From: an uncultured Acidobacteriota bacterium
GTDB taxonomy: Bacteria > Acidobacteriota > Vicinamibacteria > Vicinamibacterales > CAVVIG01
NCBI GenBank assembly: GCA_902825985.1
Contig: CADEDC010000010.1
Location: 1 to 64,000 of the forward strand
Length of the DNA: 64,000 bases
Direction of reading: 5' to 3'
The position numbers and the translations under genes are program-made. The notes beneath the pieces are model-generated. The model was given only the letters and a program-made list of their open reading frames with translations, had not been told where the DNA came from and did no database searches. Each line of letters opens with the position of its first letter. Position 1 is the stretch's first letter. Shown piece by piece: positions 1 through 64,000 of the stretch.

Positions 1-215
1 TGACGCCCGACTCGTCCCGGTTCTGGCCACGCGATCAGTACGCGCCGGGCGGCGCGCAACCGAGCTTCGACAAGCAGTTCGTGCGCGACTACCTCGAAGA
101 GATCCAGTGGAACAAGCAGCCGCCGGCGCCGGTGCTGCCCGACCCGGTGGTGGCGCGGACGCGTGAGAAATACGTCGACGCGTTCCGTCGGCTCACCGGT
201 CGCACGCTCGAGTAA
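1..215 (+). CDS. purC: SAICAR synthase (PurC), C-terminal fragment
   Basis: This is the 3' end of phosphoribosylaminoimidazole-succinocarboxamide synthase, which joins aspartate to CAIR in de novo purine synthesis in the cytosol. The window opens inside the gene; the frame starting at base 3 gives 70 residues and ends at TAA 213-215. The peptide carries TPDSSRFWP and [13 protein letters not shown], which I recognise as the conserved C-terminal signature of the family. The rest, including the ATP-binding region, lies before the window. The next gene follows on the same strand after about 95 bases. Confidence 0.9.
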
Positions 216-310
216 CCGGCCCGTGCGCCACCGCAGTCAGGACGCAGCGCAACGACCGGGGACGTTGCCGATGCGATGCCACCGGACCGGCACTTCCCCA
301 GACGCCCGTC

Positions 311-520
311 ATGATCAGTGAACGGCTCGAACGGCTCGTGGAAGAAATGGTCGACAAGGGGGTCCAGTTCGAGGACGCCGTCCGCGAGTTCGAGAAGCGC
401 TTCATCAAGCGCGTGCTCGCCAGTTGTGACGGCAGCCTGACGCGAACGTCGGACGCCCTCGGCATCCACCGCAACACGCTGACCCGGAAGCTGACCGAGC
501 ACAAGCTCAAGCGGCGCTAG
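311..520 (+). CDS. Small Fis-type helix-turn-helix protein
   Basis: This 69-residue protein consists of an acidic N-terminal helix and a C-terminal Fis-type helix-turn-helix (about residues 25-67, with FIKRVLASCDGSLTRTSDAL followed by GIHRNTLTRKL). That module normally sits at the C terminus of sigma-54 activators; here it stands alone, so it may be a small DNA-binding or nucleoid-associated protein. It lies between purC and groESL on the same strand. No clear Shine-Dalgarno precedes the ATG, so the start is chosen from the fit of the domain. The target is unknown. Confidence 0.75.
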   Translation: MISERLERLVEEMVDKGVQFEDAVREFEKRFIKRVLASCDGSLTRTSDALGIHRNTLTRKLTEHKLKRR

Positions 521-547
521 GGAAGGCACATCGGGGCCCGCCGCCGC

Positions 548-589
548 TTAGCACTCCCCGCTTGACTCTGCTAGCCGCTCCACTATAAT
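548..589 (+). promoter_or_regulatory. groESL promoter with overlapping degenerate CIRCE operator
   Basis: TTGACT at 562-567 and TATAAT at 584-589 are separated by 16 bp, a near-consensus housekeeping promoter. A perfect left CIRCE half-site TTAGCACTC lies at 548-556; after the canonical 9-nt spacer the right half (566-574) keeps only TGCTA of GAGTGCTAA. TAGCA (549-553) and TGCTA (569-573) stay exactly 20 bp apart as in a true CIRCE. CIRCE is the known HrcA repressor operator of groE operons, so heat-shock control by HrcA is inferred; hrcA itself is not in the window. The start codon of groES is about 93 nt downstream of the expected transcription start. Confidence 0.75.
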
Positions 590-688
590 TGGCAATCGCC
601 AGGGACGACTGCTAAGGTCGCCCGGCCACGAATTCCCGCTGCAGTCCCCGCCAGGGGCTGCTCACATCAGGACAGACGGAGCAAAAGT

Positions 689-985
689 ATGAACGTGAGA
701 CCGCTGCACGACCGCATCATTGTTCAGCGTATCGAGGAAGGCGAACAGAAAGTCGGCGGCATCATCATCCCCGACAGCGCCAAGGAAAAGCCGCAGCAGG
801 GCAAGGTCGTCGCCGCCGGCGCCGGCAAGGTCAAGGACGACGGCCAGCGGACGCCGCTCGACGTCAAGGCCGGCGACACGATTCTGTTCGGCAAGTACTC
901 CGGCCAGGAAATCAAGCTGGACGGCGAGGAGTACCTCATCATGCGCGAAGACGAAGTCCTCGCCATCCTCGAGTCCAAGAAGTAG
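689..985 (+). CDS. groES: Co-chaperonin GroES
   Basis: GroES is the heptameric 10-kDa lid that closes the GroEL folding chamber in the cytosol. The 98-residue product has the expected length, begins [12 protein letters not shown] and contains the mobile-loop region [20 protein letters not shown] near residues 17-36, followed by the conserved [11 protein letters not shown] segment. A GGAG-like ribosome-binding site lies about 10 nt before the ATG. It is the first gene of the groES-groEL pair, with 49 bases between them, and is probably controlled by the CIRCE-overlapped promoter upstream. Confidence 0.97.
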
Positions 986-1028
986 ACGCGGACCAGCTGG
1001 TCCTGCTTTCACGCACATCAGGAGATAA

Positions 1029-2660
<1,632 letters not shown>

Positions 2661-2702
2661 TCGCGACCCGACACGGATATCCCGGCACTGCGGGATCGGA
2701 TT

Positions 2703-2741
2703 GGGCCCGGTGGTCTTCGGACTGCCGGGCCCGTTGTGTTT
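2703..2741 (+). terminator. Rho-independent terminator after groEL
   Basis: GGGCCCGG (2703-2710) pairs perfectly with CCGGGCCC (2725-2732) around a 14-nt loop, and a T-rich stretch (2734-2741) follows. It lies 43 bases after the groEL stop codon. The remaining bases 2742-2910 hold no convincing gene or signal. Confidence 0.75.
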
Positions 2742-2910
2742 CGAGTGACCGTGTCAGGCGCGGGCAGCGGGCGTCGTGCACGTCCGGTACGACCGGGGAT
2801 CGGCGGCGCCCGTCGGTGGCGTGCCGGAGACGGAAGGGTCGGCGGTGGGGCGTGACGGGGACGGGGGCAGGGCACGACGGGCGGAGCCAGCGCCGCGCGG
2901 GGTGGCGATG

Positions 2911-3076
2911 CTAGTCCCCTGGAACCGTGATGACTCACATAATTCCCGGGCGCGGCATCCCGCCTCGCGGCGTTGCTCCTCCCTCAGATATGGCCAATAT
3001 CCTCGGTCGTCGCGCCTTGCGATCCGGGCGCCGCGCGCCGGGACTTATGCAAGTCATCACGGTTCCAGGGGACTAG
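2911..3076. mobile_element. MITE-like foldback element with CTAG flanks
   Basis: The arms 2911-2935 and 3052-3076 are a perfect 25-bp inverted repeat. With a few mismatches the match extends to about 45 bp (a shared CATAA block and a CCCGG-rich block), leaving a centre of about 70 bp that itself contains a near-palindrome ATATGGCCAATAT. Both outer ends are CTAG (2911-2914 and 3073-3076). The element codes for nothing plausible. The right CTAG contains the stop codon of the tonB gene. Inference: a small non-autonomous insertion that duplicated a CTAG target (the YTAR class used by some IS5-family elements), or alternatively a large bidirectional hairpin terminator. No second copy is seen in this window. 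Confidence 0.6.
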
Positions 3077-3996
3077 CGCAACGTGAAGGACATTTCGATG
3101 ACGACGCGGACGGCGACCGGCTCGCCCCGCAGCGTGCCGGGACGGAAGCGCCATTGCCGCGCCGCCTTCAACGCCTCTTCGTCGAGACCGAACGTGCGAT
3201 CGAGCGATCGCACGATCTCGGCGTCGGTCACGGAGCCGTCCGGACGCACGACACATGACACCATGGCGGTACCCTGGATGCGGGCCCGCATCGCATCGGA
3301 CGTGTACTGCGGCTTGACCTGTTGAATCAGGACCGGCGTGGTGACGCCGCTTCCCAGTTGGTAGACGCCACCGCCGGTACCACCGCCGGAACCCTGCCCG
3401 AGTCCGGAGCCTTGTCCGGATCCGATACCGGTGCCGGTGCCGGTGCCCGCCCCGCCGCCACGTCCGGTCCCGGTCGACGGAGACGGCGGCGCCGCTGGTG
3501 GCGCATCCATCACCCCCGGCAACGATTCGAGCCCGTCGGACAGGCTCTTGGCAGGGATGTTCAACTGCTCGACCGGCGACGGCTCGACCTTGGCCTGCTG
3601 TCGAATCTCCAGCGCCGGCGGCTTCGCGACCGGCACCGTCAGCCGGTCCTTCCCCGGCATCTCCACTTTGCGCGGCGGCTCCTTCATCTGGTTGCCGCCG
3701 CCGCCCCCGCCACCGCCAGGTCCCGGCTCGGCGAGCCAGACGATCCGGTCGTTGATCCGCTCCGGCAGTTCGGCGGCGATCTCGCTACGTTCGGGGGAGT
3801 TGGTGATCGCCCAGACGATGAAGGCGATGGCGGCGAGATGATAGACAAATGCCACCGCGAGCGACGGCCCGATGCGCTTGCGCTGCTGTTCGAAAAGGAA
3901 CGGCACCTCGGCGGGGTGCTGCCCCTCGACATGGACCGACAGGTGGCCGGCCGATTCGCTGAATGGGGCGCCTCCCGTCTGGGGGTTCTCAGGCAT
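3073..3996 (-). CDS. TonB-type energy transducer
   Basis: The protein (307 residues from the chosen ATG) has a cytoplasmic N terminus, one membrane segment around LAVAFVYHLAAIAFIVWAI, a proline/glycine-rich periplasmic linker with long Gly and Gly-Ser-Thr runs, and a C-terminal TonB domain (about the last 95 residues, including VKPQYTSDAMRARIQGTAMV and the AARQWRFRPG motif). TonB proteins carry inner-membrane proton-motive energy to outer-membrane transporters. A longer TTG start at 4059 is possible but less likely. Its stop codon lies inside the end of the foldback repeat. No exbB/exbD or receptor gene is adjacent. Confidence 0.88.
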   Translation of the reverse strand: MPENPQTGGAPFSESAGHLSVHVEGQHPAEVPFLFEQQRKRIGPSLAVAFVYHLAAIAFIVWAITNSPERSEIAAELPERINDRIVWLAEPGPGGGGGGGGNQMKEPPRKVEMPGKDRLTVPVAKPPALEIRQQAKVEPSPVEQLNIPAKSLSDGLESLPGVMDAPPAAPPSPSTGTGRGGGAGTGTGTGIGSGQGSGLGQGSGGGTGGGVYQLGSGVTTPVLIQQVKPQYTSDAMRARIQGTAMVSCVVRPDGSVTDAEIVRSLDRTFGLDEEALKAARQWRFRPGTLRGEPVAVRVVIEMSFTLR

Positions 3997-4193
3997 CGTC
4001 ACGGGCGCGTATTCCGTACGGCTATTGTGTGGCACTGAACTGGACCGCCGCAACTGCAAAACAGGTGCCTCGAAAAGTCGAGGTCGCTGTCGGAGGTTCC
4101 GTGCCCCGCCTCCGTGGAGATGTCCTCGCCCGCATCCATCGGGTTAGACGCCAGGAATGGCGCGCAGGTTGGCGAAACGGTCTGGAAATCCCC

Positions 4194-4643
4194 CTAAACG
4201 CGGCCAGACCAGGCGCCGATGGCGGCGTTGCCTCCGCCATACGACAGCAGCACAGCCAGCGCGTCGGCGGCGCGCGGTTCGCTGTGGACGGCGACCAGGA
4301 TCCCGCCGCGTCCGATCAACATCTCGTAGATCCGCGCATCGTGTGGCTGAAAGCCAGCCCGGCGCATCGTGCCAGCCAGCCCAAGACGTGGCAGCGTCTC
4401 ATCGGTGCCCTGCAGCACCCGCAGCAGGGGCCCGCGGATGACCACCGGCCCGACACCTGACAGGTCGAGCCGATCGGCTCCCGGACCGAGAACCGCGTCG
4501 ATGAGGGCGGCCACCTCGGGTTCATCGTGGCCGGCGATCGTCAGCGAGTCGGCAACGAGTCCGGCCTTGAGCAGCGCCGCAAGGCCGGCGCGCGCCCAGG
4601 CGACGTCCTGGAACACGCCGACGGTGAAGCGGTTCGTCATCAT
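4194..4643 (-). CDS. Hypothetical protein, possible YflT-like fold
   Basis: This gene encodes about 149 residues starting MMTNRFTVGVFQDVAWARAG. The N-terminal pattern (a beta strand, then a helix with paired alanines, then LTIAGHDEPEV) is reminiscent of small stress proteins of the YflT/general stress 17M type, but the match is weak. The second half contains a Gly-rich segment (SGVGPVVIRGPLLRVLQG). No signal peptide or membrane segment is evident. Its start is only 16 bp from the divergent FAD gene. A TACATT -10-like box lies 5 nt before the first ATG, so it may be leaderless. tonB lies about 200 bp downstream on the same strand. Confidence 0.6.
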   Translation of the reverse strand: MMTNRFTVGVFQDVAWARAGLAALLKAGLVADSLTIAGHDEPEVAALIDAVLGPGADRLDLSGVGPVVIRGPLLRVLQGTDETLPRLGLAGTMRRAGFQPHDARIYEMLIGRGGILVAVHSEPRAADALAVLLSYGGGNAAIGAWSGRV

Positions 4644-4659
4644 CAGCGAATGTAGCAGA

Positions 4660-5892
4660 ATGAGGTCCGTGATCGACGTCGGTGTCGTGGGCGGCGGTCC
4701 CAGTGGCGCGTGGACCGCGTGCCTGCTGGCCCGGCGCGGGATGCGGGTGGCCCTCTTCGACGGCTCGCATCCGCGCGAGAAACCGTGCGGCGGCGGCATC
4801 ACCGCCCGCGCGATGCGTCTGGTGGCACCCGCCGTCACGCCCGAAAGCTGTCCGAACGTGACGATCGGCGCGGCGCGCTTCCTGGACACGGCGCGGGGAC
4901 TCGCGTGCACGGTGCCGCTGTCGACGCGCCCGGCGGCCGGTCTCGTCGTCACGTCGCGGCAGCAGTTCGATCGGCAGTTGCTGCAGGCTGCCAGCGACGC
5001 GGGCGCGACGCTGGTCGGGGCGCGGGTCATGCGCGTCCACCGCGACACGGGTGGCTTCCGCCTGGTCACCGCCGCCGGCGACCAGTGCTGCCGGCGCCTG
5101 GTCGGCGCCGACGGCGTCAACAGCCTGGTGCGTCGGTCCCTCGCTGCGCCGCTCGCCCGCCATGAGATATCGATCGCGACCGGATTCTTCGTCCACGGCG
5201 TCACGTCGACCGACATCCTGATCGAGATGGTCGCCGACCCGCAGGGCTATCTCTGGTCGTTTCCGCGACCTGACCACCTGGCGGTCGGCATCTGCGCCCA
5301 GGCCGGTGCCCGAGTATCCGCCGGGCAGTTGCGCGAACGGGCGGCGGGCTGGATTCGTGCCACCGGTATCGGCACCGGTGGACGCCTCGAACCGTACGCC
5401 TGGCCGATTCCGTCGTTGTCGGCCGCCGCCCTGCGGGAGGCGACATTCGGCGGGCCGGGCTGGCTCCTCGTCGGCGACGCGGCCGGCCTCGTCGACCCGA
5501 TTACGCGCGAAGGGATCTTCTTCGCGCTGCAGTCGGCGACGTTTGCGGCAGCCGCGCTCGCGTCCGCCGATGGCGACGGCGGCCCGACCGACACGGCGCC
5601 GCACCAATACGCCGCCGAGCTGCGGCGGCACATCGTTCCGGAACTGGTGCGCGCCGCCGAACTCAAGGCCGGCTTCTTTCAGCCGCGGTTCGCCCGCCTC
5701 CTGGGAGAGGCACTGCAGCACAGCGACGCCATCCGGCGCGTGATGGCCGACCTGGTCGCCGGCACACAGCCGTATCGCGGACTTCGGCGACGGCTGCTCG
5801 GCACGCGTGAATGGCGGCTGGCGTGGACCGTGCTCAACGAGCGCTGGCGAGGTAGCCATCGCGAGCACGAACGTGCACCGCTGGCCGATTGA
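4660..5892 (+). CDS. FAD-dependent oxidoreductase, geranylgeranyl-reductase family
   Basis: The 410-residue product has an N-terminal dinucleotide-binding motif VGVVGGGPSGAWTACLLARR, the REKPCGGGIT cysteine-glycine motif near residue 45, and the second FAD motif GDAAGLVDPITREGIFFAL near residue 275. This architecture is that of the GGR/halogenase-like flavoproteins, which reduce isoprenoid or related double bonds; the actual substrate is not readable from sequence. A GTG start at 4669 is equally plausible because it has GAGG four bases upstream and puts the FAD motif at the extreme N terminus. The 3' end overlaps the convergent VWFA gene by 59 bp. Confidence 0.85.
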   Translation: MRSVIDVGVVGGGPSGAWTACLLARRGMRVALFDGSHPREKPCGGGITARAMRLVAPAVTPESCPNVTIGAARFLDTARGLACTVPLSTRPAAGLVVTSRQQFDRQLLQAASDAGATLVGARVMRVHRDTGGFRLVTAAGDQCCRRLVGADGVNSLVRRSLAAPLARHEISIATGFFVHGVTSTDILIEMVADPQGYLWSFPRPDHLAVGICAQAGARVSAGQLRERAAGWIRATGIGTGGRLEPYAWPIPSLSAAALREATFGGPGWLLVGDAAGLVDPITREGIFFALQSATFAAAALASADGDGGPTDTAPHQYAAELRRHIVPELVRAAELKAGFFQPRFARLLGEALQHSDAIRRVMADLVAGTQPYRGLRRRLLGTREWRLAWTVLNERWRGSHREHERAPLAD

Positions 5893-6688
5893 CGCGGACC
5901 CGTATCGCCCGCCAGCCGTCGCGCCCGTCGCCAGGCGGATAGCCGATCAGGTACTGGCCGCGGAGTTCGTCGGCGATCGCGGTCAGGGTGGCGTCGAGGT
6001 CACGGTGATTCCGGATCGCGTAGGCGCGGCCGCCGCTCACGGCGGCGACCTCGGTCCAGACTTTCTCCTGCGAATCGCCGAGCGACACCGGGTAGACGAG
6101 CACGTCGTGCTGTCGAGCGTAGGCGATGACCTCGTCCGCCGAGGCGCGGCTATAGCGGTCCTCGCCGTCCGACAGCAGAATGAGGGCGCGGCGCCCGGGT
6201 GCCGGCTGCACCGCGTCGATCGCCTGGATGACCGCATCGAACAGCGGCGTCGTCCCCCAGCGGGCGAGACGCTCGAGCGCGCGGCGCGCCACGCCGCGAT
6301 CGTTCGACAGCGGCGCCAGGACCTCGGTCTCGCTGCCGATGCCGATGATCATCAGCTGGTCATCCGGCGTCAGGCGTTCGGAGAACGTGCGGGTGGCAGT
6401 CACCGCGGCCGCCAGACCGCGGTCGCTCATGCTGAAGCTGCGGTCCACCCCGACGGCCACCGACAGCGGAAACGTGCCGGCGGCAAAGGCCTGGATCCGC
6501 CGCGGCACCCCGTCTTCCTCGACGACGAAGTCATCGGCGGTGAGCCCCTTGACCAGGCGGCCGGCGCTATCTGTCACGGTGGCATAGACTTCGACGAGGC
6601 TGACACGGGACGTGAATTGCCCGGCGGGCCGTCCGCTGGCGGTTGCCGCCAGGGCGAGGCCCAGCAGCAGCGCGGCGGCCGGCGGCAC
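5834..6688 (-). CDS. Secreted VWFA-domain protein of acidobacterial type
   Basis: A signal peptide ([16 protein letters not shown]) is followed by a short beta domain ([20 protein letters not shown] and [11 protein letters not shown]) and a von Willebrand A domain with the MIDAS-type [13 protein letters not shown] and LSDGED elements. This arrangement corresponds to the VWFA-related family characteristic of Acidobacteria, whose role is unknown; extracytoplasmic protein binding is inferred. The GTG at 6688 was chosen because AGGGGG precedes it by 6 nt; an ATG at 6736 would share bases with the tatA start. The 3' end overlaps the convergent FAD gene, and the divergent neighbour is tatA. Confidence 0.85.
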
Positions 6689-6734
6689 GCACCGCCCCCT
6701 GAGTGGTGGTACAATCCGCCCGAGGAGTTTCACC

Positions 6735-6893
6735 ATGGGTCGACTCGGACTGCCGGAGATGCTGGTCATCCTGGCGATCGTGATCATCATCTTCGGGGCG
6801 AACCGTCTACCGCAGCTCGGCCGCGGCATCGGCAGCGCCATCAAGAACTTCAAGGACGGAATCAAGGACGAAGCGGCGGATCACAAGTCGTAG
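6735..6893 (+). CDS. tatA: Sec-independent translocase subunit TatA/E
   Basis: TatA forms the protein-conducting oligomer of the twin-arginine pathway in the inner membrane. The 52-residue product shows the short N-terminal membrane helix ([20 protein letters not shown]), the hinge and the amphipathic helix ([16 protein letters not shown]) with a short acidic tail, all diagnostic. It is shorter than most TatA proteins. GAGGAG precedes the ATG by 7 nt and a TACAAT -10-like box lies at 6710-6715. tatB and tatC are not in the window. The amidohydrolase at 50.2-51.3 kb is a probable Tat substrate. Confidence 0.93.
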
Positions 6894-6908
6894 TCGATCG
6901 GCTGGCGG

Positions 6909-9176
6909 CTATTTTCGCCGCCGCCGGCCTACCTCCCGCTCTCGGCGGCCCGGACGCGTCTTCCGCGTGCCGTGGGTCCCCCGCCGATCGCTCGTCTGCT
7001 TCCCCTTGCTGCGCCGCGGCGTCCGTTCGCCGTCGCGCACCCGCTCCAGAATCTCCACCAGACCCAGATCGATGCGCCGCTCGTCCATGTTGACGCGGAC
7101 GACCTGCACCCGGACCTTGTCGCCCAGCCGGTAGATTTTCTGGGTGTTCTCGCCGCGCAGCAGGTGCGCCCCTTCGACGAAGCGATAGTAGTCGTCGGCC
7201 ATCGTCGAGATATGGACCATGCCCTCGACATAGTGCTCGACGAGCTCGATGAAGAGGCCGAACGCGGCGACGCCGGTGACATAGCCGTCGAATTCATCGC
7301 CGACCTTGTCGGCCATGAACTTCACCTTCTTCCACTGCAGCAGCTCGCGCTCGGCGTCGTCGGCCCGCCGCTCCATTTCAGACGTGTGGCGGGCGACCTC
7401 CGGCATGTCCTCGGCGGCCGCGTCGCGTGCCTCGTCGCTCAGCCGGTCGTGCCGGACGGCGCGCAGCGCCCGGTGCACCACGAGGTCCGGATAGCGCCGA
7501 ATCGGCGACGTGAAATGGCTGTAGCTCGCCGCCGCGAGGCCGAAGTGACCGACATTCACCGGCGCGTAGCGTGCCTTCTGCATCGTCCGCAGCATCAGGA
7601 AGGCGATCGGCCGCTCCTCCGGCTTCTCGTGGATCTTCTCGAGGAGCTTCTGGAAGTGGCGGGGACGCAGCGCGGTGAGCTGAGCGCCAAGACTGTAGCC
7701 GAAGCCGGCGATGAACTCCTCGAACTTCGCCACCTTCAGCACGTCCGGCTCCTCGTGGATGCGGAACAACGCCGGCGCGTCCTGCTGTTCGAGGAAGGTT
7801 GCGACGGTCTCATTGGCGAGGAGCATGAACTCCTCGATGAGCCGGTGGGCGATATTGCGCTGCAGCGCGATGATGGCCTCGATCATCCCGCCGGCGTCCA
7901 TGATGACCTCAGCTTCGTTGAGATCGAAGTCGATCGACCCGCGCCGCCGGCGGGCATCGTTGAGCACGCGGAACAGCTCGCCCATCAGCTCGAAGGTGGG
8001 AACCAGCGGCGCGTAGCGCTCGAGCAATTCCGGATCGCGGTCGGTGAGGATGCCGTTGACCGCGGTGTAGGTCATCCGCTCATTGCTGTTGATGACCCCG
8101 TCGTGGAACTCATGCCGGATCACCGTGCCCCGTCGGTCGATCTCCATGAAGCAGGACTGCACCAGCCGATCGACCTGCGGATTGAGGCTGCAGATGCCGG
8201 TGGCCAACTCCGCCGGGAACATGTGGACGGCGCGTTCCGGGAAGTACACCGAGGTGGCGCGCGCGTATGCCTCGCGATCGAGGGCGCTCCCCTCCTCGAC
8301 GTAGTGCGACACGTCGGCGATGTGGACGCCGAGCCAGAAATTGCCGTTCGGCAGCTTCTCGATGGTGATCGCATCGTCGAAGTCACGCGCGTGCTCGCCG
8401 TCGATGGTCACCGTGACGAGGCCGCGGAAATCACTGCGGCCCTTCAGGTCCTTCTCCGACACGGCGGCGCCAATGGCGCTCGCCTCCCGCACCGCCTCGT
8501 CGGAATGGGCGTCCGGGATGCCGTACTTGCGGATGATGATCTCGGTATCGACACCGGGAGCATCGATATTGCCGAGCACTTCCGCCACGCGACCAATGGC
8601 GCCACGCGTCGATGTCGGCCAGCGCGTGAGTTCGAGGGTCACCATGTCGCCCGGTGACGCGCCGCCTTCCTGGCCGGGCGGGACGAAGATGTCCATCAGG
8701 ACGCGGCGATCGAACGGCACCAGGTAGCCCATGCCGTCCTCGTCGCGGTCGTAACGACCGACGAGCCAGCTGTTGGCCCGCTCGAGAATGCGGATGACGC
8801 GTCCTTCGGTGCGGCCGCCCTCCTTCACGCGCTCGATGCGCACCACCACCCGGTCGCCGTGCATCGCCTCGTTCAGATGCGCGCCCGAGATGTAGATGTC
8901 GCCGCCGCTCTCCAGCGGCCGTTCCGGCTCGACAAAGCCGTAGCCGCCGGCGTGCGTCTGCAGCCGGCCGACGAACAGGTCCATCTTCTCCGGCAGGCCG
9001 AACCGTTGTCCGCGAATCTGGATGAGGTCGCCGGTTTCGACCAGCGATTTCAGGTGGCGCTTCACCGTCGCGCGCTCTTCGCGCGGCACTTTGAGCAGCT
9101 GCAGCAGTTCACGGGTGCCCGCCGGGTGGTGCACGCGCTCGCGCATCAGCGCCAGAATCTGGTCCCGTGACAGCAT
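6909..9176 (-). CDS. rnr: Ribonuclease R (VacB/RNase II family)
   Basis: RNase R is a processive 3'-5' exoribonuclease that degrades structured RNA. The 755-residue product has an N-terminal winged-helix region (RVHHPAGTRELLQLLKVPR), cold-shock domains, the RNB catalytic domain with ARDFDDAITIE near residue 265 and the EEFMLLANETVA segment, and a C-terminal S1 domain (GYVTGVAAFGLFIEL) followed by a very basic Lys/Arg tail. GGAGG five bases before the ATG at 9176 fixes the start over a GTG at 9188. A TATAGT box immediately upstream (9187-9192) suggests its own promoter with a very short leader. Confidence 0.95.
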   Translation of the reverse strand: MLSRDQILALMRERVHHPAGTRELLQLLKVPREERATVKRHLKSLVETGDLIQIRGQRFGLPEKMDLFVGRLQTHAGGYGFVEPERPLESGGDIYISGAHLNEAMHGDRVVVRIERVKEGGRTEGRVIRILERANSWLVGRYDRDEDGMGYLVPFDRRVLMDIFVPPGQEGGASPGDMVTLELTRWPTSTRGAIGRVAEVLGNIDAPGVDTEIIIRKYGIPDAHSDEAVREASAIGAAVSEKDLKGRSDFRGLVTVTIDGEHARDFDDAITIEKLPNGNFWLGVHIADVSHYVEEGSALDREAYARATSVYFPERAVHMFPAELATGICSLNPQVDRLVQSCFMEIDRRGTVIRHEFHDGVINSNERMTYTAVNGILTDRDPELLERYAPLVPTFELMGELFRVLNDARRRRGSIDFDLNEAEVIMDAGGMIEAIIALQRNIAHRLIEEFMLLANETVATFLEQQDAPALFRIHEEPDVLKVAKFEEFIAGFGYSLGAQLTALRPRHFQKLLEKIHEKPEERPIAFLMLRTMQKARYAPVNVGHFGLAAASYSHFTSPIRRYPDLVVHRALRAVRHDRLSDEARDAAAEDMPEVARHTSEMERRADDAERELLQWKKVKFMADKVGDEFDGYVTGVAAFGLFIELVEHYVEGMVHISTMADDYYRFVEGAHLLRGENTQKIYRLGDKVRVQVVRVNMDERRIDLGLVEILERVRDGERTPRRSKGKQTSDRRGTHGTRKTRPGRREREVGRRRRK

Positions 9177-9234
9177 CGCAGCCTCCACTATACGTCGGGT
9201 ACGGGGATGCGAGCCCCCAATGGAGAGTGCCGGG

Positions 9235-10491
9235 TCACGCGATCAGACAGATCTGCAGGTCGCCGACGTTCGTGCCGGTCGGCCCTGTCCGGATGAGATC
9301 GTCCAGGGCGTCGAAGAAGCGGTAGGCGTCGTTGTCGTCCAGGAACCGGGCCGGCTGTCCCAGACCGGCGGCGATAGCCCTGTCCAGGGTGCCGGTGGCA
9401 ACGACCGCGCCGGCGGCGTCGGTCGGCCCGTCGACGCCGTCCGTGCCGACGCTCGCGAGCATGATGGGACGGGCGCTGCGGCTCAGGGGAACGACCGCGG
9501 CGAGCGCGAACTCCTGATTGCGCCCGCCACGACCGCGTCCGACCACCCGGACCGTGGTTTCGCCGCTCGAGACGAGGCAGCGGCGCCCGGGCCGCACCGC
9601 GGTCTCGCGCACCCAGTCCAGCCATTCGGCCGCCGCGGCTCGGGCTTCACCAACGACCGCATCCTCGCGGACGTGGACCTCATACCCGCGCCGACCCGCC
9701 TCCTGCGCCGCCGCGAGCATCGCCTCACGTCGACCGCCGATGCGCATCCACCGACCTCCCGTTACGCGCGGGTCGCCGGGCTTTGGCGTCTCGGGGGCAC
9801 CGGGAGCACCGGCGGCCCCGTGCACGAGGCGGTCGACCACCGCCGCCGGGAAGGCCTCGCGGCCGCCGGTCCGTTGCACGATGGCCAGCGCTTCGGCATA
9901 CGTGCTGGCGTCGGCGACCGTCGGCCCGGATCCGATGACGGCCGGGTCATCCCCGACCACGTCCGAGACGGCGAGCGTGAACACCGGAACTGGCGACGCC
10001 GCGGCCAGCAGTCCGCCCTTGACGGCGGACAGGTGCTTCCGAACCGTGTTGAGCTCCGCGATGGTGACGCCCGCCTGCAACAACCGCGCGGTGGCCGCCT
10101 GCTTGTCGGCCAGGGTCACGCCTGCGGCCGGCGCGGCCATGAGCGCCGACGCGCCGCCTGACACCAGGACGAGGAGGCTGGCGGCCTCGCCCGGAGCCGC
10201 GGCCGTCGCCAGCGCGGCTGCGCCGGCGCTCTCGCTCCCGGCCGACGGTATCGGGTGGTCGCCACGGACGAAGCGCAGCGGTGGCTCGACCCGGGTCTCG
10301 ACCGGGCCGATGACGAGGCCGCCGCTGACGCGCCGCCCGAGGGTGCGCGTTGCTCCCGCCGCCATCGCGGCCGCGGCCTTGCCGACGGCGATGATCTGAA
10401 CGGGCCCGGCCGGCAACGGCGGCGCCTCGAGCGCCTGCTGGACCAGCCGGGCAGGCTCCACCCCGGCAACGGCCGCGGAGACGATGGCCAT
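9235..10491 (-). CDS. Glycerate 2-kinase, MOFRL/type II family
   Basis: The 418-residue product belongs to the GckA/MOFRL glycerate kinases that phosphorylate glycerate, usually at C2, linking glyoxylate or serine-cycle carbon to glycolysis. Visible features are the N-terminal VGKAAAAMAAGA, LVSGGASALM, the VRKHLSAVKGG motif, DVVGDDPAVIGSGPT, and the C-terminal GTDGVDGPTDAAGAVV region with the MOFRL-type ending GTNVGDLQICLI. It is probably co-transcribed with the 94-residue gene upstream (32 bp) and lies 58 bp before rnr. No strong ribosome-binding site precedes the ATG. Confidence 0.9.
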   Translation of the reverse strand: MAIVSAAVAGVEPARLVQQALEAPPLPAGPVQIIAVGKAAAAMAAGATRTLGRRVSGGLVIGPVETRVEPPLRFVRGDHPIPSAGSESAGAAALATAAAPGEAASLLVLVSGGASALMAAPAAGVTLADKQAATARLLQAGVTIAELNTVRKHLSAVKGGLLAAASPVPVFTLAVSDVVGDDPAVIGSGPTVADASTYAEALAIVQRTGGREAFPAAVVDRLVHGAAGAPGAPETPKPGDPRVTGGRWMRIGGRREAMLAAAQEAGRRGYEVHVREDAVVGEARAAAAEWLDWVRETAVRPGRRCLVSSGETTVRVVGRGRGGRNQEFALAAVVPLSRSARPIMLASVGTDGVDGPTDAAGAVVATGTLDRAIAAGLGQPARFLDDNDAYRFFDALDDLIRTGPTGTNVGDLQICLIA

Positions 10492-10523
10492 CAGGTCGTC
10501 GTTCAGCGCCGGGGTCGAGTGAG

Positions 10524-10808
10524 TCAGTGTGCGGTCTTGGGATCGGACCGAGAGGAGAGCCCGGTCACCACGTCGAACTTCTTGAGGAGGGAGCTGACGA
10601 CTTCGTCGGCGTCGGCACAGGAACAGAGGTCGTCCAACTGTCCCATGACGCGGGCCAACGCGGTTTCAACATCGGTGATCGCGCCCTCGGAAAAATACGG
10701 GCGCTGTTGCTGAAGACATCGATGATGCTTCGCGAATTCCTGGCGGTAGAACTCGTGAACGGGGTGCAGCGCGCTAATCGGCCTGGAGTCGGTCACGAAG
10801 CGTGGCAT
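10524..10808 (-). CDS. Hypothetical protein (94 aa)
   Basis: A small soluble protein of 94 residues without signal peptide or membrane segment. It has an N-terminal half rich in His, Gln and Tyr (HEFYRQEFAKHHRCLQQQ) and two cysteines in LDDLCSCADADE. I do not recognise a family. GAGGA precedes the ATG by 5 nt and a good promoter lies about 45 bp upstream, so it appears to be a real expressed gene and the first gene of a unit with the glycerate kinase. Confidence 0.65.
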   Translation of the reverse strand: MPRFVTDSRPISALHPVHEFYRQEFAKHHRCLQQQRPYFSEGAITDVETALARVMGQLDDLCSCADADEVVSSLLKKFDVVTGLSSRSDPKTAH

Positions 10809-10852
10809 GCAGATCCTCGGGTTGAGTTGTCGTTGGGCGCGTCCCGAAAATC

Positions 10853-10882
10853 AGTGTAGTGCCGCCCGAAAACAGGTGTCAA
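10853..10882 (-). promoter_or_regulatory. Sigma-70-type promoter for the 94-aa gene/glycerate kinase unit
   Basis: Read on the minus strand, TTGACA (10877-10882) is a perfect -35 element and TACACT (10853-10858) a 4/6 -10 element, separated by 18 bp. The predicted start lies about 40 nt before the ATG at 10808, leaving room for its GAGGA ribosome-binding site. Confidence 0.6.
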
Positions 10883-10922
10883 GATTCTGTAACCGGATTG
10901 TTGCCGTACCGTCACCAAACTG

Positions 10923-11810
10923 TCATCGCGATTCGGAACGCGTCGCCAGTATGCCACCGAGGCAACCGACCAACATACCCCCCAACATCAGGTAGATCGC
11001 GGTGATGAACGGCAGGAACGCCACGGCCGTCATGTTGAGGGCCGCGGCGAGCGGGACCAGGTAGGGTGCCTGGGTTGCCCAGAACGCCACACCGAGGGCC
11101 AAAAGGGCGACCAGCGCGCCCAGCCCCCCCTGCAACACCCCTTCGACGATGAACGGCCCGCGCACGTAGGCGGTTGGCGCCCCGACCAGTTGCATGATGA
11201 CGATCTCGTCACGTCGTGCATGGAGCGCCAGACGCACGACGTTCCCCACCGTCAACCCAGCCGCCACCGTCAGGAGGGCGCCGAGCGCGAAGCCGATGCG
11301 ACGGATGAGTGCCACCGCGGCGAGCAGGCGGTCCAGCCACTGACGGTCGTAGCGCACGTCCGCCACGCCCGGCACCTGGCGCAAACGGCTGGCCAGTTCC
11401 TCGACCGCTTCGCCGGTGACGCCCGGCTGGAGGCGCACTTCGTACGACGCCGGAAGCGGGTTCGCGTCCAGGGCATCGGCGCTGGCCGCCAGGTCGCTGA
11501 ACATCTGCTTGAAACGCGCCAGGGCGTCGGACTGCGATACGAACGCCCGACTGGCGACGACCGGGCCGGTCGCCAGCGCCTCCTCGATCGCCCGCTGCTG
11601 GTCGGCGCCGACCTCGTCGGCCAGGAAGACCGACAGCTCTGCCGCCTGACTCCAGTCCGCGGCCAACCGCTCGAGATTGACGGTCAACACCAGGAACGCG
11701 CCAAGCACGAACAGCGCGACGGCGATCGTGCCAATCGACAGCACGGCGGACCGCCGGCCGCGCCACAGGCTGGCCACCGCCTCTTCCACGGCATAGCGCA
11801 GCGCCGCCAT
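10923..11810 (-). CDS. ftsX: Cell-division permease FtsX
   Basis: FtsX is the membrane half of FtsEX, which transmits ATP hydrolysis across the membrane to activate cell-wall hydrolases at the septum. The 295-residue protein has an N-terminal membrane helix (LSIGTIAVALFVLGAFLVLT), a periplasmic loop domain (about residues 50-165) and three C-terminal helices, including VGNVVRLALHARRDEI and the VGAPTAYVRGPFIVEG motif. Its ATG overlaps the ftsE stop codon (ATGA), so it is translationally coupled to ftsE. It is the last gene of the pckA-gatB-ftsE-ftsX unit. Confidence 0.93.
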   Translation of the reverse strand: MAALRYAVEEAVASLWRGRRSAVLSIGTIAVALFVLGAFLVLTVNLERLAADWSQAAELSVFLADEVGADQQRAIEEALATGPVVASRAFVSQSDALARFKQMFSDLAASADALDANPLPASYEVRLQPGVTGEAVEELASRLRQVPGVADVRYDRQWLDRLLAAVALIRRIGFALGALLTVAAGLTVGNVVRLALHARRDEIVIMQLVGAPTAYVRGPFIVEGVLQGGLGALVALLALGVAFWATQAPYLVPLAAALNMTAVAFLPFITAIYLMLGGMLVGCLGGILATRSESR

Positions 11811-12465
11811 CAGCCGACCTCCGTGATGCGCCCGTGATCGAGCGTCACCGCGCGGCGGCCGACCCGTCGGATCAGTTCGCGGTCGTGCGTCGCGACGACG
11901 ACCGTCGTGCCGCGCGCGTTGATCTCGCGCAACAGATTCATGATCTCCAACGAGAGGTCCGGGTCGAGATTGCCGGTCGGCTCGTCCGCAAGAACCAGCT
12001 GCGGCTCGTTGACGAGGGCGCGGGCGATCGCGATGCGCTGCTGCTCGCCACCGGACAGCTCGTCCGGCAACGCGTTCATCCGGTGCTGCAGGCCGACCCA
12101 CTTGAGCATCTGGAACGTGCGCCGCTGCTGTACCGGCACCGGCACGCCGAGGACACGCATGACGAATGCGACATTCTGGAACACCGACATCCGGGGGATC
12201 AGCCGGAAGTCCTGGAAGACGAAGCCGAGCGAGCGGCGGTAGGCCTGCACCTCCTGCGATGACAGCACCGACAGGTTGCGGCCGGCGACCGTGACCTCGC
12301 CTTCCGACGGCAGCTCTTCCCGCAGCAGCAGTCGCAGCAGCGTCGACTTTCCGGCGCCGCTCGGGCCGGTGAGAAACAGGAACTCACCCTTCGCGATGGT
12401 CAGGTTCAGGTCGCGCAACGCGTAGACGCCGCGGCTGTAGAGCTTCGAGAGGTGACGGGCTTCGA

Positions 12466-12469
<4 letters not shown>
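11810..12469 (-). CDS. ftsE: Cell-division ATP-binding protein FtsE
   Basis: FtsE is the ABC ATPase partner of FtsX at the divisome. The 219-residue product shows Walker [10 protein letters not shown] (35-43), Q-loop [14 protein letters not shown], signature LSGGEQQR, Walker [12 protein letters not shown] and the H-loop ATHDREL. It starts at GTG, which overlaps the gatB stop as GTGA, and its stop overlaps the ftsX ATG as ATGA. Function follows from family and the paired ftsX. Confidence 0.95.
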
Positions 12470-13898
<1,429 letters not shown>

Positions 13899-13902
<4 letters not shown>

Positions 13903-15497
13903 GCGCGCGTCGGACCGGCGGCCCTCACCTCGGGTGAGACCTCGGCGTCGAATCGGAGGAAGTTCTCCGTGAACATGCCGGCGAGCTGCGCGGCGGCGGC
14001 ATCGTAGTCGGCACCGTTCGACCAGGTCAGTCGCGGCTTCAGCACGTCCGCCGGCACCCCGGGACAGGTCGTCGGGATGTCGAGATTGAACCAGAGATCG
14101 CGTTCGTAGCCGACGTTGTCGAGCGCGCCCGACAGCGCGGCGCGAATCATCGCGCGGGTGAACCCGATCTTCATGCGCGACCCGGTGCCGTACGGGCCGC
14201 CGGTCCAGCCGGTGTTGATCAGCCACACGCGGGCCTGATGTCGCGCGATCTTCTGCCCGAGCAGCGCCGCGTAGCGGCCGGCGTGGAGCGGCAGGAACGG
14301 CGCGCCGAAGCAGGTGCTGAACGTCGCCTTCGGCTCGGTCACCCCCTTCTCGGTCCCGGCCACCTTCGCCGTATAGCCCGAGAGAAAGTGGTACATCGCG
14401 CCGGCCGCGTCCAGCCGGGCGATCGGCGGCAGCACGCCGAAGGCGTCGGCGGTCAGCATGACGATATTCTTCGGATGGCCGCCCCGGCCCTCCGGAACCG
14501 CGTTGCTGATGAAGCCGATCGGATACGCGGCGCGGGTATTCTCCGTGTACCGATCGTCGTCGAGGTCGAGCGCACGCGTCCGGTCGTCCATGACGACGTT
14601 CTCGAGCACTGTGCCGAAGCGCTGCGTCGTGGCGTAGATCTGCGGCTCCGCCTCGCGCGACAGCCGGATCGTCTTCGCATAGCAGCCGCCCTCGAAGTTG
14701 AACACGCCGCGATCGCTCCAGCCGTGCTCGTCGTCGCCAATCAGCCCGCGCTCGGGATCGCTCGACAGCGTCGTCTTGCCGGTGCCCGACAGACCGAAGA
14801 ACAGCGCGACGTCGTTGTCGGCGCCGATGTTGGCCGAACAGTGCATCGACAACACGTTCTTCAACGGCAGCAGGTAGTTCAGCACGCTGAAAATCGACTT
14901 CTTGATCTCGCCGGCGTAGCTGGTGCCGGCGATGAGAATCAAGCGGCGGGCCAGATTCAGTGCGATGACGGTCTCGGACTGGCTGCCGTGCCGGCCCGGG
15001 TCGGCCTTGAAGCTCGGCGAGTCGATGATGGTGAACGCCTGCTCGCTGTCGGCCGTCCCGCGCTCGGTCGCGTCGGCGATGAACAGGTTGCGCGCGAACA
15101 GGCTGTGCCACGCGTATTCGGTGACCACGCGGATCGGCAGGCGGTACTGCGGATCGGCGCCGCCGTGGCAGTGCTGCACGAACAGGTCGCGACCGGCCAG
15201 CGACGCCACCATGTCGCGATAGAGCGCGTCGAAGTGCCGCGGCTCCATCGGCCGGTTCACGGTGCCCCACGCCACCTCGCGTTCGCTCGAAGGCTCCCGG
15301 ACGATGAACTTGTCGTTGGGCGAGCGGCCGGTGTGCTGCCCGGTCCGGCAGACGAGCGGACCGCCCGCCGCAATGACGGCTTCGCCGCGCCGGACGGCTT
15401 CTTCGTAGAGCGCCGGCGCGGACAGATTCCAGTACACCCGGGCGGCGGCGATGCCTTCCACCTCCACGGGATGGTCAGACTCAGCGGGCAAGGTCAT
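13899..15497 (-). CDS. pckA: Phosphoenolpyruvate carboxykinase (ATP)
   Basis: PckA converts oxaloacetate and ATP to phosphoenolpyruvate, the gateway to gluconeogenesis. The 532-residue length is typical of the ATP-type enzyme. Visible motifs include [24 protein letters not shown], the phosphate-binding [21 protein letters not shown] and [17 protein letters not shown] lies 7 nt before the ATG. It is the first gene of a unit in which gatB, ftsE and ftsX follow with 4-nt overlaps, and a promoter lies just upstream. Confidence 0.96.
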
Positions 15498-15547
15498 CGG
15501 AGGGCTCCTAAGCGTTGCGGGTTCAGCGACATGCGCCGACGCCGGTG

Positions 15548-15577
15548 ATCGTACTCGTCCGGTTCAGGCCGCGTCAA
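15548..15577 (-). promoter_or_regulatory. Promoter for the pckA-gatB-ftsEX unit
   Basis: On the minus strand TTGACG (15572-15577) and TACGAT (15548-15553) are 18 bp apart. The predicted start is about 44 nt before the pckA ATG, downstream of which no further promoter is evident until ftsX. The same 138-bp divergent region must also serve the sigma-factor gene on the plus strand. Confidence 0.5.
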
Positions 15578-15635
15578 ATGCCAGCCCCTTCTGCAGTAGA
15601 CTGTAAACACGCCTGTCGACCTGACGTAATGCTGT

Positions 15636-16343
15636 ATGAGTGAGCAAGTCACCGCCCGCGACGACGACAACGACGACGGTGGTGCCGCGGCGACGATGCC
15701 AGGCAGCGCGGCGGCTCACGCCCGCCGAACGGCACCGATCCCGGCCGTGGCCCCCAGTGGCGATACCCGGCTGGCCGTCGAAGTCCGCCAGCTGCTCCAG
15801 CAGGGTCACAGCGACGCCGCTCGCGATCGTTTCGGTCTTCTGGTGTCTGCCCATCAGCGCCGGGCCCTGCGCATCGCCTACCACTACCTGCGTGACGCGG
15901 CCGACGCCGACGAGGCCGTGCAGGACGCTTTCGTCAAGGCGTTCAGCCATATCGGCACCTATCGCGAAGCCTGGCCGTTCGAAGTCTGGTTCACCCGCAT
16001 CCTCATCAATGGCTGCCTGGACCGCCGGAAATCGGCCGCCCGACGGGAACGGTGGATGGCGCCGGTCGACCCGGCGGACCATCTGGATACCGCCAGCCCG
16101 GCTTTCGGTGTCGTGCCGGAAAACCCCGAAGCCCGGCTGCTCTCCCGTGAACGCCGGCAGCGGCTGGCCGACGCCGTGGATCGCCTGGACGGCCGCCAGC
16201 GCACGGTATTCATGCTCTGCCACTACGGCGACTGCACGCCCCGTGAGGTCAGTGCCATGACCGGCCTCAACGAGTCGACGGTCCGGGTCCACCTGTTCAG
16301 AGCGGCGCGGAAACTGCGGGTCCTGCTCGGAGGTCAGCCATGA
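15636..16343 (+). CDS. ECF-type RNA polymerase sigma factor
   Basis: This 235-residue protein has a disordered acidic N-terminal extension (about 45 residues), a sigma region 2 (RALRIAYHYLRDAADADEAV, then QDAFVKAFSHIGTYR), and a region 4 helix-turn-helix (FMLCHYGDCTPREVSAMTGL, then NESTVRVHLFRAARKLR). It should direct RNA polymerase to a small regulon, probably an envelope-stress response since its partner is a membrane-anchored anti-sigma factor. Its stop overlaps the start of that gene (ATGA). No regulon promoter motif could be assigned. Confidence 0.92.
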   Translation: MSEQVTARDDDNDDGGAAATMPGSAAAHARRTAPIPAVAPSGDTRLAVEVRQLLQQGHSDAARDRFGLLVSAHQRRALRIAYHYLRDAADADEAVQDAFVKAFSHIGTYREAWPFEVWFTRILINGCLDRRKSAARRERWMAPVDPADHLDTASPAFGVVPENPEARLLSRERRQRLADAVDRLDGRQRTVFMLCHYGDCTPREVSAMTGLNESTVRVHLFRAARKLRVLLGGQP

Positions 16344-16981
16344 TCGGCGGCACATCGCATCCGGCTGAGGAACGGCTGTTCGACTGCTATATGGCGGCCC
16401 GCGCCGGCGAGCCGGCCGATCCGCCCACCGCCGAGCATCTGGCCGACTGCGCCGAGTGCGCCGCCCGCTATACCGACCTCGCGCAGTTCATGGACGACCT
16501 CCGCACCTCGAGCGACGCCGATATCGATGACCTGTTCCCGGCCGAGCGCCTGCGCGAGCAGCATCAGCAGATCGCACGGCGCATCGAACTGGTCGGGCGA
16601 TCGGCCCGCGTCATCACGTTCCCGCAACCGGCCTCGACCCGTCAGTTGGCGGCCGGCCGCCGCCGCGCGGTGCCCGGCTGGGTGGCCGCCACCGCCGCCG
16701 CCGGCCTGGTCGCCGGGGTCGCCGCCGGCATGTTCTTCGAGCGGACCGGCCGACCGTCGCCAGTGACCGTCCCGCCCACCATCGCCGCCAGCGCGCCGCG
16801 CGTCATCGCACCGGTCGCCGAGCCGGCCGTGGTCGAGAGCGAGAGCGAGGTCGAGCGCCAGGAACTGTTCATGTCGGAAATCGCGCTCGCTGCCGACCGT
16901 CCCCGCACCGCGGAATTGGCCGCCTACGATGAACTGACGCCGCACATTCGGGAAGTCAGTTTCACGTTGCCCGGGCGCTAG
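16340..16981 (+). CDS. Membrane-anchored anti-sigma factor with zinc motif
   Basis: The 213-residue protein has an N-terminal cytoplasmic domain with the ZAS-type zinc motif HLADCAEC (H33, C37, C40), a middle cytoplasmic linker, one membrane helix (VPGWVAATAAAGLVAGVAAG) and a periplasmic tail of about 85 residues rich in Glu, Val and Ala. It most likely sequesters the sigma factor encoded immediately upstream until a signal triggers release. GGAGG precedes the ATG, and the start overlaps the sigma stop codon by 4 nt. The identification rests on position, the zinc motif and topology. Confidence 0.82.
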   Translation: MIGGTSHPAEERLFDCYMAARAGEPADPPTAEHLADCAECAARYTDLAQFMDDLRTSSDADIDDLFPAERLREQHQQIARRIELVGRSARVITFPQPASTRQLAAGRRRAVPGWVAATAAAGLVAGVAAGMFFERTGRPSPVTVPPTIAASAPRVIAPVAEPAVVESESEVERQELFMSEIALAADRPRTAELAAYDELTPHIREVSFTLPGR

Positions 16982-16985
16982 TCGA

Positions 16986-18185
16986 GTGGCGGCGCCCGGC
17001 ATCTCGTCGCTCATCTTCCGCAAGGGCCTCGACATGAAGGCGGCGGTAGCCGGCGTCCTCGCCGAGAACTACCACAGCGCGCTGGTCACCCGGATCAAGG
17101 CCGAGGACTACACCTATCGCGCCGGCCGGCTGACACTGCACCTGGCGCGCGAATTCGGTTTCTGCTACGGCGTCGACCGGGCGGTCGACTACGCCTATCA
17201 GACGCGCAAACGGTTCCCGGACGCCGCCGTCTACCTGACCGGCGAAATCATCCACAACCCGCACGTCAACGACAAGCTGCGCGACATGGGGATCAGGTTC
17301 CTCACCGACGATCCGCCGCTGATCGATCGGCTCGGCGCCGGCGACGTCGTGATCCTGCCGGCGTTCGGGGTGACGATGGAGCTGTTGCGTCACCTCGACG
17401 CGCGGGGCTGCACCTTGATCGACACGACGTGCGGATCGGTGCTGAACGTCTGGAAGAACGTCCGCCGTTACGCCGAGAACGGCTTCACCTCGATCATTCA
17501 CGGCAAGGTGTGGCACGAAGAAACCCAGGCGACGGCGTCGCAGGCCGTCGAACACGGCGGCCGCTACCTGGTGGTCTACGATGAGGCCGAAACCGGCATC
17601 GCCTGCGACCACATCCGCCACGGCGGCGATCGCGACGCCTTCCTCGCCCGCTTCGCCCAGGCGGTGTCGCCCGGCTTCGAGCCGGATCGCGACCTGCAAC
17701 GGGTCGGCCTGGCCAACCAGACGACCATGCTGATGTCGGAGTCGCTGCGGGTCGCCGACCTGTTCAGGGCGGCGATGCTCGACCGCTGGGGGCCGGACGC
17801 CCTGACCGCGCACTACCAGGCGTTCGACACCATCTGCAGCGCAACCCAGGACCGGCAGGATGCGGTCATCACGCTGCTGGACAGCACCGCCGTCGATCTC
17901 ATGCTGGTGATCGGTGGCTACAACAGCAGCAATACCTGCAATCTGGTACGTCTGTGTGCGCAGCACTGCCAGACCTTTCACATCGCCGATCCGGACTGCC
18001 TCGTGTCGGCCGCGGAGATCCGCCATCGTCCGATCGGCGCCAAGGCTGAAGTGGTGGCGGCCGGGTGGCTGCCGGCGACCGGAGCGGTGACCGTCGGGGT
18101 CACCTCGGGCGCCTCCACGCCTGACAACCTGATGGGGGCGGCCATTGCGCGCCTGACCGAGTTCTGCGAGATCCCTCCCGCGTGA
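16986..18185 (+). CDS. ispH: 4-hydroxy-3-methylbut-2-enyl diphosphate reductase (long form)
   Basis: IspH is the [4Fe-4S] enzyme that makes IPP and DMAPP in the last step of the MEP isoprenoid pathway. The three cluster cysteines are visible as FGFCYGVDRA (C60), DTTCGS (C149) and NTCNLV (C318), with the catalytic region GEIIHNPHVN and SGASTPDN. At 399 residues it is the long form known from cyanobacteria and some other phyla, about 80 residues longer than the E. coli enzyme. The start is a GTG four bases after the anti-sigma stop; an ATG at 17034 is possible but would remove the conserved FRKG start of the long form. It appears co-transcribed with the sigma/anti-sigma pair. Confidence 0.94.
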   Translation: MAAPGISSLIFRKGLDMKAAVAGVLAENYHSALVTRIKAEDYTYRAGRLTLHLAREFGFCYGVDRAVDYAYQTRKRFPDAAVYLTGEIIHNPHVNDKLRDMGIRFLTDDPPLIDRLGAGDVVILPAFGVTMELLRHLDARGCTLIDTTCGSVLNVWKNVRRYAENGFTSIIHGKVWHEETQATASQAVEHGGRYLVVYDEAETGIACDHIRHGGDRDAFLARFAQAVSPGFEPDRDLQRVGLANQTTMLMSESLRVADLFRAAMLDRWGPDALTAHYQAFDTICSATQDRQDAVITLLDSTAVDLMLVIGGYNSSNTCNLVRLCAQHCQTFHIADPDCLVSAAEIRHRPIGAKAEVVAAGWLPATGAVTVGVTSGASTPDNLMGAAIARLTEFCEIPPA

Positions 18186-18252
18186 CCGCCGGTCGCCACG
18201 TGGGCGCGGCGGCCCGCCGGGTCCGCGGCTGCCCGCCTCGTCGCCGCGCCGA

Positions 18253-18280
18253 TTGCGAAAAACGACGAAGTGCCGATAAA
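18253..18280 (+). promoter_or_regulatory. Candidate promoter for the export cluster
   Basis: TTGCGA (18253-18258) and GATAAA (18275-18280) are 16 bp apart in the 149-bp gap after ispH, each matching four of six consensus bases. Transcription would start about 48 nt before the Spy-like gene. This is a moderate match only. Confidence 0.35.
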
Positions 18281-18334
18281 CGGAACACCGCCGGGCAGCG
18301 TATCCAGAAGAGAACCGCTTTTTCGAGGTTGCCT

Positions 18335-18817
18335 ATGACCGTTGCGAGATGGCGTCATCTCGTCCGGACGCTGACCCCGGTCCTGCTCCTGCTCTGTGTC
18401 ACCGCACTGGCGCACGCCGCGCAGGGTCAGCCGTCCATTCCGTGGTGGAAGTCGACGCAATTCCAGAAGGACCTCGGCATGACGGCCGATCAGGTGGCGC
18501 GCGTCGACGCCATCTTTCAGGCGACGCTGCCCGAGTTGCGGCTCAAACGCGACGAACTCGACCGCTTCGAGACCAAGCTGTCGAACCTCATCGAGGCCGA
18601 TGCCGATGAGGCGGCGGTTGCCCGCTGGGTCGACAAGACCGAAGCCACGCGCGGACATCTGAACAAGATCCGCACGTTGATGCTCATGCGGATGCGCCAG
18701 GTGCTCACGCCGGATCAGCGGGTGCGGTTCAAGGCGCTGCACGAGCAGTGGGACCGCATACGCCGCGAACGGACCAGCCCGTCGCCGGCGCCGACGTCAG
18801 GAAAGCAGCAGGGATAG
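18335..18817 (+). CDS. Periplasmic Spy/CpxP-like protein
   Basis: After a signal peptide (LVRTLTPVLLLLCVTALAHA) the 160-residue protein is all alpha-helical with the repeated short motif LGMTADQVARVDAI and MRQVLTPDQRVRFK that defines the LTXXQ/Spy-CpxP group. Such proteins are periplasmic chaperones or metal/stress sensors. GAGG lies 6 nt before the ATG at 18335, favouring this start over longer readings. It is 5 bases upstream of the TolC-like gene and is presumably the first gene of the export operon. Confidence 0.8.
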   Translation: MTVARWRHLVRTLTPVLLLLCVTALAHAAQGQPSIPWWKSTQFQKDLGMTADQVARVDAIFQATLPELRLKRDELDRFETKLSNLIEADADEAAVARWVDKTEATRGHLNKIRTLMLMRMRQVLTPDQRVRFKALHEQWDRIRRERTSPSPAPTSGKQQG

Positions 18818-18822
18818 CACGC

Positions 18823-20583
18823 ATGAAGTTTCAGCATGTCACGCGAGCGGCGGCTGCCGCCGCAGTCGTTCTCTCGCTCGGCGCGCCATCGCCGGCATCG
18901 GCACAGGTGGTGGTCACCGAAGCGAGAATCCAGGAACTCATCCGCGCCGCGGCACAGCGCGCCGGAGTGGATGCCACCGCGCGGGCGGCGGGCGACCAGC
19001 CGGCGACGCCGGCATCGGGCGCTCAGCCCACCGTGGCATTGACGCTCGATGAAGCGGTCAAGCTGGCGCTCGATCGGAATCTCGACATCGCCGTCCAGCG
19101 TCTCAACCCGCAGACCTTCGACTTCTCACTGGCCGGACTGCAGGCGACGTTCCGCCCGACGTTGACGTCGACGCTGTCCCAGCAGTCCAACACGAACCCG
19201 TCGACCCAGACGATCTCCGGCGCCGCGGCCGGCACCGGCATCGAGACCCAGACGACCGCCTGGAACGGCGGCCTCGCCCAGAACCTGCCCTGGGGCGGCG
19301 GCTCGTTGACGGTGTCGCTGAACAACAACCGGCAGTCCACGACGGCGCTGACCGCGCTCTTCAATCCGGTTTTCAGCCCGAACTGGGCCGCCCAGTACAC
19401 GCAGCCGTTGCTGCGCAACTTCCGGGTCGACAACACCCGTCAACAGCTCATCGTGACCCGGCTGAATCAGCAGACCTCCGAAATCCAGCTGCAGGCCGCG
19501 ATCATCAACACGATCTCGAACGTCCGGAATGCCTACTGGGACTACGTGTTCGCCCTGCAGTCCGTCGAAGTGGCGGAGCGATCGCTGGCGCTCGCCGAGC
19601 AGCTCGTGAAGGACAACCAGACCCGCGTCGAGATCGGGACCATGGCGCCCATCGACGTCGTCCAGGCGCAGGCCCAGGCGGCGACGCAGCGGCAGAATCT
19701 CGCGCAGGTGAACGGTACCCGGCGTACCGCGGAACTCGCCTTGAAGCGGCTGATCGTCTCGGGCACGCAGGATCCGAACTGGAGGGTCGCCATCGACCCG
19801 GTCGAACGTCCCGAGTTCGCGCCACAGCCGATCGACATCGAGGCGGCGGTGCGGCGGGCTCTCGACACGCGCACCGACCTGCAGCAGGCGCGGAAGAGCC
19901 TCGAGGTGAACGATGTGACGATGAAGTTCCTGCGCAACCAGCTGTTGCCGCAGGCGGACGTGTCGGCCCGTTACGGCCTCATCGGGCAGGGCGGCACGCA
20001 GTTCACGGACTGCACGGGAAGCGGCATCAATCGCGTCTGCGCCGGCACGATTCCGGGCGGCTACGGACAGGCGCTCAATACCATCTTCGGCCAGAGCTAC
20101 CCGACCTGGAACGTCGCCCTGAACGTCTCCTACCCGATCGGCACGAGCGCGCAAGAGGCGGCGATCGCGCGGGCCCGCGTGCAGTTGAACCAGGTCGACG
20201 CCCAGATGCGGCAGATCGAACTCCAGATCGCCACCGACGTCACCAACGCCGCGACGCAGGTGCAGAACAACGTCGAGCGGGTCGAGGCGGCGCAGGCGGC
20301 GCGCGAGTTCGCGCAGCGGCAGCTCGAGGCCGAGCAGAGCAAGTTCGAGGTCGGCATGTCGACCAACTACTTCGTCGTTCAGGCGCAGCGTGATCTGGCG
20401 ACCGCGCAGAACAACGAACTGCAGGCGGTGCTGGCCTACCGCAAGTCCCTCGTCGAGCTCGAGCGGCTGCAGCAAACCACCCTACAGAGCGCCAACATCA
20501 CGGTCGTGAGCTCGAACATCGCGGGCGGCAATACAGGTGCGGCGGCCGCAGCCGCGACGGCGACAGGCGCCGGCGGCCGCTAG
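18823..20583 (+). CDS. TolC-family outer-membrane efflux channel
   Basis: The 586-residue precursor has a signal peptide ending ASPASA, then two TolC-type repeats starting TVALTLDEAVKLALDRNLDI and TYPTWNVALNVSYPIG-like barrel strands, with long coiled-coil stretches (NQVDAQMRQIELQIATDV, NVERVEAAQAAREFAQRQLE). A trimer of this fold forms the exit duct for RND or MacAB pumps. It is longer than E. coli TolC and ends in an Ala/Gly-rich tail. It belongs to the cluster with an RND adaptor and pump directly downstream, and could also serve the MacAB pump. Confidence 0.92.
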   Translation: MKFQHVTRAAAAAAVVLSLGAPSPASAQVVVTEARIQELIRAAAQRAGVDATARAAGDQPATPASGAQPTVALTLDEAVKLALDRNLDIAVQRLNPQTFDFSLAGLQATFRPTLTSTLSQQSNTNPSTQTISGAAAGTGIETQTTAWNGGLAQNLPWGGGSLTVSLNNNRQSTTALTALFNPVFSPNWAAQYTQPLLRNFRVDNTRQQLIVTRLNQQTSEIQLQAAIINTISNVRNAYWDYVFALQSVEVAERSLALAEQLVKDNQTRVEIGTMAPIDVVQAQAQAATQRQNLAQVNGTRRTAELALKRLIVSGTQDPNWRVAIDPVERPEFAPQPIDIEAAVRRALDTRTDLQQARKSLEVNDVTMKFLRNQLLPQADVSARYGLIGQGGTQFTDCTGSGINRVCAGTIPGGYGQALNTIFGQSYPTWNVALNVSYPIGTSAQEAAIARARVQLNQVDAQMRQIELQIATDVTNAATQVQNNVERVEAAQAAREFAQRQLEAEQSKFEVGMSTNYFVVQAQRDLATAQNNELQAVLAYRKSLVELERLQQTTLQSANITVVSSNIAGGNTGAAAAAATATGAGGR

Positions 20584-20624
20584 GCCGGCCCGCCGGTATC
20601 GCAGACGGAGTTGAACCGGACATC

Positions 20625-22037
20625 ATGAAACGCTTTCTAGTGGTAGCAGTGATCGCGGCGCTCGCCGGCGGTGGGTATTACTACACGCAGCGCGGCGGGG
20701 CGACCGACGCCTCGGCCGGGGCCGGCGGTGGCGCCGCCGGCGCCGGTCGCCAGGGCGGCGCGGGCGGGCCCGGGGGTGGCGGGCGCGGCGGCTTCGGCGG
20801 CCCTCGTCTGCCGATGACGGTGGAGGTGGCGCAGGTGAAGCGCGCCGATCTCGCATCGAAGCTCGCCGTCGTCGGTAATCTCATCGGCGCCGCGACTGTC
20901 GAGGCGGTACCGAAGGTCAGCGGACGGCTCGATACGGTCCTGGTGCGGCTTGGCGACCGCGTGTCGCGCGGCCAGCGGCTCGCCAAGGTCGAAGATCAGG
21001 AACTGCAGGAACAAATCAAGCAGGCGCAAGCGTCGTTCGAAGTGGCGGCCGCCACCATCCGGCAGCGTGAAGCGGACCTCCGGCTTGCGCAGACGAACCT
21101 CGATCGCTCCCGCAACCTGTACGAGCGACAGCTGATTCCCCGCCAGACCTTCGACGATACGGATGCGCGTTATCAGGCGGCGGCGGCGCAGCTCGACCTC
21201 GCCCGCGCCCAGTTCACCCAGGCACAGGCGCGCCTCGACGAGCTGAAGATCAATCTCGCCAACACCGTCATCGTCTCGCCGGTCAGCGGCTTCGTCGGCC
21301 GGCGCACGCTCGACCCCGGCGCCTGGGTCACGCCAAACGCGACGTTCCTGTCGATCGTCGACATCAGCACGGTTCGCCTCGTCGCGTCGATTGTCGAACG
21401 CGACCTGCGCAAGATCGCCACCGGCATGACGGCCGACGTCACCGTTGACGCGTTCCCGGGTGAGAGTTTCAGCGGCCGGATCGCACACGTCGCACCCGTG
21501 CTCGACCCGGCGACCCGCACGGCGTCGATCGAAATCGAGATCGCGAACACGGATTTCCGTTTGAAGCCGGGCATGTATGCGACGGTGAATTTCACCACCG
21601 ATCGCCGTAACAAGGCGCTGGTCGTCCCGACCCGCTCGGTCGTCGACCTCAATGGGAGCCGCGGCGTGTTCCTGCCGTCCGAGGGCGACATCGCGACCTT
21701 CAAGCCGGTGGAGGTCGGGATGATCGACGGCGAACTCGCCGAGGTGCAGTCCGGACTCAGCGAGGGTGACCGCATCGTCACGACCGGGGCTGCGGCGCTG
21801 CGCGAGGGCGATCGCATCGTGCTGGCGGGTCAGGCTGGCGGCCGCGGCGGCCGCGGCGGCCGTGGCGGTCGTCTCGGTGGCCCGGGCAGCGATGCCGCTC
21901 CGGCGCAGGCGCCGGCCGGTGGCCGCCCGGCGGTCGGCGCCGGTGCGCGCGACGGCGGGCCCCGAGGGGGTGGCGGTCGTCCGGGCGCCGGTCCGCAGGG
22001 GGCCGCGGCGCCGCCCGGACGGGCCGGCCAGTCGTAA
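20625..22037 (+). CDS. RND efflux periplasmic adaptor (membrane fusion protein)
   Basis: This 470-residue adaptor has an N-terminal membrane anchor (VVAVIAALAGGGYYY), a Gly-rich linker of about 40 residues, the lipoyl half-motif VEAVPKVSGRLDTVLVRLGD, a helical hairpin (QASFEVAAATIRQREADL), the barrel and the membrane-proximal domain (VEVGMIDGELAEVQSGLSEG). The last 65 residues are again low-complexity Gly/Arg/Pro/Ala, which is unusual. It should bridge the RND pump downstream to the TolC-like channel upstream. The nearest GGAG is 14 nt before the ATG. Confidence 0.92.
   Translation: MKRFLVVAVIAALAGGGYYYTQRGGATDASAGAGGGAAGAGRQGGAGGPGGGGRGGFGGPRLPMTVEVAQVKRADLASKLAVVGNLIGAATVEAVPKVSGRLDTVLVRLGDRVSRGQRLAKVEDQELQEQIKQAQASFEVAAATIRQREADLRLAQTNLDRSRNLYERQLIPRQTFDDTDARYQAAAAQLDLARAQFTQAQARLDELKINLANTVIVSPVSGFVGRRTLDPGAWVTPNATFLSIVDISTVRLVASIVERDLRKIATGMTADVTVDAFPGESFSGRIAHVAPVLDPATRTASIEIEIANTDFRLKPGMYATVNFTTDRRNKALVVPTRSVVDLNGSRGVFLPSEGDIATFKPVEVGMIDGELAEVQSGLSEGDRIVTTGAAALREGDRIVLAGQAGGRGGRGGRGGRLGGPGSDAAPAQAPAGGRPAVGAGARDGGPRGGGGRPGAGPQGAAAPPGRAGQS
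21837..21872 (+). repeat. Nine-base tandem repeat encoding (Gly-Gly-Arg)x4
   Basis: Four tandem 9-nt units of GGCGGCCGC type, with third-position drift in the last two, encode GGRGGRGGRGGR at about residues 405-416 of the RND adaptor. Such in-frame repeats can change copy number by slippage, altering tail length without a frameshift. Confidence 0.8.
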
Positions 22038-22100
22038 CGCCGGTTCGCGAGCCAGACGACGTATCGGTTCGGCAGGTGTGAGGAGACCCAGGAGACAGCG

Positions 22101-25100
22101 ATGAGCATCCCCCGTTTTGCGATTCAGCGGCCGGTCATGATGACGATGATCAGTTCGATCATCATCCTGCTGGGCACGATCTCGCTGTCCCGTCTGCCGG
22201 TCGATCTGCTGCCGGACATCTCGCAGCCGACCATCAACGTCCGCGTGAACTACACCGGTGTCGGTCCGCTGGAGATGGAGGAACTGATCACGCGGCCGCT
22301 CGAGCAGCAGCTCAGCGCCGTGGCCGGTCTGGATCAGATCAATTCGACGTCGAGCGAGGGCAACTCGAACATCCAGCTCAACTTCACCTGGGGCCACGAC
22401 CTCAACGAGGCGATGGACGACATCCGGACCCGCATCGACCGCGTCCGCGGTCGTCTGCCGGAGGATGCCGATCCGCCGGTCATCCAGAAGTTCGATTCGA
22501 ACGCCGCACCGATCATGCAGCTGGCGGTCGAAAGCGTCGACGGCAGCATGGATCGGGTCGAACTGCGCGAGCTCGCCGAGAACCAGCTGTCGCGCCGGAT
22601 GGAACGCGTCTCGGGCGTCGCCGCGGTCCTGGTGAACGGCGGCCTGCGCCGCCAGATCCACGTCGACCTGTCGCGGGCGAAGATCCAGGCGCTCGACCTG
22701 TCGGTCGATCGCGTGGTCAGCATCCTGCGGACCGAGAACCAGAACATCCCGATCGGCGAGGTCTACCAGGGCGACCGGGCGCTGCTGCTGCGCAGCGAAG
22801 GACAGTTCGACAACCTGGACGAGATTCGCAATCTCGTGGTGATGACGCGCAACGGAACGCCGGTCTATCTGCGCGACATCGCCGACGTCAGCGATTCGAC
22901 TGAAGACAACCGGTCGGTGCTCCGCATCAACGGACGCCCGGGCATCCGGATGATGGTGACCAAGCAGTCCGGCACCAACACCGTCGCCATCGCCGAAGGC
23001 GTACGGGACGAGCTGGAACGGATCAACCGTGAAGTGCCCGGCGTCCGGATGACCTTGATCGACGACAGCGCCAAGTTCATCGAGCGGTCGATCGGCGCCG
23101 TGCAGGAGCACGTGATGATCGGCTCGGTACTGGTCATCCTGATCATCTTCCTGTTCCTGCGGAATTTCCGCTCGACGCTGATCGTCGCCACCGCCATCCC
23201 GATCTCGGTGATCGGCACCTTCGCGCTGCTCTACTTCGCCGGCCTGACCCTCAACACGATGACGTTTGGCGGCCTGGCGCTCGGCGTCGGCATGGTCGTC
23301 GATGCCGCCATCGTCGTGCTGGAGAACTCGTTCCGGCACATGGAGGAGCACGGCAAGGACCGGATGACGGCGTCCATCGACGGCAGCGAAGAGGTATGGT
23401 CGGCGATTCTCGCCTCGATCCTCACCCACATCGCGGTCTTCGTGCCGCTGCTGTTCCTCGAAGGCATCTCGAGCATCATGTTCCGGCAGCTGTCGATCGT
23501 CGTGGTCTTCTCGCTGCTGATGTCGCTCTTCGTCGCCGTCACCCTCGTGCCGGTGCTCTGTTCGAAGCTGCTCGTGCTGCCGCCGCCGCCGGATCAGCGT
23601 CAGAACCTCGGCGGCCGGCTCTATGACTTCAGCGAACACCTGCTGAACGGCATGGACGAGGGCTACCGCCGCCTGCTGCACGTTGCGCTGGCGCACCGGC
23701 CGACGGTTGTCGCGATCGCGGTGGCCTCGGTCGTGGCGGCCGCCGTGCTGTTCCCGCAACTGAACTCCGAACTGGCGACCCAGGCCGACGAGGGCCAGGT
23801 GCAGGTCAACGTCGAGCTGCCGCTCGGCACCCGCATCGAGGTCACCGACCCGGTGCTGGAGCGAATCGAAGCCATGATCTCGCAGCTGGTGCCCGAGGCC
23901 ACCGATGTCATCGTCAACGCCGGCGGCGGCGGGTTCGGCCCCGGCGGCGGTGGCAGCGTGAACCGCGGCAACCTGCAGCTGATGCTGACGCCGAAGGATG
24001 AACGGACGCGGTCCAGCGACGACATCGCCCGCGATTTGCGGCGGCAGCTGTCGGCCATTCCCGGCGTGATCGTCCGCGCCCAGGCCTCCGGCGGCAATTT
24101 CCAGATGAACCGGTTCCTGTCGGGGGGCGGCGGCGGCAACAACTCCGGCCGCCTGTCGCTCGAGATTCGCGGCGAGAGCCTCGACGACTCGCGGCGCCTG
24201 GCCCAGGCTGCCAAGGACATGATGGACGCCGTGCCCCAGGTCGCGGACGCCCGGCTGGGACGCGACGAAGGCCGGCCGGAACTCGCGGTCCGCGTCGACC
24301 GCTCGAAGGCGGCCATCTTCGGCCTCACCGGCACGGCCGTCGCCGACACGATTCGTACGAATGTCGCCGGCACACAAGCCGCCTTCTACCGGCAGGAGGG
24401 GCAGGAATACCCCATCATCGTGCGGCTCAAGGAGGCGGAGCGCCAGGCGCCGTCCGACGTCGAAGGGGTGCTGGTCGGCGTGCAGGGTGGACAGGTGGTG
24501 CCGGCCAAGAACCTGATGCAGCTCGAGAACTCGATCGGGCCGACGCAGATTCAGCGCAAGAACCAGCAGCGCATCGCCTATGTCAACGCCGAACCCGAAT
24601 CGACGCTCAGCGAGGCGGTGGACGCCATCCAGGCGCAGTTGCCAGGACTGTTCGGCATGATGCCGCAGGACTTCAGCATCGGTTTCGGCGCCGAGGTCGA
24701 ACAGCAGGCGAAGGCCTTCGACCAGCTGCGGACCGTGTTGTTGCTGGCCCTGGTGCTGGTCTATGCCGTCATGGCGTCGCAATACGAATCGCTCCGCGAT
24801 CCGTTCATCATCATGTTCTCGGTGCCGACGGCGGCGCTCGGCGTGGTGCTGTCGCTGTACCTGACGAACACGTCGTTCAACATGCAGGCCTACATCGGCA
24901 TCATCATGCTGGCCGGCATCGTCGTCAGCAACGGCATCCTGCTGGTCGACTACACCAACGTCCTGCGGCGGCGCGACGGGATGGCGCTGCGCGAGGCGGT
25001 GGAGGTGGCCGGGCGCACGCGCCTGCGGCCGATTCTGATGACGTCGATCGCGACGGCGCTCGGCCTCGTGCCGATGTCGCTCGGCATCGGTGAAGGCAGC

Positions 25101-25250
25101 GAGCTGCAGGTGCCGCTGGCGCGCGTCGTCATTGGCGGCTTGACGACGTCGCTGCTCATCACGCTGGTGCTGGTGCCGGTCGTCTACACGCTGTTCGAAG
25201 AAGGTCTCTTCAAGAAGCGGACGGAAGAACCGCCGGCGCCCGCACACTGA
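22101..25250 (+). CDS. RND-family efflux pump permease (HAE1/AcrB-like)
   Basis: The 1049-residue protein is a typical inner-membrane RND pump with 12 predicted helices and two large periplasmic loops. Visible landmarks are the start [30 protein letters not shown], the TM4 proton-relay region [15 protein letters not shown] with one of the two aspartates of AcrB, and the TM10-11 segment [19 protein letters not shown]. It should expel hydrophobic compounds using proton-motive force. AGGAG precedes the ATG. A Gly-rich insertion ([12 protein letters not shown]) lies in the second periplasmic loop. Substrates cannot be inferred. Confidence 0.95.
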
Positions 25251-25282
25251 TCGCCGGCGCTCGGAATGGCGCGGACGGAGGC

Positions 25283-25345
25283 GGAGCCTTCAGTGTGGCT
25301 CCTCCCCTCCCGACGCAGCGGCACGCCGCCGGTCTCCGGTGTGCC
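25283..25345. terminator. Paired GC hairpins after the RND operon
   Basis: In the 247-bp gap between the RND pump and macA, GGAGCC (25283-25288) pairs with GGCTCC (25297-25302), and GGCAC (25320-25324) pairs with GTGCC (25341-25345) around an inner CCGG pair. Neither is followed by a T-run, so intrinsic termination is uncertain. The rest of the gap is pyrimidine-rich with no gene and no convincing promoter. Confidence 0.35.
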
Positions 25346-25497
25346 GCCGGCCCCCTCTTCCTGCTTCGCCGCTCCCCCGCCGCTGCCCGCCAGTCGTGCT
25401 GTCGCACTCTTTTCACACCTTCCCGCTGGACGCCGACCCTGCGGACTCCGTCAAATACAGTAGTAGCGCCACGCCCCGGAGGCCGAGAGCTGAGACC

Positions 25498-27216
25498 ATG
25501 AAGAAACTCATCGCCACGACTCTCGTTCTGGCGGCGATCGCCGGAGGCGGATTCGCCTACTATCGCTACACGCGAACGCCGGTGCCGCCGAGCGTGACGA
25601 CGGCGGCCGTCAGCCGCGGCGACATCGTCGACAAAGTGGGTGCGACAGGCACGCTGCAGGCGGTGACGACGGTTCAGGTGGGTACCCAGGTGTCGGGGAC
25701 GATTCAGGCCCTCTACGCCGACTTCAATTCGCTCGTCCGCAAGGGACAGGTCCTGGCGAGGCTGGATCCGTCACTGTTCCAGACGCAGATCGAGCAGGCG
25801 CGCGCCAACCTGCTGCGTGCACAGGCGGACGTCGAGCGGCTGCGCGTGGCGCTGGACGACGCGGGAACGAAACTGACGCGCGCCCGCGAACTCAGCGGAC
25901 GGCAGTTGCTTCCCCGCACCGAACTGGAAGCAGCGGAGGTCGCGGTCCGATCGGCGGAAGCCCAGGTGCGATCGGCCGAAGCGCAGGTCACCCAGGCACA
26001 GGCCTCCCTCAATCAGAACCAGGTGAACCTCGAGCACACGGTCATCACCGCGCCCATCGACGGGCTCGTCATCTCGCGCAACGTGGACGTCGGGCAGACG
26101 GTCGCCGCCAGCATGCAGGCGCCGACGCTGTTCGTCCTCGCGGCGGACCTCACCAAGATGCAGGTGATTGCCAATCTCGACGAATCGGACGTCGGCCGCA
26201 TCCGCCCGGGCCAGACGGTGACGTTTCGCGTCGACGCATACCCAACCGACGATTTCACGGGCACCGTCGGCCAGGTGCGTCTCCAGCCGATCGTCCAACA
26301 GAATGTCGTGACCTACGCGACAGTCATCGACGTGCCGAATCCCGCTCTCAAGCTGAAGCCTGGCATGACGGCCAACGTCAATGTCGAGATCGCCCGGCGT
26401 GCGAACGTCCTGCGAATCCCCAACACCGCCTTGCGATTCCGACCGACGACGGAGATGTTCGCGGCCCTCGGCCAGACGCCGCCCGGGCCGGCAGGTCGGG
26501 GCGGTCCACCGGCAGCGGGCGCGCCCATGGCACCGGCCACCGGGACGACGGCCACCTCCGGGGCGCCGACCGCGACGCTGACGCCGCCCCGCCAGACACC
26601 GGCGGCGGAGGAGCAACCGACCGCGCGGCAGCCCGTGACGGCCACGCCGACGCAGACGCCGACGACTCCACCGGCCGACGGGACGGCCGGCAATCGCGGA
26701 CGGGGACGGGCGCTCGAACGGCTGCAGAGCCTGCCGCCCGAAGAACGCGAACAGATCCTCGCCCGGATGCGCGCGCGCGGATTCGACCCGACTGCGGCGA
26801 CTGCGACGATCGCTGGCGCGGATGAGCGGGACGCGGGCCCTCGACCGCCGGTGGCACGCAGGCCGTCCTCGAGCCCGGCGAAGCCGCTGGAGCCGACGAC
26901 GATCGACGCGCTGTTCGGCCCGCTTCCATCGGTCGAAAGCGTCGGGCGCGCCTGGCGTCACGAGGACGGGAGGCTCAGGCCGGTGCGCGTCCGGTTGGGC
27001 ATCACGGACGGTCAGATGACGGAGTTGCTGGAAGGCGACGGGCTCGACGACGGGACCCCCCTGGTCACCAACGTGACTCTCGGCAACGCGACCACGCGGC
27101 CGGCGGCGAGCGCCCTGCCGCCGTTCATCGGCGGCCAGCCGGGGCGTTTCGGCGGACCAGGCGGGGGCGGCGGCTTCGGCGGCGGCGGTCCGCGGCAGGG
27201 CGGCGGTGGTCGATGA
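25498..27216 (+). CDS. macA: MacA-like efflux adaptor with long low-complexity insert
   Basis: The 572-residue adaptor has an N-terminal anchor (LIATTLVLAAIAGGGFAYY), lipoyl domain (VQVGTQVSGTIQALYADFNS), hairpin, barrel (LKPGMTANVNVEIARRANVL) and, near residues 484-530, the membrane-proximal MacA ending (PVRVRLGITDGQMTELLEGD). Between barrel and membrane-proximal domain sits an insert of about 165 residues rich in Pro, Thr and Ala, including a charged helix LPPEEREQILARMRARGF. MacA normally spans about 370 residues, so the insert and a Gly-rich tail explain the size. GGAGG lies about 15 nt before the ATG at 25498. macB genes follow within 13 bp. Confidence 0.9.
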   Translation: MKKLIATTLVLAAIAGGGFAYYRYTRTPVPPSVTTAAVSRGDIVDKVGATGTLQAVTTVQVGTQVSGTIQALYADFNSLVRKGQVLARLDPSLFQTQIEQARANLLRAQADVERLRVALDDAGTKLTRARELSGRQLLPRTELEAAEVAVRSAEAQVRSAEAQVTQAQASLNQNQVNLEHTVITAPIDGLVISRNVDVGQTVAASMQAPTLFVLAADLTKMQVIANLDESDVGRIRPGQTVTFRVDAYPTDDFTGTVGQVRLQPIVQQNVVTYATVIDVPNPALKLKPGMTANVNVEIARRANVLRIPNTALRFRPTTEMFAALGQTPPGPAGRGGPPAAGAPMAPATGTTATSGAPTATLTPPRQTPAAEEQPTARQPVTATPTQTPTTPPADGTAGNRGRGRALERLQSLPPEEREQILARMRARGFDPTAATATIAGADERDAGPRPPVARRPSSSPAKPLEPTTIDALFGPLPSVESVGRAWRHEDGRLRPVRVRLGITDGQMTELLEGDGLDDGTPLVTNVTLGNATTRPAASALPPFIGGQPGRFGGPGGGGGFGGGGPRQGGGGR

Positions 27217-27229
27217 GCGAGGAGCCCGC

Positions 27230-28447
27230 ATGTCTCCGGCAATGACGTTTCGCATCGCCTTCAAGGCGCTCGGCCGCAACAAGATGCGCACCGGACTGAC
27301 GATGCTCGGCATGATCATCGGCGTGGCTGCCGTCATCACGCTGGTCGCCATGGGCAACGGCGCACAGTCGGTCATCGAGGATCAGATCAAGGGCGCCGGC
27401 ACGAACATGATCACCGTGAACGCCGGCAACTTCACCAGCGGCGGCGTGCGCCTGGGCGCCGGCGCATCGAGCAGCCTCACCGCCGAGGACGCCGACGCGA
27501 TCCGCACGCAGGTGCCGGGCGTGCAGTTCGTCGCCGCGGGCGCGGCGACGCGCACGCAGGTCGTGGCCGGCAATCAGAACTGGTTCACCCGTGTGCAGGG
27601 AACCGACGTCGACCTGCCGCTCATCCGTGCCTGGGCGCCGCAAGGTGGCGCCTTCTTCAGCCCGCAGGACGTGTCGAGCGCCGCCAAGGTGGCCGTGCTC
27701 GGCAGCACGGTCACCATGCAGCTGTTCGGCGAGGGCGCCGACCCGGTCGGCCAGGTCATACGGATTCGCAACCAGCCGTTCCGGGTCGTCGGCGTGATGA
27801 CGAGCAAGGGACAGGGCATGGGCGAAGACATGGACGATCAGGTGCTCGTGCCCTACACCACTTTGCAGAAGAAGCTGCTCGGCATGACCTACCTCCAGAA
27901 CATCACCGTCTCGGCGGCCTCGGCCGGCGAAACGGCTGCGACAGCCGATGCCATCGCCCTCCTCCTGCGCGCGCGGCACCAGATCGTGCCGGGACAGGAC
28001 GATGACTTCATGATCCGCACGCTCGAAGAGATGGCGGATATCCGCACCCAGGCGATGGGGACGATGACGACGCTGCTGGCCGGCATCGCCGGCGTGTCGC
28101 TCATCGTCGGCGGAATCGGCATCATGAACATCATGCTCGTGTCGGTCACCGAGCGGACGCGCGAAATCGGACTGCGGATGGCACTCGGCGCCAAGGCGCG
28201 GGACGTGCTGCTGCAGTTTCTCGTCGAGGCAGTCGCCCTCAGTCTGATCGGCGGCGGCATCGGCATCGCCCTTGGCTTCGGCATCGCGCAGGGCATGGAA
28301 CGGTGGATGTCGTGGCCCGCCCGGGTGCCGGCCGACGCCGTCGGGCTGGCGTTCGGCTTCGCCGCCGCGGTCGGCGTGTTCTTCGGCTTCTATCCGGCTC
28401 GCAAGGCGGCACGCCTCGACCCGATCGACGCGTTGCGCTACGAGTAG
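27230..28447 (+). CDS. MacB-type ABC transporter permease
   Basis: The 405-residue protein has an N-terminal membrane helix (RTGLTMLGMIIGVAAVITLV), a periplasmic MacB_PCD domain of about 210 residues and three C-terminal helices with the FtsX-type signature IMLVSVTERTREIGLRMALG. It works mechanically with MacA to drive export of toxins or virulence-type peptides and lipids. GAGGAG precedes the ATG at 27230. The ATPase, fused to this domain in E. coli MacB, is a separate downstream gene here (3-nt gap). Confidence 0.94.
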   Translation: MSPAMTFRIAFKALGRNKMRTGLTMLGMIIGVAAVITLVAMGNGAQSVIEDQIKGAGTNMITVNAGNFTSGGVRLGAGASSSLTAEDADAIRTQVPGVQFVAAGAATRTQVVAGNQNWFTRVQGTDVDLPLIRAWAPQGGAFFSPQDVSSAAKVAVLGSTVTMQLFGEGADPVGQVIRIRNQPFRVVGVMTSKGQGMGEDMDDQVLVPYTTLQKKLLGMTYLQNITVSAASAGETAATADAIALLLRARHQIVPGQDDDFMIRTLEEMADIRTQAMGTMTTLLAGIAGVSLIVGGIGIMNIMLVSVTERTREIGLRMALGAKARDVLLQFLVEAVALSLIGGGIGIALGFGIAQGMERWMSWPARVPADAVGLAFGFAAAVGVFFGFYPARKAARLDPIDALRYE

Positions 28448-28450
28448 GCC

Positions 28451-29200
28451 ATGCCGGCGGTGATTGCGATCCGCGACCTCGTCAAGACGTTCACCGTCGG
28501 CGAGGTCGAGGTACGGGCGCTACGCGGCGTCACGCTCGACGTCCAGCCGGGCGAGTTCGTCGCCATCACCGGGCCGTCGGGTTCCGGCAAGTCGACGTTG
28601 ATGCACATTCTCGGCTGTCTCGACCGTCCGACGTCCGGCAGCTACGTGCTGGACGGCCGTGACGTGTCGGGCATGAACCGGAACGAGCTGGCCGAGGTGC
28701 GCAATCAGAAGATCGGCTTCGTCTTCCAGGGCTTCAATCTGCTCTCGCGCACGACAGCGCTCGACAACGTCGAGCTGCCCCTGCTCTACGGAGCCGCGGC
28801 GCTGAGCACGTCGGCGCGGCGCGATCTGGCGCGGACCGCCTTGACGTCCGTCGGCCTCGGCGATCGGGCCGGGCACACGCCGAACCAGCTGTCCGGCGGT
28901 CAGCAGCAGCGCGTCGCGATCGCCCGGGCGCTCATCACGTCGCCGTCCATCCTGCTGGCCGACGAGCCGACCGGCAACCTCGACACGCGGACGAGCATCG
29001 AGATCATGGAGATCTTCCAACGGCTGAACCGCGACCGCGGCCTGACGGTGCTCGTCATCACGCACGAACACGACATCGCCGAGTATGCCAGCCGGATCAT
29101 CACGTGCCGCGACGGCCAGATCGTCGCGGACCACACGGTCGCGAACCGGCGCGACGCCGCAGCCGATCTCGCGGCCCTGCCGGCGGCGGCCGGCGCCTGA
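28451..29200 (+). CDS. MacB-type ABC transporter ATP-binding protein
   Basis: The 249-residue ATPase shows Walker [10 protein letters not shown] (41-49), Q-loop FVFQGFNLLSRTTAL, signature LSGGQQQR, Walker [13 protein letters not shown] and H-loop THEHDIAEYA. It is the energiser for the MacB-like permease three bases upstream and completes a macA-permease-ATPase unit. The short C-terminal Ala-rich extension is not conserved. folK follows convergently 26 bp away. Confidence 0.95.
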   Translation: MPAVIAIRDLVKTFTVGEVEVRALRGVTLDVQPGEFVAITGPSGSGKSTLMHILGCLDRPTSGSYVLDGRDVSGMNRNELAEVRNQKIGFVFQGFNLLSRTTALDNVELPLLYGAAALSTSARRDLARTALTSVGLGDRAGHTPNQLSGGQQQRVAIARALITSPSILLADEPTGNLDTRTSIEIMEIFQRLNRDRGLTVLVITHEHDIAEYASRIITCRDGQIVADHTVANRRDAAADLAALPAAAGA

Positions 29201-29226
29201 AGCGGCCGCGCGACGCCGCCCGGCCG

Positions 29227-29700
29227 TCAATGCGCGGCGGCCGCCAGCGCGTCCCGCAACGCGACGATCGTCCTCCCGGTCAGCGGATCGACGAGATCGG
29301 GGGCGACGTCGGCCAGGGGATCCAGCACGAAACGCCGTTGACGGAAGCGTGGGTGGGGGACGACCAGCTCCGGCGTCTCGAGCACCAACTCACCGTAGAG
29401 GATGAGGTCGAGGTCGAGGGTCCGCGGCGCGTTGCGGTGCGGGCGCTGGCGCCCGCGCGCGCGTTCGATGGTCTGCAACGCATCGAGCAGGTGGACCGGC
29501 GAGAGCTCGGTTCGGCCGACGCTGGCGCCGTTGAGGAAGGGGGTCTGCTCGCCGACGATGTCGACCGGCGCCGTCTCGTATGTGCGCGAATGGCGGCAGT
29601 CGGTGAGCAGCTGCGCCAGCCGCTCCTGGGCGAAGGCGAGGTGTGCCGAGCGTTGGCCCAGGCTGGAGCCGAGCGCGATGGCGACGGTTACTCGAGCCAC
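29227..29700 (-). CDS. folK: HPPK, 6-hydroxymethyl-7,8-dihydropterin pyrophosphokinase
   Basis: FolK transfers pyrophosphate to the pterin in folate biosynthesis. The 157-residue product carries the diagnostic RPHRNAPRTLDLDLILYG motif, the N-terminal VTVAIALGSSLGQR and the VPHPRFRQRRFVLDPLADV end. The best start is GTG at 29700, which overlaps the end of the upstream hypothetical gene by 13 nt and implies coupling. It is the last gene of a three-gene unit with a DksA-like gene. folB and folP are not nearby. Confidence 0.94.
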   Translation of the reverse strand: MARVTVAIALGSSLGQRSAHLAFAQERLAQLLTDCRHSRTYETAPVDIVGEQTPFLNGASVGRTELSPVHLLDALQTIERARGRQRPHRNAPRTLDLDLILYGELVLETPELVVPHPRFRQRRFVLDPLADVAPDLVDPLTGRTIVALRDALAAAAH

Positions 29701-30164
29701 CGCGTCGGCAGCACCGCACCGACACGCTTGCCGGCCTTCTCGGTGCGGATGCCCAGCAGATCGTCGCGTCCGGCGAGGGCCTGCTCGAAGAACCGCTGCT
29801 GCTCGCTGGTTTCCCCGAGGATGACCCGCAGCATGCCGCGATGACGGGCGTGCTTCAGGCTCTCGACCCGCGCCGTCCACTTCTCGACGAAGGTCTTGGC
29901 CTCGCGGGCGTCTTCCTGGAAGATGCCGTCGGCCTTGCCGCTGCGGGTCGGCTCGGGGAGGTCGGCCGGGATCGGACCGCCGAGATCCATGATCGCGGTC
30001 CGCAGCCACGCGAGCTGGGTTTCTTCCCGATTGATCACGTACTGATACGTGTTGTTCGCGTCGTACTGCGAGATGAGGCGGGCGCCGGCGATGTGACCGG
30101 CCACCGTGGCGAGCTTCTCGCGATAGAACTCGAGCAGGAGCGGAAGAGTTTCGGTATCGGTCAC
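29688..30164 (-). CDS. Hypothetical helical protein between DksA-like and folK
   Basis: This 158-residue protein starts at GTG overlapping the DksA-like stop (GTGA) and its end overlaps folK. It is predicted to be entirely helical, with LLEFYREKLATVAGHIAG, NREETQLAWLRTAIMDLGG and EKWTARVESLKHARHRGML. The spacing of acidic and aromatic residues resembles ferritin-like four-helix proteins, but the ExxH metal motif is missing (EETQ instead), so I leave it unassigned. The tight coupling on both sides shows it is a genuine gene. Confidence 0.7.
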   Translation of the reverse strand: MTDTETLPLLLEFYREKLATVAGHIAGARLISQYDANNTYQYVINREETQLAWLRTAIMDLGGPIPADLPEPTRSGKADGIFQEDAREAKTFVEKWTARVESLKHARHRGMLRVILGETSEQQRFFEQALAGRDDLLGIRTEKAGKRVGAVLPTRWLE

Positions 30165-30496
30165 GACTTCTGCTTTTCCTTGCACGTGATGCAGACGCGC
30201 GTCCACGGGATGGCGTTCAGCCGCGCCGCCGCAATCGGCTGTCCGCAGTCGCGGCAGACGCCATACGTGCCTTTGTCGATGCGTTGGAGGGCTTCCTCGA
30301 TGGCCTGCAGGATCTTGGCGTCGGTCTGCTTCAGCTTGAGCGCGATGTGCACTTCGTTGTTGCCCGTCGCCTGATCCGCCATGTCACCCTGACGGGTGTT
30401 GTTCTCCATGGACGCCTGTAACGGTTTGATGCCGCCGGCTTCGATGATCTCGTCGCGCTTCTTGACGAGTGCATCTCTGTAGGTCTCTACGTTCAT
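30161..30496 (-). CDS. DksA/TraR-family C4 zinc-finger protein
   Basis: The 111-residue protein has a coiled-coil N-terminal part and a C-terminal C4 zinc finger GVCRDCGQPI ... RVCITCKEKQ, the TraR/DksA fold that binds the RNA polymerase secondary channel and modulates stringent-response transcription. It is shorter than E. coli DksA (151) and has a conserved-looking ADQATGNNEVHIALKLKQ segment. It heads a unit with the unknown helical protein and folK. A TATGAT -10-like box lies on the minus strand at 30548-30553. Confidence 0.88.
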   Translation of the reverse strand: MNVETYRDALVKKRDEIIEAGGIKPLQASMENNTRQGDMADQATGNNEVHIALKLKQTDAKILQAIEEALQRIDKGTYGVCRDCGQPIAAARLNAIPWTRVCITCKEKQKS

Positions 30497-30565
30497 CGCC
30501 GCTTACACTCCGCCCTGACGAGTTGATCCGCAGTTCCCGAACATCGAATCATAACATTCCCGGAA

Positions 30566-31903
30566 TCACCGGAGGAACGCATATCGGGCGACGAACAGGA
30601 CCGCACAGACGAAGACCAGCGGGTGCACCGACCGGCCGCGCCCGGTGGCGACCCGCAGGGCAACAAACGAGACCAGACCGAAGGCGACCCCCTCGGTGAT
30701 GCTGACGGTGAGCGGGGTCATGATCACGGTCAGAAACGCCGGTATGCCCTCGCTGGGGTCGTCCCACTCCACCTGCCGCAGCGACCCGGCCATCATCGTC
30801 CCGACCAGAATCAGTGCCGGTGCGACGACGGGATGGAGGGTGGCCGTGCCCTGCACGTATCCCGACCCGATCATCCGGACCAGCGGCGAGCAGAAGAGCG
30901 CGAACAGGAACAGCGTCGCGGTGACCAGGGCGGTGAGGCCGGTCCGGCCGCCGGCCGACACCCCGGCGCCGCTCTCGACGTAGGCGGTGACGGTCGACGT
31001 CCCCAGTGCCGCGCCGGCGACCGTCCCGAGCGCGTCGGCCAGCAGCGCCTCGCGGGCGCGCGGCAGGGTGCCATTGCGCATCAGACCGGCTCGCGTGCCG
31101 ATGCCGACCAGCGTCCCGACCGAGTCGAACAGCGCCAGCAGGAAGAAAATCAGCACCACCGGCAGCATCGCCGGCGTCAGCGCCCCGGCCATGTCCAACT
31201 GGAACAGCGTCGGTCCGAGTGACGGCGGCGCACTGACGAGCCCGTGGTAGCGGACGATCCCGAGCGGCAGCCCGACGGCCGCCGTCAGCAGCACGCCGCC
31301 GAGCAGCGCGGCAGGCGCACCGCGCGCCATCAGCATCGCCGTCACCGTCAGCCCGAACAGCGCCAGCAGCACCGGCGGACTGCCGAGATCGCCGAGCGTC
31401 ACGAGGGTGCCGGGGGCATCGACGATCACGCCCGCCCACTGCAGGCCGACGGTCGCGATCAGCAGCCCGATGCCGGCACCGATGGCGTGCTTGAGGCTGT
31501 CGGGGATGGCGGTCACGAGCCGCTCGCGCAAGCCGACGCCAGCCGCCGCGACGAAAATCAACCCGGCAACCGCCACCGCCCCGAGTGCCACCTGCCACGG
31601 CACCTGCATGCCGAGGACCACGGCGTAGACGAAGAAGAAGTTGTGGCCCATCGCCGGTGCCACCGCGACCGGATAGTTCGCCATCAGACCCATCAGCGCG
31701 GTCGCCAGCGCGGTCGACAGACAGGTGGCGGTCATCACCGCCCCCGGGTCGAGCCCGGCGGCGCCCAGCACCGTCGGCTGGACGAACACGATGTAGGCCA
31801 TCGTCACGAACGTGGTGCAGCCGGCGAGCACCTCGGTGCCGACGGTCGTGCCGTGGGCGGTCAGCGCGAAGCGACGGTCGAGGAAGCTGGTGAGCGACGA
31901 CAC
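30566..31903 (-). CDS. AzgA-like purine permease (NCS2 superfamily)
   Basis: The 445-residue product is a polytopic permease with about 12-14 helices. Recognisable segments are the start TSFLDRRFALTAHGTTVGTE, GCTTFVTMAYIVFVQP, the substrate-region AMGHNFFFVYAVVLG, and FDSVGTLVGIGTRAGL, all characteristic of the AzgA/GhxP adenine-guanine-hypoxanthine subgroup. It probably imports purine bases by proton symport. The GTG start lies 7 nt after the upstream ABC permease stop, so it reads as the last gene of that operon. The exact purine is not decidable. Confidence 0.88.
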   Translation of the reverse strand: MSSLTSFLDRRFALTAHGTTVGTEVLAGCTTFVTMAYIVFVQPTVLGAAGLDPGAVMTATCLSTALATALMGLMANYPVAVAPAMGHNFFFVYAVVLGMQVPWQVALGAVAVAGLIFVAAAGVGLRERLVTAIPDSLKHAIGAGIGLLIATVGLQWAGVIVDAPGTLVTLGDLGSPPVLLALFGLTVTAMLMARGAPAALLGGVLLTAAVGLPLGIVRYHGLVSAPPSLGPTLFQLDMAGALTPAMLPVVLIFFLLALFDSVGTLVGIGTRAGLMRNGTLPRAREALLADALGTVAGAALGTSTVTAYVESGAGVSAGGRTGLTALVTATLFLFALFCSPLVRMIGSGYVQGTATLHPVVAPALILVGTMMAGSLRQVEWDDPSEGIPAFLTVIMTPLTVSITEGVAFGLVSFVALRVATGRGRSVHPLVFVCAVLFVARYAFLR

Positions 31904-31910
31904 GGCGCCG

Positions 31911-34460
31911 TCACTCGGCGCGCAGCGTGAGCAGCGGCTTGTTGCGCAGCACGTCGACGCTCGAGAGCACGCCAATCGCGGCGACGAGCACGGCGGTGAA
32001 CGCGACGCCGGCGACGTGCTCGCCGACGAAGAGCCGCCATGGGATGTCGAGCGCGAAGCGGCTGACGCCCCAGGTCAGCGCCACGGCGCCGAGCGACCCG
32101 ACCAGCCCGGCGAGCGCGCCGAGCACCCCGTACTCGAACAGCAGCATCCGCGCGATCGCACCGGTGCTCGCGCCCAGGGTCTTGAAGACGGCGGCCTCGT
32201 AGACGCGCTGGAACTTGGTCATCGCGACGGCGCCGATCAGAATCAGGCCACCGCTGAACAGGACCAACGCGCCGACGACGCTGATGGCGAGCGTGACCTT
32301 GGACATCACGTCGCGGATCGTCAGCAGGATGTCGCGGAAGTCGATGACCGAGACGTTGCCGTAGCGGGCCACCAGATCGTGCTGGAAACGGACGCGCGCG
32401 GCGCTGCCCGTCGGCCCCTTCAACGGCGCGATGTACCACTGCGGCAGGGTGTCGAGCACGCCGGGACGGAACACGAACATGAACCCGCCGGCCCGTGAAT
32501 CGCGCCAGTCGACCTCGCGCAGGCTGGTGACCCTGGCGCTGATGGTGCGGCCGAGCAGGTCGAACCGCACCGTGTCGCCGACGTTGATGTCGAACCGCTC
32601 GCTCAGGCCGCGTTCGACCGATACCTCCGGCTCGCTCGACGGGCCCGACCAGAACTTCCCCTCGGCGATCGTCTCGTTGGCTTCGAGGGCGTCGCGGTAG
32701 GTCACCGTGTATTCGCGCGCCAGCGAACCGCGGGCGCGGACGTCCTCGAAGCTCTCGAGCTGCGTCTCGCGTCCCTCGACGCCGATGACGCGGGCGCGCA
32801 GCACCGGAATCAGGGTCGCCGGCCCGGCGCCGTTGGCCGGATCGGCCAGGAATGCCCGCACGCCCTCCACCTGCTCGCGCTGGACGTCCATCAGGAACAT
32901 GTCCGGCGAATCCTCGGACGTCTGCATCGACAGTTCTTCGAGCAGGCTCGCCTGCAGCGACCGTACGCCGACGATGAAGAAGGCGCCGAGGCCGACGGCC
33001 AGCAGGATCACGCGGGTCTGGTTGCCCGGCCGCGACAGGTGCAGCACCGCGTGGCGCAAGGGAAACGACCGCGAGGTGGACAGCGGCGCGACGACCTGGA
33101 CCAGCAGCCGGCCGACCGCCATCAGGACGACCGCCAGCGTTGCAAAGCCGGCGCACACCGCGACGCCGATGGTCAGCGACGCCGCCTGCCAGGCGGTGAG
33201 CGCCACCAGCGCGGCCGAGACCAGTGCGATGGCCACCGCCCGCGTGGCGTCGAACGGCGCCTTCGTCGACTCGTCGCGCAGCAGCAGCGACGGCTTGACG
33301 AAGCGCACCTGCAGCAGCGGCACGACGGAGAACAGCAGCGAGACCAGTCCGCCGATGCCGAGGCCCTGCAGCGCCGCGCTCCAGGTCACGCCGTAGTGCA
33401 CCTCGGCGAGCAGCGTGCCGGCGGCCGACGTGTCGATCGGCTCGACGAAATACGGAATCGCGGCGATGGCCAGCCGCGCGAGCACGACCCCGAGCACGCT
33501 GCCGGCCAGGCCGAGCGTCAGCACCTGAATCAGATAGACGGCGATGATCTGCCCGCTGCGCGCGCCGATGCACTTGAGCACCGCAATCGATCGGATCTTC
33601 TGCAGCACGAACACCCGGGTGACGCTCGACACGGCGATGCCGCCGAGAATGACGATCACCAGGCCGACGAGGCTCAGGTAGTTCTCCGCCCGCTCGAAAT
33701 CGCGGCCGATCTCATCGTCATCCGAGCGGTACGACCGTGCGTTGACGAACTGTTCGGCGAAGTCGGTGCGCAGCTGCGCCACCAGCGGCTGAATCCGCGA
33801 TTCGGGCAGCTTCACCTGCAGGACGCGGCGCGCCCGGCTGCCGACCGCCAGCAGACCTGTCGCGTCGACATCCGCGAGGTCGATCATGACCCGCGGGCCC
33901 AGGCTGAAGTTGCCGACCCGGGCGCCCGGCTCGTTCGTGATGACGCCGCGAATCGTGAACGGCAGCTGGCCGATGACGATGGGCTCGCCGACCGTGACGC
34001 CGAGAGCCGTCAGGACTTCCGGGCGGACCAGGACGCCGCGGCCCGCCAGCATCTCGTGACGGTAGGGCTGGCCGCCGTCGAGCGTCATCGTGCCGTAGAG
34101 CGGGAACTCCGGGCCGATGGCGCGCAGCTCCACCATCCGCGTCGTCGACTTCGCCGGATCCGCTGGGCGGACCATCGTCGGCGTTTCGACCGTGTCGACC
34201 CGTGCTTCGGCGCCCGCTTCCGCGAGCCGCCGGTCGATGGTGGCGCGCGCTTCGGGCGTCCAGGGGCGCACCGTGGAGACGAGCACGTCGGCGGCGATGA
34301 GCGTCCGCGCCTCCTGGCCGAACACGTCGCGGACACTCTGGATGACCGAGCGCAGGGTGACGATGGCGGCGACACCGACGGCGATGCAGACGAAGAAGAA
34401 CAGCAGCCGCCGCCACGACGCCCGGGTCTCGCGCAGCGCCATCCGCAGGACGAACATCAT
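31911..34460 (-). CDS. YbbP-like ABC transporter permease with two FtsX domains
   Basis: The 849-residue protein has two copies of the FtsX-like permease module, each of three helices preceded by a periplasmic loop, plus two central helices: the first copy ends with IRSIAVLKCIGARSGQIIAV and the second with FQRVYEAAVFKTLGASTGAI. This is the architecture of YbbP, partner of YbbA. The substrate is unknown; lipid or lysophospholipid handling is suggested only by the TesA neighbour. Its ATG overlaps the ATPase stop by 4 nt. Confidence 0.9.
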   Translation of the reverse strand: MMFVLRMALRETRASWRRLLFFFVCIAVGVAAIVTLRSVIQSVRDVFGQEARTLIAADVLVSTVRPWTPEARATIDRRLAEAGAEARVDTVETPTMVRPADPAKSTTRMVELRAIGPEFPLYGTMTLDGGQPYRHEMLAGRGVLVRPEVLTALGVTVGEPIVIGQLPFTIRGVITNEPGARVGNFSLGPRVMIDLADVDATGLLAVGSRARRVLQVKLPESRIQPLVAQLRTDFAEQFVNARSYRSDDDEIGRDFERAENYLSLVGLVIVILGGIAVSSVTRVFVLQKIRSIAVLKCIGARSGQIIAVYLIQVLTLGLAGSVLGVVLARLAIAAIPYFVEPIDTSAAGTLLAEVHYGVTWSAALQGLGIGGLVSLLFSVVPLLQVRFVKPSLLLRDESTKAPFDATRAVAIALVSAALVALTAWQAASLTIGVAVCAGFATLAVVLMAVGRLLVQVVAPLSTSRSFPLRHAVLHLSRPGNQTRVILLAVGLGAFFIVGVRSLQASLLEELSMQTSEDSPDMFLMDVQREQVEGVRAFLADPANGAGPATLIPVLRARVIGVEGRETQLESFEDVRARGSLAREYTVTYRDALEANETIAEGKFWSGPSSEPEVSVERGLSERFDINVGDTVRFDLLGRTISARVTSLREVDWRDSRAGGFMFVFRPGVLDTLPQWYIAPLKGPTGSAARVRFQHDLVARYGNVSVIDFRDILLTIRDVMSKVTLAISVVGALVLFSGGLILIGAVAMTKFQRVYEAAVFKTLGASTGAIARMLLFEYGVLGALAGLVGSLGAVALTWGVSRFALDIPWRLFVGEHVAGVAFTAVLVAAIGVLSSVDVLRNKPLLTLRAE

Positions 34461-35176
34461 CGGACGCCGCCCGACTCGCCGCCCGCCGGCCTGCCGGCCA
34501 CCACTTCGACGCCGGTGTACTCGACGACGTGACCGTCGCGCAGCACCATCCGTGCGTCGGCCATTGCGGCCAGTTCGCGATCGTGGGTGACCAGCACCAG
34601 CGTCGTCGCCCGCGATCGGTGGATGTTGCGCAGCAGGTCCATGATGTGGCGACCGTTGGCGCTGTCGAGATTGCCGGTCGGCTCGTCGGCGAGCAGAATC
34701 GGCGGGTTGTTCGCCAGGGCGCGGGCAAGCGCCACCCGCTGCTGCTCGCCGCCGGACAGCTGCGACGGATAGTGGTGCCCGCGACCCGTCAGCCCGACCT
34801 CCTCGAGCAGGGCGGCCGCCCGCGCCGTCGCGTCGCCGGCACCGGCAATCTCCAGGGGCACGGCGACATTCTCGAGCGCCGTGAGCGACGGAATCAGGTG
34901 GAAGAACTGGAAGACGAAGCCGATCTTCTCACCGCGCAGTTTCGCGAGCGCGTCCTCGTCGAGGGCGGTGATGTCGGTGCCGTCGATGACCACCGATCCG
35001 GACGTCGGCGCGTCGAGACCGGCGATGAGCCCCAGCAGCGTCGACTTGCCGCTGCCTGATGGGCCGACAATGGCGATGAATTGCCCGGCGGGTATCTCCG
35101 TGGTCAACGGGTGCAGGATTGTCAGCGGCTGCGAGCCGCTGGTGACCGTCTTCGACACCTGGTTCAGCGCAATCAT
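34457..35176 (-). CDS. YbbA-like ABC transporter ATP-binding protein
   Basis: The 239-residue ATPase contains Walker [10 protein letters not shown] (38-46), Q-loop [15 protein letters not shown], signature LSGGEQQR, Walker [16 protein letters not shown] and H-loop THDRELA. It overlaps the TesA-like gene (ATGA) upstream and the YbbP-like permease (ATGA) downstream, so all three are translationally coupled. The tesA-ybbA-ybbP grouping is also known in E. coli, where tesA is divergent; here all run in one direction. Confidence 0.93.
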
Positions 35177-35940
35177 CCGCGACCCGCCTCTCCGCCCGCC
35201 GGGGCGGGACGGGTGACCGCGTCCCGGGCAATCGGCTGCAGCACCGCCCAGACATGATCGGCGATCATCCGCGCGCCTTCGGCCGTCGGGTGAATCCCGT
35301 CGCTCTGGTTCAGGCGCTCGACGCCAGCCACTCCGTCGAGCAGGAACGGGATCAGCGGGACGTCGAACTGCTCCGCCAGCGTCCGATAGACCTGCCTGAA
35401 CGCGACGACGTAGTCGTGGCCGAAGTTCGGCGGCGCTTCCATGCCGGCCAGCACGACGGTGACGCCGCGAGCCTGGGCCCGTTCGATGATGCGGGAGAGG
35501 TTCCGGCGCAACTCGTCGACCGGCAGCGCCCGCAACGCGTCGTTGCCGCCGAGCGCGACGAGCATGACCCGGACGTCGCCGTCGAGCGCCAGGTCGACGC
35601 GGCTCAGGCCGCCGGCTGAGGTATCGCCCGAGATGCCGGCATTGACCACCCGCAGGCCGATGCCCGCCTCGTCGAGCCGCCGCTGCAGCAGCGTCGGGTA
35701 GGCGTCCTCGATGTCGATCCCCAAGCCGGCCGTCAGGCTGTCGCCGAGCACGACGAGGCGCGGACGCGAATCGGCTGTCGCGGGGGGCCGGGGGGCGTCG
35801 GCCGCCGGCGGGGCGGCAGGCGCGGCCGCCGGACGCTCACCCGGACGGTCGGCGTCAGGGGATCCGCACGCCGGAGCGGCCGCCACGATGGACAACGCGA
35901 GCAGCAGGACGACGAGGGCGGTGCGACGACGAACGATCAT
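35173..35940 (-). CDS. TesA-like SGNH esterase/lysophospholipase, probable lipoprotein
   Basis: The 255-residue precursor has an N-terminal hydrophobic signal with a possible lipobox at C25 (AAPAC), a Pro/Ala-rich linker of about 35 residues, then the SGNH hydrolase domain: VVLGDSLTAGLG (block I, serine 68), NAGISGDTS, GGND (block III) and DGIHPTAEGA (block V Asp/His). Such enzymes are periplasmic thioesterases, arylesterases or lysophospholipases. It starts on the last base of the preceding stop (TGATG) and overlaps the ATPase gene by 4 nt. Confidence 0.9.
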   Translation of the reverse strand: MIVRRRTALVVLLLALSIVAAAPACGSPDADRPGERPAAAPAAPPAADAPRPPATADSRPRLVVLGDSLTAGLGIDIEDAYPTLLQRRLDEAGIGLRVVNAGISGDTSAGGLSRVDLALDGDVRVMLVALGGNDALRALPVDELRRNLSRIIERAQARGVTVVLAGMEAPPNFGHDYVVAFRQVYRTLAEQFDVPLIPFLLDGVAGVERLNQSDGIHPTAEGARMIADHVWAVLQPIARDAVTRPAPAGGEAGRG

Positions 35941-36185
35941 CAAATGGAACCAATCTCGGCCAACTGCTCTTCGAGGGCAGCGATCGCCCTCGACAGCATA
36001 TCTCGGCGTATCGGCGAGGCGGTGGCCGCCAGCTCGGCACGCGCACGGGTCAGGGCCAGCGTGACGGTCCGCCCAGCCGACAGGCGATCGCGCTGATCGG
36101 CGCTCATCACCGGCGCCGGCGGGCTCGTCCGCTCGGCCTCGGCCTGCTGGAACTCGACGTCCTTGCTCTCGAAACCTCGGGCCAT
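35940..36185 (-). CDS. Hypothetical protein (81 aa)
   Basis: A small soluble protein of 81 residues, starting MARGFESKDVEFQQAEAERT and ending with a helix MLSRAIAALEEQLAEIGS. No signal peptide, membrane segment or known family. The stop shares its last base with the ATG of the TesA-like gene (TGATG), making it the first gene of the tesA-ybbA-ybbP-azgA-like unit. It starts 47 bp from the divergent pgi gene. Confidence 0.65.
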   Translation of the reverse strand: MARGFESKDVEFQQAEAERTSPPAPVMSADQRDRLSAGRTVTLALTRARAELAATASPIRRDMLSRAIAALEEQLAEIGSI

Positions 36186-36220
36186 GGGCGCATCGTTGCA
36201 GAGGAACCACCGACATTCAG

Positions 36221-36226
36221 TATTCT
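36221..36226 (+). promoter_or_regulatory. -10 box of pgi, predicted leaderless start
   Basis: TATTCT (36221-36226) is followed by six bases and then the ATG at 36233, so transcription should begin at or next to the start codon. A TTGCAG at 36196-36201 is a possible -35 with a long 19-bp spacer. No Shine-Dalgarno is present. Confidence 0.5.
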
Positions 36227-36232
36227 ACCGTC

Positions 36233-38008
36233 ATGCCAAGCGCCAACGACCTCATCTCACGCTGGCCCGGACTGGACATCGCGGTTCGCCGGGACCGGCT
36301 CGCTCACGGATTCCAGCGATCGCCGGGGCGCCTCGGCGCCTTCCTGCCGCCGTTCGAGGCGGCAGCCCAGCGCGCGGTGTCGGGGCTCTGGAACAGGGAC
36401 CCGGCGACGTGGTCCGCCGATCCGGAGGTCCAGGCCAGGATCGCGAACCGCCTCGGCTGGCTGAGTTCGCCGGCCCTGATGGCCGACTCGCTCGAGCGGC
36501 TGCACACCTTCGCCGCCGGCGTCCGGGCCGACGGCTACACCGACGCGGTGCTGCTCGGCATGGGCGGATCGAGCCTCGCCCCCGAGGTGCTGCGCTCGGT
36601 CGTCGGGATCGGCCCCGGCGGGCTGCAACTCCACATGATCGACTCGACCGATCCGGCGGCCGTGCTGAGCGTCGACACCGACGTCACGAAGACGATCTAC
36701 GTCTTCGCCAGCAAGTCGGGGACGACCATCGAACCGAACTCCCTCTACGGCTATTTCCGCCAGGGGCTCGAGCACGCCGGCATCAAGGCGTGGGCGAAGC
36801 AGTTCGTCGCGATTACCGACGACGGCACCGAGCTGGCGTTCAACGCACGGCGCCGGCAGTTCCGCGAGGTCTTCATCAACCCGACCGACATCGGCGGCCG
36901 CTACTCGGCGCTGTCCTTTTTCGGGCTGGTGCCGGCCGCACTGATGGGCCAGGACCTCGAGGCGCTGGTCGGCTACGCCCTGGCCATGCTCGCGTCGACC
37001 GAGCCGGCGGCGGTGCACGTCGAACAGCACAGCGCGTTTGCCCTCGGCGCCGCGATGGCCGCCGGGGCACGGCACGGCCAGGACAAGCTGACGCTGCTCG
37101 TGCCGCCGGCCCTCGAATCGTTCGGACTCTGGGTCGAACAGCTGGTCGCCGAGAGCACCGGCAAGCAGGGTGTCGGGGTCGTGCCGATCGCCGGCGAGAC
37201 GCCGGGGGCGGCCGACGTCTACGGGCCCGATCGGGCGTTCGTGCGGATGCGGCTCGGCGGCGACGCAGACGCGACGCTGGACCCGCTGGTCGCGTCGCTC
37301 ATCCAGCGCCAGGCCGCGGTCCACGAATGGACCATGCCGGAACCGGGTGCGCTCGGGGCCGAGTTCGTGCGCTGGGAACTCGCCACGGCGGTCGCCGGCG
37401 CGCTGCTCGCGATCAATCCGTTCGACGAGCCGAACGTGTCGCAGGCGAAGGAAGCCACCCGCGTGTTGCTGTCGCAGTTCCGGCAGGACGGGCAGCTGCC
37501 GATTCCGCCGGCCCAGCGCACGACCGCCGACGGCGTCGGACTGACGCTCAGCAGTGCGGCACGCCGCGCGCTCGACGGTCACGAGCCCAGCGCCATTCTC
37601 GCGCTGCTGCAACCGGGCGACTACTTCGGCCTGCTCGCCTACCTCGGACCGCATCGCGGACTCGCCGAGGCGCTGCACCGCCTGCGGATGGGCGTCCGCG
37701 ACCGGACGCGGCTGGCGACGATGTTCGGCTACGGTCCACGCTATCTGCACTCGACCGGTCAGCTGCACAAGGGCGGGGCGAACAACGGCGTGTTCGTGCT
37801 CGTCTCGGCGCTGCCGCGTGTCGACTTCCCGATCCCGGGCGAGGCCTTCTCGTTCGGCACCCTCGAACTGGCGCAGGCGATCGGCGATTTCCAGTCACTC
37901 GACGGCACCGGTCGCCGGGCCCTCCACATCCACCTGCCCGAACCGATTCCGGAACTGCTCGAGTCGACTCTGGCCACCCTGCTCCCTCACATCCCCGGCG
38001 TCAGGTAA
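36233..38008 (+). CDS. pgi: Glucose-6-phosphate isomerase
   Basis: Phosphoglucose isomerase interconverts glucose-6-phosphate and fructose-6-phosphate. The 591-residue protein shows the sugar-phosphate isomerase blocks LGMGGSSLAPEVLRS, YVFASKSGTTIEPNS, the ALGAAMAAGARHGQDKLT segment and FDEPNVSQAKEATR, and the C-terminal LHKGGANNGVFVLV. The sequence style is that of the isomerase half of the fused transaldolase-isomerase found in some phyla, but here no transaldolase precedes it. It leads the pgi-gnd-zwf unit; gnd starts 9 bp after its stop. Confidence 0.92.
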   Translation: MPSANDLISRWPGLDIAVRRDRLAHGFQRSPGRLGAFLPPFEAAAQRAVSGLWNRDPATWSADPEVQARIANRLGWLSSPALMADSLERLHTFAAGVRADGYTDAVLLGMGGSSLAPEVLRSVVGIGPGGLQLHMIDSTDPAAVLSVDTDVTKTIYVFASKSGTTIEPNSLYGYFRQGLEHAGIKAWAKQFVAITDDGTELAFNARRRQFREVFINPTDIGGRYSALSFFGLVPAALMGQDLEALVGYALAMLASTEPAAVHVEQHSAFALGAAMAAGARHGQDKLTLLVPPALESFGLWVEQLVAESTGKQGVGVVPIAGETPGAADVYGPDRAFVRMRLGGDADATLDPLVASLIQRQAAVHEWTMPEPGALGAEFVRWELATAVAGALLAINPFDEPNVSQAKEATRVLLSQFRQDGQLPIPPAQRTTADGVGLTLSSAARRALDGHEPSAILALLQPGDYFGLLAYLGPHRGLAEALHRLRMGVRDRTRLATMFGYGPRYLHSTGQLHKGGANNGVFVLVSALPRVDFPIPGEAFSFGTLELAQAIGDFQSLDGTGRRALHIHLPEPIPELLESTLATLLPHIPGVR

Positions 38009-38017
38009 GGAGTCGGC

Positions 38018-38935
38018 ATGCAGCTCGGGTTCGTCGGTCTCGGTAAGATGGGGCTGAACATGGTCACGCGGCTGGCGCGCGCCGGTCACGCCATCGTGGC
38101 CTACGACCTCAACGCCGAGGCGCTGGCGCGTGCCGCGGCGGCTGGTGTCACGGCCGTCGACGGACTGGATCAGCTGGTCGCCGCCCTGGACCCGCCGCGC
38201 GCCGTGTGGGTGATGGTGCCGGCCGGCGACGCCACCGAGTCGACGATCGCCGCGCTGGGCGATCGGCTCGGCGCCGACGACGTGGTCATCGACGGCGGCA
38301 ACACCCACTTCCCCGACGATCTGCGGCGTGCCGCCGCGCTGGCGGCCCGCGGCGTGCACCACGTCGACGCCGGGACGAGCGGCGGCGTGTGGGGGCTCAG
38401 CGACGGCTACTGTCTGATGGTCGGCGGCCCGGCGGCGGTGTGCAGGCGCCTGGAGCCGATCTTCCACGCGCTCGCACCGCCGGACGGCTACCTGCGCGTC
38501 GGCGACCATGGCGCCGGACACTACGTGAAGATGATCCACAACGGCATCGAGTACGGGCTCATGCAGGCCTATGCCGAGGGGTTCGAGCTGATGCACGCGA
38601 GCCCCTACGATCTGGAGCTGGATCGGGTCGCCGCGGTCTGGATGCGCGGCAGCGTCGTCCGATCGTGGCTCCTCGAGCTGACGGCGCGGGCACTCGCGAC
38701 CGATCCCGGACTCGAGGCGCTCAGCGGTCGCGTCGACGACTCGGGTGAGGGCCGCTGGACCCTGGAGGAAGCGATCGACCGGGCGGTGCCGATGCCGGCA
38801 CTCGCGGCGGCGCTGTTCACCCGCTTCCGCTCGCGGGCCGACAATCCGTTCGCGGAACGGCTGCTCGCCGCGCTTCGCCAGCAGTTCGGCGGGCACGCGG
38901 TCACGGCGGCAGGCGACCCGCCGGTGCGGCCATGA
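38018..38935 (+). CDS. gnd: 6-phosphogluconate dehydrogenase, short (GndA/YqeC) type
   Basis: The 305-residue enzyme oxidatively decarboxylates 6-phosphogluconate to ribulose-5-phosphate. It has the N-terminal dinucleotide motif FVGLGKMGLNM, DGGNTHFPDD, the signature VDAGTSGGVWGL and the catalytic KMIHNGIEYGLMQAYAEGF. The length marks it as the short, usually tetrameric form, about 170 residues shorter than E. coli Gnd, and some members prefer NAD. AGGAG precedes the ATG. Its stop overlaps the zwf start by 4 nt (ATGA). Confidence 0.94.
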   Translation: MQLGFVGLGKMGLNMVTRLARAGHAIVAYDLNAEALARAAAAGVTAVDGLDQLVAALDPPRAVWVMVPAGDATESTIAALGDRLGADDVVIDGGNTHFPDDLRRAAALAARGVHHVDAGTSGGVWGLSDGYCLMVGGPAAVCRRLEPIFHALAPPDGYLRVGDHGAGHYVKMIHNGIEYGLMQAYAEGFELMHASPYDLELDRVAAVWMRGSVVRSWLLELTARALATDPGLEALSGRVDDSGEGRWTLEEAIDRAVPMPALAAALFTRFRSRADNPFAERLLAALRQQFGGHAVTAAGDPPVRP

Positions 38936-40452
38936 CGATTGTGATTTTCGGCGGCGCCGGCGACCTGGCGCAGCGCAAGCTGCTGCCGGCCCTCTACAAC
39001 CTGCACGTCGATGGTCTGCTGCCGCCGACCTGGGCGATCGTCGGTACCGGCCGCAAGGACCTGACCGACGATGGCTACCGGCAGTTCGCCCGCGACGGGA
39101 TCGAGCGCCACTCGCGGCGGCCGATCGACGCGGCGACCTGGGCGCAGTTCGCCAGCGGCCTCTTCTTCGTCAACATCGACATCGCCGAGCCGGCGGGTGG
39201 CCGGCCGCTGGCATCCCTCGGCGCCCGGCTCGACATCATCGAGCACGAGCGTGGCGAGCCGGGCGACCGCATCTACTATCTCGCGGTGCCGCCGTCGCTG
39301 TTCATCCCGGTGGTCCAGCAGCTGGCGGCGGCCCGGTTCGTCGCCCCCTCCCCGGGTGCGGGTGCGCCGTACGCGCGCCTGGTGGTCGAGAAGCCGATCG
39401 GCCACGACCTGCACAGCGCGCTCGCGATCACCGATGCGGTCGCCGCCGTCTTCGACGAACGGCAGGTCTTCCGCATCGACCACTATCTCGGCAAGGAAAC
39501 CGTCCAGAACATCCTGGTGCTGCGGTTTGCGAACAGCATCTTCGAGCCGCTGTTCAATCAGAAGTACGTCGATCACGTACAGATCACCGTCGCCGAGCAG
39601 GACGGCGTCGGCACGCGCGCCGGCTACTACGACGGCGCCGGCGCCCTGCGCGACATGGTGCAGAACCATCTGCTGCAGCTGTTGACGCTGGTCGCGATGG
39701 AACCGCCGCACGCCCTGACCGCCGACGTCGTCCGCGACGAGAAGCTGCAGGTGCTGCAGGCCCTGCGGCCGATCGCCGGATCGACCGTCGACGGCTGCAC
39801 GGTGCGCGGCCGGTATGCCGGCGGGCGCGTCGGCGATCGGGCGGTCGCCGGCTACCTCGCCGAACCCGGCGTGGCGCCCGATTCGCGGACCGAGACGTTC
39901 GTCGCGCTCAACGTCCGCGTCGACAACTGGCGGTGGGCAGGGGTGCCGTTCTATCTGCGCACCGGCAAGCGGCTGCCTCGCCGCTCCAGCGAGATCTCGG
40001 TGCACCTGAAGGCGGTGCCGCCGATCCTGTTCAACGCGCCGCCCGACGCGCCGCTCGGCCGCTGCGTCCACGAGAGTTCGCCGGCGCTCGCTGCCAACGT
40101 GCTCGCCATCCGCCTGCAGCCGGACGACGGCTTCTCGTTCTTCATCTCGTCGAAGATCCCCGGTCCGCAGGTGCGGGTCACCACGGTCGAGATGGACTTC
40201 GACTACAGCACGGCGTTCGGCGCCGCGTCTCCCGAAGCGTACGAGCGCCTGCTGCTCGACGTGATGGCCGGTGATGCCACACTCTTCATGCGGCGTGACA
40301 GCGTCGAGGCGTCGTGGCGTTTCGTCACGCCGATCCTCGATCGCTGGGCCGAGCAGTCGGCGCCGCTGCCGGAGTACGCGGCAGGCACGTGGGGACCGGC
40401 GGCCAGTGACGATCTGCTCCAGCGAAGCGGTCGGAGCTGGCGCAACCCCTGA
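38932..40452 (+). CDS. zwf: Glucose-6-phosphate 1-dehydrogenase
   Basis: Zwf makes 6-phosphogluconolactone and NAD(P)H from glucose-6-phosphate, the entry to the oxidative pentose-phosphate pathway. The 506-residue protein has the coenzyme motif GGAGDLAQRKLLPAL, VVEKPIGHDL, the active-site signature RIDHYLGKE and the GVPFYLRTGKRLPRR segment. It overlaps gnd by 4 nt. A 6-phosphogluconolactonase gene is not present in the unit. The large transcription activator follows 14 bp downstream. Confidence 0.96.
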   Translation: MTIVIFGGAGDLAQRKLLPALYNLHVDGLLPPTWAIVGTGRKDLTDDGYRQFARDGIERHSRRPIDAATWAQFASGLFFVNIDIAEPAGGRPLASLGARLDIIEHERGEPGDRIYYLAVPPSLFIPVVQQLAAARFVAPSPGAGAPYARLVVEKPIGHDLHSALAITDAVAAVFDERQVFRIDHYLGKETVQNILVLRFANSIFEPLFNQKYVDHVQITVAEQDGVGTRAGYYDGAGALRDMVQNHLLQLLTLVAMEPPHALTADVVRDEKLQVLQALRPIAGSTVDGCTVRGRYAGGRVGDRAVAGYLAEPGVAPDSRTETFVALNVRVDNWRWAGVPFYLRTGKRLPRRSSEISVHLKAVPPILFNAPPDAPLGRCVHESSPALAANVLAIRLQPDDGFSFFISSKIPGPQVRVTTVEMDFDYSTAFGAASPEAYERLLLDVMAGDATLFMRRDSVEASWRFVTPILDRWAEQSAPLPEYAAGTWGPAASDDLLQRSGRSWRNP

Positions 40453-40454
40453 TC

Positions 40455-40460
40455 TATACT
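40455..40460 (+). promoter_or_regulatory. -10 box of the sigma-54 activator gene, predicted leaderless start
   Basis: TATACT (5/6 to consensus) is followed by six bases and the GTG start at 40467. There is no Shine-Dalgarno in between, and the box overlaps the zwf stop codon region. No clear -35 is visible at 16-18 bp. Confidence 0.45.
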
Positions 40461-40466
40461 CCCGTC

Positions 40467-43400
<2,934 letters not shown>

Positions 43401-43436
43401 CAGCGCCGAAAAAAGTCTGCCTCGGTCAGCTTCTTG

Positions 43437-43457
43437 ACTGGATACCGAGTATCCAGT
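43437..43457. promoter_or_regulatory. Palindromic operator-like site 1 (GGATAC/GTATCC)
   Basis: ACTGGATAC (43437-43445) and GTATCCAGT (43449-43457) are a perfect 9-bp inverted repeat with spacer CGA. It lies 37 bp after the activator gene and begins within a TTGACT that could act as a -35. It has the form of a dimeric repressor or activator site; the binding protein is unknown. Confidence 0.65.
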
Positions 43458-43469
43458 TCCGGCGAGCTT

Positions 43470-43486
43470 TGGATACCAAGTATCCA
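43470..43486. promoter_or_regulatory. Palindromic operator-like site 2 (GGATAC/GTATCC)
   Basis: TGGATAC (43470-43476) and GTATCCA (43480-43486) repeat the core of site 1 with a 3-nt spacer CAA. The centres of the two sites are 31 bp apart, about three helical turns, so both would face the same side of the DNA. A third half-site GGATAC lies at 43599-43604 within a GATACT -10-like box before the PilZ gene. Confidence 0.65.
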
Positions 43487-43523
43487 GCCTTCACAGACCG
43501 GTCGATTTGGACGAGAACACACT

Positions 43524-43555
43524 AATCGTCATGTAGGCAACGACTTGTGACGATT
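43524..43555. repeat. Second inverted repeat upstream of the PilZ gene
   Basis: AATCGTCA (43524-43531) and TGACGATT (43548-43555) form a perfect 8-bp inverted repeat around 16 nt. It is unrelated in sequence to the GGATAC palindromes and could be a second operator or a weak hairpin in a long leader. Confidence 0.5.
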
Positions 43556-43640
43556 CAGGCGACCGCGCCGGTGTGCAAATCCGGGCGGACCCGAACTTGG
43601 ATACTAAAGGGCAGCACGTTTCCCCTTCAGGAGTCTTTTC

Positions 43641-44063
43641 GTGATGCAGAGCCGAGTCGCCGAGCCGCCGTATCGTCCTGCCGACAGCAACCGTGCCGCC
43701 GCGCGGATTGACGTAGCCCTGCCCGCTCGCCTGATGTGGAAAGACCAGCGTGGCGCCACGCGCTTCGCCACCGTCATGACCCGTAACGTCAGCGAGTTCG
43801 GCGCCTATGTCGAGTGTCAGACGCCGGTCTCGCTGCCACTCTACCGCCTGGTGCAGTTCCAGCTCGAGAAGGACATCAACGACGGTCAGGACCTGCCGGC
43901 GTCGTTGAAGCAGGGGCGCCTCACCGCCGCCATCTATCGCGTGCAGCCGCCAGACGCCCGCGGTCGCGGCCAGGGTCTGGCGCTCCGCCTGATGATCGAG
44001 CCGAAGCGCCACGCCGCCGCCCCCGAGCATGTCGCCCCGGAGCGGATTCGCGCGAGCGCCTAG
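43641..44063 (+). CDS. PilZ-domain protein (c-di-GMP receptor candidate)
   Basis: The 140-residue protein is essentially one PilZ domain. The two c-di-GMP-binding motifs are intact: RAAAR (RxxxR) near residue 18 and NVSEFG (NxSxxG) near residue 49, followed by AYVECQTPV and the later GLALRLM strand. PilZ proteins relay cyclic-di-GMP to motility, pili or polysaccharide export. AGGAG lies 7 nt before the GTG; an ATG immediately follows and could be the start instead. The gene sits behind a 240-bp region full of palindromes. Confidence 0.82.
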   Translation: MMQSRVAEPPYRPADSNRAAARIDVALPARLMWKDQRGATRFATVMTRNVSEFGAYVECQTPVSLPLYRLVQFQLEKDINDGQDLPASLKQGRLTAAIYRVQPPDARGRGQGLALRLMIEPKRHAAAPEHVAPERIRASA

Positions 44064-44071
44064 TTCTTCAT

Positions 44072-44098
44072 CCGTGGCACCGGTCGCCGGAGCCACGG
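44072..44098. terminator. Hairpin between convergent genes
   Basis: CCGTGGC (44072-44078) pairs with GCCACGG (44092-44098); inside, CCGG at 44080-44083 pairs with CCGG at 44087-44090. It lies in the 56-bp gap between the convergent PilZ and metallo-hydrolase genes and probably ends transcription in one or both directions, although it lacks a T-run. Confidence 0.5.
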
Positions 44099-44119
44099 GC
44101 CCAGAGCCGTCCAACCGAT

Positions 44120-45031
44120 CTACGCCCGCTTCTTCCAATACCTGGCCAGACCCCGATAGCTCAGGTCCAGCCGGCCTGCCGTCTCGTAGGCGTTCGCGTC
44201 ACGTTCGCCGAGCTGCCGGGTCAATTCGAGCCTGGTCTGGTCCACTGCCCACCGTTCGCGTGCCTCGTCGTCGCCGTCTTGCGTGAGCGAGCGGTGGACC
44301 AGGTTTGCCATGCCTGACAGATGATCGCGCAGTGCCGCGAGGTGTGCGCCCACCGGACCGGAGGGTCCGAAGTGGGTGAGGAACAATGTGTCCGGCCGCC
44401 ACGCCTCGTAGATGGCCAGGCTCCGTTCCCAGGCCTCGAGGTCGATGTCGGGCGGCGGCGTCGCCGGCAGGACGTAGTCGCACGGCGACAGTCGAATCCC
44501 CACCGTATCGCCGACGAAGGCCAGACCGGCCTCCGCACTGAAGTAGCTGACGTGGTGCGACGCGTGGCCCGGCGTGTAGGCGACCTCCAGCGACCGGCCG
44601 GCGACGTCGAGGCGCTCGCCGCCCCGGAGAACGGACAGCGCCGCGGCGGCCACCGGAAGGACCTCGCCCCACAAGCGATCCATGTCCGCCCCGTACAGAC
44701 GCGTCGCGCTGGAGAGCAGCTTCGACGGGTCCACCATGTGGGGGGCGCCGGCCTGGTGCACGTAGACGCGGATGTGGGGATGCTGCCGCAGGATCGTGCC
44801 GGTCGCACCGGCATGATCGAGGTGGATGTGCGTGATGAGAATCGCCGTGACGTCGGCGAATCCGATCCCGGCATCGGCCAGCCGCGAGGTCAGCGTCGGC
44901 AGCGAGCTGGTCGGTCCGGGGTCGACGAGCGCCACGCCGGCGGCAGCATGCAGGACGCCGGTGGCGATGACCCGGGGGACGCCGAGAAAATCGAGATCGA
45001 TGAAGGACATGCCGGACGCAAGGCTCTGCAT
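44120..45031 (-). CDS. MBL-fold metallo-hydrolase
   Basis: The 303-residue protein has the metallo-beta-lactamase zinc motif THIHLDHAG near residue 67, VDPGPTSSLPTL, the second-metal region TPGHASHHVSYF and VGDTVGIRLSP, and a C-terminal helical extension (TRLELTRQLGERDANAYETA) as in the glyoxalase-II-like and SoxH-like hydrolases. The substrate is unknown. The ATG at 45031 has no ribosome-binding site but a GATAAT box six bases away, supporting a leaderless start; a second Met at 45010 is possible. Confidence 0.87.
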   Translation of the reverse strand: MQSLASGMSFIDLDFLGVPRVIATGVLHAAAGVALVDPGPTSSLPTLTSRLADAGIGFADVTAILITHIHLDHAGATGTILRQHPHIRVYVHQAGAPHMVDPSKLLSSATRLYGADMDRLWGEVLPVAAAALSVLRGGERLDVAGRSLEVAYTPGHASHHVSYFSAEAGLAFVGDTVGIRLSPCDYVLPATPPPDIDLEAWERSLAIYEAWRPDTLFLTHFGPSGPVGAHLAALRDHLSGMANLVHRSLTQDGDDEARERWAVDQTRLELTRQLGERDANAYETAGRLDLSYRGLARYWKKRA

Positions 45032-45037
45032 CCGGCC

Positions 45038-45063
45038 ATTATCGCCGCTCTCCCGGCGGCTTC
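45038..45063 (-). promoter_or_regulatory. Promoter of the metallo-hydrolase gene, predicted leaderless
   Basis: On the minus strand GATAAT (45038-45043) is followed by six bases and the ATG at 45031. TTGAAG is the -35 candidate 16 bp further upstream, within 45060-45065. Both hexamers are close to consensus, so this is the best-supported leaderless promoter of the window. Confidence 0.6.
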
Positions 45064-45065
45064 AA

Positions 45066-45596
45066 CTACCGGAACGGGGTGGCACCCTCCGGAATCGGGT
45101 TCGCCAGCGGACCGTTCATGTCCTCGTACAGCGAACCGCGCTTGTCGGTCGCGAAGTAGCGGGCGCCGGCAGAACTGATTGGATTGGCGCTCACATGATA
45201 CGCGGACGCCGGAATGACCGAGGCGGCGTTGCACGGCGGCGTCGGACTGTCGGCGGTGCCGGCTTCCCCGCTGCGGGTCACGGTGAACAGGAAGCCGCTC
45301 TTCCGGATGCCGTTGGTCGACAAATCGGGGCTGATGAACGCACTCGTCGAGCCGGGCGGTGCCAGCGCGAGGTCGGCGAGGTCGAGTGCGTAGTAGCCGG
45401 CCCCGCAACTCGACGAATAGCTGGCCTCGGCGGAGTTGATGTTGCGGAGCGACGCAGCCGCCGAGGTTTCCTCGGCAGACATTCTCGCCCGCATCATGCG
45501 GTTGCCGGCAATGACCGCGAGCACCCCGATGATGGCCACGACCATCAGCATCTCGATGAGGGTGAAACCTTCTTCACGCCGCAGGTGGGTCGACAC
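45066..45596 (-). CDS. Type IV pilin-like protein
   Basis: A short basic leader (STHLRREEG) precedes the class III prepilin motif GFTLIEMLMVVAIIGVLAVI, with cleavage expected before the Phe and the conserved Glu at mature position 5. The remainder is a pseudopilin/pilin-size globular domain of about 140 residues containing two cysteines (SSCGAGYY and PPCNAAS) that could form a disulfide. The GTG at 45596 gives a leader of normal length. It may be a PilA-type major pilin or a minor pilin. pilT lies 3.5 kb away on the other strand. Confidence 0.85.
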   Translation of the reverse strand: MSTHLRREEGFTLIEMLMVVAIIGVLAVIAGNRMMRARMSAEETSAAASLRNINSAEASYSSSCGAGYYALDLADLALAPPGSTSAFISPDLSTNGIRKSGFLFTVTRSGEAGTADSPTPPCNAASVIPASAYHVSANPISSAGARYFATDKRGSLYEDMNGPLANPIPEGATPFR

Positions 45597-45755
45597 GTCC
45601 GAACTCGGGGCGCAAGAGCGGTGCCGATTGCCGCACGGTGCCGGGCTATGCCGCGCCGCGCAGCGACGCCCGTCCGATGACACATTTGGTCGCCGCGCGA
45701 CTGACGTTGAGTGTCAGCCGAGCCGCCTGGCTGGCCGAGCGGCGCTCATCCGACG

Positions 45756-46847
45756 CTACGGCGCCGGCGGCGCGCCGTGCGCCGCCGCGACTGCCGGCAC
45801 GATCAGACGGTCGACGATGTCGTCCACCGTCCGCCGGTGCGTCCGGCGATCGTCGCTCACGGTGGGCGACGATGTGGTGACCACCACGAGGTCGAGGGCC
45901 GGAACCACGAAGATGAACTGCCCGCCGAATCCCCAGGCGTGGTACGACTCGTAGCCGCCGACCGGACGAATCCACCAGCCATATCCGTACGACTGGCCGC
46001 TCCAGTACGACGTCGACCGCGGGACGATCGACGTGCGCACCCAGTCGTCCGACAGCACGCGTTGTGTGCCGGCCATGCCGCGGCGGAGATACAGCTCGCC
46101 GAAGGCGACCATCTGGCGCGGCGTCATCAGCATGTCGTTGCCGCCGAAGTAGATGCCCTGCGGATCCTGCGGCCAGCGCGCCAGCGAGAACCCCAGCGGC
46201 CGGGCCAGCTGGCGATCGGCGAACTGCCAGGTGCTCGTCTGCGCGACGCGCGTCACGATGGCCGACAACAGATGCGTGTTGCCGGTGCTGTAGTCCATCT
46301 CGGTGCCAGGCGGCGCCAGCAGTTTTCGGGTCAGCACGTAGCGCACCCAGTTGCCGCTCTGCACCCAGGCGCCGTAGTTGCGGTTGCTCGTCGGTTCCAG
46401 CCCCGACCGCATCGTCAGCAGGTCTTCGATGGTGATGGCGCGCTTCGCGCGGTCGGCATCGCGAGCCAGCAGGTCGGGGAAGTAACCGCCGATCGGCTGG
46501 CGAACGCCGGGCAGCAGGCCGCGGTCGATGGCGATGCCGACGAGGGCCGACATCACGCTCTTCGCCGCCGACTTGACGTTGGCCGGACGGGCGGCGGTGG
46601 CACCGCCGTAATAGCGCTCCAGCACCAACGACCCACGCCAGCTGACCAGCAGGCTGCGCAACCGCGGCAGTTCCTTCAGGGCGGCCAGGGCCTCGGTGAA
46701 GGCCGGCTCGGGGGAGCGGATCGCCGCAATCAACGGGTCGGGCGGCGCGGCCGGCCCGCGGCTCGGCTGGGCGGCAGCCGAGGCGGCCAGAACGGCGACC
46801 AGGCCGGTCACCACTGCGAGCAGGCGCCAGGCTACGGACAGGCCCAC
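45756..46847 (-). CDS. Serine hydrolase, class C beta-lactamase/CubicO family
   Basis: The precursor (363 residues from GTG 46847) has a signal peptide (LAVVTGLVAVLAASAAA), the SxxK nucleophile motif SAAKS followed by VMSALVGIAIDRGLL, the YST tyrosine motif in MDYSTGNTHLL, and a C-terminal GFGGQFIFVVPALDLVVV strand pair. This is the penicillin-binding-protein-like beta-lactamase fold used by esterases and D-aminopeptidases; the substrate is not predictable. An upstream GTG at 46865 is possible. The chosen start lies six bases after a TATCGT box. Confidence 0.87.
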   Translation of the reverse strand: MGLSVAWRLLAVVTGLVAVLAASAAAQPSRGPAAPPDPLIAAIRSPEPAFTEALAALKELPRLRSLLVSWRGSLVLERYYGGATAARPANVKSAAKSVMSALVGIAIDRGLLPGVRQPIGGYFPDLLARDADRAKRAITIEDLLTMRSGLEPTSNRNYGAWVQSGNWVRYVLTRKLLAPPGTEMDYSTGNTHLLSAIVTRVAQTSTWQFADRQLARPLGFSLARWPQDPQGIYFGGNDMLMTPRQMVAFGELYLRRGMAGTQRVLSDDWVRTSIVPRSTSYWSGQSYGYGWWIRPVGGYESYHAWGFGGQFIFVVPALDLVVVTTSSPTVSDDRRTHRRTVDDIVDRLIVPAVAAAHGAPPAP

Positions 46848-46853
46848 CGCACC

Positions 46854-46882
46854 ACGATACGGCACCCGGAGGCCCGATACAA
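46854..46882 (-). promoter_or_regulatory. Promoter of the serine hydrolase gene, predicted leaderless
   Basis: On the minus strand TTGTAT (46877-46882), a 17-bp spacer, TATCGT (46854-46859), six bases and GTG at 46847. On the opposite strand TATACT at 46903-46908 may serve the divergent MBL lipoprotein gene. Confidence 0.45.
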
Positions 46883-46937
46883 ACCCCCGGCCGCGACTGT
46901 CCTATACTGCGACCTGCCGGCGATGGGGGTGACTCAG

Positions 46938-48425
46938 ATGAGACAGACAGGCACGTGGCAATGGAGAGCGTTGGGGACGATCTGGAGCCTCGGTCTGCTG
47001 GCGGCCTGCACGGGCAGCGGACTCGGAGACGGCCAGGCGCTCGTCGATGAGGCGGCCACCGCCCTCGGCGGACGTGACCGTCTGCGCCAGGTGAAGTCGA
47101 TCGTCATGGAGGGCGGCGGCACCAACGCCAACCTCGGCCAGGATTTGACCCCCGAGGCGACCGGTCAGTCGTTCACCGTCACCGACTATCGGCGCGTCCT
47201 CAGCTTCACGGCGAACGCGTTGCGCAGCGAGCAGACCCGCACGCCGGCCTTCCCCTACTTCCAGGGTACGGCGCCCCAGAAGCAGATCATGGGGATCGAC
47301 GGCGACATCGGCTACAACGTCTCGCCGCTCGGCGTGTCGGTTCGCGTCTCGGAAACTGCCACCCGGCAACGCCGGATCGACATGTTCCACCACCCGGTGG
47401 CCGCGGTCCGGGCCGCCCTCGAGCCGGGGGCGGAGCTGACGAACATCCGCCGTGACGGGCAGGAGCGGCTGGTCGACGTCGCCGCCTCGACCGGCGTGAC
47501 GTTCACGCTCGCGATCGACGGCACGTCTCACCTGCCGACCCGCGTCCTGTCATCGTGGTACGACACCAATCTCGGCGATGTCGTGCTCGCGACCGCATTC
47601 TCGGAGTACCGCGACGTGGACGGCGTGAAGATGCCGGCGCGCGTCGTCACGACGACCGATCGCTGGACGACGGCCGACCTGAGGTTCACGCACATCGAAC
47701 TGGACGGCATCACCGGCGACATGGCGGCTCCCGAGGACGCCGTCCGCTCGCGCCCCGCCGCGTCGGTGCCCGAGCCGGTGGTCGACGACGAGGAACTGGC
47801 GCCCGGCGTCTGGCTGCTCGCCGGTCAGTCGCACCACAGCGTCCTCATCGAACTGGCCGACCAGTTGCTGCTGGTCGAAGCGCCGCAGCACGAAGCCCGC
47901 ACCCTGGCGGTCATCCGCCGCGGCCGGGAGTTGCGCCCGAACAAGCCGCTGACGCGCGTCGTGAATACCCATCACCACTTCGACCACTCGGGCGGCATCC
48001 GGGCGGCGGTCGCCGAAGGGCTCGCCGTCGTCACGCACCGTGGCAACGCCGCCTTCTTCGAGGAGATCGTCCGGCGGCCGCACACGGCCAACCCCGACTC
48101 GCTGTCGCGCCGCGGGCGGGCGCTGACCCTCGAACCGGTGGACGACGCGCACGAGATCGCCGACCCGACGCGGGCCGTACAGATCTTCCACGTCGCCGGC
48201 AGTCCGCACACGTCGACGATGCTGATGGTGTATCTGCCACGGGAGAAGCTGCTCATCGAGGCGGACGCCTTCACGCCGTCGGCGCCGGCGCCCTACGCCG
48301 CCAACCTGCTCGAGAACATCCAGCGCCGCGGCCTCGCCGTCGACCGCATCGTCCCGCTGCATGGCATCGTTGTGCCGTTCGATGCACTCCAGAAGGCGGT
48401 GGCTCCGGCGGCGGCGACCGACTGA
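46938..48425 (+). CDS. MBL-fold lipoprotein with N-terminal LolA-like domain
   Basis: The 495-residue precursor has a lipoprotein signal with lipobox LAAC (C24). Residues of about 30-270 form a beta-rich region (EAATALGGRDRLRQVKSIVM, FSEYRDVDGVKMPARVV) resembling LolA-like lipoprotein-sorting folds. The C-terminal part is a metallo-beta-lactamase domain with NTHHHFDHSGGIRAAV near residue 343, HVAGSPHTSTMLMVYLP and LIEADAFTP. Likely an envelope-anchored zinc hydrolase. GGGTGA lies 5 nt before the ATG at 46938; another ATG lies at 46923. Confidence 0.83.
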   Translation: MRQTGTWQWRALGTIWSLGLLAACTGSGLGDGQALVDEAATALGGRDRLRQVKSIVMEGGGTNANLGQDLTPEATGQSFTVTDYRRVLSFTANALRSEQTRTPAFPYFQGTAPQKQIMGIDGDIGYNVSPLGVSVRVSETATRQRRIDMFHHPVAAVRAALEPGAELTNIRRDGQERLVDVAASTGVTFTLAIDGTSHLPTRVLSSWYDTNLGDVVLATAFSEYRDVDGVKMPARVVTTTDRWTTADLRFTHIELDGITGDMAAPEDAVRSRPAASVPEPVVDDEELAPGVWLLAGQSHHSVLIELADQLLLVEAPQHEARTLAVIRRGRELRPNKPLTRVVNTHHHFDHSGGIRAAVAEGLAVVTHRGNAAFFEEIVRRPHTANPDSLSRRGRALTLEPVDDAHEIADPTRAVQIFHVAGSPHTSTMLMVYLPREKLLIEADAFTPSAPAPYAANLLENIQRRGLAVDRIVPLHGIVVPFDALQKAVAPAAATD

Positions 48426-48595
48426 CGGCCGCCGGCGCGCGTCTGCCTCGCCGCCGAGCCGCGGCCGCCACGGCGCCTGCGCCAGACCGGCGTTCGACGT
48501 GCAACGCCGGGCCGCGACGTGGGGCTCCTGAACCGTCGGCGGTCTGCCGATGAGTACGGTGCATGCTCTCGGCTCCTCCTGCGTCGCCGTTCCGG

Positions 48596-49057
48596 ATGAA
48601 CAAACGCCGGGTCGACGCGACACTCACACTGACCACCGGCCGCACGGTTCGCGGATCGTTCTTCGTCGGGGAGACCACCGTCCTCGGCGATGGCCCCGAA
48701 CGCGTCGACGACTTGCTGAACACCACGCCGCGCTTCTTCCCATTCGAGCGCCTCGACAACGGACACCAGCAGGTGGTGCTCTACAGCATCGACCATGTCG
48801 CGCTGGTGACACTGTTCGGGCACGAGGCACGCGAGGTCCCCGGGTACGAGGTCGCCAAGGTCCGGCACATCTCGCTGATTCTCACCGGTGGTGAGCGCAT
48901 CGCCGGGCAGATTCGCGTCTACCAACCGGACGGCCGGAACCGCGTCAGCGACTGGTCGCACGAATCATCTCCGTTCCGATTCCTCGAGACGGAACACGGC
49001 ACGTTGCTCGTCAACATCAATCACGTCGTCGAGATCATCGAACTGGAGCACCCGTGA
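48596..49057 (+). CDS. Small duplicated beta-domain protein coupled to pilT
   Basis: The 153-residue protein appears to contain two copies of one small beta module. Copy one has VDATLTLTTGRTVRGSFFVG and then FFPFERL; copy two has VRHISLILTGGERIAGQIRV and then FRFLETEHGTLLVNINHV. The pattern (strand, Gly turn, strand, then a hydrophobic strand pair) is Sm-like or DUF6812-like, but I cannot assign a function. It has no signal peptide. Its TGA overlaps the pilT GTG by 4 nt, so the two are translated together. A longer start at 48563 is possible. Confidence 0.68.
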   Translation: MNKRRVDATLTLTTGRTVRGSFFVGETTVLGDGPERVDDLLNTTPRFFPFERLDNGHQQVVLYSIDHVALVTLFGHEAREVPGYEVAKVRHISLILTGGERIAGQIRVYQPDGRNRVSDWSHESSPFRFLETEHGTLLVNINHVVEIIELEHP

Positions 49058-50169
49058 GCCAGCCGGCCCCGATCGATCAGCTGTTTCACCAGATGTGCGC
49101 CGTCGGCGCGTCCGACCTGCACCTGTGCGTCGGCGCCCCGCCGACCGTCCGCAAGGACGGCCGCATGCAGCCGCTGGCAGCGCATTTTCCGGTGCTCGAT
49201 ACGGCCAGCGTCCAGGCGCTGCTGCTGCCGATCATGCCGGAGCACAACCGCCAGGAGTATCAGGTCCGCCACGACACCGACTTCGGCTACGAGATCTCCG
49301 GGCTGGCCCGGTTCCGCGCCAACGCCTTCTGGGACCGCCAGGGCCCCGGTGCGGTGTTCCGCGTCATTCCGGCCAAGATCCTCACCGCCGAGCAGCTCGG
49401 TCTGTCCCAGCACATCCTGCAGCTGTGTCAGCTGAACAAGGGCCTCGTCCTCGTGACCGGGCCGACCGGCTCGGGCAAATCGACGACGCTGTGCGCGATG
49501 GTCGACTACATCAACCGGACGCGGCAGGATCACGTCATCACGATCGAGGATCCGATCGAATTCGTGCACCAGAACCAGCAGTGCCTCATCAACCAGCGCG
49601 AGGTGCGCACCCACACCGACTCGTTCAAGGACGCGCTGCGGGCCGCCCTGCGTGAAGACCCGGACATCGTCCTGGTCGGCGAGCTGCGCGACCTCGAGAC
49701 CGTTGCCATCGCGATCGAAACGGCCGAAACCGGCCACCTCGTGCTCGGCACCCTGCACACGACGACTGCCGCATCGACCGTCGACCGGCTGATCGACCAG
49801 TTCCCGCCGGACCGGCAGTCGCAGATCCGGGTGATGCTGTCGGAATCGCTGAAGGGCGTCATCGCGCAGAACCTGTGCCGGAAGATCGGCGGCGGCCGCG
49901 CCGCGGCCCTGGAGGTGCTGATCGTCAACGGTGCCATCAGCAACCTGATTCGCGACGGCAAGACGTTCCAGATCCCGTCGATGATGCAGGTCGGCAAGGC
50001 GAACGGGATGACGACGCTGAACGACGCGCTGATGGAGCTCGTCACGAAGAAGCTGGTGGCGCCCGACGAGGCGTGGGCCAAGGCCGCCGACAAGGCGGGC
50101 ATGGAGTCGCTGCTGAAACGCGTCGGCTTCGATCCGAAGGCCGCGAAACCGGCCGCTCCCGCGGCCTGA
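49054..50169 (+). CDS. pilT: Pilus retraction ATPase PilT
   Basis: PilT is the hexameric ATPase that depolymerises type IV pili for twitching motility. The 371-residue product shows SDLHLCVGAPPTVRKDG, Walker A GPTGSGKSTT (about 136), the Asp box EDPIEFVHQN, Walker B ALREDPDIVLVGELRD, the His box ETGHLVLGTLHT and the PilT C-terminal signature IRDGKTFQIPSMMQ. A short Ala/Pro tail follows. It starts at GTG overlapping the stop of the small beta-domain gene (GTGA). pilB, pilC and pilM-Q are not in the window. Confidence 0.95.
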   Translation: MSQPAPIDQLFHQMCAVGASDLHLCVGAPPTVRKDGRMQPLAAHFPVLDTASVQALLLPIMPEHNRQEYQVRHDTDFGYEISGLARFRANAFWDRQGPGAVFRVIPAKILTAEQLGLSQHILQLCQLNKGLVLVTGPTGSGKSTTLCAMVDYINRTRQDHVITIEDPIEFVHQNQQCLINQREVRTHTDSFKDALRAALREDPDIVLVGELRDLETVAIAIETAETGHLVLGTLHTTTAASTVDRLIDQFPPDRQSQIRVMLSESLKGVIAQNLCRKIGGGRAAALEVLIVNGAISNLIRDGKTFQIPSMMQVGKANGMTTLNDALMELVTKKLVAPDEAWAKAADKAGMESLLKRVGFDPKAAKPAAPAA

Positions 50170-50208
50170 CGGCGGCTGGGCGGTTCGCGCCGGGCAAGGA
50201 ACGACCTG

Positions 50209-50229
50209 TCGGGCCGGCCCGCGGCCCGA
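50209..50229. terminator. Hairpin between pilT and the amidohydrolase gene
   Basis: TCGGGCCG (50209-50216) pairs perfectly with CGGCCCGA (50222-50229) around a 5-nt loop in the 65-bp gap between convergent genes. There is no T-run, so termination is inferred from position and stability. Confidence 0.5.
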
Positions 50230-50234
50230 TCCGG

Positions 50235-51323
50235 CTAGCCGACGGGCTCCGCCGGAATCCCCAGCAGTCTGGCGAGGTTTCCGCCGAGAATCGCGGTCTT
50301 CTCCGGATCGGTCAGCTGCGGCACGTCGAGGACGTGATCCACGGCGGTCGTCGTCCACGGAAACGGGTAGTCGGTGCCCATCACGACATGATCGGCGCCG
50401 TACTCCGCCACCAGGTGGCGCAGCCCCTCGGCCGAGAAGACCATCGAGTCGAAGTAGCACCGCTTCAGATACTCGCTTGGCTTCTGCTTGAGCGTGTTGG
50501 TGCAATTCGCCGGGAACGCCACGCACCCGGCGTCGAAGCGGCCGTTGTAGGACGGCAGGAAGCCGCCGGCATGGGCGCCGCAGACACGCAACCCCGGAAA
50601 GCGGTCGAACGTCCCTTCGAAGATGAGATGCGACAGGGCGATCGTGGTCTCGAGCGGATTGCCGATGACGTTGGTGAGGAAGCCGTTGCCCTGGAGCCGG
50701 CGCCGTAATTCGGGTACCCCCTGCGGATGGATGAAGACCAGCGCCTGCAGGTCTTCGGCGGCCTTCCAGAACGGGTCGAAGCGGCGGTTCGCGAGCTCGT
50801 CCTGATCGACCGTGGCGCCGAGCGACACCCCGCGCATGCCATGCCGCCTGAAGGCATCGCGCAGCTGCTCGGCCGCCAGCTCCGGATGCTGCACGGCAAC
50901 GGTTGCCAGGGCGACGAAACGATCGGATCGGGCGGCGCAGAGCTCGGCCAGCCCGCGATTCTGCACCTCGATGAGACGCGCCGCCACGGTCGGGTCGGCG
51001 CCGTACCACCACGGATTGATCGAGAGGACCTCCACGTCGATGCCCTGCTCGTCCATGCGCAGCAGGCGCTCGCGACCCATCACGAGGCTGCCGGCGGCCG
51101 ACGCCGCCGCGCTCTTCTCGAGCGCCGTGCCGCGCACCGCGTCGACGACCGCAGGAATGAACGTATGCGCGTGCGCGTCGATCGTCCGGATGCGACGCCC
51201 GCCGATCCGGACCTCGCGGCGCTGCGGCTGCGCGGCGAGCCTGGCGCGGACGCCAAACGACGCGCCGGCGCACGCCAGCCCGGCGCAGGTCAGCTGACGC
51301 ATGAATCGTCGGCGGGTCGGCAC
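50235..51323 (-). CDS. Exported amidohydrolase (ACMSD-like, amidohydrolase 2 family)
   Basis: The 362-residue precursor has a twin-arginine-type signal (TRRRFMRQLTCAGLACAG), then the metal-binding start RTIDAHAHTFIP, VLSINPWWYG, LVFIHPQGVPEL, the GAHAGGFLPSYNGRFD segment and VMGTDYPFPW. This is the metal-dependent decarboxylase/hydrolase group that includes ACMSD. The physiological substrate is unknown. AAAGGAG precedes the GTG by 6 nt. Export by the Tat pathway fits the presence of tatA in the window. Confidence 0.87.
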   Translation of the reverse strand: MPTRRRFMRQLTCAGLACAGASFGVRARLAAQPQRREVRIGGRRIRTIDAHAHTFIPAVVDAVRGTALEKSAAASAAGSLVMGRERLLRMDEQGIDVEVLSINPWWYGADPTVAARLIEVQNRGLAELCAARSDRFVALATVAVQHPELAAEQLRDAFRRHGMRGVSLGATVDQDELANRRFDPFWKAAEDLQALVFIHPQGVPELRRRLQGNGFLTNVIGNPLETTIALSHLIFEGTFDRFPGLRVCGAHAGGFLPSYNGRFDAGCVAFPANCTNTLKQKPSEYLKRCYFDSMVFSAEGLRHLVAEYGADHVVMGTDYPFPWTTTAVDHVLDVPQLTDPEKTAILGGNLARLLGIPAEPVG

Positions 51324-51391
51324 GCCAGCTCCTTTGCGACCGTACCGGCCGCCGGCGGAATCGCCGGGCCGCGCGCCGGGCCGCGCGCGCG

Positions 51392-51415
51392 ATTATACGG
51401 CGGCACCGGTACAAT
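51392..51415. promoter_or_regulatory. Divergent promoter region, amidohydrolase and methyltransferase remnant
   Basis: On the minus strand TATAAT (51392-51397) is a perfect -10 for the amidohydrolase gene, about 65 nt before its start. On the plus strand TACAAT (51410-51415) lies nine bases before the ATG at 51425. Clear -35 elements are missing for both. A 12-bp unit (GCCGGGCCGCGC) is repeated twice in tandem at 51363-51386 inside the minus-strand leader. Confidence 0.5.
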
Positions 51416-51424
51416 CGAGGCCGG

Positions 51425-51736
51425 ATGCACTTCGACCGGATCGCCCCCTACGACGACTGGATGGAGACGGCCGCCGCCGGCCGGCTCATGCAGCAGGCTC
51501 GCACCCAGTGGTGGCTGGCCGTCGACTTCGCCGTGCCGAGCGGTCGCCGGCCCGGCCTGCGGGCCGGTGCCATCCACGCGGCGCCGTACGCCGTCTTCCG
51601 CCGGATCGCGGCACTGCCGGCACACCGGTCGACGCCCCCCGACGGCCTGCTGCGGACGGCTGGTTTCTCGCTCGTCAGGCGGCGTGAGTCCTCGCGGCGA
51701 CTCCTGCAGGCCGACCTCCGGCAGCGGACGGCATGA
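51425..51736 (+). CDS. Class I methyltransferase lacking its SAM-binding core
   Basis: The 103-residue product joins two ends of a known type of SAM methyltransferase. The N-terminal part FDRIAPYDDWMETAAAGRLM is the usual opening helix; the C-terminal part WWLAVDFAVPSG, PYAVFRRIAALPAHR and LLRTAGFSLVRRRES is the usual last third. The central 100 or so residues with the GxGxG motif I are absent, and the reading frame is uninterrupted. So it is either an internally deleted remnant or a small protein with a new role. TGA overlaps the next gene's ATG by 4 nt. Family assignment is from memory of the pattern, not from a search. Confidence 0.6.
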   Translation: MHFDRIAPYDDWMETAAAGRLMQQARTQWWLAVDFAVPSGRRPGLRAGAIHAAPYAVFRRIAALPAHRSTPPDGLLRTAGFSLVRRRESSRRLLQADLRQRTA

Positions 51737-52401
51737 AGCCGTGGCAGCTGATCGGCGAAACGCAGACGCCAGCCGGTGAGACCATCACGCTCACGCGCCA
51801 TGGGGCGGAGTACGTGATCATGGCGAATGGCCAGAGCCTGATGTCGAGCCGGATGTCCGGGTCGGAAGAGGCACTCGCCCGCTTCGGCTGCGCGCGCGCG
51901 CGGACGATCGAACAACCGCGGGTGCTGGTCGGCGGGCTCGGCATGGGGTTCACGCTCCGCGCCACGCTCGACGTGGTGCCGCCCGGATCGACGGTCGTCG
52001 TCGCTGAACTGGTGGCGACGGTGGTCGACTGGAACCGCGGGCCGCTCGGTCCTCTGGCGCGTCATCCGTTGAAGGATCCGCGCGTCGTGGTGGAGGTCAG
52101 CGATGTCGCCGCGGTTCTGCACGCCTCGCCGGGCCGCTTCGATGCCGTGCTGCTCGACGTCGACAACGGCCCATCGGCGTTCACCACCTCACAGAACGAC
52201 GGCCTGTACGGCAACCGCGGGCTGGCGCTGGCGCGCGCGGCCTTGACGTCGTCGGGTGTGCTGGCCGTCTGGTCGGCGCGGGACGATCGACGATTCGAGC
52301 AGCGCCTTCGTTACGCCGGCTTCGACGTGCGGGTGGAGCGTGTGCGCGCCCGGCTGCACAAGGGCGGTCCCCGGCACACCATCTTCGTCGGCGCCCTGTA
52401 A
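51733..52401 (+). CDS. Spermidine-synthase-like methyltransferase-fold protein
   Basis: The 222-residue protein has a Rossmann-like aminopropyltransferase/methyltransferase domain: VLVGGLGMGFTLRATLDV (motif I near residue 65), VVVAELVATVVDWNR, FDAVLLDVDNGPSAF and the late GVLAVWSARDDRRF strand. It is shorter than true spermidine synthases and lacks their N-terminal tetramerisation domain, so a genuine polyamine role is not assured. It overlaps the methyltransferase remnant by 4 nt, so the two are co-translated. Confidence 0.78.
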   Translation: MKPWQLIGETQTPAGETITLTRHGAEYVIMANGQSLMSSRMSGSEEALARFGCARARTIEQPRVLVGGLGMGFTLRATLDVVPPGSTVVVAELVATVVDWNRGPLGPLARHPLKDPRVVVEVSDVAAVLHASPGRFDAVLLDVDNGPSAFTTSQNDGLYGNRGLALARAALTSSGVLAVWSARDDRRFEQRLRYAGFDVRVERVRARLHKGGPRHTIFVGAL

Positions 52402-52506
52402 GTCTTCGGCCGCCCCGGACGGCATGACCACGCCGATGCGCATGCCAGGTCTGCCGCGCGGCGCGGCGCGCCATGCGGTGATCGGGCGCAGCGCCGACGT
52501 GACGCG

Positions 52507-52989
52507 CTATTTGGCGTTCGGCAGGTACATCGACATCAGGACGATCTGCGCCGTGAGGTCGACGAACTGATGTGCGACGCCGGACGGCACGATCAGGAAG
52601 TCGCCTTTCGCGAAGGTCTGTCGCGTCCCGCCTTCGATAGCCTTGCCGGACAGGTTGGTCCCGTTGCGCGTCTCCCCGACCAGCCGGCCGCCCGTCACGA
52701 GCGTGCCGGTGCCGTCGATGACGTAGAAGAGTTCGGCCTGCGCCTCGTGCAGCGACGCCCCCTGCGCCTGCGGCAGGCGGCGCTCGACGTTGACGTTGTA
52801 CGGCGCCAGTGTGAAGACACGGACGCTGGAGGACGGCCGATCGGTCGGCAGCTTGGCGATGGCGGCGGCGAGCTCGGCCGCGCTCAACTGCGTCGCCTTC
52901 GTCCGATCGGTGGGTGCCGGTTGAGATGGCTGCGCCTGCAGCGTCGCTGCCAGCAGGGATACGCCACAGACCGTCATGAGCGTGCGCAT
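52507..52989 (-). CDS. Secreted cupin-domain protein
   Basis: The 160-residue precursor has a signal peptide (LMTVCGVSLLAATLQA) and a cupin barrel with HEAQAELFYVIDGTGTLVTG and the second motif KGDFLIVPSGVAHQFVD. The first cupin motif retains the H...E pattern, the second the P-G-x-x-H pattern, so a metal-binding site is likely. Function unknown. GGAGG lies 5 nt before the ATG at 52989, which excludes the longer reading that would run into the tRNA. The 105-bp gap to the previous convergent gene shows nothing notable. Confidence 0.82.
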   Translation of the reverse strand: MRTLMTVCGVSLLAATLQAQPSQPAPTDRTKATQLSAAELAAAIAKLPTDRPSSSVRVFTLAPYNVNVERRLPQAQGASLHEAQAELFYVIDGTGTLVTGGRLVGETRNGTNLSGKAIEGGTRQTFAKGDFLIVPSGVAHQFVDLTAQIVLMSMYLPNAK

Positions 52990-53058
52990 GGATGCCTCCG
53001 GAAACAGGGTTGTCGGACTCGTCGAGGGGCGGCGATGTCCGCAGTAATGCGAGGTGCC

Positions 53059-53147
53059 TGGTGCCGGGGGCGGGGATCGAACCCGCACGCTCCTTGCGGA
53101 ACCCGGGATTTTAAGTCCCGTGCGTCTGCCAGTTTCGCCACCCCGGC
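53059..53147 (-). tRNA. tRNA-Leu (anticodon UAA)
   Basis: On the minus strand an 89-nt cloverleaf begins GCCGGGGTGGCGAAA at 53147, with acceptor stem GCCGGGG/CCCCGGC, a D-loop containing GGCAGACGC, anticodon loop CTTAAAA with anticodon TAA at 53111-53113, a long variable arm typical of class II tRNAs, and T arm GGTTCGATCC. CCA is encoded at 53059-53061. It reads UUA, a rare codon in such a GC-rich genome, and UUG by wobble. Confidence 0.97.
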
Positions 53148-53166
53148 TCGGGCCTGCCGCCAGGCG

Positions 53167-53172
53167 ATTGTA
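53167..53172 (-). promoter_or_regulatory. -10 box upstream of tRNA-Leu
   Basis: TACAAT on the minus strand lies 19 nt before the mature 5' end of the tRNA, a fitting distance for a short precursor leader. The -35 region is not clear. The rest of 53173-53294 holds no recognised feature. Confidence 0.45.
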
Positions 53173-53294
53173 CGCCGGCTGCAGCTGCCGCGAACCGGAG
53201 TGGTCTGGGATGCGCGGCGCCGAGCGATGTCGCGCCGGACCACGAGCAGGAACGCGGCCGTTCGTCCCGGCGCCGCCGGCCCGGAGGCGCCCGG

Positions 53295-53705
53295 TCAGCT
53301 TCGGGCGCGCACGCCCATGATGTCGTAGGAGATGAAGAGGCCGACGACGAGCACGGCGAACAACAGCGGCGTCGTGATTAGCGGTGTCGTCGCGATGTCG
53401 ACCAGGACCGTGGCGAGGCGGTGCGGTGCGACATCGGCGAACGGCACCGTGACGACCGCACGCTCGGCATCGAGCAGCAGGCAGGTCGCGGGCCGGCGAC
53501 CGGGGACCCCGATCGGCGCCGACGGATACTGCATGCCAGCGTAGGTCAGCTGCCGTGCGGTGGCGTACGCCGCGCAGTGCGGGCGTCCGAAGTTGCCTTC
53601 GGCAAAGATTGCCAGCGTCAGACTGAAGCCGAGCGCCAGCAGGCCCACGAGGCCGAGATTGCGGGCGCGCTCGAAGCGCGACAGGGTGGTCGGTTGCGGC
53701 GCCAT
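53295..53705 (-). CDS. Hypothetical membrane protein (136 aa)
   Basis: Two membrane segments are visible: NLGLVGLLALGFSLTLAIFA near residues 16-35 and ATTPLITTPLLFAVLVVGLF near residues 104-123. Between them is an extracytoplasmic loop of about 70 residues with two cysteines (RPHCAAYA and PATCLLLD) that may form a disulfide. I recognise no family. It lies between the tRNA and a PilZ gene on the same strand; the start ATG has no good ribosome-binding site. Confidence 0.6.
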   Translation of the reverse strand: MAPQPTTLSRFERARNLGLVGLLALGFSLTLAIFAEGNFGRPHCAAYATARQLTYAGMQYPSAPIGVPGRRPATCLLLDAERAVVTVPFADVAPHRLATVLVDIATTPLITTPLLFAVLVVGLFISYDIMGVRARS

Positions 53706-53747
53706 CCCCTACAGGCTATCCCACCCGGCCCGCCGCCCGGGCGGCCG

Positions 53748-55697
53748 CTAGCGCAGGCCGTCGCCGTGGGTCGCACTCAGGACCCGGTCGATGGTCCGCT
53801 GCTCGATCTTCGTGAAGGTCAGGCCGGCGCGGTATTGCAGTTCGCCACCGCCCTGCGATGGGGGTTCGAGGCGCGACCAGGCGATCTTCGCCTTCCCGGT
53901 CGCCAGCGGTCCGGCGGCCGGGAACGTGACCCGCACCTGGCGCCCCGGCTTCAGCATCGCCGAGGTCACCACCTGGGCGCCGCCGGTCGAGAGATCGACG
54001 AGCGTCCCGGGCTCGCTGTCGATGGTGACTGCGATGCGCAGTGACGCCAGGTCGTAGCGCACCGACTGACGGACCAGATCCCACTCCGAACTCGCCGGGC
54101 GCGGGCGCGAGCCCGCCGGCGGGCTGCTTGCCTCGTCCGCCTGCGGGCTGCCGCTGGCGATCGTCGCGCCGCCGGTGTCGGGCTTCGAGGGCGGTGCAGC
54201 GTGCGGTCCGTCCGTCTCGGTGGCCCAGGCGCGTAGCGCATCCGCCACCGTCGAGAACACACCGGCGCCGTCCGGTTCGCCCTCGACTGGCTCGTCGTCG
54301 CCAAACAGGGAGTCTCCGGGGTCGTGTGAGTCCGCGAGGGTCGACTCGGCCTCGGTCGCCACCGTGTCCGTCTGTTGCGCCTGCATCCACTCGAGGGCTG
54401 CCGGCAGCGGCGGTGACGGAAGCGGCGCCGGCGGCGCCGGCGAAGTCGGCGAAGTCGGCGCCGCCAGCGGCCAGGCCGGTGGCGCCGGCTCGACCGACGC
54501 GGCTACGGGCGGCGGGGGCTGCACGGCTGGCGTCGGCGGGGCGGCGGGCATGCTCGCGGCGGGCGCCGTCACGAGCGCCGCCAGCGGCGGCGCTGTCGCG
54601 TCCGCGTCGCGCGCCGGCGCGGCCGGCGCGGCCGACGGTGGCGGCGCCGGCGACGCGGGCGGCGTGACCGGCCGTTCGGCACGACGCGCTTTCACCTGCT
54701 CCTGCAGCTCCGTGATGATGCGACCGCGGGTCTGGAGCTCCAGATCGAGACCGGTGATGCGTTCGTGCGCCGCTTCGATCTGCGGCCGCATCATGTCGGC
54801 CTCGCGTGACACCACCGCCAGCCGCTGGTTGGCGCGCGCGAGTTCGGCGGCCGCGGCCGCGGCGCGCGCCACGGCCTCGTTCGCCACCCGCTCGAACCGC
54901 GCCCGTTCGTCCTTGACCGTCTGGTCGAAGCGCATGCGTTCGTCCTGCAGCGCCTGCGCCTGCGCTCGCGACCGCTCCTCGGCTTCCCGCACCGCCTGTT
55001 CGAGACGGCGGCGGAACGTCAGGAGTTCGCGCGCCTGTCCGTCGGCGCCGGCTCTGGCCTCGGTCAACTGCTCCCGCAGTGCGGCCACCTGCGCGCGTGC
55101 CTCGTCGGCATCGTCGCGCGCCTGCGCGAGCTGGCTGGTCAGCTGCGCCTGCACACCCATCAGCTCGCGTCGTTCCTCCTCGCCGTGCCTCGCCTGGGTC
55201 TGCGCCTCGACGGCGGCGCGGCGGGCCGCATCGATCGTCTCGTGCACGCCCTGGTTGGCCTGGCGTGCGTCCTCGAGGGCCTGCCGCGCCTCCTCGAGCG
55301 CCCGCCGGGTCTCCTCGTGGGCGCGACGGGTGCCTTCGAGCGCCTGCCGCATTTCGTCCTGCGTCCGTTCGACCCGCGTCAGTTCGTCTCGCAGGGCGCG
55401 CAGTTCCTCCTCCTGGACCTCACGGTCGGCGGCCGCACTCTCGCGCCCGCCGACGTGCGCCTCCAGGCTGGCGTGACGGGCGGTGGCCTCCGCTTCGTCC
55501 CCGGCGACGCGAGCGAATTCGATCATCACCGTCGCGAGATCCGGCCCCGGGTGCTGCAGCGCGTTCTCGAGGGCCTCGAGCCGCGTGTCGAACGCCGCGC
55601 GCCACTCGACGAGCGCCTTCTGCGCCGCCGCCGTGAGCGGATCGTCAACGGCACGGGAGGATTCGAACGAGGACACAGGATTGTGCGCGGGATGCAT
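53748..55697 (-). CDS. PilZ-domain protein with long coiled coil and Pro/Ala-rich linker
   Basis: The 649-residue protein (from ATG 55697; an ATG at 55787 is possible) has an N-terminal helical region, about 280 residues of coiled coil rich in Glu, Arg, Ala and Gln (for example EEELRALRDELTRVERTQDE), a Pro/Ala linker of about 110 residues and a C-terminal PilZ domain with both c-di-GMP motifs, RQSVR (RxxxR) and DLSTGG (DxSxxG). The coiled coil suggests a scaffolding or polar-localisation role under c-di-GMP control. There is no signal peptide. Confidence 0.8.
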   Translation of the reverse strand: MHPAHNPVSSFESSRAVDDPLTAAAQKALVEWRAAFDTRLEALENALQHPGPDLATVMIEFARVAGDEAEATARHASLEAHVGGRESAAADREVQEEELRALRDELTRVERTQDEMRQALEGTRRAHEETRRALEEARQALEDARQANQGVHETIDAARRAAVEAQTQARHGEEERRELMGVQAQLTSQLAQARDDADEARAQVAALREQLTEARAGADGQARELLTFRRRLEQAVREAEERSRAQAQALQDERMRFDQTVKDERARFERVANEAVARAAAAAAELARANQRLAVVSREADMMRPQIEAAHERITGLDLELQTRGRIITELQEQVKARRAERPVTPPASPAPPPSAAPAAPARDADATAPPLAALVTAPAASMPAAPPTPAVQPPPPVAASVEPAPPAWPLAAPTSPTSPAPPAPLPSPPLPAALEWMQAQQTDTVATEAESTLADSHDPGDSLFGDDEPVEGEPDGAGVFSTVADALRAWATETDGPHAAPPSKPDTGGATIASGSPQADEASSPPAGSRPRPASSEWDLVRQSVRYDLASLRIAVTIDSEPGTLVDLSTGGAQVVTSAMLKPGRQVRVTFPAAGPLATGKAKIAWSRLEPPSQGGGELQYRAGLTFTKIEQRTIDRVLSATHGDGLR

Positions 55698-55960
55698 GGC
55701 TTCGATGGTCACAGCAATGCCGGCGCCAGTTCTGCCCGCATGCTTTGGCGTGATCGCTGCACGATGCGGCACTGACGCCTCGGACACGGCTGACGGAAAC
55801 GTGATCCTGGTTGCAGGATTGGCGCACGCCCGGCCCCGCCGGGCGCCGGGCCGTCACGGTCTCGTCGTGTCGGACGCCCGAATTCGTACGGCCATGGTCC
55901 GCCGTTGTGCGCGGGCGCACGAAACGCGTCGGTGCCGGTATGCGCAGGAGTCACAGCCTC
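55698..55960. other. Divergent intergenic region, PilZ/PEGA
   Basis: This 263-bp stretch plus the adjacent hairpin fills the 318-bp gap between divergent genes. A 7-bp GC hairpin (CGCCCGG at 55827-55833 with CCGGGCG at 55839-55845) is the only structure seen here. No ORF with family likeness and no near-consensus promoter is visible. Confidence 0.4.
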
Positions 55961-55999
55961 CGCGTCAGGCGCACGGTTTGCAACCGTAGCCCTGACGCG
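55961..55999 (+). promoter_or_regulatory. Nested 39-nt inverted repeat upstream of the PEGA gene
   Basis: CGCGTCAGG (55961-55969) pairs with CCTGACGCG (55991-55999), and inside it ACGGTT (55973-55978) pairs with AACCGT (55982-55987), separated by a symmetric 3x3 internal loop; the apical loop is TGC. It ends 16 nt before the ATG at 56016. It may be a two-part operator or an RNA hairpin controlling translation start. Confidence 0.6.
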
Positions 56000-56015
56000 T
56001 GCACCCGCAGACCCC

Positions 56016-56915
56016 ATGACCGAATCGCCTTCCGCACTCGTGGCCGCGGCACGCCACCTCGCCCAGTGGGGTCGCTCCCGTCAGACGGCCTGGCACGACC
56101 CGTCCAGCGATCTGCTGGCGGCGCTCGGCGACCGCTACGCGAGCTTCGATGCGCTGCAGTCGGACGCGCCGCCGCCGCCGTTGCCCCCACCGCCGCGGCC
56201 GCAGCCGGTGATGCCGCCAGCGATCGCCGCCCCGGTGCCACGGATCGTGCCGGTGGCGCCGGTGGCGCCGCCGCCGGTGCTCCCGGTTGCGCCGATTGCC
56301 GCTCCGGTCCGGGCCGCACGCGTCGCCACCGGCACACCGCCGGCCACTCGACGCCGTCGTCTGCCGGTCGCGCGGGTGCTCACGGCCGCCGCCGTCGTTC
56401 TCGCCGCCGTCGCCAGCCCGTCGCTGTGGCGTACCTACGAAGCATCGCGCGTCGTCGTCCCGACGACGAATTCGCTGACCGTCGAATCGACACCACCCGG
56501 TGCCCTCGTGTCGATCGACGGCGTGGAGGCCGGCACCACGCCTCTGACGACGGCGCTGATCGTCGGTGTCCACCAGGTCGAACTGCGCTACAGGAAGAAC
56601 GTGCGCACGATCGATGTCGACGTCGTCGCGGGCGATCCGATGGTCACCCGCGTCGACTGGACCAGGCGACCGGCAGCGCCGAAGAAGCGACCGGCGGCCA
56701 GGGGTGCCGCGACGGAGCGCGAGCCACGGGCTGACGCACCAGCGTCAGCGCCGGCCGCCGCCGCGGCGCCGGCACCGGCTGTTGTCGAAACGCCGCCGAG
56801 TTCACCGCCGGCGTCCGGTGCACCCGCGGACGATCGTCCTGACACCACCGAGCCTCCGGTCGAGCCGGGTGCCGCCGTCGAACCGGTGACGCCGCCCGCC
56901 CCCCCGCTTCCCTGA
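56016..56915 (+). CDS. PEGA-domain membrane protein
   Basis: The 299-residue protein has an N-terminal cytoplasmic helical domain (LVAAARHLAQWGRSRQTAWH), a Pro-rich linker, one membrane helix (VARVLTAAAVVLAAVASPSL), then a PEGA repeat TVESTPPGALVSIDGVEAGT followed by PLTTALIVGVHQVELRY, and a long Pro/Ala-rich C-terminal tail. PEGA modules occur on surface-layer and envelope proteins and have no known enzymatic role. The ATG at 56016 is chosen because the upstream reading runs through the hairpin. Confidence 0.75.
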   Translation: MTESPSALVAAARHLAQWGRSRQTAWHDPSSDLLAALGDRYASFDALQSDAPPPPLPPPPRPQPVMPPAIAAPVPRIVPVAPVAPPPVLPVAPIAAPVRAARVATGTPPATRRRRLPVARVLTAAAVVLAAVASPSLWRTYEASRVVVPTTNSLTVESTPPGALVSIDGVEAGTTPLTTALIVGVHQVELRYRKNVRTIDVDVVAGDPMVTRVDWTRRPAAPKKRPAARGAATEREPRADAPASAPAAAAAPAPAVVETPPSSPPASGAPADDRPDTTEPPVEPGAAVEPVTPPAPPLP

Positions 56916-56919
56916 CACA

Positions 56920-56941
56920 TCGATTCGGGTTTCCGAATCGA
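56920..56941 (+). terminator. Hairpin after the PEGA gene
   Basis: TCGATTCGG (56920-56928) pairs with CCGAATCGA (56933-56941) around a GTTT loop, nine base pairs without mismatch, starting 5 nt after the stop codon. The T-run (56959-56963) is too far away for a classical intrinsic terminator, but attenuation or 3'-end protection is plausible. Confidence 0.55.
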
Positions 56942-57076
56942 GCCTTCGCACCTGACATTTTTCCCTGCCGCGACGGATCCGTAGCTGACCGTCGGGCGTC
57001 CCGCTCGTGGTGCGCAGCGGCGCCATGGCGCGGCGACGCATGGGAACCGTGTTGCCGGGCGCTGCGTCATACGCAT

Positions 57077-57106
57077 CGGTTGTGACGCGTCCGGTTGTGA
57101 GGCGTC
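57077..57106 (+). repeat. Tandem 15-bp repeat in the promoter region of the beta-barrel gene
   Basis: Two directly adjacent 15-bp units, CGGTTGTGACGCGTC (57077-57091) and CGGTTGTGAGGCGTC (57092-57106), differ at one base. The same stretch also holds an inverted repeat GTGACGC (57082-57088) / GCGTCAC (57102-57108). The array lies 40-70 bp before the ATG, where a regulator would bind. Confidence 0.65.
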
Positions 57107-57146
57107 ACGACCTTCATATCGTTGACTCATCCAGGAGCACACATCC

Positions 57147-57890
57147 ATGTTCATCACACGTCAGGCGCGGTCGACCTCGCTCGCCGCGCTCACTCTGTCC
57201 GCACTCGTGTGGGCCAGCCCGGCATACGCGCAATCCGAGAAGCCGTGGTCGGTGTCGTTCGACCTCGGGACCCAGCTGGCCGTCGCCGGTGACGCACATG
57301 GCGGCGGCAATGGAACCGTTCTCGGCCTGGCCACCAACGTGACGGCGAAATCGTACGGCGACGTCTTCGGGAGCGGCTTCTACTGGCAGGCCAGTCTCGG
57401 CTACGCGGTTCGGCCCAACGCTGAGGTGCGCGTGACCGCCGGCTTCACCGGTAACGGCGCCGATCGCCTGCAGGTGGGGACCGTCGCCGGACTGCAGTTG
57501 AACGCCGAGTTCCAGGATTACCAGGCGTTCGGGATGGACGTCGGCTACCGCCAGTACTTCGGCAGCCGGCCGCTGCGTCCGTTCGTCGCCGCCACGGTCG
57601 GCTTCACACGGGTCGAGGCGATCGACGCCACGCTGACCGTGCCGGCCGCCGGGGTCACCTTGAGCGACGTCCCGTTCTACGCCGATTCGACGGTACCGAG
57701 CTTCGGCATCGGTGGTGGCGTGCAGATGGATCTCAGCGAGACGTTCGCCATCCAGGCGGGAGCGGATCTGCGCTGGCATGGCGGACTCGAGCAGAACGAG
57801 GGTCTGTCGGGAACCGGGCTGCAGGGCATCAACGACGACAGCGCGCGCTGGGCGCTGCCGATCACGGCCGGGGTGACCGTGCGCTTCTGA
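57147..57890 (+). CDS. Outer-membrane beta-barrel protein
   Basis: The 247-residue precursor has a signal peptide (LAALTLSALVWASPAYA, cleavage before Gln) and alternating strands such as FYWQASLGYAVRPNAEVRV and AFGMDVGYRQYFGSRPLRPF, ending with aromatic Phe (ITAGVTVRF), as outer-membrane barrels of the OmpW/OmpA-like class do. No specific function can be given. AGGAG lies about 10 nt before the ATG. Its promoter region contains the tandem repeat. Confidence 0.82.
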   Translation: MFITRQARSTSLAALTLSALVWASPAYAQSEKPWSVSFDLGTQLAVAGDAHGGGNGTVLGLATNVTAKSYGDVFGSGFYWQASLGYAVRPNAEVRVTAGFTGNGADRLQVGTVAGLQLNAEFQDYQAFGMDVGYRQYFGSRPLRPFVAATVGFTRVEAIDATLTVPAAGVTLSDVPFYADSTVPSFGIGGGVQMDLSETFAIQAGADLRWHGGLEQNEGLSGTGLQGINDDSARWALPITAGVTVRF

Positions 57891-57989
57891 CGCGGACAGA
57901 CCATCGGCCGGGCGACGTGGGCGCGGCGGCCATCGCCACGCCCGCGCCGCGCGCGTCGCGCCCGGATGGAGAGGGGCGGGGGCGGCCGC

Positions 57990-58349
57990 CTAGTGGACGG
58001 TCGCCGACGAAGCCGGTATCGTGCCCGAGAGCACGCGCGTGATCATCGCTTCGAGCGCCGCCTTGTCGATGACAAACGGTCCGGCGACCGCCGCCCCCAT
58101 CGAGATCTCGATCGCGATGAGCACGCCGCCCTCGTCGAACGGATTGACGATCCAGCTGAGACCTCGCAAGGCGATCGGACCGGGCTCCTGATCCGGATGC
58201 TTCAGCCGGTACATCGCCGCCAGCATCCCCTCGAGAACCGTCCGCACGTCGTCATCGGTCCACAGGCCGGGCTCCGGCACGGCATCTGCGATCGGCCGCG
58301 TCACCGCGACGTGCTCGCCGCGCAGCCAGATATCCACATCGACTCGCAT
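57990..58349 (-). CDS. Hypothetical protein downstream of the DUF255 gene
   Basis: The protein (119 residues from ATG 58349) is soluble and of mixed structure: RVDVDIWLRGEHVAVTRPIA, then TVLEGMLAAMYRLKHPDQE, then SWIVNPFDEGGVLIAIEIS. I recognise no family. A GAGG lies 6 nt before the ATG; a GTG at 58361 would overlap the upstream stop codon as GTGA. Either way it is coupled to, or closely follows, the DUF255 gene. A 99-bp GC-rich gap without clear signals separates it from the convergent barrel gene. Confidence 0.65.
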   Translation of the reverse strand: MRVDVDIWLRGEHVAVTRPIADAVPEPGLWTDDDVRTVLEGMLAAMYRLKHPDQEPGPIALRGLSWIVNPFDEGGVLIAIEISMGAAVAGPFVIDKAALEAMITRVLSGTIPASSATVH

Positions 58350-58357
58350 GCCATCCC

Positions 58358-60487
58358 TCACTGCACCGGACTCAGTGCGCGCAATAGATCGTCGGCCGCG
58401 GTCAGCGGCGGCAGACAGGTGAAGTCACGGCAGACGTAAGCGGTGGCCGTGCTGTCGACAATCGCCATGCCGGCGACGAGCGGCAGCAGCGACGCCACCG
58501 CCTGCTGCCGGGATGTCTCGAGGGTGACCGGAGTGACGTGGGGCAGGTAGCGGACCGCCAGGGCGCGCTCGAGAGCGCCGGAGCCGGCGCCGACGATCAC
58601 CACGTGAGCCGGCCGCGAATGGTAGACCGACAGCACACCGGCCATCATCGGCACGGCGCGGCCCATCGTCTCGAGCTGCGGAGCGAACAGCCGCAGCGTC
58701 CGTTCGAGGCGATCGCGCCACTCGGGACGGTCGACGAGCTGCGATAGCGTCAGCAGATTCCCGGCGGCGATCGCACTCGCGGTCGGTTCCGCTCCGTCGT
58801 ACGTATCCTTCACCCGCAACAGGATGTGCGGGTCGCGTCCGGTCGTGCTGAACCAGCCGCCGGCCGCGGTGTCCCAGAACAGTTCGTCCTGGCGCTCCTG
58901 GAGCGTGATCGCCCACGAGAGCCACGCCGGATCCGGATCGGCGGCGAAGAGCTCGAGCAGGCCGAAGATCGTGCAGGCGTAGTCCTCGGCATAGCCGTCG
59001 ATCTCGGCGTGGCCGGCCCGATAGCGGCGCAGCAGGGTGCGTGAGCCGTCCTGCCAGAGGTGCGCTCGCACGAACGACGCCGCGTGGCGGGCCGCCGCGA
59101 GATACGGCGCGGCCGTCGCCGGCCCCGGCGCCCCGAGGCCGCGCATCAGGCGCGCCATGCGGGCGAAGGCGGCAATCATCAGCCCGTTCCACGCGGTCAG
59201 CACCTTGTCGTCGAGCAGCGGCCGCGGCCGCTGCAGGCGCGCCTCGAACATCGTCGTCCTGGCGCGCTGGAGCACGGCCGCCACCGCCTCGGCAGGGCGG
59301 CCGCTCTCCTCGGCCAGCGCCTCGAGACCGCGGGCGACGTAGAGGATGTTGGCGCCGGCAAACTCGTCGTGCGGATCGACAGGCGCGTTGCCGCCTGGCT
59401 CGATGCCGAAGTGCCGGCGGACGACGTCGCCATCGGGACCGAACAGCCGGGTGATCTCCTCCGCGGTCCACAGGTAGAAGGCGCCCTCGCTCTTGCGGAC
59501 GCCGGCCTCGCGCATGTGCGCGTGCGGCACGCTGTCGGCGTCCTCGGCGGAGTAGAAGCCGCCGTGCTCGTCGGTCATCTCGCGCATCACGTAGCGCAAC
59601 GTGTCCTCGGCGACCTCGATGAAGAAGGGGTCGCCGGACACCTGCGCGGCTTCGATGTAGGCAATCGCCAGCTGCGCCTGGTCGTACAGCATCTTCTCGA
59701 AATGCGGGACACGCCACGCCCGATCGACCGCGTAGCGGTGGAAGCCGCCGCCGACATGGTCGCGCAGCCCGCCCAGCGCCATCGCGCGCAGCGTCTGCAG
59801 CGCCATGTCGCGCGGCTGCGGACGCCCCGTGCGCGCATGCTCTCTCAGCAGGAACAGCAGCTCGGACGGGCGCGGGAACTTCGGCCCCGGGCCGAAACCG
59901 GCATGCTGTCGATCGAAGGCCGCCAGGAACTGGCTGGTCGTCTGCTCGAGCACCGGCGCGGCCGGCACCACCGCAGCCGGTGCCTCGACGCCGGCCGCCG
60001 CCAGCTGTCCCGTCGCCTCGTCGGCCGACGCCCGCAGCCGCTCCGGCTCGACCTGCCACACGCGGTCGATCTCGGTCAACAGATCGCCGAACCCAGGCCG
60101 GCCCCACTTCGACGCGGGCGGGAAGTAGGTGCCGCCGTAGAACGGCTTGAGTTCCGGCGTGAGGAAGACGCTCATCGGCCAGCCGCCGGAGCCGGTGGTT
60201 GCCTGGACGAAGGTCATGTAGACCCGATCGACGTCGGGGCGCTCTTCGCGATCCACCTTGACCGACACGAAGTGCTGATTGAGCAGTTCGGCGATGGCCT
60301 GGTGTTCGAACGACTCGTGCTCCATCACGTGGCACCAGTGACACGTGGCGTAGCCAATCGAGAGGAAGATCGGCTTGTTCTCGATCCGCGCCTTGGTGAA
60401 CGCCTCGTCGCCCCAGGGGAACCAGTCCACCGGATTGCTGGCATGCTGCAGCAAATACGGGCTGCGCTCGTGCGCAAGGCGGTTCAT
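58358..60487 (-). CDS. Thioredoxin-domain protein, YyaL/DUF255 family
   Basis: The 709-residue protein starts [20 protein letters not shown] and has a thioredoxin-like N-terminal domain with CHWC (C49, C52), [20 protein letters not shown] and [15 protein letters not shown], followed by a long alpha/alpha-barrel region like N-acylglucosamine epimerases ([27 protein letters not shown]). The family is widespread and its physiological role is uncertain. The ATG lacks a ribosome-binding site but a CATAAT box lies six bases upstream. Confidence 0.93.
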
Positions 60488-60493
60488 CCCGCG

Positions 60494-60533
60494 ATTATGC
60501 CACTGACGGAGATGGGTTTTTTTGAAGTAGAAT
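60494..60533. promoter_or_regulatory. Divergent leaderless promoters, YyaL/PfpI
   Basis: On the minus strand CATAAT (60494-60499) is six bases from the ATG at 60487. On the plus strand TAGAAT (60528-60533) is seven bases from the ATG at 60541. The two genes share only 53 bp, so each promoter's -35 region must overlap the other promoter. Confidence 0.5.
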
Positions 60534-60540
60534 CGCCGCC

Positions 60541-61068
60541 ATGGGTGAGCTGGCGGGGAAGCGCGTGGCGATGCTCGTCGAGGACGAGTTCGAAGATGTC
60601 GAGCTGACGGGTCCACTCGAGGCCATGCGCGCGGCGGGAATCACCGTGATCGTCGTCGGCCCGGCCGCCGGGGGCACCTACAAGGGGAAGCGCGGCGAGG
60701 CGGTGATCGTTGCCGACGTGTCGGCCGGTTCGGCACGGATCAAGGACTTCGATGCGGTCGTCATCCCCGGTGGTTACGCACCCGGGCGGATGCGGATGCG
60801 CCATGCGATGGTCGATCTCACCCGCGACGCCATGAGCGCCGGCAAGCCGGTCGCCGCCATCTGCCACGGGCCGCAGTTGCTGATTTCGGCCAACGCCCTG
60901 AAGGGCCGCACGCTCACCTGCTGGCCGTCGATCGCCATCGACGTCAAGAACGCCGGCGGCCTCTACGTCGACAAACCGGTGGTCGAGGACGGCAATCTCA
61001 TCACGGCGCGGAAGGCGGACGACGTGCCGGTCTTCAGCGATGCGATCATCCGCGCTCTCGCTCGCTAG
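60541..61068 (+). CDS. PfpI/DJ-1-family glutamine-amidotransferase-like protein
   Basis: The 175-residue protein shows [33 protein letters not shown] and the nucleophile elbow [10 protein letters not shown] (C108, H109), characteristic of PfpI proteases and deglycases. Such proteins protect against glycation or act as general stress enzymes. It is divergent from the DUF255 gene and its stop overlaps that of the convergent YihY gene by 4 bp. No Shine-Dalgarno; a leaderless start is predicted. Confidence 0.93.
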
Positions 61069-61970
61069 CGCCGCGGCGCCGGTGCCGCTGGCACCTCCTC
61101 GGGCCGACCGCGCCGCAGCCGCGCGTAGGCGGCGGTGAACTCGGCGCCGTACAGCAGGATCACGGCCTGCACGTAGACCCACACGAGGAACACCACGACG
61201 GCGGCGATCGAGCCGTTCACACGCGTGAACCGGCTCATGTCGCGCATGTACCACGACAGCCCTTCGAGCGCCCCCTTCCACAGCAGTCCGGTCACCAGGG
61301 CGCCGATCCACACGTCGCGGAACCGCACCTTGGCGTTCGGCACGAAGTAGTAGACGAAGCCGACCACGACGATGAACAGCAGCGTCGTCGCATGATCGAC
61401 GGCGAAGCCGCGTAGCACCAGCAGGCCGGGAAACCGCAGCAGGACGCCGGCGAACCAGGTGGCTCCCACCACCTGCGACGCCGACACCAGCAGCAGCGCC
61501 ACCAGGAGCAGCAGGCCGGCAACCGACAGCATCAGGAAGGAGAAGAGCTTGTGGCTCCAGTAGCTGCGCTGCTTCTCGACGCCCCAGGCGTGATTGACCG
61601 CCGTGCTGATGGCGCCGAACACGCCGAGCGCGCCCCAGACGAGGGCCAGCGTGCCGGCGATGCCGAACGTCATGCGGCTGGTGTTGAACGCATCGAGCTG
61701 GGTCGTGATGAAGCCGAACTGGTGGGGGAAATACCGCAGGATGAACTGCAGCACTGCCGTGCGGTTGGCCTCGTCCGCCGTCACGCTGCCAAGGATGGCG
61801 AGGGCCAGCATCGCGAACGGAAACAGCGACAGCAACGCGTAGTAGGCCACCGACGCGGCGTAGGTCAGGTTGTCGCTGTTGTAGAACTCGATGACGCCCC
61901 GGTAGGCTGCGTGCCCGGTCAGCACGCCCAGGTCGCGGGCCACGCGACCTGCCGCTGTCAGTCTGCGCAC
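61065..61970 (-). CDS. YihY/virulence-factor-BrkB family membrane protein
   Basis: The 301-residue protein has six membrane segments; landmarks are NLTYAASVAYYALLSLFPFA near the N terminus, FGIAGTLALVWGALGVFGAI, and the final VVVFLVWVYVQAVILLYGAE, the BrkB/YihY signature. Members are inner-membrane proteins of uncertain function (a former RNase BN assignment is outdated). The GTG start has no ribosome-binding site but is preceded at six bases by GATAAT. Confidence 0.92.
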   Translation of the reverse strand: MRRLTAAGRVARDLGVLTGHAAYRGVIEFYNSDNLTYAASVAYYALLSLFPFAMLALAILGSVTADEANRTAVLQFILRYFPHQFGFITTQLDAFNTSRMTFGIAGTLALVWGALGVFGAISTAVNHAWGVEKQRSYWSHKLFSFLMLSVAGLLLLVALLLVSASQVVGATWFAGVLLRFPGLLVLRGFAVDHATTLLFIVVVGFVYYFVPNAKVRFRDVWIGALVTGLLWKGALEGLSWYMRDMSRFTRVNGSIAAVVVFLVWVYVQAVILLYGAEFTAAYARLRRGRPEEVPAAPAPRR

Positions 61971-61976
61971 GACCGG

Positions 61977-61982
61977 ATTATC
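61977..61982 (-). promoter_or_regulatory. -10 box of the YihY gene, predicted leaderless start
   Basis: GATAAT on the minus strand (5/6 to consensus) is followed by six bases and the GTG at 61970. It also lies only 14 bp after the stop of the upstream 75-residue gene. No -35 element is obvious. Confidence 0.45.
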
Positions 61983-61996
61983 TCAGGGTCCATCGC

Positions 61997-62224
61997 TCAC
62001 GTGGCTCTCGAGCCGTCCGGCCGTTGAACGCGGGTTGCCGAGGCCCGCCAGGCGCGCCCGACCTCGGCGGCCACGAGCGCCGGCAGGCTGGTCCCGAGCC
62101 ACCAGCGCCCGGCCCGCCACGCCAGCCGCCGCAGCGGCGGCGACGTGACGACCACGTACGCCGCCGCCAGACCGGCCGAGACGAGCACGACATTCGCCGC
62201 CGTGCGGGCCCGCTCGGGCGTCAT
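61997..62224 (-). CDS. Small hypothetical membrane protein (75 aa)
   Basis: The 75-residue protein begins MTPERARTAANVVLVSAGLA and has one clear membrane segment (NVVLVSAGLAAAYVVVTSPP) and an amphipathic middle (RRLAWRAGRWWLGTSLPALV). No family recognised. It follows the YtxH-like gene by 7 bp on the same strand and is probably the last gene of this envelope set. Confidence 0.6.
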   Translation of the reverse strand: MTPERARTAANVVLVSAGLAAAYVVVTSPPLRRLAWRAGRWWLGTSLPALVAAEVGRAWRASATRVQRPDGSRAT

Positions 62225-62231
62225 GGCGTGG

Positions 62232-62675
62232 TCAACTGCGCGACGACGAACCCGGCGTCGAGCCCGGTCCCGAACCGTAGCTGCTGCCGCCACTCGCCGT
62301 GCTCGTGGCCCCTTCGGCCGCCTCGCGGGCGTAGCGGGACGCTTCGTCGGTGCCGCGTGCCACGGCGTCGCGGGCGCGATCGACCATGCCACGACCCTTG
62401 TCGGCCGCCCGGTCGACGGCGTCCCGCCCCTTGTCCGCCCACTCGTTGGCGGTCTCGGTCGCGCGGCGATAGCCCTCCTGGGCGTTGTTGGCCAGGCTGC
62501 CGGCCTGCTCGGTGATCTGGTTGCGGAGTTCGTTGCCCGATTTCGGCGCGAACAGCATCCCGAGACCGGCCCCGAGTACCGTGCCGGTGAGCAGACCCAT
62601 CACGAAGCTGCCGCCGCCAGCGGCTTCGTTGTCGTAGCGGACATCCGAGCGGTCGCGATCATATCGATCCGTCAT
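62232..62675 (-). CDS. YtxH-domain protein
   Basis: The 147-residue protein has an acidic N terminus, one membrane helix with the YtxH motif SFVMGLLTGTVLGAGLGMLF followed by APKSG, and a long helical region rich in Ala, Arg and Asp (ADKGRDAVDRAADKGRGMVD, an apparent repeat). The tail is Ser/Gly-rich. YtxH proteins are membrane-anchored stress-associated proteins of unknown function. Two further related small genes lie upstream on the same strand. Confidence 0.85.
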   Translation of the reverse strand: MTDRYDRDRSDVRYDNEAAGGGSFVMGLLTGTVLGAGLGMLFAPKSGNELRNQITEQAGSLANNAQEGYRRATETANEWADKGRDAVDRAADKGRGMVDRARDAVARGTDEASRYAREAAEGATSTASGGSSYGSGPGSTPGSSSRS

Positions 62676-62731
62676 AGCGCCTCCTGCTGTTGTGGGGCCG
62701 CGCCCCGTATTGTCGTGTGACCCGAACGCGG

Positions 62732-63121
62732 TCAGGCCGGTGTCGAACCGAGCATCGTCTCGATGGCGACGCGGGCGCCGCGCACCAGTCCGACCAGACG
62801 TCCCGTTCGTGCGCGCACAGTGGACCGCACCCGCTCGGCCGTGTCGTCGACACGGTCCATGGTCGTGCGCACCGCCTGGTCGACCCGCTCCGTCTCATCC
62901 TTCACCTTGTTGCTGACCTCTTTCACGTCATCGAGGATGGCGTTGACCCGCGCCATCGCCGGCGCCACATGGCGGGCCTCGACCGTCGCCATCAACTCGG
63001 AGACGCGACGGTAGACGAGATAGACCGCGACGCCGGTGCCGATGAGCAGCAGCGCTTCGAGGACGCTGACGACGGCCAGGATGCCGAGGAAGAGATTGGT
63101 GGTGTCCAGCTGTCCTTCCAT
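62732..63121 (-). CDS. DUF948-like membrane protein
   Basis: The 129-residue protein has an N-terminal membrane helix (LFLGILAVVSVLEALLLIGT) and a coiled-coil cytoplasmic part (NAILDDVKEVSNKVKDETER, VDQAVRTTMDRVDDTAERVR) as in DUF948 proteins, which often accompany YtxH proteins. Function unknown. It begins 8 nt after the stop of the preceding 98-residue gene. Confidence 0.75.
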   Translation of the reverse strand: MEGQLDTTNLFLGILAVVSVLEALLLIGTGVAVYLVYRRVSELMATVEARHVAPAMARVNAILDDVKEVSNKVKDETERVDQAVRTTMDRVDDTAERVRSTVRARTGRLVGLVRGARVAIETMLGSTPA

Positions 63122-63129
63122 GACCGCCC

Positions 63130-63426
63130 TCAGAACGGATGTGACTGCCGGCTCCGGGCATACGGCTCGTCGCCGACGCCCGGCGCGTGAGTGTTCGGCT
63201 GCTCCTGCATCGCTTCCGTGAGTAGGCGCCAGCCCTCGCCGGCGGTACCGGATGCCCGGACCACGGTATCCCGGAACTCGTGGAACTCACGAATCAGATC
63301 CTCGAGCTGTGGTTCCAGTTGCCGGCGCCAGGCACGTCCCGGTTCGGAAAAGAACATGAAACCAGCCAAGCCCCCGAGCACCGCACCCACCATCGTGGCC
63401 GCCATCGCCTGCGTATTCTGTCTCAC
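63130..63426 (-). CDS. Second YtxH-like small protein
   Basis: The 98-residue product from GTG 63426 has a membrane helix with a YtxH-like motif (AATMVGAVLGGLAGFMFFSE followed by PGRAWR) and a helical tail (LEPQLEDLIREFHEFRDTVV). GGAGG lies 6 nt before the GTG, which decides this start over a longer GTG at 63441. It heads a set with the DUF948-like and YtxH genes. The 92-bp gap before it holds no evident signal. Confidence 0.72.
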   Translation of the reverse strand: MRQNTQAMAATMVGAVLGGLAGFMFFSEPGRAWRRQLEPQLEDLIREFHEFRDTVVRASGTAGEGWRLLTEAMQEQPNTHAPGVGDEPYARSRQSHPF

Positions 63427-63518
63427 GTGCGTCCTCCCCACGTCTTTTCTGGTTTGCTGGGTTACAAGTCGCGTGCCACGCGCCGGACAGCATGCGCCGT
63501 CCTGACAGATCCGCCGCC

Positions 63519-64000
63519 TCAGCGACGAGCTGGATCCGAGAAGTACGCGAGCGCGATTCCTTCACCAGACCAGCTGGCGAGTTCCGGCGTTTCGACCGGT
63601 GTCGCGCCGAGCGGCATCGCGCCGCTGCGCTGCGCGTCCAGCCCGAAGCGGTCCACCAGGTAGTCGCGCACCGTCGCGGCGCGGCCGCGGGCGGTGCGGA
63701 ACTGCGATTGACGAGAGCCGTCCCGGCTGTATCCCTCGACCACGAGCACGCCGCCGGGCAGCTGGTCGAGGAAGGCCGTCATCGCCGAATCGAGCCGCGC
63801 CTGACCGTCGTCGGTCAACACCGGCGTACCGGCCGCGCCCTCGGCGGCCGGAGCGAACAGGCGATCGGCCGTCAGCCAGATCCGTACCGCCGGCCGCTCG
63901 CCGCCGCCGGTGAGCACGCCCTTCCGATAGTCGTCCGGCGACACCGCATCGAGGTCGAAGTATCCGCGCCGGTTGAAGAAGCCCCGGAACAGGAAGTTGC
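63519..64000 (-). CDS. MCE/MlaD-type protein, C-terminal part (truncated by window)
   Basis: The gene runs out of the window at its 5' end; about 160 residues are visible. They include NFLFRGFFNRRGYFDLDAVS, the WLTADRLFAP stretch, an OmpA-like GVLVVEGYSRDGSRQSQFRT followed by RGRAATVRDYLVDRFGL, and a C terminus GIALAYFSDPARR. The combination is that of acidobacterial MlaD-like (MCE) lipid-transfer proteins with an OmpA-like end, where the MCE domain would lie upstream of the window. A pure OmpA-family protein is the alternative. Confidence 0.6.
   Translation of the reverse strand, partial: NFLFRGFFNRRGYFDLDAVSPDDYRKGVLTGGGERPAVRIWLTADRLFAPAAEGAAGTPVLTDDGQARLDSAMTAFLDQLPGGVLVVEGYSRDGSRQSQFRTARGRAATVRDYLVDRFGLDAQRSGAMPLGATPVETPELASWSGEGIALAYFSDPARR

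Follow-up and report, generated by a model that had tools for sequence, protein, structure and literature searches.

Two perfect palindromes of the form TGGATAC-N3-GTATCCA, located between the gene for a sigma-54 activator (bEBP) and a PilZ-type gene, are by comparative evidence real elements, shared across an order of Acidobacteria from soil. With a probability of about 0.85, they constitute a pair of UAS, i.e. an NtrC-like enhancer, through which the adjacent bEBP activates a single target, pilZ. The locus is thus proposed to represent a complete one-activator/one-target circuit in which a sigma-54 activator with TPR sensing is connected to a PilZ protein; the order concerned is present among the genomes studied here almost solely as metagenome assemblies.

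The palindrome pair and its conservation

The region 43437-43605 of the window (the whole stretch of DNA analysed, 64,000 nucleotides) harbours two perfect 17-bp copies of the palindrome, neither of which is assigned to a strand: UAS site 1 (43439..43455; TGGATACCGAGTATCCA) and UAS site 2 (43470..43486; TGGATACCAAGTATCCA). Both are exact matches located 31 bp apart centre to centre, as the original prediction had stated. At up to 3 mismatches, only these two sites match the palindrome in the 64-kb window (shuffles average 0.49). The whole genome (5,847,276 bp) contains no third copy at up to 1 mismatch and, at 2 mismatches, one copy, which corresponds to the control (chance) level. An 8-bp inverted repeat, AATCGTCA (43524-43531) and TGACGATT (43548-43555), is present between the elements as predicted from the letters, but is not kept in the sister genome (L026).

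Overall, 44 loci within the order displayed the palindrome pair upstream of a PilZ gene, normally directly after the gene for a TPR/sigma-54 activator. These loci were pooled from the bEBP loci of the family, eight loci of family f12 retrieved by an order-wide search, and 20 more regions, the majority of which stem from other families. Position and spacing of the sites are kept, the latter amounting to 31 bp in 39 loci, 30 bp in three, 32 bp in one and 24 bp in one. The summed mismatches of the best pair range from 0 to 8, compared to mostly 10-14 in shuffled regions (one value of 8 in 220), although counts over the 44 loci overstate the statistics because related sequences are not independent. 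Independent of such counts is the identical spacing observed across families whose remaining intergenic letters are almost entirely different; the array occurs at fixed spacing in at least six families of the order. The check proposed with the original prediction, i.e. a search of related genomes, therefore revealed the palindromes to be kept in orthologous intergenic regions, and the envisaged geometry of dimers on one DNA face is supported by the phasing of the two regulator sites, whose distance of 31 bp corresponds to three helical turns.

Among the 21 family loci with readable downstream DNA, 20 display the order bEBP, two dyads, promoter and pilZ, with dyads spaced by exactly 31 bp in 18 of them and by 30 and 32 bp in the remaining two. 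The exception, G009, carries a 2.6-kb insertion after the bEBP gene, with array and promoter intact before pilZ. Since the array stays with pilZ in this genome, it belongs to pilZ rather than to the 3' end of the bEBP gene. The original prediction had the array merely separate an activator gene from a pilZ gene; this description of the flanking genes is correct, but understates the role of the array, which is better regarded as the putative enhancer of pilZ itself.

The named relatives are mostly metagenome assemblies of Acidobacteria subdivision 6 ('gp6'), from which a placement of the present organism in Vicinamibacterales appears probable. Two records, L084 and L095 (VFZL01000001.1 and CALQBJ020000055.1), are titled 'Acidimicrobiia bacterium' and 'Bifidobacterium breve', yet carry the Acidobacteria locus and group within the genus or family of the window by genome search, so that their titles look mislabelled. 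Many family members, e.g., the family f1 loci L011-L014, L020 and L031, possess a direct repeat of TGCAC just after site 2, its two copies separated by about two helical turns, which is absent in the present genome.

A putative sigma-54-type promoter and its spacer

Downstream of the palindromes, a putative sigma-54-type -24/-12 promoter was recognized on the forward strand (43587..43600), composed of GG (43587-43588), N8, TTG (43597-43599) and a G at -12. The element GG-N8-TTG is present in 44/44 loci at 112-135 bp from the centre of site 2, with site 1 located about 31 bp farther from the -12 base, and falls within 118-126 bp from site 2 in 84% of the loci as compared to 0.9% of shuffles. 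This placement is, on sequence grounds, that of the -24/-12 geometry of a sigma-54 promoter, and the conserved paired dyads located upstream of it are helically phased (39/44 at 31 bp), as is characteristic of an enhancer. The element also accounts for the third half-site, which had been predicted to overlap a GATACT -10-like box: the half-site TGGATACT does exist (43598-43605), but it does not represent a third copy of the array in relatives, and is better read as TTGGATACT of the GG-N8-TTG element, i.e. as the putative -12 region. A search for -35/-10 hexamers of sigma-70 type at 16-18 bp yielded none within 43380-43700. A scan of the intergenic region for a conventional GG-N10-GC promoter gave just one candidate, at 43599, which was rejected since it is not conserved. 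With the transcription start expected at about 43611, the leader would be short and include a GGAG ribosome-binding site (43630..43633, forward strand; assigned from sequence).

While the GG at -24 is found in 44/44 loci, the GC expected at -12 (GG-N10-GC) is not: the G at -13 is conserved, the present genome reads GG-N10-GG, and the base at -12 across the 44 loci is A in 33, G in nine, and C and T in one each, i.e. different from C in 43/44. The C at -12 is not absolute, as illustrated by the pspA promoter of E. coli (TTGT). Its apparent consistent avoidance across an order is unusual, and this -12 element is the sole real oddity of the system, the enhancer itself being of a known kind. The strict conservation of a non-canonical -12 element raises the question of the need for the -12 cytosine or, alternatively, of a lineage-specific reading by sigma-54. 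The rpoN gene of the genome (PF00309 match) encodes a normal RpoN box (ARRTIAKYRE) and HTH.

The region between site 2 and the promoter (43487..43586; no strand assigned) represents a putative looping spacer, whose AT-rich part begins about 40 bp past site 2 and extends to about 80 bp. At a distance of about 35 bp from site 2, relatives often possess the IHF-like motif YAANNNNYTGATW, which occurs exactly in 8/44 loci (shuffles 0.15) and with up to 1 mismatch in 22/44 (shuffles 4.6); the exact motif is absent from the spacer of the present genome.

Activator, target and proposed mechanism

The bEBP (40467..43400, forward strand) comprises an N-terminal TPR region, an AAA+ domain with the GAFTGA motif present in the translation, and a C-terminal Fis-type HTH, and thus possesses both hallmarks of a sigma-54 activator, the AAA+ interaction domain with GAFTGA and the Fis-type HTH. 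Pfam matches were obtained to Sigma54_activat (PF00158; 1e-63), HTH_8 (PF02954; 7e-16; residues 929-968) and TPR; in NCBIfam, the AAA+/HTH half is nearest to NorR, NtrC and NifA, all of which score well below their cut-offs. Orthologues within the family are 62-82% identical. In the sister genome (L026 and L032; G025:C1:98006-100934), the bEBP match is split over two reading frames and the gene may therefore be frameshifted, or the assembly erroneous. Genes for pgi, 6-phosphogluconate dehydrogenase and zwf (36233-40452) precede the bEBP gene almost gaplessly on the same strand, an arrangement from which co-transcription of the bEBP gene with these sugar-phosphate genes appears possible. A paralogous bEBP group (L177, L180, L182, L189 and L191) has its own repeated sites of the CGGGTAG/GTTCCC type a few hundred bp downstream, adjoining a convergent small DNA-binding-like gene.

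The PilZ-type gene (43641..44063, forward strand; start GTG at 43641 or ATG at 43644) is the proposed sole target. Its own product has no Pfam match, seven out of 20 orthologues match Pfam PilZ (best 9e-4), and no PDB sequence was retrieved by the PilZ profile. An AlphaFold model based on 25 aligned proteins (mean pLDDT 75.6) retrieved 11 Foldseek matches at E<=0.001, all of them PilZ-domain proteins or cellulose synthases carrying such a domain, and the best PDB fold matches are PA0012, YcgR and BcsA. The model thus assigns the protein a PilZ beta-barrel fold. The c-di-GMP motifs RxxxR and [ND]xSxxG are present, with no variation at R17, R21, S50 and G53 among 25 sequences, and the protein is probably c-di-GMP-binding. 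Among 396 sampled genomes of the phylum, this PilZ family was found just within the order.

When the entire pair was searched for as a degenerate pattern, 18 of 27 family genomes matched, in one place each and always at the pilZ locus, while the reversed control pattern gave 0 matches. On this basis, pilZ is proposed to be the only detectable target of the array, with weak sites elsewhere being possible. Array and bEBP are largely inherited together. Array-less PilZ homologues (G030, G123, G140 and G148), some of which may not be orthologues because they are distant, belong to genomes in which a query with two thirds of the bEBP, counted from its N-terminus, retrieved no orthologue; PilZ and a full-length bEBP orthologue are both missing from three genomes (G003, G019 and G026), and the sites of G047, whose bEBP is the most diverged (47%), are just weak and differently spaced. 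Two fragmented assemblies complete this comparison: G045 has the bEBP and no PilZ match, and in G032 the bEBP is truncated by the contig end. The Fis domain of the adjacent activator is accordingly the best candidate binder of the palindromes, this putative role being proposed from adjacency and co-inheritance.

In the proposed mechanism, bEBP dimers would use their C-terminal HTH of Fis type to bind both palindromes, three turns apart on one face of the DNA, and would nucleate an AAA+ oligomer. Looping of the ~120-bp spacer, perhaps aided by an IHF/HU-like bending protein, would then allow the GAFTGA loops to reach RNA polymerase-sigma-54 on the promoter (43587-43600), whereupon transcription of pilZ would begin near 43611. 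Since pilZ is the only detectable target, the amount of a single PilZ-type protein would be adjusted to a signal perceived via the TPR region.

Other explanations of the palindromes were weighed against this enhancer. A dimeric regulator encoded elsewhere, e.g., a GntR- or TetR-like repressor, might bind them and control pilZ from a sigma-70 promoter, as many dimeric regulators fit perfect palindromes and the -12 element is non-canonical for sigma-54. However, array and bEBP are inherited together, the former being missing where the latter is missing, 43380-43700 contains no sigma-70 promoter, the placement of GG-N8-TTG is fixed in 44 loci, and the site centres lie over 110 bp upstream of the promoter, a distance too great for simple repression; control by such a regulator is therefore improbable. 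At the RNA level, the palindromes could serve as terminator of the bEBP transcript or as regulatory leader, each site being able to fold into a hairpin of 7-9 bp with a 3-nt loop just past the bEBP stop codon. The 616 arm pairs of 88 sites, however, comprise 138 broken and 46 G-T pairs, as compared to 8 compensatory changes, which is the pattern of DNA sites. Moreover, no T-run or terminator and no Rfam match were found, and in G009 the array is distant from the bEBP stop. An RNA element was rejected on the substitution pattern, G009 and the missing Rfam match, and is regarded as very improbable. Finally, a short motif might arise once by chance, but for chance palindromes, as well as for a functionless mobile or repeat element, the probability is practically negligible: the spacing is fixed over at least six families, no further copy exists in the genome, and the conservation of the array refutes this reading.

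Known systems and the -12 element in the order

The proposed enhancer closely resembles that of glnA, where NtrC acts from paired upstream sites by looping (PMC7408454) and where the E. coli NtrC box, TGCACCAnnnTGGTGCA, comprises 17 bp in a 7-3-7 layout (PMC8743547). Shared features are the paired 17-bp palindromes with 7-bp arms around 3 bp, about 90-140 bp upstream of the start, and an AAA+ bEBP with Fis-type HTH; looping to a sigma-54 promoter is proposed here by analogy (PMC8743547, PMC7408454). In contrast to the NtrC/glnA system, the array has different letters (TGGATAC/GTATCCA) and one target, the sensor is a TPR region instead of a receiver domain, and -12 reads TTGA/TTGG. In Clostridiales, the commonest pattern is a single-operon bEBP with multiple UAS at 100-250 bp from the promoter and adjoining the bEBP gene (PMC6615313). 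The locus is alike in that the bEBP gene adjoins its only target operon and multiple UAS lie at this distance, but the clostridial targets discussed are largely metabolic and their promoters were searched by the consensus TTGGCATNNNNNTTGCT, whereas a PilZ gene of Acidobacteriota would be controlled here (PMC6615313). With the PilZ c-di-GMP receptors PA0012, YcgR and BcsA, the target protein shares the fold predicted by AlphaFold/Foldseek and the motifs RxxxR and [ND]xSxxG; it differs in that its family is order-restricted, most members score below the Pfam threshold and ligand binding is predicted. Among the literature searched, no paper joins Acidobacteria, PilZ and sigma-54 in such a way.

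It is rather doubtful whether sigma-54 promoters of this order generally use TTGA instead of TTGC at -12. If they did, this would represent a lineage-wide shift, best documented at the pilZ promoter, of an element otherwise regarded as near-invariant. The pattern TTGGCAC-N5-TTGN is not enriched over the control (33 places among the matches listed), and GGCNCG-N4-TTGATA occurs in 29 places as compared to ~12 in the control, partly at the pilZ locus itself. GGCACG-N4-TTGNTA has A in 11, C in seven, and T and G in one each at N, TTGATA being common in the background. The P-II upstream regions contain no recognisable sigma-54 promoter. In two genera, a strikingly conserved GGCACGCCTCTTGATATCAnCTGAACCG precedes a small zinc-ribbon-like gene (L151 and L174, ~position 1501) and may represent a further sigma-54-type promoter bearing TTGA at -12. 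In four genomes (L148, L153, L170 and L173, ~position 1501), GGCACG-N4-TTGATAC is located directly before a gene which, judged by eye, is TamB/AsmA-like.
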